Of a stretch of 23,326 nucleotides of DNA, positions 1-23,326 are shown piece after piece. The stretch lies in IMG/VR virus record IMGVR_UViG_3300025671_000545, positions 1 through 23,326 of that record. One strand, 5' to 3'. Each line of letters opens with the position of its first letter. Within the stretch, counting starts at the first letter, position 1. The notes beneath the pieces are model-generated. The model did not search any database. It saw only the letters and a list, made by a program, of their open reading frames with translations, and was not told the origin of the DNA. A program made the position numbers and the translations under genes. Origin of the DNA: a virus.

Positions 1-98
1 TGTTCCATTCTTTCTAATCTAGCTTCTCTGGTCATGTATAACCAGTGTTCTAAATCATCGTAGGTTCTGTTGCATGAAATACATCGGTTATTATTCAT
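1..98 (-). CDS. Small CxxC protein, C-terminus beyond the window
   Basis: An open frame starts at an ATG at 98 and runs leftward off the edge, giving 32 visible codons. The start reads MNNNRCISCNRTYDDLEHWL, followed by a charged helical stretch. The CxxC pair at residues 6 and 9 suggests half of a small zinc-ribbon, with the second pair outside the window. It lies about 30 nt downstream of the preceding minus-strand gene in the same late operon. There is no strong Shine-Dalgarno site. The family is not recognised and the call rests on the open frame, context and Cys pair. Confidence 0.5.
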   Translation of the reverse strand, partial: MNNNRCISCNRTYDDLEHWLYMTREARLERME

Positions 99-100
99 CC

Positions 101-125
101 GACAAGTCCCTGTGCAGGGAGAGTC
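101..125. repeat. Inverted repeat between two late genes
   Basis: TCCCTG (107-112) and CAGGGA (115-120) are perfect inverted repeats 2 nt apart, and outer GAC/GTC triplets (101-103, 123-125) extend the symmetry. It begins just after the stop codon of the 86-aa gene. There is no U-tract on either strand, so an RNA-processing or stabilising hairpin is more likely than an intrinsic terminator. Confidence 0.35.
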
Positions 126-127
126 GT

Positions 128-388
128 TTACCATTTTACTTTGTTAGCCCAGTAGGCTGCTGACATCTTTCCTTTAGATATGTTTTTAGCGTGTCTTGCT
201 TTAAAAGACTTTTGTCTAGCTGTAGGTTTCTTATCACCTGTGACACCTTGTTGACCAAAGCGTATGGTTTTTACTTGGTCACCAGATTTAGCCACAACAA
301 CATGAGATTTCTTTGAGTGGTTTGGAGTTCTTTTTGGTTTGTTGTAACCAGAAACGCCTGCTCTTGATAATCTACTGTCTTTCTTCAT
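128..388 (-). CDS. Small basic conserved phage protein (86 aa)
   Basis: The product is highly basic and begins MKKDSRLSRAGVSGYNKPKR. It carries KTIRFGQQGVTG in the middle and ends in a Lys/Arg-rich KSFKARHAKNISKGKMSAAYWANKVKW-like tail (final residues YWANKVKW). I recognise this pattern from small proteins encoded near terminase or portal genes of many environmental phages; the function is unknown and nucleic-acid or capsid contact is only a guess from the charge. The ATG at 388 is preferred over an in-frame TTG at 394. The gene starts 6 nt after the stop of the upstream 56-aa gene, so translation is probably coupled. Confidence 0.75.
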   Translation of the reverse strand: MKKDSRLSRAGVSGYNKPKRTPNHSKKSHVVVAKSGDQVKTIRFGQQGVTGDKKPTARQKSFKARHAKNISKGKMSAAYWANKVKW

Positions 389-394
389 ACACAA

Positions 395-565
395 TCACCC
401 ACGCTTTTTAGTAGTTCTGCTAGGCTTGGCTGTTTTTGCTGCTTGTTTGAATTGTTTGGCTGTTGGTGCACCTTTGCTTCCGACTTTACGCATTTTTTCA
501 CCGCTTCCTGCTGCGATTCTTTTTCGTTTTGCATGGATGTTTGCATAGAGTCCCTGTTTAGCCAT
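395..565 (-). CDS. Small basic conserved phage protein (56 aa)
   Basis: The start is MAKQGLYANIHAKRKRIAAG, followed by SGEKMRKVGSKGAPTAKQFK and a Lys/Thr-rich tail. The combination of GLYANIHAKRKRI and GEKMRKxGSKGAPT is a signature I recognise from tiny proteins of many tailed phages, normally next to terminase or capsid genes; no function is established to my knowledge. About a third of its residues are Lys or Arg. The ATG overlaps the stop of the upstream 224-aa gene by one base (TAATG), the coupling form repeated across this genome. Confidence 0.8.
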   Translation of the reverse strand: MAKQGLYANIHAKRKRIAAGSGEKMRKVGSKGAPTAKQFKQAAKTAKPSRTTKKRG

Positions 566-1239
566 TATAAATCTCCGTACGGATTCTGAAACGCTTTATT
601 TTGATTGCGTTTAATTTCTTCTATAATTTTATTTAATGTAGCTTGTCTTGTTTGAGCATTAGGCATAATTCTTTTTTCTGGCATATAGTTAATATTTACA
701 TCTCTTTTGCCAGTACCCATAACAGCTCTTCCTAAAGCGTTAGGATCGTTATTAAAATCATATGCTTCTTGGATAGTTACTGTACCATCTGGATTAATCT
801 TGTATGGAAAACGACCTAATGTGTTATATATAGCTGCTTCTTGTGTTGGATTCCAGTCACTTCTTAAACTTGATTCTTCAGTTCCACCAATAGGTCTACC
901 TTCTCTTATAATGTGTGACCTGTTTATATCACCGTAATCTACTGTTCCGCCACCAGATAAAAAATATTCTTCTGATTCTGGGTTTTTAAAGTATCTATTA
1001 TATTCTTGCATAAACCCTTCATTATTGACTACATCTGGATTTAATTGCTTGTAATCTAACAAGCCTTGTCTTAATGCTCTTGCTTCTTGAATTGAGTCGC
1101 TTAAATCAGACAAATCTCTATTACTAAAGTTTTGCTCTGTAATTGGATTTTCATTTCCAGCTATAGTTTCACCAAATGTACGAAGCTGTAATGGGACAGC
1201 TTTTTTGTATAAATCATATATAGAATCTAATAGCCCCAT
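565..1239 (-). CDS. Putative virion-associated protein (224 aa)
   Basis: This soluble 224-aa protein has no signal peptide or membrane helix. Features are an amphipathic N-terminus (MGLLDSIYDLYKKAVPLQL), a middle rich in Asn/Asp/Ser, and a motif near residues 141-165 (NTLGRFPYKINPDGTVTIQE then AYDFN) that I recognise from uncharacterised proteins of marine and freshwater phages. It lies downstream of the terminase small subunit in the late operon, which fits a structural or morphogenesis role, but no enzyme motif is visible. The ATG at 1239 follows the stop of the upstream 44-aa gene by 2 nt. Confidence 0.75.
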   Translation of the reverse strand: MGLLDSIYDLYKKAVPLQLRTFGETIAGNENPITEQNFSNRDLSDLSDSIQEARALRQGLLDYKQLNPDVVNNEGFMQEYNRYFKNPESEEYFLSGGGTVDYGDINRSHIIREGRPIGGTEESSLRSDWNPTQEAAIYNTLGRFPYKINPDGTVTIQEAYDFNNDPNALGRAVMGTGKRDVNINYMPEKRIMPNAQTRQATLNKIIEEIKRNQNKAFQNPYGDL

Positions 1240-1241
1240 TG

Positions 1242-1376
1242 TTACTTACCTTTTTTAGATTTACCTGATTTAGATAATGCAATAGCAACAGCTTGTCTGT
1301 GTGGTTTACCAGACTTCATTTCTTTACGAATGTTTGCAGAGATAACCTTTTGTGACTTACCTTTTTTTAGCGGCAT
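1242..1376 (-). CDS. Small basic conserved phage protein (44 aa)
   Basis: This is a 44-aa Lys-rich protein, [20 protein letters not shown] then [20 protein letters not shown]. The MPLKKG, N-I-R/K and QAVAIAL pattern is a well-known signature of tiny phage proteins found beside structural genes; the function is unknown. The central [10 protein letters not shown] segment should form a short amphipathic helix. It lies between the terminase small subunit and the 224-aa protein. Confidence 0.8.
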
Positions 1377-1430
1377 AATTTTGTCCTACTGGCGTTTCAA
1401 ATATTAATGAGAATTTATGTATATAGAAAA

Positions 1431-1443
1431 AGGGGGTGGGGGG
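1431..1443. other. G-tract next to terS, candidate packaging-related site
   Basis: The plus strand reads AGGGGGTGGGGGG immediately after the terS stop codon, so the late transcript carries a C-tract. Eleven G in 12 bases is striking in a genome this AT-rich, and it lies in the 68-nt gap between terS and the next gene. GC-rich sites near terS can be cos or pac sequences, but no cleavage symmetry is visible. Packaging is inference only. Confidence 0.35.
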
Positions 1444-1444
1444 T

Positions 1445-1831
1445 CTACTCAATTCCAGTGATTACTTTTACTTGAATTGGTGTACCATCTAGGTCACCAC
1501 CATGCTCATGCTTCTGTGTTTCTTTCCATTGTGCACGAGTCTTTAGCCAAAATATAGCTGCAGAAGTGTTACCCTCTTGTGCTTGTTTAAATAAAGTACC
1601 CGCAATAATAGCATTAGCATCTATACGACCTCTGTCAAGTTCTGGGCGATAGTACTTTGTGAGGGTGTCGTGTGAGATACCAATGACTTTCGCGATATCT
1701 TCATATGTAGTTCCTACTGACGATAACTCGTAAACCTGTTTTCGGGTGTCGTCTGTTGGAAGGTGTGGGGGTCGTCCGCCTTTATTTTCTGAAGTTTCCG
1801 CTTCAATTAAGTTATTCTCTTGATTATCCAT
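1445..1831 (-). CDS. terS: Terminase small subunit-like DNA-binding protein
   Basis: The 128-aa product has an acidic, flexible N-terminus with a GGRPPHLPTDDTRKQVYEL segment. A helix-turn-helix follows at about residues 40-66 (TYEDIAKVIGISHDTLTKYY), then an alpha-helical stretch with SAAIFWLKTRAQWKET at about 89-105. This order is typical of phage proteins annotated as terminase small subunit, which bind the packaging site and recruit the large subunit. As first gene of the leftward late operon it would precede the large terminase expected outside the window. The Shine-Dalgarno is weak (AAGG about 10 nt upstream). A transcription regulator remains an alternative. Confidence 0.65.
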   Translation of the reverse strand: MDNQENNLIEAETSENKGGRPPHLPTDDTRKQVYELSSVGTTYEDIAKVIGISHDTLTKYYRPELDRGRIDANAIIAGTLFKQAQEGNTSAAIFWLKTRAQWKETQKHEHGGDLDGTPIQVKVITGIE

Positions 1832-1850
1832 GTTTAAATGTACCTTTTAT

Positions 1851-1878
1851 ATTATATATACCTCTAAAACGCACACAA
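1851..1878 (-). promoter_or_regulatory. Sigma-70-like promoter for the terS operon
   Basis: On the minus strand, TTGTGT (1873-1878) and TATAAT (1851-1856) are separated by 16 bp. The -10 is about 20 nt upstream of the terS ATG. A perfect -10 in the correct place makes this the best promoter candidate for the leftward left-end genes. AT-richness raises the chance of a false match. Confidence 0.5.
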
Positions 1879-1983
1879 TCGCTCACTGTTGCATTTTCTT
1901 TTATTGTTAAGGGGTTAGCCTACCCTTGCCTATTTAAATTGATTGTAGGGCTTTATATGAAGCCATTTAATCTTATCAATGTA

Positions 1984-1998
1984 ATAAGTAAAACTTAT
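1984..1998. repeat. Inverted repeat ATAAGT-N3-ACTTAT
   Basis: Perfect 6-bp arms lie upstream of the first plus-strand gene. A related repeat with a longer loop occurs at 2343-2363 and a third at 3580-3593, suggesting a reused regulatory element. It could be an operator or a short hairpin; there is no U-tract. Confidence 0.4.
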
Positions 1999-2011
1999 CA
2001 CTATTTATATT

Positions 2012-2058
2012 TTGATTAGTAAAATAAACTTTACATATATTTTATTATGTTTTAATCT
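2012..2058 (+). promoter_or_regulatory. Putative promoter(s) for the plus-strand cassette
   Basis: Two overlapping sigma-70-like matches precede the gene at 2092: TTGATT (2012-2017) with TATATT (2036-2041) at 18 bp, and TTTACA (2030-2035) with TAATCT (2053-2058) at 17 bp. The rest of 1832-2091 shows no gene on either strand. The region is very AT-rich, so matches are easy to find by chance. Confidence 0.35.
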
Positions 2059-2091
2059 GTACTTGTCATTAATCAATAAGAGGTATTTAAA

Positions 2092-2319
2092 ATGCAAATA
2101 AAAGACTTATCAATCAAAGAAGCAATAAGAGCTTTAAATAAGACAAAATGTAAAATAACAATGGATTTGCCCTATACAACGCTTAATGTATATATCCAAA
2201 AGAATGACTTATTACAGCAATTAAGAAAGTTAAAGCATTTAGATAAAAAAGATATGTATATTAACTTATATTATTTTGAGGATAATACAGTTAACTTATC
2301 TATTCAAGAGGGCTTTTAA
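2092..2319 (+). CDS. Hypothetical protein (75 aa), first gene of plus-strand cassette
   Basis: The family is not recognised. The 75-aa product is basic at the N-terminus (MQIKDLSIKEAIRALNKTKC) and looks alpha/beta, with an acidic C-terminal part ending EDNTVNLSIQEGF. It has no signal peptide or membrane helix. A good Shine-Dalgarno (AAGAGG) lies upstream. The gene is extremely AT-rich, like its cassette neighbours. The opposite orientation to the flanking operons suggests an accessory gene. Confidence 0.65.
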   Translation: MQIKDLSIKEAIRALNKTKCKITMDLPYTTLNVYIQKNDLLQQLRKLKHLDKKDMYINLYYFEDNTVNLSIQEGF

Positions 2320-2342
2320 TAATGCTTTTTAGAATATCCCTT

Positions 2343-2363
2343 TATAAGTACGATAAACTTATA
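2343..2363. repeat. Inverted repeat TATAAGT-N7-ACTTATA
   Basis: Perfect 7-bp arms (2343-2349, 2357-2363) directly abut the -35 of the promoter at 2365-2393. The arms match the ATAAGT/ACTTAT repeat upstream of the gene at 2092, so both promoters may share a regulator. There is no U-tract. Confidence 0.45.
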
Positions 2364-2364
2364 T

Positions 2365-2393
2365 TTGATATATTAAGTAAAATTATTTATACT
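2365..2393 (+). promoter_or_regulatory. Sigma-70-like promoter for the gene at 2428
   Basis: TTGATA (2365-2370) and TATACT (2388-2393) are separated by 17 bp, a near-consensus promoter 35 nt upstream of the ATG at 2428. It lies next to the inverted repeat at 2343-2363. Confidence 0.5.
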
Positions 2394-2427
2394 TTATCCA
2401 TTAATAACATTACAAGGAATTAATACT

Positions 2428-2742
2428 ATGCAAAGAATAACAATTAATATATATAATGACCCATCTCATGGATGGGGTAAAGTTTCAATAGATACTCTTC
2501 AAAGATTAAACTTGCTTAATAATATATCTTCTTATTCATACATTAATAACAATCATGTATATCTTGAAGAAGATTGCGACTTATCATTATTGCTTAAAAG
2601 ACTTGAAGAGCTTAATATCCGTTATAAGTTAAAAAATAACTATGCTAATAAGTCCAGTAAAATAAGAAGCTATGAATATTATTCAAAAGATAAAGCTATG
2701 CATAGATATCTTACTAATTTATACAACCACTTAACTTCTTAA
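2428..2742 (+). CDS. Conserved hypothetical phage/plasmid protein (104 aa)
   Basis: The product starts MQRITINIYNDPSHGWGKVS and contains ISSYSYINNNHVYLEEDCDL at about residues 33-53. The C-terminal part holds the pattern NKSSKIRSYEYYSK. The DPxHGWxKV, YSY..YLEEDCD and N.S.IR.Y motifs match a small uncharacterised family I associate with phages and plasmids. The protein looks soluble, with beta strands then helices. A Shine-Dalgarno (AAGGA) precedes the ATG. The stop lies 9 nt before the GP88 gene, so the two are probably co-expressed. Confidence 0.7.
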   Translation: MQRITINIYNDPSHGWGKVSIDTLQRLNLLNNISSYSYINNNHVYLEEDCDLSLLLKRLEELNIRYKLKNNYANKSSKIRSYEYYSKDKAMHRYLTNLYNHLTS

Positions 2743-2751
2743 GGATTAATT

Positions 2752-3411
2752 ATGAATACCATTACACTATTTAAAACTAAAAAAGATGCTATAGAGTTAG
2801 CGGGTAACTGTACTAAAACTTCAAAAATGCCTTGTGATTCTTATTCTTTACCTACAGAAGCTTGTATCACTGGTTCAAAAATGGCAAAAATTAAAGGCTC
2901 TATCTGTAATAATTGCTATGCCAATAAAGGCAATTATCATAGGTTTAAAGCTAACATTTTACCTATGCAATATAAAAGGCTTAATTCTATTCAATCTGAT
3001 AACTGGATTCCAGCTATGATTAAATTAATCAATAATCAACCATTTTTTAGGTGGCATGATTCAGGTGATATACAATCTATAGAGCATTTTGGTAAAATAT
3101 GTAAAATTGCGGAATTAATGCCAAATACAAAATTTTGGATTCCTACCCGTGAATATAACATTATCAAAGAATATGCTTCTAAAAATGTTATTCCTAAAAA
3201 CTTAATAGTCCGCTTGTCCGCTATGTTTATAGATAAACCCGTAATTATTCCAGATAGCTTAAAAGGTATTCAGAATATAACGGTCTCTAATGTACATTCT
3301 AAAGACCCTATAGGAATTGAATGCGAAAGTTACAAGCACGGTGGCAAATGTAATGATTGCCGAAAATGCTGGAATTCAGACTATAAAGCTATATCTTATA
3401 AAATACACTAA
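2752..3411 (+). CDS. GP88-family Cys-rich protein
   Basis: The 219-aa product matches the phage gene-product-88 family: SLP at 32-34, C52-N-N-C55-YANKG, FFRWHDSGDIQSIEHF mid-protein, and FWIPTREY. Eight cysteines lie in two groups, C28/C38/C52/C55 and C191/C200/C203/C206, the last reading CNDCRKC. Such grouping suggests Fe-S or zinc sites; members have been likened to radical-SAM-type proteins, but I see no classical CxxxCxxC and the activity is unknown. It is the largest gene of the plus-strand cassette, with a Shine-Dalgarno AAGGA. The family identification is fairly firm; the biochemical role is not. Confidence 0.8.
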   Translation: MNTITLFKTKKDAIELAGNCTKTSKMPCDSYSLPTEACITGSKMAKIKGSICNNCYANKGNYHRFKANILPMQYKRLNSIQSDNWIPAMIKLINNQPFFRWHDSGDIQSIEHFGKICKIAELMPNTKFWIPTREYNIIKEYASKNVIPKNLIVRLSAMFIDKPVIIPDSLKGIQNITVSNVHSKDPIGIECESYKHGGKCNDCRKCWNSDYKAISYKIH

Positions 3412-3424
3412 CAAGGGGCTTAAA

Positions 3425-3586
3425 ATGGAATTATCAATAAAACAAAAAGAATCTATTATAAAAATGTTTAATGAGTATTTAATGCAATATAAAGAAGCTG
3501 GAATTGCTCACAATGAAGCCGTTATTTTTGCACGGCATAAAACAAGGCAAAATGCTTCTGTAATGATTAATACTTATTTTAAGTAA
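3425..3586 (+). CDS. Hypothetical helical protein (53 aa)
   Basis: The ATG at 3425 follows the Shine-Dalgarno AAGGGG and gives a 53-aa, mostly helical basic protein (MELSIKQKESIIKMFNEYLM then EAGIAHNEAVIFARHKTRQN). A longer upstream frame would overlap the GP88 gene by about 95 nt without its own Shine-Dalgarno and is less likely. The family is not recognised. The start junction AGGGGCTTAA recurs before the genes at 3941 and 4096. Confidence 0.65.
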   Translation: MELSIKQKESIIKMFNEYLMQYKEAGIAHNEAVIFARHKTRQNASVMINTYFK

Positions 3587-3591
3587 TAACT

Positions 3592-3638
3592 TATAGCGGC
3601 TTATTTTTAGGCTGCTATAGGGTTATTATTTAATAACC
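3592..3638. repeat. Tandem hairpins between plus-strand cassette genes
   Basis: TATAGCGGC (3592-3600) pairs with GCTGCTATA (3611-3619) around a 10-nt loop, with one G-U pair. It is followed by GGTTATTATTTAATAACC (3621-3638), another inverted repeat. A smaller repeat TAAGT-N4-ACTTA (3580-3593) precedes them. Neither hairpin has a U-tract, so processing, attenuation or an operator is possible. Confidence 0.45.
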
Positions 3639-3666
3639 ATTTTAAAACTATATAAAGGGATCTATT

Positions 3667-3939
3667 ATGATAGATTTTATAATTTTTGGCATCGTTGATA
3701 ACGGTGTCATGATTGCAGGCGCTTTCACTGGCATAGAGGTTGAAAAATATCTACCCAAACGCTTTAAAATGGGCTTATTAATGCCAATTGTAGGCGCTGG
3801 AATTGGCAATATGACTAGTGATTTTTTAGGCGGCTTGTTTGCAATGAATACGCCGCTTGCGATTGGATCCGCTATTGGATGCTTTTTAGCTTTATTTTTA
3901 ATTCCAATATTCAATTTAAAATTTAAATTAGGGGCTTAA
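3667..3939 (+). CDS. Small integral membrane protein (90 aa)
   Basis: Two to three hydrophobic stretches cover most of the protein: residues about 1-20 (MIDFIIFGIVDNGVMIAGAF), about 37-60 rich in Gly/Ala, and about 64-82 (LAIGSAIGCFLALFLIPIF). The opening, the EKYLP motif and the GAGIGNMTSDFLGG segment resemble an uncharacterised small phage membrane protein family. A Shine-Dalgarno (AAAGGGA) lies upstream. A role in envelope modification or superinfection exclusion can be imagined, but nothing in the sequence proves it. An opposite-strand frame at 3648-3914 is a shadow. Confidence 0.7.
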   Translation: MIDFIIFGIVDNGVMIAGAFTGIEVEKYLPKRFKMGLLMPIVGAGIGNMTSDFLGGLFAMNTPLAIGSAIGCFLALFLIPIFNLKFKLGA

Positions 3940-3940
3940 T

Positions 3941-4093
3941 ATGTACAATGAAATAAAACTAACTACAGTATTTAAACCATATAAAGATTATTTAGTAATT
4001 GATAACCAATCAATGGTACTTCAATTATTAGATAAACTTTACTTTTTAAACGAGCAAATTATTAATGAGAATGTTAAAACAAAAGGGGCTTAA
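3941..4093 (+). CDS. Hypothetical protein (50 aa)
   Basis: The ATG at 3941 follows the stop of the membrane protein gene by 1 nt and has the Shine-Dalgarno AGGGG. The product starts MYNEIKLTTVFKPYKDYLVI and ends ...KTKGA. It is soluble and mixed alpha/beta by eye; the family is not recognised. The gene end contains the first copy of the clustered TAATGAGAAT repeat (4063-4072). Confidence 0.6.
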   Translation: MYNEIKLTTVFKPYKDYLVIDNQSMVLQLLDKLYFLNEQIINENVKTKGA

Positions 4094-4095
4094 TT

Positions 4096-4245
4096 ATGGA
4101 TCTTGAACGCTATCTACATGAAGTTAATCAGCATATTAAACCTACACGGTGGCAAAGATTCAAAAAACATTTGCCATTGCTATTAATGAGAATGGGAATT
4201 TTTACCCTCTTATTGATAGCTTCTTATCTAACTTATACTTTCTAA
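4096..4245 (+). CDS. Single-pass small membrane protein (49 aa)
   Basis: The ATG at 4096 is preceded by AAAGGGG at good spacing and lies 2 nt after the previous stop. The N-terminal half is basic and helical (KPTRWQRFKKHL at about 16-27), and the C-terminal half is one membrane helix (LLLMRMGIFTLLLIASYLTY). It ends in tandem stops, TAATGA. Basic residues should remain in the cytoplasm. Two repeats overlap it, at 4184-4193 and at its stop codon (4243-4252). It is the last gene of the cassette; its function is unknown. Confidence 0.65.
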   Translation: MDLERYLHEVNQHIKPTRWQRFKKHLPLLLMRMGIFTLLLIASYLTYTF

Positions 4246-4254
4246 TGAGAATTA

Positions 4255-4286
4255 ACCACGCTACGAGCTCGTACAAAGCTCGTGGT
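4255..4286. repeat. Hairpin with alternative pairings
   Basis: ACCACG (4255-4260) can pair with CGTGGT (4281-4286), while ACGAGCT (4263-4269) can pair with AGCTCGT (4277-4283). ACGAGCTCGT (4263-4272) is also a perfect palindrome. The strand-independent symmetry and competing pairings suggest a structured RNA or a protein-binding site at the end of the plus-strand cassette. Confidence 0.4.
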
Positions 4287-4330
4287 GAGGTTTTCTTTAC
4301 CCTTCCTATACCTTACCTTACCCGTAAAAC

Positions 4331-4364
4331 AAAAAGCCCCGCTGGAGAGAGTAGCAAGGCTTTT
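4331..4364. terminator. Bidirectional intrinsic terminator between convergent operons
   Basis: AAAAGCC (4332-4338) pairs with GGCTTTT (4358-4364), with inner GCT/AGC pairs and a short loop. On the minus strand the hairpin ends in GGGGCTTTTTGTTTT, a classic U-tract. On the plus strand it ends in GGCTTTT. It lies between the plus-strand cassette ending at 4245 and the leftward operon ending at 4451, so it can stop both. Confidence 0.7.
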
Positions 4365-4450
4365 CAGGAGGATGTAACTATACAAAGAAAATGGGCGTAC
4401 CTATCCCACTCGCATATTATAACATAGGTACTAATGAGAATTGAGTAAAA

Positions 4451-4777
4451 TTAGGCAGGAATTCTACGAGAAGCTAAAGTTATTATATTATCCATAGCTA
4501 ATGAGAGTAGGCGTGTATATTCTACTGGCTTCTTCTCTTTTAAATATCTAGCATAGACCGCTTTCTTCTGATTAGGCTCTAATGAATCAATGATTGCATC
4601 CATAGCCTGAACATTATTAAAATCCATATCATCAATCATTTGTTCAAATACTTCATGCGATGACTCCCCGCCTGAATTAATGAGAATGGACTTGCTAGGA
4701 TAGCCTAGCTTATGATTATCCACTTTCATATATAAAGCCCAGTCTTCTAAAATAAGTTTTACTCTGTTTATATCCAT
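4451..4777 (-). CDS. Sigma-region-4/antiterminator-Q-like phage protein
   Basis: The 108-aa helical product has LILEDWALYMKVDNHKLGYP near the start, then INSGGESSHEV, then a block (NNVQAMDAIIDSLEPNQKKA, about 54-73) followed by VYARYLKEK. The W...Y....LGYP, GG and L.....KAVYARYL order resembles phage late-transcription regulators and antiterminators with a sigma-region-4-like helix-turn-helix. The assignment is from pattern memory. It is the last gene of the leftward early operon, just before the terminator, a usual place for a late-gene activator. Shine-Dalgarno GAGG 8 nt upstream. Confidence 0.5.
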   Translation of the reverse strand: MDINRVKLILEDWALYMKVDNHKLGYPSKSILINSGGESSHEVFEQMIDDMDFNNVQAMDAIIDSLEPNQKKAVYARYLKEKKPVEYTRLLSLAMDNIITLASRRIPA

Positions 4778-4824
4778 TATTATATCCTCTTATATAGTAT
4801 TATGTTATCTGTCATAGGATTTTC

Positions 4825-5148
4825 CTAGGAAATGTCAATGATTTCTGATTTCCACCTATGACCGTCTTTGTACCAACCCTCTACTAACAAAGTCCAGTTT
4901 GCTTCTCGAAGATGAGGAGTGTATTCTGAATCCTCTATCTTGCGAATCCTTGCTCTCATGTTTGTCTTACTAGTAACTTGAATGGCTACCGTATTTCCTT
5001 TGCTATCGATAGCGAGAATATCAAAATTCCACAGGTCTTGGCGTACCTTTGCGAATGAATTCCATCGCTCAACGATTTTAACAAGAGGATACTCTTGACT
5101 ATCCTTTAGTCTTTTTAGTGTTCTTTGTGTTGGACTTGTCTTTGCCAT
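4825..5148 (-). CDS. PD-(D/E)XK-like nuclease-fold protein (107 aa)
   Basis: Basic N-terminal helices (residues 8-30) lead into VRQDLWNFDILAID at about 36-48, then GNTVAIQVTSKTNMRARIRK. The D...D...(I)QVTS order is the core of a restriction-endonuclease-like phage family in which the usual E-x-K is replaced by Q57-V-T59, so activity may be altered or lost. A Holliday-junction resolvase or VRR-type relative is possible. The start at 5148 lies inside the upstream 42-aa gene (50-nt overlap), and the Shine-Dalgarno is weak, implying coupling. Confidence 0.6.
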   Translation of the reverse strand: MAKTSPTQRTLKRLKDSQEYPLVKIVERWNSFAKVRQDLWNFDILAIDSKGNTVAIQVTSKTNMRARIRKIEDSEYTPHLREANWTLLVEGWYKDGHRWKSEIIDIS

Positions 5149-5227
5149 TTTTATTCCCGAATATTCTATCGTAGTTATCTGAATACTTCTTATCGTCTGT
5201 TGGTCTTCTACCGCTACCCTTGCCCAT
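5099..5227 (-). CDS. Small conserved phage protein, MGKGSGRRP type (42 aa)
   Basis: The product starts MGKGSGRRPTDDKKYSDNYD, then RIFG, and ends in a Lys/Asn/Thr-rich tail. The MGKGSGRRP...W/Y D.IFG pattern is a signature I know from tiny phage proteins; the function is unknown. A strong Shine-Dalgarno (AAGGAG, 8 nt) precedes the ATG, which overlaps the upstream stop by one base (TGATG). Its 3' end overlaps the nuclease-like gene in another frame. Confidence 0.7.
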   Translation of the reverse strand: MGKGSGRRPTDDKKYSDNYDRIFGNKNGKDKSNTKNTKKTKG

Positions 5228-5424
5228 CACTTAATCTCCTTCTTAATCAAGCCAACTGGTAAGTTAATATAATCTTCATGTAGACAACTGGTGTACTCTG
5301 CCTTTGGATAATTCTGCATCACATACTCATTGGCTCGTGTACAATCTACAAAATGTCCTACATATTCTGGACTGCTCATTGTAAGATATACAACTAATAC
5401 ATATTCAAACATGAAGAATCCCAT
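5227..5424 (-). CDS. Small protein with hydrophobic N-terminus (65 aa)
   Basis: There are two possible ATGs, at 5424 (MGFF...) and 5412 (MFEYVLVVYL...). The first has AGAGA close upstream; the second resembles relatives I remember beginning MF.Y.LVVYL. The N-terminus is hydrophobic and could be a weak membrane anchor. The body holds C28 and C47 and ends INLPVGLIKKEIK. It overlaps the upstream YbcO-like gene by 20 nt, typical of the tight early operon. Function unknown. Confidence 0.65.
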   Translation of the reverse strand: MGFFMFEYVLVVYLTMSSPEYVGHFVDCTRANEYVMQNYPKAEYTSCLHEDYINLPVGLIKKEIK

Positions 5425-5680
5425 TCTCTATCATGTACTGCATAGTGTTTATATAGGCTTTATCCCACATCTCACGCTTCTGCTCACGATTGAGATTTAT
5501 TCCATTGTCATATTCATGATGGCAATTGTAACATAAGGATGCGACTAACGCATCACTTACCTTCATAGCCATCCCTTTACCCATATTCCTATGAGCCCCT
5601 ACAATTGTGCCATCGTTAGCACCGCAGTGCATACATGGTAATTGTCTACATGCTTCCATCATCTTTTTACTTCTAAACAT
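5405..5680 (-). CDS. YbcO-like (DUF1364) putative zinc nuclease
   Basis: The 91-aa product begins MFRSKKMMEACRQLPC and has a zinc site of C16-x2-C19, H30 and C50-x2-C53 followed by HH. RSKK...A, GAHRN.GKG and LC..CH..YD match the DUF1364 family, whose E. coli member YbcO is a predicted treble-clef (HNH-like) nuclease, often beside ninB. Here it is two genes downstream of ninB, supporting a recombination or branched-DNA role. The ATG directly follows the stop of the PAPS-reductase-like gene. Activity is inferred from family. Confidence 0.75.
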   Translation of the reverse strand: MFRSKKMMEACRQLPCMHCGANDGTIVGAHRNMGKGMAMKVSDALVASLCYNCHHEYDNGINLNREQKREMWDKAYINTMQYMIENGILHV

Positions 5681-6514
5681 TTAATCTCCACAAAAACATG
5701 GTATTGCTTCTTCATCTGTATCAAACATATCTTTTTGTGATGTAGCAAACTCTTTTAATTTAGCATAGCTTGGTCTGTCTTTACGAAACCTAGCTCCATC
5801 TTGTTGCATCGTTTTATTTTTTTGTGCAAAATTTTCTACCTCAATCCACCAATCAGCTCGACTTGGTTTCTCTTTTATCAAACTAACAATTTGGTGAACA
5901 GGTTTTAAAAAACATAAATCACAGTTTCCGTGCATTGTAGTTCCATTCATATTTGGAAGACCTAAATCAAAATCTTGCTCTTTCCAAAATTTACTTATGT
6001 CATGCTTTGTAATTCCATCAACAAATAATGGAACTCTACTGCTATCTACTTTAGAAGCCCTTCTTGGTTCATCTGCACGAATTCCCATCCAATCCATATT
6101 TTCGTTATGCTCCCATCCTAAAGATTGTATATATTTATGTATAACTCTTATCTTTAATTTAGCAGTACATGTTCTTGCTACTGGATTTGGTAAATTTGAT
6201 GAGTGTTTTAATAACTCTAAAAACGGTTCACCATTACGGGATGCAGTTTCAAAGTCAACTATTTTAAATCTTTTACTTGCATCATCATCCCAAATATATT
6301 CCAACCATGTTATTGGCACATTCCATTTGTCTTCGCAGTCTTTAACAAACTTTAATGTAGCTTCTTCTTCTTTACCTGTGTTAGCAAATACTACAATAGC
6401 ATCATCAGGTAATCCATTATTAGATTGTAATACTCTCCATAATAAATATGCAGATGTTCTGCCGCCACTAAAGCTAATCACTGTTGGTTCTGTTATTTTG
6501 TAAGGGTCTGTCAT
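5681..6514 (-). CDS. PAPS-reductase-family (PP-loop) protein
   Basis: The PP-loop ATP-pyrophosphatase motif SGGRTS is at residues 16-21. GIRADEPRR follows at about 144-152. Cysteines C116, C198, C201 and the final C273/C275 could hold an Fe-S cluster or act in sulfur transfer. The 277-aa length and motif order fit the phosphoadenosine phosphosulfate reductase superfamily common in phages. Whether it reduces PAPS, modifies tRNA or DNA, or does something else cannot be read from sequence. It sits between ninB (TAATG overlap) and the YbcO-like gene, so it may serve DNA processing. Shine-Dalgarno AAGGA. Confidence 0.8.
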   Translation of the reverse strand: MTDPYKITEPTVISFSGGRTSAYLLWRVLQSNNGLPDDAIVVFANTGKEEEATLKFVKDCEDKWNVPITWLEYIWDDDASKRFKIVDFETASRNGEPFLELLKHSSNLPNPVARTCTAKLKIRVIHKYIQSLGWEHNENMDWMGIRADEPRRASKVDSSRVPLFVDGITKHDISKFWKEQDFDLGLPNMNGTTMHGNCDLCFLKPVHQIVSLIKEKPSRADWWIEVENFAQKNKTMQQDGARFRKDRPSYAKLKEFATSQKDMFDTDEEAIPCFCGD

Positions 6515-6870
6515 TATTCTTCCTTAAATTGAAAACCATATTGAGATGCCCACCATTCTATCTGCTTCTGGTATTCAGCCATCTCTTCTGTATTCAGAGA
6601 AGTGGTACTTGGAATCTTAACAATCTTCTCACCGTTAACTTCCACCTCTTCCTTAAGGAATCTAAACTTCATGAGTGAGTCCATCTCTTCTGGCTCATAA
6701 CCCAGTCCATCACCGATAGCCTTCAGAAGTTTCCAGTATCGTTTATTCTGCTCTATGCTTCTAGTAAATTTATGTTCATTCACATCAACCCTCCATAGTT
6801 TATCAAAGTCTAATTGTTTTATCTTGTCTATAAAATTATCAAGATTGTTTTTTGTTAGGGTGAATCGCAT
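6514..6870 (-). CDS. ninB: NinB-family recombination protein
   Basis: The 118-aa protein carries RSIEQNKRYWKLLKAIGDGL at about 37-56 and the pattern of Trp and aromatic residues through WWASQYGF near the end. This matches NinB (lambda Orf), a recombination mediator that binds ssDNA and SSB and can replace host RecFOR. Length is slightly below lambda NinB (about 146 aa). It overlaps the upstream 43-aa gene by 32 nt and has the Shine-Dalgarno AAGGAAGG. The neighbouring helicase and nuclease genes fit. Confidence 0.8.
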   Translation of the reverse strand: MRFTLTKNNLDNFIDKIKQLDFDKLWRVDVNEHKFTRSIEQNKRYWKLLKAIGDGLGYEPEEMDSLMKFRFLKEEVEVNGEKIVKIPSTTSLNTEEMAEYQKQIEWWASQYGFQFKEE

Positions 6871-6970
6871 CTTTACCTTCCTTTACATATTTAATAACAA
6901 CACCATTCTTATCTGTAATTTTGTAACTGGTACAGTTAAACTCTTTAATAAATTTAAGTAGCTCATTCAT
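6839..6970 (-). CDS. Small hypothetical protein between helicase and ninB (43 aa)
   Basis: The ATG at 6970 overlaps the helicase stop (ATGA) and has a strong Shine-Dalgarno AAGGAGAG about 7 nt upstream. The product begins MNELLKFIKEFNCTSYKITD and is basic with a beta-hairpin-like KITDKNGVVIKYV. Its 3' end overlaps ninB. The excellent start signals make it a likely real gene; the family is not recognised. Confidence 0.6.
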   Translation of the reverse strand: MNELLKFIKEFNCTSYKITDKNGVVIKYVKEGKDAIHPNKKQS

Positions 6971-7884
6971 AGCGGTCTCTCCTTGTAAGTTAAACTTTTC
7001 TCATCAAACCACAAACCAAATGTTCCCTCAAATGTATAGTTACGCTGTTTCTGTACTGTAAGGTAAGCAGTAGGTTCGTTGATTCTATCTTCTGGACAAT
7101 TACCAGCAAACTTTAAATCTTCTATCTCACGATTACGCCAACATAATAAAATATTATCACTTAAGTTTCTAATATGACTTGATCCTAAAATGTTTGTAGC
7201 ATCTGGCTTTTGATATTCATCTGACATCTTACGAGTATGACAAACTAAAAATACATGAATGTTTAAATCACGGCAGTATGAAGCTAACCTATCAATAAAT
7301 ATTTTTTGTGCATCATAGTTGTCTTCAGAAATATCTCCCATCTTCATCAATGAGTCAATCACAAATACATCTATTCCTAAAATCTCTTTACCATACTGCA
7401 ATACTGCAAACATATCTTTTGAATCAGTAACTCCCTGTTGGTCGTAAATGTATAACTTGTCTAGATAGTTATTACAAAACTCTTTTAAAAATTTCTCTGT
7501 AGGATGTGGATCACCTAGCTTTTGCTGAACCATTCTAGATAATGTGAGTACAGGTTTCATCTCCATACTAGCTATGAGTATTTTAGTATAGTGCATTAGA
7601 TACAAGCATATCTGTGATAACATCATTGACTTACCATGACCAGATACACCAGTAAAAGCTGTCAGCTCTCCTTTCCTGACTGCAAAGTTATTATCTGCTT
7701 TTGCAAAAGGTAATGAATATCCTGCATTGCGTTCTTCTTTGTAATACTTAACTAACTGATCGTAATAACCGTCTGTAGATTTAATCTTATAATCTGCTTG
7801 GGTTATCTTGCCTGTTTCTGAATCAACTTGTTCTTTAGTAATCACAAGTCTATCCATTAACTGCCCTACGGTCATCTCATTCAT
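6967..7884 (-). CDS. DnaB-like replicative helicase (RecA-fold, SF4)
   Basis: The 305-aa product has Walker A GVSGHGKS at 79-86, ASMEM at about 105-109 with the likely catalytic E108, Walker B VFVIDS ending with D177 at about 173-178, and VCHTRK (H216). It is shorter than DnaB (about 470 aa) and lacks the N-terminal domain, leaving mainly the motor domain, as in many phage helicases. It would unwind the fork as a hexamer, loaded by the initiator whose gene overlaps it by 4 nt (ATGA). Shine-Dalgarno GGGAGAG. No primase is fused to it. Confidence 0.85.
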   Translation of the reverse strand: MNEMTVGQLMDRLVITKEQVDSETGKITQADYKIKSTDGYYDQLVKYYKEERNAGYSLPFAKADNNFAVRKGELTAFTGVSGHGKSMMLSQICLYLMHYTKILIASMEMKPVLTLSRMVQQKLGDPHPTEKFLKEFCNNYLDKLYIYDQQGVTDSKDMFAVLQYGKEILGIDVFVIDSLMKMGDISEDNYDAQKIFIDRLASYCRDLNIHVFLVCHTRKMSDEYQKPDATNILGSSHIRNLSDNILLCWRNREIEDLKFAGNCPEDRINEPTAYLTVQKQRNYTFEGTFGLWFDEKSLTYKERPL

Positions 7885-8474
7885 AATACTCTCCCTTTAA
7901 TTCTTGGCTGTGTTGCTCCTCCATCTTCCCATCTTCTTTGATTAATAATAACTTCTGGACTTGGATTAAACCCTTCCTTCCATTCTTTAGAATTATTCAT
8001 AGACTTTACCCATGAGATAATTTTATCTGCTTCAATATCCAACCCATGCTTTTTCCACTTCTCTAAACATCCCTTTTTATTAACCCTTCTTTTATCTAGT
8101 AAACTATTCCAAAATTCTTCAAAATGAAGACTTGTATATTCTTTACTCTCCTCTACTCTACTCTTCTCTAGGGAAACATTTTGTTCACAAGTTGTTATCA
8201 AGTTGTTATCATCTTGTAACCAATGTGATAACAGACTGATTTGCTTGTTAATGAAATCCTCTGTCTTCCTTAATCTAAAGGCTATCTTGTGGACTTCAGG
8301 TAGTTCACCATTGTTTTCAGATGCTAATAAAAGTAACTCAATTAATGTAGCTTTACTATCAGAATTAAGATTGTGCCACTCATAATCCTCAAGTATTTGT
8401 CTGTAGACTTTTATCCAAATTACATTTCTATCTTTCATAGGTGGTTGAAATTTACTCCAGTTTCTAATTTTCAA
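7881..8474 (-). CDS. Phage replication initiator / replisome organiser
   Basis: The N-terminal part has KIRNWSKF, WIKVYRQILEDYEWHNLNSD and KATLIELLLLASENNGELP, typical of winged-helix phage replisome organisers. The C-terminal part has FWNSLLDKRRVNKKGCLEKW, NSKEWKEGFNPSPEVIINQRRW, as in helicase-loader segments. The TTG at 8474 is preferred over the GTG at 8483 because GAGGAG lies 8 nt before the TTG but abuts the GTG; the TTG also overlaps the upstream stop (TTGA). It is directly upstream of the helicase, a lambda O/P-like pair. It likely binds an origin not located here. Confidence 0.75.
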   Translation of the reverse strand: MKIRNWSKFQPPMKDRNVIWIKVYRQILEDYEWHNLNSDSKATLIELLLLASENNGELPEVHKIAFRLRKTEDFINKQISLLSHWLQDDNNLITTCEQNVSLEKSRVEESKEYTSLHFEEFWNSLLDKRRVNKKGCLEKWKKHGLDIEADKIISWVKSMNNSKEWKEGFNPSPEVIINQRRWEDGGATQPRIKGRVL

Positions 8475-8656
8475 AATAAACACTCCTCATATGTTGCTAA
8501 CATATCGTTGACAGATTGTTGTTTCTCTCCAGTCTTTTCGATATGTAGGTACGGTTTGTTTTCTATGAACCATTCAGCTTCCCTTTTGGATTGGAAACGC
8601 TTTATAGGTTCACCCTCATTGTCCTTCACTATGTGTGTGAAGACTCTGTCTCTCAC
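8471..8656 (-). CDS. Hypothetical early protein (61 aa)
   Basis: A GTG start at 8656 has a strong Shine-Dalgarno AGGAG at 7 nt. The product (MRDRVFTHIVKDNEGEPIKR then FQSKREAEWFIENKPYLHIE) looks like a small alpha/beta protein with a beta strand, a SKREAEWFI helix and an acidic tail. The family is not recognised. It overlaps the Cro-like gene by 41 nt and the initiator by 4 nt. Confidence 0.65.
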   Translation of the reverse strand: MRDRVFTHIVKDNEGEPIKRFQSKREAEWFIENKPYLHIEKTGEKQQSVNDMLATYEECLF

Positions 8657-8804
8657 TTAATATCTCCTTTATCTGATACTTGCGTAACTCTGGAAGTTGA
8701 TTAGACTTCTTCCAATGGTACATCACCTGCCTAGTTACTCCTAAAGATTCTCTCAAATCTTTCTTGCTGTTATTAAATAATGTTAGTGCTTCTTCAAATG
8801 TCAT
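8616..8804 (-). CDS. Cro-like helix-turn-helix regulator
   Basis: The 62-aa product opens MTFEEALTLFNNSKKDLRES and continues LGVTRQVMYHWKKSNQLPEL, a compact helix-turn-helix at about 16-37 matching small Cro/YdaS-like repressors. It should bind DNA as a dimer, most plausibly at the palindromes in 8957-9033, and tune early transcription. The Shine-Dalgarno AGGAG precedes the ATG, which overlaps the upstream stop (ATGA). No CI-type partner gene is visible in the window, so it may be the sole early repressor. Confidence 0.75.
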   Translation of the reverse strand: MTFEEALTLFNNSKKDLRESLGVTRQVMYHWKKSNQLPELRKYQIKEILSERQSLHTHSEGQ

Positions 8805-8935
8805 TTATATTTCTCCTGTTTATATTTTTCTAATGCTTGTTCTTCTTCATACTCTTGCTTCTCCAGTTCCTGTTGCCATCTCCATTGACTTTCACAGTAG
8901 CCGTCATAGTCTTGTAACCAACTATCTCTATCCAT
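8801..8935 (-). CDS. First leftward early gene, acidic protein (44 aa)
   Basis: The ATG at 8935 has the Shine-Dalgarno AGGAGAG. The product (MDRDSWLQDYDGYCESQWRW then QQELEKQEYEEEQALEKYKQ) is a highly charged Glu/Gln-rich helix with several Trp and Tyr near the N-terminus. Position as first leftward early gene just ahead of the Cro-like regulator suggests an early host-interaction or regulatory peptide. The family is not recognised. Confidence 0.65.
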   Translation of the reverse strand: MDRDSWLQDYDGYCESQWRWQQELEKQEYEEEQALEKYKQEKYK

Positions 8936-8956
8936 TACATCTCTCCTAGTTATTAA

Positions 8957-8974
8957 TGTATAGTAGATTATACA
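8957..8974. promoter_or_regulatory. Palindromic operator TGTATA-N6-TATACA
   Basis: Perfect 6-bp arms cover the -10 and start region of the leftward early promoter. A variant TGTAT-N4-ATACA lies on the -10 of the pqqA promoter (11148-11161). The Cro-like product of 8616-8804 is the natural candidate ligand, by inference. Confidence 0.5.
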
Positions 8975-8994
8975 TGATGTTTTATTTAGTGCAA
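8967..8994 (-). promoter_or_regulatory. Leftward early promoter
   Basis: On the minus strand TTGCAC (8989-8994) and TATAAT (8967-8972) are 16 bp apart, with the first gene 32 nt downstream. The -35 overlaps the TGCAAGTA arm at 8990-8997 and the -10 lies in the TGTATA-N6-TATACA palindrome, so repressor control is likely. Confidence 0.7.
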
Positions 8995-9033
8995 GTATTT
9001 TAATGTAAAAATATTTTTAAATAAGTACTTGCA
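8990..9033. promoter_or_regulatory. Long-spaced inverted operator arms TGCAAGTA / TACTTGCA
   Basis: Identical 8-bp arms at 8990-8997 and 9026-9033 are inverted, 28 bp apart, and sit on the -35 elements of the divergent promoters. This makes the two promoters mirror images and suggests shared control by one regulator. The spacer is nearly all A/T. Confidence 0.55.
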
Positions 9034-9057
9034 ATATAGTAAAATATAATATACAAT
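9029..9057 (+). promoter_or_regulatory. Rightward early promoter
   Basis: TTGCAA (9029-9034) and TACAAT (9052-9057) are 17 bp apart, 31 nt upstream of the first rightward ATG at 9088. A TATAAT also lies at 9045-9050, so the exact -10 is uncertain. The -35 overlaps the TACTTGCA arm shared with the leftward promoter. Confidence 0.6.
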
Positions 9058-9087
9058 GAAGTTTCATTTATCAATAAGGAGAGAAAC

Positions 9088-9195
9088 ATGGATTTAAATG
9101 ACGAGTTAGCAAGAATTATATTCGAGCTACAAAGAGCAACAAATGATTTAAAAGAGTTAAACGATAAACTTGAAGAGGAGGATAAAGATGAGTAA
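9088..9195 (+). CDS. First rightward early peptide (35 aa)
   Basis: The ATG at 9088 has the Shine-Dalgarno AAGGAGAG. The product is an acidic, Leu-heptad-like helix (MDLNDELARIIFELQRATND then LKELNDKLEEED), probably a short coiled coil. It overlaps the annealing-protein gene by 8 nt, and its 3' end supplies that gene's AGGAGG. It may be a real peptide or mainly a translational leader. Confidence 0.6.
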   Translation: MDLNDELARIIFELQRATNDLKELNDKLEEEDKDE

Positions 9196-9697
9196 GTTTA
9201 ATGAACTACGAGTATTAGATGTTAGTAGATTTGTAGAAAAGAAAGGTGAGTTTAATTACCTTGCTTGGGCACATGCGGCTGATATCTTATTACAACATGA
9301 CCCAATGGCTACATGGGAACATCAAGACCCAAAAGTATTTAATGATACAATGATGGTTTTCTGTACCGTTCATGCCTTTGGCAAATCTATGTCAATGCAA
9401 TTACCAGTATTGAATTATAGAAACCAAGCTATTAAAAATCCTAATGCTATGGAAGTTAATACAGCGATGCAAAGATGTTTGGCAAAGTGTATTGCTACAT
9501 TTGGTATTGGGTTACATTTATTTCAAGGTGAAGACCTTGTTGATCTAGACCCGTTAGAGCTTATTAAGAATGTATATAAGACTCAAGGCATAGAAGGTGC
9601 TAGAGCTGTGTACAATAAAATGGATAGTGATGCTCGTAAGAAGTGTCAGAGTTTCATAGAAGAAATAAGGGAGAGTAAAGATGGAACAGAGAAGTGA
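9188..9697 (+). CDS. DUF1071/Sak3-type single-strand annealing protein
   Basis: The product has YLAWAHAADILLQHDPMATW at about 24-43, FGKSMSMQLPVLNYRNQAI and NAMEVNTAMQRCLAKCIATF, then GIGLHLFQGEDL. This order is the DUF1071 signature, the Sak3 group of Rad52-like phage annealing proteins that coat ssDNA and anneal complementary strands. The ATG at 9188 is chosen because AGGAGG lies 6 nt upstream; a TTG at 9170 is less likely. The downstream exonuclease gene overlaps by 17 nt, forming a Red-like pair. Confidence 0.85.
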   Translation: MSKFNELRVLDVSRFVEKKGEFNYLAWAHAADILLQHDPMATWEHQDPKVFNDTMMVFCTVHAFGKSMSMQLPVLNYRNQAIKNPNAMEVNTAMQRCLAKCIATFGIGLHLFQGEDLVDLDPLELIKNVYKTQGIEGARAVYNKMDSDARKKCQSFIEEIRESKDGTEK

Positions 9698-10289
9698 TGA
9701 ATGGTTTCAGGCTCGTCTTGGAAAAGTTACTGCTAGTCGTGTAGCTGATATTATGGCTACATTAAAGACAGGCAAAGAAGCAATAACTCGTAAGAATTAC
9801 CGTATTCAACTTGTATCAGAAAGGTTAACTGGAAAGAAAGTAGATTTATACTTTAATGATGCAATGAGAATGGGCATTGAAAGAGAAGAGGATGCTCGTA
9901 CTACATATATGTTTAAACATAGTGATGTAGAAGAGGTAGGTTTTATAGACCATCCTACTATTCCAATGACAGGAGCTAGTCCAGATGGTTTAGTTGGTGA
10001 AGATGGATTAATAGAAATTAAATGTCCATTAGCAACAACTCATACCGATACAATTATATCTGGAGAAGCCCCAAGTAAATACATACCACAGATGCAATGG
10101 CAGATGGCTTGTACAGGGCGTAAGTGGTGTGACTTCGTATCATTCAATCCAGACTTTCCAGAAAGTTTACAATTATTTGTGGTAAGAGTGGAAAGAGATG
10201 ATACACTAATAAAAGAACTAGAGGATGGAGTACAAAAGTTCTTATCAGAAGTTGATGATACTATCAACCAATTACAGGAGAAGAAATAA
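9681..10289 (+). CDS. YqaJ/lambda-type recombination exonuclease
   Basis: The N-terminus QRSDEWFQARLGKVTASRVA is typical of this family. Catalytic PD-(D/E)XK residues are seen in MGIEREEDAR (E68/E69 region), SPDG (D102) and IEIKCP (E112, K114), with Q-W-Q-M after the core. The 202-aa length fits the family. It should resect dsDNA ends 5'-3' and feed ssDNA to the annealing protein encoded just upstream. Shine-Dalgarno GGGAGAG. The next gene overlaps by one base (TAATG). Confidence 0.88.
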   Translation: MEQRSDEWFQARLGKVTASRVADIMATLKTGKEAITRKNYRIQLVSERLTGKKVDLYFNDAMRMGIEREEDARTTYMFKHSDVEEVGFIDHPTIPMTGASPDGLVGEDGLIEIKCPLATTHTDTIISGEAPSKYIPQMQWQMACTGRKWCDFVSFNPDFPESLQLFVVRVERDDTLIKELEDGVQKFLSEVDDTINQLQEKK

Positions 10290-10555
10290 TGGAAATTACT
10301 ACAGTAGAAGCAGTAGTATCAGAGCCTATATTAAGGCTTAATGAAGAAGAAAGAGATACTCTACGAGCAGTAGCAAGTGGAGAGTTTTCTCAAGAAGAAA
10401 TACAGCGTAAGAGAAGTGCATCAGAATCTCAAGAAATCGCTGATAGAATTGACAGAGCTGTTTGGGAGTTAATTAAAAAAGTTCCAGATGCCTTTGGTCA
10501 TGAGACAGTCTTTCAAATGGCTGCCAAATTTTATAGAAAAGAAAGGAATCAATAA
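10289..10555 (+). CDS. Hypothetical early protein (88 aa)
   Basis: The acidic, helical product starts MEITTVEAVVSEPILRLNEE. It has RDTLRAVASGEFSQEEIQRK in the middle and ends with a basic FYRKERNQ. It has no signal peptide or known motif. It starts on a TAATG overlap with the exonuclease gene and ends on a TAATG overlap with the next gene, so it belongs to the recombination operon. A role with the exonuclease or annealing protein is only contextual. Confidence 0.7.
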   Translation: MEITTVEAVVSEPILRLNEEERDTLRAVASGEFSQEEIQRKRSASESQEIADRIDRAVWELIKKVPDAFGHETVFQMAAKFYRKERNQ

Positions 10556-10836
10556 TGGCAACAGTAGGAGTTAGCGTTAGAATAGATGTAACAAAGATTG
10601 ATAAAGATAAGTTGTACAAAGGTCAGAAAGGTCAGTATTTGGACTTAACGACTTTTATAAATCTTGATGAGCAAGACAAGTACGGTAACAATGGCTTCAT
10701 CAGTCAATCAGTTTCAAAAGAAGAAAGAGATGCTGGAGTTAAAACTCCAATTCTTGGTAATGTAAAGGTGTTCTACCCAGCAAGTAATGCACCTGCTAAA
10801 CAAGAAGACTTTGCTTTAGAAGATGATCCATTCTAA
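10555..10836 (+). CDS. Conserved phage protein with SSB-like acidic tail (93 aa)
   Basis: The 93-aa product opens with beta-rich MATVGVSVRIDVTKIDKDKL, continues KGQKGQYLDLTTFINLDEQD and GNNGFISQSVSKEERDAG, and ends EDDPF. The acidic tail ending in Pro-Phe mimics the C-terminal tip of ssDNA-binding proteins that recruits repair enzymes. With its place after an exonuclease/annealing pair, a ssDNA-binding OB-fold role is plausible. I recognise the family only as conserved phage hypothetical; the function is inference. Confidence 0.7.
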   Translation: MATVGVSVRIDVTKIDKDKLYKGQKGQYLDLTTFINLDEQDKYGNNGFISQSVSKEERDAGVKTPILGNVKVFYPASNAPAKQEDFALEDDPF

Positions 10837-11029
10837 ACACATTAAACATGGTGCATCAAAAACCATTGATGGCAAGGTGGTTAGGAGAATCCCTAAACAA
10901 AATGTAAAATTCTTACCCAAAGATGCAGAAATTCTAGGTCTTTGTAATAATAGATTAAGAGTTAGATTGGATGTTGAATGGATAAGAAGAAGAGGTAGGG
11001 GATATAATAGATTAGTAAGGGAGCAGTGA
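10823..11029 (+). CDS. Small basic hypothetical protein (68 aa)
   Basis: The strongly basic product includes GKVVRRIPKQNVKFLPKDAE then Leu/Arg-rich RLRVRLDVEWIRRRGRGYNR. Nucleic-acid binding is plausible from charge. The ATG overlaps the upstream gene by 14 nt. The stop codon lies within the hairpin at 11019-11036, so the terminator forms partly from coding sequence. Family not recognised. Confidence 0.65.
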   Translation: MIHSKHIKHGASKTIDGKVVRRIPKQNVKFLPKDAEILGLCNNRLRVRLDVEWIRRRGRGYNRLVREQ

Positions 11030-11036
11030 TGCTCCC
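11019..11036. terminator. Hairpin between the rightward genes and pqqA
   Basis: GGGAGCA (11019-11025), loop GTGA, and TGCTCCC (11030-11036) form a perfect 7-bp stem. It contains the stop of the 68-aa gene and starts 6 nt after the pqqA stop on the other strand. The U-tracts are poor, so termination may be partial, allowing read-through to the genes after 11215. It may also protect a short pqqA mRNA. Confidence 0.5.
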
Positions 11037-11042
11037 CTCTAA

Positions 11043-11114
11043 TTATTTGTTACAAACATACATTGTAACTTCGAAGCCGAAACGCATTTCAGTAGCTGCT
11101 GGTTTTGTCCACAT
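11043..11114 (-). CDS. pqqA: PqqA, PQQ precursor peptide
   Basis: A 23-codon gene encodes a peptide starting [14 protein letters not shown] followed by EVTMY and a short tail. The Glu-x-x-x-Tyr core (E15, Y19) is the pair that PqqE crosslinks to build pyrroloquinoline quinone; length, W2, the K-P turn and the FEVTMY core all match bacterial PqqA. The Shine-Dalgarno AAGGAG lies 7 nt upstream, with its own TATAAT promoter and a hairpin after the stop. It is antisense to the surrounding early operon, like a moron. No pqqB-E gene is present, so the host would have to mature it. It probably boosts PQQ for methanol dehydrogenase during infection (inference). Confidence 0.88.
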
Positions 11115-11147
11115 AGCTGATCTCCTTTCGTGTAAGATTTTGTTACA

Positions 11148-11184
11148 TGTATGATTATACAGTAGAGCTTTTAAATAACGACAA
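11148..11184 (-). promoter_or_regulatory. Promoter and possible operator of pqqA
   Basis: On the minus strand TATAAT (11154-11159) lies about 40 nt before the ATG, with TTGTCG (11179-11184) 19 bp upstream as a fair -35. The -10 is inside TGTAT-N4-ATACA (11148-11161), resembling the leftward early operator; both read TGTATAATC followed by ATACAT on the minus strand. Confidence 0.5.
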
Positions 11185-11214
11185 AAATGTAATTAGAAGA
11201 GGGTAGTGATTATC

Positions 11215-11574
11215 ATGATTAACGATGAAATTGATTTTTCCAATACAAAAAGTCAATTGTTATTTACTCCAGAAGGAGCACTGTATATCAACATACTTTA
11301 CAAAGCACTAGATGATTATAGAAAGTGTAAGAAGTATGATGGACGATTACAGCCAATGGGAGAAAAAGCTCTAGAATTTTTAATGTCACAAAATGAAATC
11401 ATGCAAATCAACGCTTGGCTTCTTGGCATTCCTTTGTATAAGATGATGGAGATAATGTACAATAAAGAATTGTTTACTGTATTTAAAAGAAACCTTAAAC
11501 TATTAATCAATGATATAGATGATTATTTAGATGGAAAATTTAAAGAGGTTAATGAAGATGATGATTCAGAATAA
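11215..11574 (+). CDS. Hypothetical protein (119 aa)
   Basis: The ATG at 11215 is preferred over a GTG at 11206 because GAGGG lies at workable distance only for the ATG. The mostly helical acidic product has TPEGALYINILYKALDDYRK, then GEKALEFLMSQNEIMQINAW, and ends in an acidic EDDDSE tail. No signal peptide or catalytic motif is seen. It is the first rightward gene after the pqqA interruption; its promoter is unclear, so read-through is assumed. Confidence 0.65.
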   Translation: MINDEIDFSNTKSQLLFTPEGALYINILYKALDDYRKCKKYDGRLQPMGEKALEFLMSQNEIMQINAWLLGIPLYKMMEIMYNKELFTVFKRNLKLLINDIDDYLDGKFKEVNEDDDSE

Positions 11575-11800
11575 AATAAAAACAATAATAAAATTTGTAG
11601 TCTTTGCATTAGTAGTGTTATTATGTATTGGTATTGGTTGTTATTACTACATTAATCAACCATTAGATTCAAAAGAAATAATGTGTTATAAAGGTAAATT
11701 GATACATAGAATAGGTGATGATGGTACTGTTTATGTTAAAGTAAAAAATGTCTCTTGTGAGGTTGATAGGGGCATGATAATTATAGAGGAGAAATCATGA
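11558..11800 (+). CDS. Single-pass membrane protein with extracytoplasmic domain (80 aa)
   Basis: A basic start (MMIQNKIKTIIK) leads to a membrane helix FVVFALVVLLCIGIGCYYYI, then a short soluble domain with two cysteines (about C43, C67) that could form a disulfide in the periplasm. Several in-frame ATGs exist (11531, 11552, 11558, 11561); 11558 is chosen from spacing to AAAGAGG. It overlaps the previous gene. The function is unknown; envelope localisation is likely. Confidence 0.6.
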   Translation: MMIQNKIKTIIKFVVFALVVLLCIGIGCYYYINQPLDSKEIMCYKGKLIHRIGDDGTVYVKVKNVSCEVDRGMIIIEEKS

Positions 11801-12069
11801 GTGATATGATTAACCCAGACCATTACAAGGTGGGAGGGATAGAAACTATAGAAGTCATTAAGGCTAAACTTGGTGACGATTACAAACACTATGTCAAAGG
11901 TAATCTGATGAAGTATTCTCAACGACTTGGTAAGAAGGATGACTGGGTTCAAGAGCTTCGTAAGATTGCGTGGTATGCTAATGACTTGGCAGATGAGTTG
12001 GATAGAAAAAAATCATCTCCAATTATGCCTGACGAGTGGATAGAAGACCCTTTACATGACGAAGATTAA
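11797..12069 (+). CDS. DUF3310 protein (T7 gp1.7-like nucleotide kinase family)
   Basis: The product shows NPDHYKVGGIETIEVIKAKL, then KHYVKGNLMKYSQRLGKKDD and LRKIAWYANDLADELDR. The NPxHY..GGIE and KGN.xKY..R.GKKD motifs define DUF3310, the domain of T7 gp1.7, reported as an unusual nucleotide kinase acting on dGMP and dTMP. It may supply dNTP precursors for replication. The start overlaps the previous stop (ATGA) with the Shine-Dalgarno GAGGAG. The acidic tail is ordinary for the family. Confidence 0.8.
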   Translation: MSDMINPDHYKVGGIETIEVIKAKLGDDYKHYVKGNLMKYSQRLGKKDDWVQELRKIAWYANDLADELDRKKSSPIMPDEWIEDPLHDED

Positions 12070-12205
12070 ATTAGAAAAGCGGGTTTGCCACAAATGCAAA
12101 CAACCCGCAAACACTTATGACGATAACAAATGGTGGTGTGGAAGAACATTGTCAGCACATGGAGTATGTAAGAATGATAACAAGAAGAATGGCGATAGAG
12201 GGTGA
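12056..12205 (+). CDS. Small zinc-ribbon protein (49 aa)
   Basis: The ATG at 12056 overlaps the DUF3310 gene by 14 nt. The 49-aa basic product has C11-x2-C14, C28 and C38 spaced like a zinc ribbon (KRVCHKCKQPANTYDDNKWW then CGRTLSAHGVCKN). Its function could be DNA or RNA binding, but the family is not recognised. The good Cys spacing and overlap style support a real gene. Confidence 0.6.
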   Translation: MTKIKLEKRVCHKCKQPANTYDDNKWWCGRTLSAHGVCKNDNKKNGDRG

Positions 12206-12344
12206 TTGGTTCACTGTTCAATTTTTTAAAGAGGGTGATGGTAGTATTAGGGTAGAAGTGGTACATGATATAAAGAACAAATTTTATAAAATGTATCCTG
12301 ATAACAAGTTAACTTTTGAGGAGAGTAAAGATGAGCAAGTATAA
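12174..12344 (+). CDS. Small hypothetical protein (56 aa)
   Basis: Possible starts are ATGs at 12174 (GGAG 9 nt upstream, preferred) and 12189 (giving MAIEGDWFTVQFFK). The product looks like a compact beta protein with SIRVEVVHDIKNKFYKMYPD and an acidic tail. The frame extends upstream through the zinc-ribbon gene to an ATG at 12117, but that would be almost fully overlapping. No function is recognised. Confidence 0.5.
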   Translation: MITRRMAIEGDWFTVQFFKEGDGSIRVEVVHDIKNKFYKMYPDNKLTFEESKDEQV

Positions 12345-12480
12345 TATATTATTTATAATAGTAGCAATTACTTTAGTGACAGGCATACAAGTATATGCAC
12401 AAGATAAAATAATAGTAACACCAGATGATAATATTATCGTATGTACTACAGATGAAAATGGAGTAACGGTTTGTCTTTAA
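12331..12480 (+). CDS. Secreted small peptide (49 aa)
   Basis: A signal peptide covers about residues 1-22 (SKYNILFIIVAITLVTGIQV, then YA before QDK), with a plausible signal-peptidase site after Ala. The mature ~27-aa part is acidic, begins QDKIIVTPDDN and has two cysteines that could pair in the periplasm. The Shine-Dalgarno GAGGAG precedes the ATG, which overlaps the upstream stop region. Small secreted peptides like this occur in related phages, without a known role. Confidence 0.65.
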   Translation: MSKYNILFIIVAITLVTGIQVYAQDKIIVTPDDNIIVCTTDENGVTVCL

Positions 12481-12488
12481 ATGCTAGC

Positions 12489-12908
12489 ATGAATTATAAA
12501 GAAAGAAATTCTGGCAGTAATTTTGCTGAAGAATTTTTTGAAGACTACTGTAAAGATTACTTTATCAGAAGAATTGGGTTTGATGAAAAGAATGATAATA
12601 TCCCTCACTTTTATAATATGAGCAGAATGTTAAGAAATCTTCCTGATTATTATGTAGATACTGGTAAAAAACAATTTGTAGTTAATGTTAAAGGTACAGA
12701 TTGTATAAAAGAAAAAGAGTATGAAATTATATCTTTGTTAGCTAGTGCTTACTCAAGTGATGATTGTATGTTGCTTTATGCGTTTTGTTTTAAAGGAAAT
12801 ACAAGACCTATATTCTTATATCCTTTTGAGGTTATAAATACATATGACCAGAAGAAAGACCAGACATGGCATGATGGTGTGATATATAGAAGTTTAGAAA
12901 TTAGATGA
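12489..12908 (+). CDS. Putative PD-(D/E)XK-like protein (139 aa)
   Basis: From the ATG at 12489, residues include E15/E16 in an N-terminal helix, LPDYYVDTGKKQFVVNVKGT at about 51-70 (P52-D53 and N66-V67-K68), and a beta-rich end with RPIFLYPFEVINTY. The E...PD...xVK order resembles restriction-endonuclease folds, with Asn where Asp/Glu is usual. It has no Shine-Dalgarno; a TTG at 12471 is an alternative. Its end overlaps a convergent gene by 15 nt. The fold is a guess from motif order. Confidence 0.55.
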   Translation: MNYKERNSGSNFAEEFFEDYCKDYFIRRIGFDEKNDNIPHFYNMSRMLRNLPDYYVDTGKKQFVVNVKGTDCIKEKEYEIISLLASAYSSDDCMLLYAFCFKGNTRPIFLYPFEVINTYDQKKDQTWHDGVIYRSLEIR

Positions 12909-13109
12909 TTTATTTTCCCATATAAAACTTAACCATTTTTTAAGCTCTGATACTCGCCTTTCATCTTTAAGTTTCATGAGCCACTCTCTTCTTTTGTTGA
13001 GTGGTTTCTTGGAAAGGTTTAATGCTTCACAATATCTTTGGTATTCTTGTGAGTAGTTGTCTGTTTCCAGACCATTAGGCAAGGTAATAGGTTTCTTATT
13101 CGTCTTCAA
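12894..13109 (-). CDS. Small helical phage protein (71 aa)
   Basis: The basic product reads KKPITLPNGLETDNYSQEYQ then YCEALNLSKKPLNKRREWLM and KDERRVSELKKWLSFIW. The ALNLSKKPL.RRE.L pattern is one I know from small uncharacterised phage proteins. The only sensible start is a TTG at 13109 that overlaps the upstream gene by 14 nt, so translation is likely coupled. Convergent overlap with the rightward operon at 12894-12908. Confidence 0.65.
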   Translation of the reverse strand: MKTNKKPITLPNGLETDNYSQEYQRYCEALNLSKKPLNKRREWLMKLKDERRVSELKKWLSFIWENKSSNF

Positions 13110-13254
13110 GATAAATACTATCTACTACAATCTCAACATTAAATACTTCGCCTTCATCGCTTATGGTTATGATTAATGTATCTTCACCATAAACAACTTG
13201 AACTTCTTCAATGCGTTTACCTTCCATGCGTTTTGCAATTTTATTAATATCCAT
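13096..13254 (-). CDS. Small acidic beta protein (52 aa)
   Basis: The ATG at 13254 overlaps the upstream stop by one base (TAATG). The product (MDINKIAKRMEGKRIEEVQV then VYGEDTLIITISDEGEVFNV) is acidic and beta-rich. It resembles its upstream neighbour in layout: G/D-K-x-I-x-x-V/I followed by LxIxxS/F. They may be diverged duplicates or members of one small fold. Function unknown. Confidence 0.6.
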   Translation of the reverse strand: MDINKIAKRMEGKRIEEVQVVYGEDTLIITISDEGEVFNVEIVVDSIYLEDE

Positions 13255-13442
13255 TAGTGAAATTCAGTGCCCTTTAACACTCCAAAATAAATATCAAAAA
13301 TATCTCCAGCAATAACAAGTGATTCATTATTGCTGAATTTAATCGTTAACATAGATCCAGTAGAGTCTTCAGCTAAATCAATATCTGTAATTGTTTTATC
13401 TATAAAGTTTTCTAATAACTCTACACTATCATGTTGTTCCAT
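13254..13442 (-). CDS. Small acidic protein (62 aa)
   Basis: The ATG at 13442 with AAGGA upstream overlaps the metallophosphoesterase gene by 22 nt. The product begins MEQHDSVELLENFIDKTITD, continues SMLTIKFSNNESLVI and ends FDIYFGVLKGTEFH. It is acidic and likely beta-rich, similar in pattern to the next gene's product. Not recognised; possibly a DNA-mimic-like or regulatory small protein, which is speculation. Confidence 0.6.
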   Translation of the reverse strand: MEQHDSVELLENFIDKTITDIDLAEDSTGSMLTIKFSNNESLVIAGDIFDIYFGVLKGTEFH

Positions 13443-14122
13443 CTACCATCCTTGTCTAATACCATTGGCATAAGTTTAGGTTGCCCGTTTATAATCATGC
13501 CGCAACCCACTATGAATCTTGACTTAAAGTTTTTAGCATAATCAAATGCCATAGACTTCTGATTAATTAAACAACCAACCTGCATACCCCAGATAAGAGC
13601 ATCAGGATTAGAGTAATAACCTATATTAAACTTGGTATGGTAATGACCTTGAACAGTATTCATGCCGTATTGTTGAGCTACCTTTAGTACATCTGCTGAC
13701 ATACCATGAGTAAAGAAACAACGGCTACCATCAGACAATGTAATGGTGACATCATCTACCCACTTCCATCCATCACCTACACCAAGAAACTCGTTGTAAC
13801 ATTTAAGATAGTCTTTAGGTAATCCATATTTCAAAGCTCGTCTATAGACTAAAGATGAATGATTGCTATGTACAATAGTCATTTCTGGAAATATCTTTTC
13901 CAGCTCTTGTATATAGAGTTTAGATTTACGAAGCTCATCACCTGCTGACATTAGATCAGGGTTATGTTCGTGCATAGAAATTGCATGATGGTCTAATTCA
14001 TCACCAATGTTAACAACCATGTCTGGTTTATATTTCTTCTTTAATGCCTTTAGAAAATCAAAAGCATCTTGATGATGATAAGGTATATGCAAATCAGATA
14101 TTACTAATACTGAATTATTCAT
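13421..14122 (-). CDS. Calcineurin-like metallophosphoesterase
   Basis: The family motifs are in order: D10-L-H12, G40-D41-E-L-D, S86-N87-H88 (where GNHE is usual), THG with H139, and G159-H160-Y-H162. The 233-aa length fits single-domain phosphoesterases. These bind two metal ions and cleave phosphomonoesters or diesters; the substrate here is unknown. It heads a small minus-strand group separated from the lysis genes by a 62-nt gap with a hairpin covering its ribosome site. A tail-associated or nucleotide-salvage role cannot be decided. Confidence 0.8.
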   Translation of the reverse strand: MNNSVLVISDLHIPYHHQDAFDFLKALKKKYKPDMVVNIGDELDHHAISMHEHNPDLMSAGDELRKSKLYIQELEKIFPEMTIVHSNHSSLVYRRALKYGLPKDYLKCYNEFLGVGDGWKWVDDVTITLSDGSRCFFTHGMSADVLKVAQQYGMNTVQGHYHTKFNIGYYSNPDALIWGMQVGCLINQKSMAFDYAKNFKSRFIVGCGMIINGQPKLMPMVLDKDGRWNNMIV

Positions 14123-14128
14123 TGGTAT

Positions 14129-14152
14129 AAACCTTTGTTATATAACAGGTTT
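14129..14152 (-). promoter_or_regulatory. Inverted repeat overlapping the ribosome site of the phosphoesterase gene
   Basis: AAACCT (14129-14134) and AGGTTT (14147-14152) are inverted, enclosing the palindrome GTTATATAAC (14137-14146) with a 2-nt bulge. In the minus-strand transcript the Shine-Dalgarno AAAGG of the 14122 start lies in one arm, so a hairpin could hide it. It may also be a DNA operator; a TATAAT occurs just upstream. Confidence 0.45.
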
Positions 14153-14184
14153 ATTGTACCATTATATTTACATAAATGAAGTAT

Positions 14185-14670
14185 TTACTTTACATGGATA
14201 AAGAATAGATTGGCTTCTGCAGCCCTTCTTCTTTCTAATCCTCTTAATACTTTACCACCTGCTCTACAATATTTTAATAGCGTTTCAATAGCACCTTCTT
14301 TATCACCCCTGTTAAGCTTGGAACGAATCGAGCTTCTTTGTAATGTTCCCAAACCAAGATTAAAGCTAAAGCTAACAAGAGCATCAAACTCATTTTGTTT
14401 AAGTGGCACAGTAATGTATCGCAATACCCCACGCTCAAAACGCTGTAAATCTTGTTTAAGTAATCCATCTACTTCTTCTTGACTCCATGTTCTGTTATGT
14501 GCTTGATGTAGTGCGTATGCCTTTCTTTCTGCCAATGGGAGTCTATTTTGTTCTGGATATAGAACATGACCATACCCAATAGTCCACAGTAAAGCAGGGC
14601 ACAAGTAAGGCTTAAAATGGCAACCTTCAAAGTGCTTAATAAGTTGGATTCCCTTTTCACCTGTTATCAC
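14185..14670 (-). CDS. GH24-family endolysin (lysozyme)
   Basis: The 161-aa product has ITGEKGIQLIKHFEG, then PALLWTIGYGH, then AFDALVSFSFNLGLG-like helices (EFDALVSFSFNLGLGTL), typical of phage T4/P22-type lysozymes that cleave peptidoglycan. The catalytic positions are E15, then nine residues on C24 (where Asp is usual), then T30, giving E-8-C-5-T. The start is a GTG overlapping the holin-like gene stop (GTGA). There is no N-terminal signal or SAR helix, so release needs a holin. Confidence 0.85.
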   Translation of the reverse strand: MITGEKGIQLIKHFEGCHFKPYLCPALLWTIGYGHVLYPEQNRLPLAERKAYALHQAHNRTWSQEEVDGLLKQDLQRFERGVLRYITVPLKQNEFDALVSFSFNLGLGTLQRSSIRSKLNRGDKEGAIETLLKYCRAGGKVLRGLERRRAAEANLFFIHVK

Positions 14671-15155
14671 TTCTTCTTATCCCAATGCCTACTTCCAAAC
14701 CAGAATCCAATGATAGAGGCTACAATAGCCATCTCTTCATCACTAAAGACTAGCTCTAAAGCTGTGCTAAAGTCTACACCTGTGTTTATAGCCCATACCA
14801 TACCAGCAATATCAGTAAACAGTAAGAGGAAGACAAAACAATAAGTGACCACAGGACGGACAGAAGCAGAGAGATTAACCACCCAACCACTCGCTTTTTC
14901 TTGGAGTCTTGCATCATGTTCATAAAGTGCTACCCTTTCTTGAGTGTATGTTTCCATCTCAATCTGGTCTGTTCTTATGTCTTCTATACGCTCTTGTGAA
15001 GCAAAACCTTTTTCAGCTAATGCTAATTCTCTATCCATTTGCAGTTGAGCCATTTCTCGCTCATGCTTTTGGTCAGACTTGTTTTCAAAAAACTTTAGAA
15101 CACTAGGTAATCCACTTGTGGCAAACCCTAATATACCTGATAAGATACTTAACAT
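14667..15155 (-). CDS. 3TM holin-like protein (GTA-holin type)
   Basis: A hydrophobic N-terminus (MLSILSGILGFATSGLPSVL) is followed by a long charged helix (about 25-90), then two membrane helices (VRPVVTYCFVFLLLFTDIAG and EMAIVASIIGFWFGSRHW) and a Lys tail. This three-helix layout with the GFWFGSRHW end resembles the 3TM holins named after gene-transfer-agent release. It is immediately upstream of the endolysin, overlapping by 4 nt. Shine-Dalgarno AAGGA. It should form the inner-membrane lesion for lysis. Confidence 0.7.
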   Translation of the reverse strand: MLSILSGILGFATSGLPSVLKFFENKSDQKHEREMAQLQMDRELALAEKGFASQERIEDIRTDQIEMETYTQERVALYEHDARLQEKASGWVVNLSASVRPVVTYCFVFLLLFTDIAGMVWAINTGVDFSTALELVFSDEEMAIVASIIGFWFGSRHWDKKK

Positions 15156-15164
15156 ATTTTTCCT

Positions 15165-15503
15165 TTATATTTCATTTTCATCAAAGCCAAATTCATCGGC
15201 TATTTGTTTTCTTAATAACTCAAAATTCTTATCATGTCGTAAATAAGATTTACCATAATAATGATTAGCCATATGTATTATTTCATGCACCATAGACTTA
15301 ATTAGGCTAGTCAAGAATCTATGTCGTTCAGGACAAACACCTATGGTATCTGGGTCTGGTGTATAGGTAGCCATGACTTTGTCTGATACAAGCAGTAGTT
15401 CAAACTCAACCTCATCTGCAGGAGGAAGACCTAGTTCTCTTAAAACACTTGTAGCAATTAACATAGAGTAAACTGCTTTAACTGTTTTAATATCTATTTT
15501 CAT
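15165..15503 (-). CDS. SprT-like zinc metallopeptidase
   Basis: The zinc motif H73-E74-I-I-H77 lies in SMVHEIIHMANHYYG, and a later H90 in YLRHDKNF can be the third ligand, as in SprT/Spartan-like domains. The product is 112 aa with no signal peptide, so it is probably cytoplasmic. Family members cut DNA-bound or virion proteins; here a morphogenesis or lysis-timing role is possible. The start overlaps the coiled-coil gene by 4 nt (ATGA). The catalytic assignment is firm, the substrate unknown. Confidence 0.75.
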   Translation of the reverse strand: MKIDIKTVKAVYSMLIATSVLRELGLPPADEVEFELLLVSDKVMATYTPDPDTIGVCPERHRFLTSLIKSMVHEIIHMANHYYGKSYLRHDKNFELLRKQIADEFGFDENEI

Positions 15504-15931
15504 CTTCTGTCAAGTGGATTAGTTGTAGCTCGTTTAATCACATCTAGCTTATCTTCTACAGACTTAATCATAGTTTTAACTTCTGACTTTAGGTTTTCAG
15601 ATGTAGCTGTAAGTTCTCTTTGTGTAGCCTTACTAATTGCACTAGCTTCTTTTGATAGCACATAAGCATCAGCAGCTTTTTCTTGTAATCTGATGTTTGC
15701 ATCTAAACCTTCCATCTGTCTTTCTTTTATGGCTGATACTTGTAATTTAAGCTCTTTGATGTCTTGTTTAATATCACTTAAACCTTCACTAGCTTCTATG
15801 GTATCTAGCATTTTATTGTAGAATGTCACCCCTGCGTAACCTGTCCCAAGTATAATTGGAAACACTATTATAATGATCTTCGATATTGTAGCCTTTGAGA
15901 AGGTCAAGTTGAAATTGTCTGGTAACTGCAC
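15500..15931 (-). CDS. Membrane-anchored coiled-coil protein (143 aa)
   Basis: A GTG start at 15931 has the Shine-Dalgarno AGGAG about 10 nt upstream. A single membrane helix (ISKIIIIVFPIILGTGYAGV, about 17-36) precedes a long charged coiled coil to the end (SDIKQDIKELKLQVSAIKER and later). It overlaps the upstream secreted-protein gene by 119 nt in another frame. Topology (N-anchor plus periplasmic coiled coil) resembles an inner-membrane spanin or holin-associated protein. The family is not recognised. Confidence 0.65.
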   Translation of the reverse strand: MQLPDNFNLTFSKATISKIIIIVFPIILGTGYAGVTFYNKMLDTIEASEGLSDIKQDIKELKLQVSAIKERQMEGLDANIRLQEKAADAYVLSKEASAISKATQRELTATSENLKSEVKTMIKSVEDKLDVIKRATTNPLDRR

Positions 15932-16835
15932 TTATTGGTAACTCCTGTGTTATACTAAACATATCAGCTAAAGGAGGCTGATAAAACTCCATCGGTTTAT
16001 TTAACAATTCTAACGAAAGGACTAATCCAAAGCCATGAACAATTTCTTTGCGATTATCAACGACATTATCTACATTGTCTTTAGACTCTTCTTTGTCCCC
16101 ATCTTGTTTGTTTTCTTTTACTTCTTTGGTGCTATTAGTCTCGCTGCTAGTGCTTGTCTCGACATTATCACTCGTATCGCTAACTTCTTCTTGGAGGACT
16201 GATTCTATAGTAGGTTCAGTAGTCGTCTGCGGTACATCTATTGTCGGTACAGTTACAGACTCTATTGGCATGGGAGACACAGGACTTGTAGGGCTCGTTA
16301 CAGAAATTGGACTCACAGGGTCTGTAGTGCTTTGAGTGCATGTGTTCTGCGATTCTGACCAATCGCTCCATACTTCTGTGCCATATGGATTTGGGCATGA
16401 ACTTATCCTCGTTTCAGTAATTTGTCCTTCATAGCCACTAGCACACGCCAGAGTCCTAGAATCAAATGAAGCAATACAAGTAGGAGGGTTAGCGGTACAG
16501 TTATCAGAAGTAGTCGTCCAATCTGTCCAGCTTGCTTGTTTGCAAATAAAGGTTCTACTTTGTTGTATTCCTCCACTATGATTTGGGGGACAAGATAGCG
16601 TTTGATACTCGATACTATCCACGCAAATAGGCTCAATAACAGCTGAGCAGATAGGGTCATCAGGTCTGTACCAACCGCAATACTCTTGTTCCAGAGCCAC
16701 TTGGTTGTCGATACCAACGCATTGCATACTGCCTTCCAAATACCAGCCATCGCTTGTTTGAGAAAAGTTACAATACCACGCATATACATTACTCCATAGG
16801 ATAAGTGACAGTAGGAGGAGTCCAATCCTTGCCAT
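15813..16835 (-). CDS. Secreted Cys-rich protein with thrombospondin-like repeats (340 aa)
   Basis: The ATG at 16835 gives a signal peptide (MARIGLLLLSLILWSNVYA). Then comes a Cys-rich domain with two TSP1-like units, SWTDWTTTSDNC and VWSDWSESQNTC, each preceded by a TLxC...G-x-I pattern. A Ser/Pro/Thr linker follows, then a Glu/Asp/Lys-rich stretch and a C-terminal domain ending WDRLRRGDILQ. An upstream in-frame ATG at 16868 is also possible. GAGG lies 4 nt before the ATG. The product should be exported; adhesion or entry blocking is only a guess. A second gene is nested in its first half. Confidence 0.7.
   Translation of the reverse strand: MARIGLLLLSLILWSNVYAWYCNFSQTSDGWYLEGSMQCVGIDNQVALEQEYCGWYRPDDPICSAVIEPICVDSIEYQTLSCPPNHSGGIQQSRTFICKQASWTDWTTTSDNCTANPPTCIASFDSRTLACASGYEGQITETRISSCPNPYGTEVWSDWSESQNTCTQSTTDPVSPISVTSPTSPVSPMPIESVTVPTIDVPQTTTEPTIESVLQEEVSDTSDNVETSTSSETNSTKEVKENKQDGDKEESKDNVDNVVDNRKEIVHGFGLVLSLELLNKPMEFYQPPLADMFSITQELPISAVTRQFQLDLLKGYNIEDHYNSVSNYTWDRLRRGDILQ
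16403..16789 (-). CDS. Nested hydrophobic membrane protein inside the secreted-protein gene (128 aa)
   Basis: This frame lies wholly inside the 340-aa gene. The ATG at 16789 overlaps the stop of the upstream gene (TAATG), and GGAG lies 8 nt before a second ATG (16783). The product has a basic/aromatic N-terminus, a hydrophobic segment (SAQLLLSLFAWIVSSI), a charged middle (VEEYNKVEPLFANKQ), a second strong helix (LLLITVPLTLLLVLLHLILG) and a basic tail. The coupling signals favour a real overlapping gene; out-of-frame Leu enrichment is the main alternative. Confidence 0.45.
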   Translation of the reverse strand: MYMRGIVTFLKQAMAGIWKAVCNALVSTTKWLWNKSIAVGTDLMTLSAQLLLSLFAWIVSSIKRYLVPQIIVEEYNKVEPLFANKQAGQIGRLLLITVPLTLLLVLLHLILGLWRVLVAMKDKLLKRG

Positions 16836-17259
16836 ACAACCTCGCAAACACATCAGGTTTAAGTTCATACCATGCTCTTAATGCTGCATCACCTACTGCA
16901 CCATTAATAGGACAAGCAGAGCCTGCCTGTAGCATAGCTTCAAATACTCGTTCATCTTGACATAAAACACCAACTGCAGCAACCTTAAGACCTAAATCAT
17001 TTAAAACTTTAGATAGCTTTATACGCTCACAGTTTTCGTCTGTTACAGTAGCTCCACCAGATATTGAGATAACGCCTGTATTAGCTCCACCACTAACTCC
17101 AGATTTACACATATCATTACTGAAAGCACTAATGCTAGGAGACATAGCAGATGGGACAGGCATCCCAGAATATTTGATAGTAGTGTCAGCAGAAAACGCA
17201 TAAACAGCCCAGAATAGTATTACAAGTATGACAGAGACAATTAATGCTTGTTCTCTCAT
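16789..17259 (-). CDS. Secreted conserved phage protein (156 aa)
   Basis: A signal peptide MREQALIVSVILVILFWAVY (then AFSA) precedes a mature part with SGMPVPSAMSPSISAFSNDM, four cysteines and ENCERIKLSKVLNDLGLKVA then LCQDERVFEAML. The PVPSA, CK.GVSGG and DENCERIKL motifs recur in uncharacterised phage proteins I remember from environmental podoviruses. The start overlaps the upstream 54-aa gene (ATGA). It heads a run of exported/membrane proteins that precedes the lysis genes. Confidence 0.75.
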   Translation of the reverse strand: MREQALIVSVILVILFWAVYAFSADTTIKYSGMPVPSAMSPSISAFSNDMCKSGVSGGANTGVISISGGATVTDENCERIKLSKVLNDLGLKVAAVGVLCQDERVFEAMLQAGSACPINGAVGDAALRAWYELKPDVFARLYGKDWTPPTVTYPME

Positions 17260-17420
17260 GACATTTTAAGAGCAATATGGATTAAGATAAAAAGAATACC
17301 GCCAGTCATGCCGATCATTATTCTTTCAAGTCTTGTTAGTCTCGCACAGATTGACTCATAGCGTTCCTTACATATAGCTTCATGAGTGTTCAGTCGTGCT
17401 TCTGTGTGATCCATTTCCAT
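17256..17420 (-). CDS. Small C-terminal-anchored membrane protein (54 aa)
   Basis: The ATG at 17420 has AAGGA at good spacing. A charged amphipathic N-terminus with two cysteines (MEMDHTEARLNTHEAICKER) leads to a membrane helix (IMIGMTGGILFILIHIALKM). This resembles XhlA-like phage proteins, which act with holins. It overlaps the next gene by 4 nt and a small upstream frame by 41 nt. The assignment is by topology only. Confidence 0.65.
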   Translation of the reverse strand: MEMDHTEARLNTHEAICKERYESICARLTRLERIMIGMTGGILFILIHIALKMS

Positions 17421-17484
17421 CAGTGTCCTTTCTTGGTGCGTTATAGAGGTTTATAGGTGGTAGATATAACGGTGTCCATATCAT
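17380..17484 (-). CDS. Possible coupled micro-protein (34 aa)
   Basis: The ATG at 17484 overlaps the stop of the 994-aa gene (ATGA), the usual coupling form here. The product begins MIWTPLYLPPINLYNAPRKD and ends in a Ser/Thr/His-rich tail. It overlaps the 54-aa membrane-protein gene by 41 nt. There is no clear Shine-Dalgarno and it is short, so chance cannot be excluded. Confidence 0.4.
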   Translation of the reverse strand: MIWTPLYLPPINLYNAPRKDTDGNGSHRSTTEHS

Positions 17485-20465
17485 TGTCGTTTTTTAAACT
17501 CTTGATATTGTTTCTTCTGATAATCTTCTAAACCTCCACCAAAGTAGTTGTATATTAAGTTACCAAAAAATGGAAATGTTTTAATAGACTTAAATCTATG
17601 TGGTTTGTCAGATAGTGAAGGAATACCTTTCTCTTCTTTTAATCCAGACAGTTCATATAAATCAGCCATGTAATTTCCAATCACATCAAATGGAGGAGCA
17701 ACCATATCAAGAACTGTATCACTTAATCTTCCAGATTGAACTAACCTGTCAGTTAAATATCTTGATGCACCAAGAATCTTAAGAGCATTATTAACATAGT
17801 CGTCTTTGAACTCTTCCATGCCTATCTCTTTTCCGTGCATGACTCTTTTAACTGTATCAACACCTGTGTTTAAACCAGTAACAAAGGTTAAGTATCTAAC
17901 TGCATTGTATCCAGCTTTTGCATAGTTGCCTCTTGCAGCTTCTTGAAATATAGTCTTTCTAACTAAATCAAATTGTTTTAATGTAAATGATTTAAGTGCA
18001 TAGAAAATTCTACCACCCTTCATATTTAAATACTTTTGTGGCATTTGAGATAAACTAATAGGTTGAATTTCTGATAGTTCAGAAAAAGCATAATACTTTA
18101 CATTGTCAGATATATTTCCAGTCTTAAGATCATTAATTAAATTATCTAACTCACTGCCAAAAACACCGCCATATTTTCTTCTAAAAGCATCTGTACCTTT
18201 TTCAGTTTTTAATTGATTAACTGCTCGTCTTAATGCAGCATTAATGTGAGTAGTTTTACCAACTCTATCTAGTCTTTGAAATTGGCTGACATTTAAAATA
18301 CTATCAAGCATTTTTGCCATACCTTTAGTCGTAGATATTTCAGCAGTTATGTTGTTTAAACCTAACATTTTAGGAGTAATTTTTGACCTACCTGCAGCCT
18401 GCTCTACAAGACTGATGATTGAATTTTTAAATCCATTAACATATGCACTAATTCCCATATCACCAACTTGAACTAATGCAGATTCAATGTTACCTAGATG
18501 AGTGCCATAGATTAAGTTTTTAGTAAACGATGTTCCAGCTCCAACAGCCTCTTCACCATCACCAAATCTAGCTTTTAATAAGTCTTTAACCTCATCTGCT
18601 CTTAATCCTAAATTTTCAGTCATCTTTAAATTAGCTATAGACTCATCCATGTCTAATAAAATACCGCTTTTAGATACACCATTACCGCCAAAAAATCTTC
18701 TTTGCTCTACATTATTAACTGCACCTCTAATGTAATCTAATAAAGCATCAGCAGGGTTTTGATAATATTCTAAATCTTCATCAACTAACTCTGCAATCTT
18801 TCTTTGTTTAGTAAATTTAGGAGCAGCAGACCCAGCAGGCATTCTTCCTTTAAAGAAGTTGCTAGTTATTTTTTCATATTCATCTGCAGGTAAGTCTCCT
18901 GAATTATCTAACCCTAGTTTAGTAGCTCTTTCGTCTAATAGCTGTTGTAATTTATTAGCTTGCGGTCTTCCATATTTATCAGCAAGATAATTTAAAAACT
19001 TATCTCTATCTACAAAGTCTCTAGGAAAATAGTTTTTAATGTAATCTACTTTAACACCTGCATCTACCATTTCATTATATAGATTATCTAACACATTACG
19101 AACTTGATTAAAATTATTGCCTAGTTCAGGACTAATTTTATTTAGCTTGGTAAGAAGGTCATTAAAGTTACCATTAAACATATCTTTAGATAAGTCTTTT
19201 CTAACCTTTTTATTTAGCTTTTTAAACTTTTGAAAAAATGGCTCTACTCTGGCAGAATAGTTTGCTATTTTTTGGTGTAGGTTTGACTCAAAACGACCTA
19301 ATCTATTTCCTATAAATGGAGCAATTTCTTTTAATCTTGTATGAATAGGTTTGATATAACTATCTATACCTTTACCAAGAGAGCCTAATATTCCTTGTGG
19401 TTTTTTATATGTATGTCTTTGTATAATCTCAACAGCTTCATCTATGTTTGTAGGAGGATTAAACTTTTTAGTAGATAAAGTAATAGCTTTGTTAAAATCT
19501 TGGTCGCTTAATCTTAATTTAGATTTAACATAATTTGGAATATCTTTTTGCTTCATGCCATTTCTAAATGCTACTGCAGCATTATATTCCATATCACCAA
19601 CTAGTTTTTCTGCTTTATCTAAATCATCAAAGTTATATTTTTTAGGTCTTGATTTTATTAGTTTGTAACCTTTACCAACAAGATCAATACCTCCTTTTAA
19701 TACACCTCCACTAGCTGCAGCAATAACAGTATCTTTACCAAGTTGTTTAGGGTCTACTGTTCCAGTTTCTGCTAATTGGTCTACTAAAGAATACTCTGCA
19801 CCCCATATACCAGATATACCTGCAAATTTAGAAACGCCTTTTATTCCTGATTGTATTTTAAATAACTTTTCTAATGGAACAAATGTCTCTGGAGATACAA
19901 AAGAACCTACTATTTCACCAGCAACAGCAGCACCACTTTGTCTTTCTTCTGGCGTAAGTTCTGCATATGCTTTATTAAGATAGTTTTCTCTTTTGTTTTT
20001 GTAGTATTCTAATCTTTTTTGTACTGCTGTTTTAGGTTTTTGGTCAGATATTAATGAAGAAAGATTTAACTCGTCATCTTTCATATTGTAGAGTTTTGAT
20101 ATTTCAGATTTATCATAATATTGATTATCATCTGGAATAGCATTAGGATTAAGAGGAAAATATGACTGAATAACTTCTCCTAATTTTTCAGCACGAAGAT
20201 TGCTTTCAATACCATACATAAACTTATCCCATGTAGAAGCAGTCTTTAGTTTTTCTGGGGATACTATTTGTTCACTTTCTGGAACAACATCACCCAAGAC
20301 AGGCGTTGTTTCAGATGTAGGTAAATTATCTTTTGAAACAACATCACCTAAATTATCTACTGACAAACTTGGCTTGGTTTCGATATCTTTTGTTTCTTCG
20401 TCTGGTGATTTAACAAAAACTAATTCTTCTTTTGGAACAACACCACCTATGTTTTGCAATCCCAT
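17481..20465 (-). CDS. Large internal virion / DNA-ejection protein (994 aa)
   Basis: The N-terminus has repeats of LGDVV/GGVVPKEE-like pieces (three copies in the first 65 residues) and an acidic Thr/Ser/Pro-rich stretch. A Gly/Ala-rich hydrophobic segment lies near 175-255. Long helices follow, with YIKNYFPRDFVDRDKF near residue 470 and Lys-rich helices throughout. Size, helical content and place after other internal virion proteins fit an ejection protein that enters the cell with the DNA. No lysozyme or protease motif is clear. Shine-Dalgarno GGAAA; starts 1 nt after the upstream stop. Confidence 0.7.
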   Translation of the reverse strand: MGLQNIGGVVPKEELVFVKSPDEETKDIETKPSLSVDNLGDVVSKDNLPTSETTPVLGDVVPESEQIVSPEKLKTASTWDKFMYGIESNLRAEKLGEVIQSYFPLNPNAIPDDNQYYDKSEISKLYNMKDDELNLSSLISDQKPKTAVQKRLEYYKNKRENYLNKAYAELTPEERQSGAAVAGEIVGSFVSPETFVPLEKLFKIQSGIKGVSKFAGISGIWGAEYSLVDQLAETGTVDPKQLGKDTVIAAASGGVLKGGIDLVGKGYKLIKSRPKKYNFDDLDKAEKLVGDMEYNAAVAFRNGMKQKDIPNYVKSKLRLSDQDFNKAITLSTKKFNPPTNIDEAVEIIQRHTYKKPQGILGSLGKGIDSYIKPIHTRLKEIAPFIGNRLGRFESNLHQKIANYSARVEPFFQKFKKLNKKVRKDLSKDMFNGNFNDLLTKLNKISPELGNNFNQVRNVLDNLYNEMVDAGVKVDYIKNYFPRDFVDRDKFLNYLADKYGRPQANKLQQLLDERATKLGLDNSGDLPADEYEKITSNFFKGRMPAGSAAPKFTKQRKIAELVDEDLEYYQNPADALLDYIRGAVNNVEQRRFFGGNGVSKSGILLDMDESIANLKMTENLGLRADEVKDLLKARFGDGEEAVGAGTSFTKNLIYGTHLGNIESALVQVGDMGISAYVNGFKNSIISLVEQAAGRSKITPKMLGLNNITAEISTTKGMAKMLDSILNVSQFQRLDRVGKTTHINAALRRAVNQLKTEKGTDAFRRKYGGVFGSELDNLINDLKTGNISDNVKYYAFSELSEIQPISLSQMPQKYLNMKGGRIFYALKSFTLKQFDLVRKTIFQEAARGNYAKAGYNAVRYLTFVTGLNTGVDTVKRVMHGKEIGMEEFKDDYVNNALKILGASRYLTDRLVQSGRLSDTVLDMVAPPFDVIGNYMADLYELSGLKEEKGIPSLSDKPHRFKSIKTFPFFGNLIYNYFGGGLEDYQKKQYQEFKKRQ

Positions 20466-20466
20466 A

Positions 20467-21684
20467 TTAATTATTTCCTTTTAAATATCTCCACTCACCC
20501 TGAAAATAGACAATTGGTTGTCCATTTTTGTCAACACCTTCAGCTCCTTCTATAGGTATATTTACTGGGAACTTGCCTGAAACAAAGTCACTAAAAAAAC
20601 CTGATTCAAAGGCTTTAGATTCAGTTGCAGATTTTGTAATAGCTTCAACAGCTTGAGCAAATGTAATTTCTTGTCCAGTATTTTTTTGTACTTGCTTCAT
20701 TAATGTTCTTGCTTTATCTGTAACAGCAACGGCTGCATTTGATGCAACATCATGAGAAACACCAAATCCTTTTAATGCAGCATATGCAACATTCATTTCT
20801 CCTTCTTCAGGAACATATGGTTTGTACTCTTTAAATTTAGTATATCCAGAAACTGGAACAGCCCCGCCATCAGTTGCTTTTAATATAGGTAATTTAGAAT
20901 TTGGATCTTTAGGTATATAAAATACTCCTCTTTCATCTTCTACCATTTTATACTGGTCTTTTTTAGAACTTAACTCTGCATCCGAAAGCATTTGACCTTG
21001 AATTAATTCAGGCTTACCTTCTTTGTTATAGAAGTATTTTTGATTTTTATCTATCCTTAATCCTAAAAGTTTAGCTTCATCATCTGATAATAATTTTCCA
21101 GCATTTTTTAAACCTAGTGTTCTTCGTTTTGTTTCTAAATCCATTAATGTATTTGCAGCGCTAATGTTTCCACTTTCAATTAATTTATTTATTTGACTTA
21201 AATCAAAATCATATGTAGTAGTTTGTGGTGTATATTTTTGAGGTGTAAAACTTGGAGCAACTGCTTCACCATTTTGCATAACTGGCTTATACGGAGTTGT
21301 TGGCTCTCCACCTGTTGTTGTAGTTTTATATAAACCTCCAGAAGATAATACTTTATCTAATGCTTCTCTTTGCTTTCTTTCTCTTGAAATTTCAGCAAAT
21401 TTCTCTTTCATAAGTACATCTTTTTCTAAATTAGAAAATGGCGTTTGTGCAGATTCCATACCTTGTAAATAACCTTTAGCTAAATAAGGAATAGCAGAAC
21501 CATAATTTTGGTTTTTAGGTTGAGCAAGATATCCTACAGCAGTACCTAATAATCCTTGAAACAACGATTGTTGTTGTGCTTTTTTTAATTGCTCTGGTGT
21601 AATTAAACCTTCTAAATAAGTAGGTGTTCTTGCACCAAAGATATTAGTACCTGATGGTATAAAATCTTCTAGTTTAATTGCCAT
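20467..21684 (-). CDS. Putative internal virion protein (405 aa)
   Basis: The 405-aa product starts MAIKLEDFIPSGTNIFGART, then a Gln-rich helix (TPEQLKKAQQQSLFQGLLG), a Thr/Pro/Tyr-rich linker near 115-160, and a helical end with VAYAALKGFGVSHDVASNAA. It closes with a beta-rich QPIVYFQGEWRYLKG. No enzyme motif is seen. It sits between Gly/Ala-rich and giant virion proteins in the late operon, so a structural or ejection role is likely. Shine-Dalgarno AAGGAA. Confidence 0.65.
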   Translation of the reverse strand: MAIKLEDFIPSGTNIFGARTPTYLEGLITPEQLKKAQQQSLFQGLLGTAVGYLAQPKNQNYGSAIPYLAKGYLQGMESAQTPFSNLEKDVLMKEKFAEISRERKQREALDKVLSSGGLYKTTTTGGEPTTPYKPVMQNGEAVAPSFTPQKYTPQTTTYDFDLSQINKLIESGNISAANTLMDLETKRRTLGLKNAGKLLSDDEAKLLGLRIDKNQKYFYNKEGKPELIQGQMLSDAELSSKKDQYKMVEDERGVFYIPKDPNSKLPILKATDGGAVPVSGYTKFKEYKPYVPEEGEMNVAYAALKGFGVSHDVASNAAVAVTDKARTLMKQVQKNTGQEITFAQAVEAITKSATESKAFESGFFSDFVSGKFPVNIPIEGAEGVDKNGQPIVYFQGEWRYLKGNN

Positions 21685-21693
21685 AATTTTTCC

Positions 21694-22419
21694 TTATGCG
21701 AATCTTGTTCTGAATGTTCTTTTTGGTGTATTAATAGCTATCATTGTTCCTCTTGATGGAGCTACACCTTTTGGAGGAGATATATTTGCCATTTGAGCTT
21801 CTGCTGCAGCTCTTTCTTCTGGAGTTACTGCATCTAATCCTATTTGTGCTAATTGAACTTGATCCATAGGATTCATACCAGCTAATCCTTCGTATGCAGT
21901 AGTTCCAATATCTTCTAATAATCCAGTTTTAGGAGTTGCAGTTAATCCTCCAAATTCATTAATGTTTGCAGCAGTTTCTAATTCTGTTGGAGATGGAACA
22001 TAACCTCCACCAGTTGATAATCCGCTTACAGCTGCAGTTTCTGGAACATCTAATATGCTTCCAAATGGACTTGCTGCTTGATAACCTGCTTGTGTAGCTG
22101 TAGTACCACCCATTCCAACATTTAATGGATTTAATCCCATATCTATATTAAGACCACCTCCACTTAATAATGATGATGGAGCACCAGCTGTCATAGCAGA
22201 TTGTGCTGCTCCTTCTGTAGCTATTTGTGGTACTGATGGAGTGATTGCTGAACCTAGATTAAATAATCCACCTTCTGTAAATCCAGAACCAAATCCTGCT
22301 GACCCACCAAACGCACCGCCAGTAACGCCACCTAATGCAGCACCTTGTAATGGGTCTCTGCCTGTAGCTAAAGAAGTTAATGCACCTATTCCTGCACCTA
22401 TTAAGACTGGAGCTCCCAT
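21694..22419 (-). CDS. Gly/Ala-rich putative virion protein (241 aa)
   Basis: The first 50 residues (MGAPVLIGAGIGALTSLATG then QGAALGGVTGGAFGGSAGFG) form a glycine-zipper-like hydrophobic segment able to insert into membrane, as in ejection proteins. The rest is low-complexity Gly/Ala/Thr/Pro with a short ordered part near VTPEERAAAEAQM and a basic tail. The ATG overlaps the upstream stop by one base (TAATG) and has GGAGG upstream. Function is inferred from composition and place. Confidence 0.7.
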   Translation of the reverse strand: MGAPVLIGAGIGALTSLATGRDPLQGAALGGVTGGAFGGSAGFGSGFTEGGLFNLGSAITPSVPQIATEGAAQSAMTAGAPSSLLSGGGLNIDMGLNPLNVGMGGTTATQAGYQAASPFGSILDVPETAAVSGLSTGGGYVPSPTELETAANINEFGGLTATPKTGLLEDIGTTAYEGLAGMNPMDQVQLAQIGLDAVTPEERAAAEAQMANISPPKGVAPSRGTMIAINTPKRTFRTRFA

Positions 22420-23237
22420 TATTTACCTCCGCCTGATTGTGTGGTTGATGTTGATACAGCACCCATAGGAGCACCGTATGCAGCAGATAGGTAAGATTGT
22501 AGTTTAGTGTATGGTAAGTTTTGACCAAACTCGTATCTAGCAATATCTGACTCTAGTGCTTGTCTTTGGTAATCTTCTGCTGTTTGTCCTACATTGAGTA
22601 ATTGTTGAATGTCTTGGTAATCAGCAGCAGCCATTTGTGGAGCAGATTGTATTGCTCTTTCTTGAGCAGCTCTTTCAGCCGCATAGTTTTGGTATGCTAA
22701 TTCACCAGCTCTACTTGTAAGTTCTTTAGCTAGGTTTGTAGATGCACGAGATTGTAAGTCAGCCATTGCACCAGAACCATAACGACCAGCAGTAGATGCT
22801 TGAGATGCAATGTTTTTAAGAGCATCTTGGAACTGTGTAGTAGCTACTCCAGCAGCACCTTGTAGTGCATTAGCAAAGTATGGATTTAAACCTAAATTTT
22901 GACCTTGTATCGTAGCCAACTGTTGTTGTTGAGCAGCAGGCACTAATGGAGATCCTGCCAATGCTCTATTTTGTGCAGCCTGTAATGCAGACTGTGTTTG
23001 TTGACTAGGTGATACAAATGTTTGGTATGGATAGTAAGATGGAGTGTCTGTTTGGTATAATTGTTTAGCTTCTTGTAGACCGTATTCAACGAATGGACGA
23101 ACAGTAGGGTCTAATTCGTTAGATTGCTTTTGCACAGTAGTTCCACCGCCACCACCGCCTTTAAATAGTTGTCTGCCCATTTTGCCATTGTCGATGGATT
23201 GGTTGCCATCTAACTCTGGGAAATAATCGTAAATCAT
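22419..23237 (-). CDS. Ala/Gln-rich putative internal virion protein (272 aa)
   Basis: The ATG at 23237 has GGAG 8 nt upstream; a downstream ATG at 23180 (MGRQLFKGGGGGG) is a weaker start. A poly-Gly segment lies near residue 26. Then helices rich in Ala/Gln carry ALQGAAGVATTQFQDALKNI and ASTAGRYGSGAMADLQSRA, a pattern I recognise from uncharacterised structural proteins of environmental podoviruses and siphoviruses. It belongs to the cluster of particle-interior proteins. The final part is flexible Ser/Thr/Gly. Confidence 0.7.
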   Translation of the reverse strand: MIYDYFPELDGNQSIDNGKMGRQLFKGGGGGGTTVQKQSNELDPTVRPFVEYGLQEAKQLYQTDTPSYYPYQTFVSPSQQTQSALQAAQNRALAGSPLVPAAQQQQLATIQGQNLGLNPYFANALQGAAGVATTQFQDALKNIASQASTAGRYGSGAMADLQSRASTNLAKELTSRAGELAYQNYAAERAAQERAIQSAPQMAAADYQDIQQLLNVGQTAEDYQRQALESDIARYEFGQNLPYTKLQSYLSAAYGAPMGAVSTSTTQSGGGK

Positions 23238-23326
23238 AATTTATACTCCATTAGTGTATATTTAGGTTTCATGTTCCATTTCATTCGCCATAACCTGACG
23301 ATTGAATCTTTTGCAGTAGAACCTTG
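23234..23326 (-). CDS. C-terminal fragment of an upstream late gene
   Basis: An open frame enters from the right edge and ends in TGA at 23234-23236, overlapping the next start by 3 nt. The 30 visible residues (QGSTAKDSIVRLWRMKWNMK then KYTLMEYKL) are basic with aromatic residues. The start and most of the protein are outside the window. Position suggests a tail or neck protein; not provable here. Confidence 0.6.
   Translation of the reverse strand, partial: QGSTAKDSIVRLWRMKWNMKPKYTLMEYKL

Follow-up and report, generated by a model that had tools for sequence, protein, structure and literature searches.

The 23.3 kb fragment of viral DNA analysed here (IMG/VR contig IMGVR_UViG_3300025671_000545; its whole length of 23,326 nucleotides is referred to as the window) carries a genuine pqqA gene, coding for the precursor peptide of PQQ. 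In our estimate there is roughly a three in four chance (about 0.77) that this gene constitutes a single-gene auxiliary metabolic cassette in a phage of a Methylophilaceae methylotroph, which would feed extra precursor to the PqqD, PqqE, PqqB and PqqC enzymes of the host. This reading is carried by direct observations on the identity of the gene, its conservation, its lone status, its match to the host family and the enrichment of an operator-like palindrome across the phage family, from which we infer its expression, maturation of its product by host enzymes and a benefit to the phage.

The pqqA frame and its surroundings

PqqE crosslinks a glutamate and a tyrosine of PqqA, with PqqD acting as chaperone, and PqqB and PqqC finish the cofactor. 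The 23-codon frame at 11114-11043 had been taken for PqqA in a first-pass annotation made by reading the sequence. This identity is unambiguous: the peptide scored 42.4 bits against PF08042 (cut-off 21.1; E = 6e-11) and 45.1 bits against TIGR02107 (cut-off 20; E = 6e-12), about twice the model cut-offs in bits and far past chance. The E-x-x-x-Y crosslink pair is present in the 23-residue peptide as E15-V-T-M-Y19, and a search of the whole window revealed this single PqqA. The features of the locus are listed below.

11043..11114, minus strand: pqqA coding sequence including the stop codon; 23 aa, with the predicted crosslink pair Glu15/Tyr19, kept in relatives
11122..11128, minus strand: ribosome-binding site AAAGGAG, read from the sequence
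11154..11159, minus strand: TATAAT, candidate -10 box, read from the sequence
11019..11036, minus strand: hairpin GGGAGCA-TCAC-TGCTCCC, candidate terminator 3' of the pqqA stop, shared with the convergent plus-strand ORF at its end
10823..11029, plus strand: convergent neighbour ORF of 68 aa, no PHROG match
11206..11574, plus strand: divergent neighbour ORF of 122 aa, no PHROG match; the ATG at 11215 is a possible alternative start
11203..11219, minus strand: weak candidate PQQ box (ATCATGATAATCACTAC, 11/14), which coincides in part with the start of the divergent ORF

The gene lies antisense between two plus-strand ORFs, without overlap of the coding sequence of either neighbour. The same region encodes a Sak-like annealing protein and a YqaJ/RecE-type exonuclease, and pqqA is surrounded by phage recombination, helicase and lysozyme genes, which places a host-like metabolic gene in a bona fide viral genome. 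The window also encodes a PAPS-reductase-domain protein (PF01507; 5681-6514, minus strand) and a calcineurin-like phosphoesterase (PF00149; 13421-14122, minus strand), the latter being of a type also recorded in OM43 phages (PMC10580990).

The first-pass annotation had further described pqqA as a separate transcription unit with a promoter, ribosome-binding site and terminator of its own. All three elements are in place, but the TATAAT taken alone is not above chance and the T-tract of the hairpin (TTACTAAT) is weak. No good -35 box accompanies the TATAAT, and 3 promoter-like sites were counted in this stretch as compared to 2.7 expected. The folding energy of the hairpin region was -18.2 kcal/mol (z -4.7). 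When non-redundant phage loci were compared with shuffled sequences, the ribosome site was found in 100 of 102 loci as against 14% in shuffles, TATAAT lay upstream in 38 of the 102 (18.4 ± 4.2 in shuffles), and a terminator-like hairpin was present in 46% of the loci as against 0% when shuffled. TATAAT was commoner in phage than in host pqqA leaders, and a two-hexamer promoter score separated phage leaders poorly from shuffles.

Distribution, lone status and conservation of phage pqqA

When 50,697 GenBank phage records were searched with PqqA by tblastn, matches were obtained in nine methylophage records (Venkman, P19250A, MEP301, MEP401/402 and four Melnitz), in the environmental podovirus ctXG6705 and in two Acinetobacter records. 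A Pseudomonas-type PqqA used as second query retrieved the same GenBank phage records only. Methylophages MEP431-434 and HIM624-A, which are present in the taxonomy, lay outside the tblastn matches and were left out of the survey. The Acinetobacter records were rejected as phage carriers of pqqA, the one inspected (CAKLQF020000010.1, named Acinetobacter phage MD-2021a) being a stretch of bacterial DNA with fur, the polyphosphate kinase gene ppk and a full pqqABCDE operon. The methylophage GenBank records inspected have no PqqA feature, since a gene of 23 codons falls below most annotation cut-offs, and in ctXG6705 and Melnitz-1 a hypothetical protein is annotated on the strand opposite pqqA. 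PQQ is unmentioned in the reports of Venkman, MEP301 and MEP401/402; in that of Melnitz it appears solely as a vitamin of the medium, and phage pqqA is not described.

At least 120 IMG/VR contigs with pqqA were obtained by DNA pattern search; such patterns are conditioned on some residues, the counts refer to the matches listed, and the loci are mutually related. Among the first 125 phage copies listed there were 45 distinct PqqA peptides. Carriers range from the 141-kb Melnitz to small podo- and siphovirus-like phages and MEP401. When at least 3 shared proteins were required, 127 listed phage loci fell into 27 gene-sharing groups, a separateness exaggerated by short loci; the T4-like Melnitz, MEP401 and the group of the window are plainly different phages. 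The nearest GenBank phage DNA to the window is a 324-bp stretch of the OM43 phage Venkman, which is 74% identical. A 356-kb viral contig (IMGVR_UViG_3300023174_000036) has pqqA as well (MWTKPTAQEMRFGFEITMYVMNR). Four phage loci carry a second PqqA type, MWTKPTYE.IRLGFEVTMYFKN., like that of other proteobacterial contigs (MWTKPSYQKIRLGFEVTMYFK.. in two of these), hinting at pqqA in phages with hosts other than Methylophilaceae.

Conservation in related phages, to which the first-pass annotation had pointed as a check, was evident in the lineage of the window: pqqA was present in 29 of the 79 relatives found through the exonuclease, including nearly all the closest ones. Members of the lineage without pqqA may have other hosts or incomplete sequence. 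In all 29 carriers pqqA is on the opposite strand and follows the exonuclease start by about 0.9-1.4 kb; the antisense placement noted earlier for the window thus extends to every pqqA-bearing relative of its lineage. It was ruled out as a general trait, however, because co-directional pqqA is just as common in other lineages; among the 127 listed loci, pqqA was antisense to both neighbours in 38, co-directional with both in 39 and mixed in 40. The antisense position is therefore a property of the lineage of the window, and the varied orientation across loci argues for pqqA being a self-contained insert.

Each of the 50 largest pqqA-bearing records holds one PqqA (50/50), and neither PqqE above cut-off nor a PQQ-dependent alcohol dehydrogenase was found in these records (0/50 for each), of which those from IMG/VR may be fragments and the six from GenBank are complete genomes as per their titles. 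Weak TIGR02109 matches in two records were not accepted as PqqE, since they lie far below cut-off and control genomes trace such matches to other radical-SAM proteins. With a pattern fixing residues 1-5 and 10-14 only, Glu15 and Tyr19 were found to be kept in 122 of 122 copies listed. Absence of the frame or loss of these two residues in close relatives, or failure to match the PqqA models, had been named beforehand as evidence against PqqA; instead, the frame and both residues are kept in relatives and the models are matched. At the codons left free by the first pattern, pS was 0.69 and pN was 0.18, giving a pN/pS of 0.26 from pooled pairwise counts and not from a tree-based test. These values indicate that pqqA is selected as a peptide and kept by selection across phages.

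A palindromic box upstream of phage and host pqqA

A 17-bp palindrome, CTMATGA-N3-TCATKAG, is located about 70-125 nt 5' of the pqqA ATG in many phage loci. The motif in phage leaders, near -70 to -120, had an information content of 20.4 bits as compared to 10.2 in shuffles, and no motif was assigned in 14 of 103 phage leaders; these statistics rest on shuffles and within-locus backgrounds with no phylogenetic model, the phage loci not being independent samples. Boxes matching at least 12 of the 14 positions were 154-fold denser upstream of pqqA (27 in 18.6 kb) than elsewhere in the phage loci (10 in 1.07 Mb). The enrichment was 165-fold in loci with a co-directional upstream neighbour, and a divergent gene's start codon therefore does not account for the motif in such loci, though it may do so in the lineage of the window. 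The box of the window itself matches at 11 of 14 positions, a quality reached by four sites in the whole window, which corresponds to a chance of ~2% of finding one in the pqqA leader. Its role as a functional operator is plausible only.

The perfect palindrome was found in 28 of 141 host pqqA leaders, with 0 expected. Six host genomes contained 22 box sites with at most 1 mismatch, 13 of which were upstream of pqqA or pqqB; those at pqqA were mostly about 112-142 nt away, and those at pqqB about 97-185 nt. All six host pqqB operons have the box, either directly or before an operon-heading pqqA. The remaining 9 of the 22 sites lie away from pqqA and pqqB, and may mark further genes of a PQQ regulon or be fortuitous. 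Phage pqqA thus often appears to be a self-contained, host-wired transcription unit, with the box as its predicted operator. No paper on a palindrome or promoter of methylotroph pqqA was found in open-access text, and the box provides a handle on PQQ control in Methylophilaceae. A similar palindrome, CTAAGGA-AAA-TCCTGAG, precedes several Methylophaga pqqA genes by about 105-135 nt, and the operator may accordingly be older than Methylophilaceae.

Host match, proposed role and alternatives

A methylotroph host, as proposed in the first-pass annotation, is borne out by the phage peptide, which is almost identical to the Methylophilaceae PqqA consensus ending in [MC]N[KR], while PqqA of the Methylophaga and Pseudomonas types differs from the form shared by phages and Methylophilaceae. 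The exact peptide of the window was found in one genome contig, and the nearest sampled host pqqA copies are identical to the window gene at 62 of 69 nt. Phage pqqA also offers a practical means of recognising the host of an unknown phage. All 120 sampled Methylophilaceae genomes have PqqA, in 1-12 copies (median 4) and with at least 2 copies in 113 of them, which is in line with the 3-12 pqqA reported earlier for genomes whose pqqBCDE is usually single-copy (PMC4109929). Since it is only the consumed substrate that is multiplied, even in genomes of 1.2-1.3 Mb, PqqA supply is suggested to matter. In Gluconobacter, PQQ enzymes have been strengthened by supplying additional pqqA, by itself or along with the entire cluster (reviewed in PMC8102297). 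In a methylotroph with five pqqA the copies were expressed very unequally (PMC9851590), and supply is therefore not simply a matter of copy number.

The leader, ribosome site and terminator belonging to phage pqqA, together with a host-type operator in many relatives, would lead to PqqA production in infection, and wherever a good box is present expression would track the PQQ control of the host. Host PqqD would then present the phage peptide to the radical-SAM enzyme PqqE, by which Glu15 would be joined to Tyr19, and a host protease, PqqB and PqqC would complete PQQ. The extra PQQ would keep methanol dehydrogenase loaded, and with it the flow of energy and carbon during phage production. The use of host enzymes after translation follows from the lone status of the gene taken with established PQQ biochemistry. 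PqqA is consumed one for one and is hence a natural dose point, and it is mainly pqqA that the hosts themselves multiply. If PQQ does rise in infection, viruses would act on coastal and lake methanol oxidation via one peptide, at a step where it is consumed stoichiometrically. A wider proposal, to which we would give even odds, is that the lone pqqA cassette is near-universal in Methylophilaceae viruses, was acquired by unrelated phages on several occasions and is linked via the shared palindrome to a previously undescribed host PQQ regulon, the precursor being made on host demand.

Among the alternatives, the one with an appreciable though clearly minor chance retains the supply role and places regulation with the phage only, the phage palindrome being a relic or a chance likeness and expression following the phage programme. 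The weak box of the window, the 14 of 103 leaders with no assigned motif and the higher frequency of TATAAT in phage than in host leaders are consistent with this, but good boxes are enriched 154- to 165-fold at pqqA of mutually unrelated phages. An effect in the opposite direction is unlikely: here an excess of PqqA would saturate PqqD/PqqE, with host PQQ metabolism disturbed or redirected, or would engage some other host protein, and PQQ would not be raised. A lone precursor without its enzymes would also fit such titration; a decoy, however, could do without the crosslink pair, and both E15 and Y19 are retained in 122 of 122 listed copies, the phage peptide is almost the host consensus, and the host-type box links phage pqqA to PQQ supply.

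The antisense position, fixed in 29 of 29 carriers of the lineage of the window, is what would be seen if the locus acted as RNA, its antisense transcript tuning the plus-strand genes on either side and the peptide being a passenger. We consider this very improbable, given the selection on the peptide (pN/pS 0.26 at free codons), the ribosome site in 100 of 102 loci, the co-directional arrangement with both neighbours in 39 of 127 listed loci, and the lack of overlap between pqqA and neighbouring coding sequence. Hardly any weight is given to a recent capture from the host that is functionless in the phage. The 62 of 69 nt match to the nearest sampled host copies agrees with such an origin, but the gene occurs in many lineages (the 141-kb Melnitz, small podo- and siphovirus-like phages, MEP401), always as one copy per record, and its synonymous sites have diverged (pS 0.69) while the peptide was kept. 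A cassette supplying precursor to the host pathway thus remains our preferred reading.

Whether pqqA had been reported before in methylotroph phages, which could not be checked in the first-pass annotation, is answered by one precedent. The Lake Baikal phage population VP_266 (2020) is likewise a predicted Methylophilaceae phage with pqqA, which was interpreted as an auxiliary metabolic gene serving methanol oxidation (PMC7678222). VP_266 is T4-like and also carries methanol dehydrogenase (PMC7678222), whereas the phage of the window is small and has pqqA alone; methanol dehydrogenase and PqqE above cut-off were likewise not found in 50 further pqqA records, and a host-type candidate operator is present in many relatives of the window. 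The solitary pqqA copies of Methylophilaceae (PMC4109929) resemble the phage genes in having nearly the same peptide, their own leader and terminator away from pqqBCDE and often the same box. The phage genes differ from them in being phage-carried, at one per genome, with the box at about 70-125 nt as compared to mostly 112-142 nt, and with TATAAT more frequent. The breadth, lone status and palindromic box of phage pqqA are new here. Cyanophage auxiliary genes are reportedly under the host Pho regulator, a finding attributed to Zeng and Chisholm in 2012; there too a phage metabolic gene would lie behind the operator of a host regulator, though the pathway differs and the pqqA box is a candidate operator.

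A change of K4 to T or S in PqqA was considered as a phage-specific feature and was ruled out, since Thr/Ser at position 4 is common in host genera. Some Methylophilaceae lineages have Lys at residue 4 where others have Thr or, rarely, Ser, and OM43-like genomes often have both. In phage PqqA the same position is occupied by Lys, Thr or Ser, and it is a possible finer host marker.
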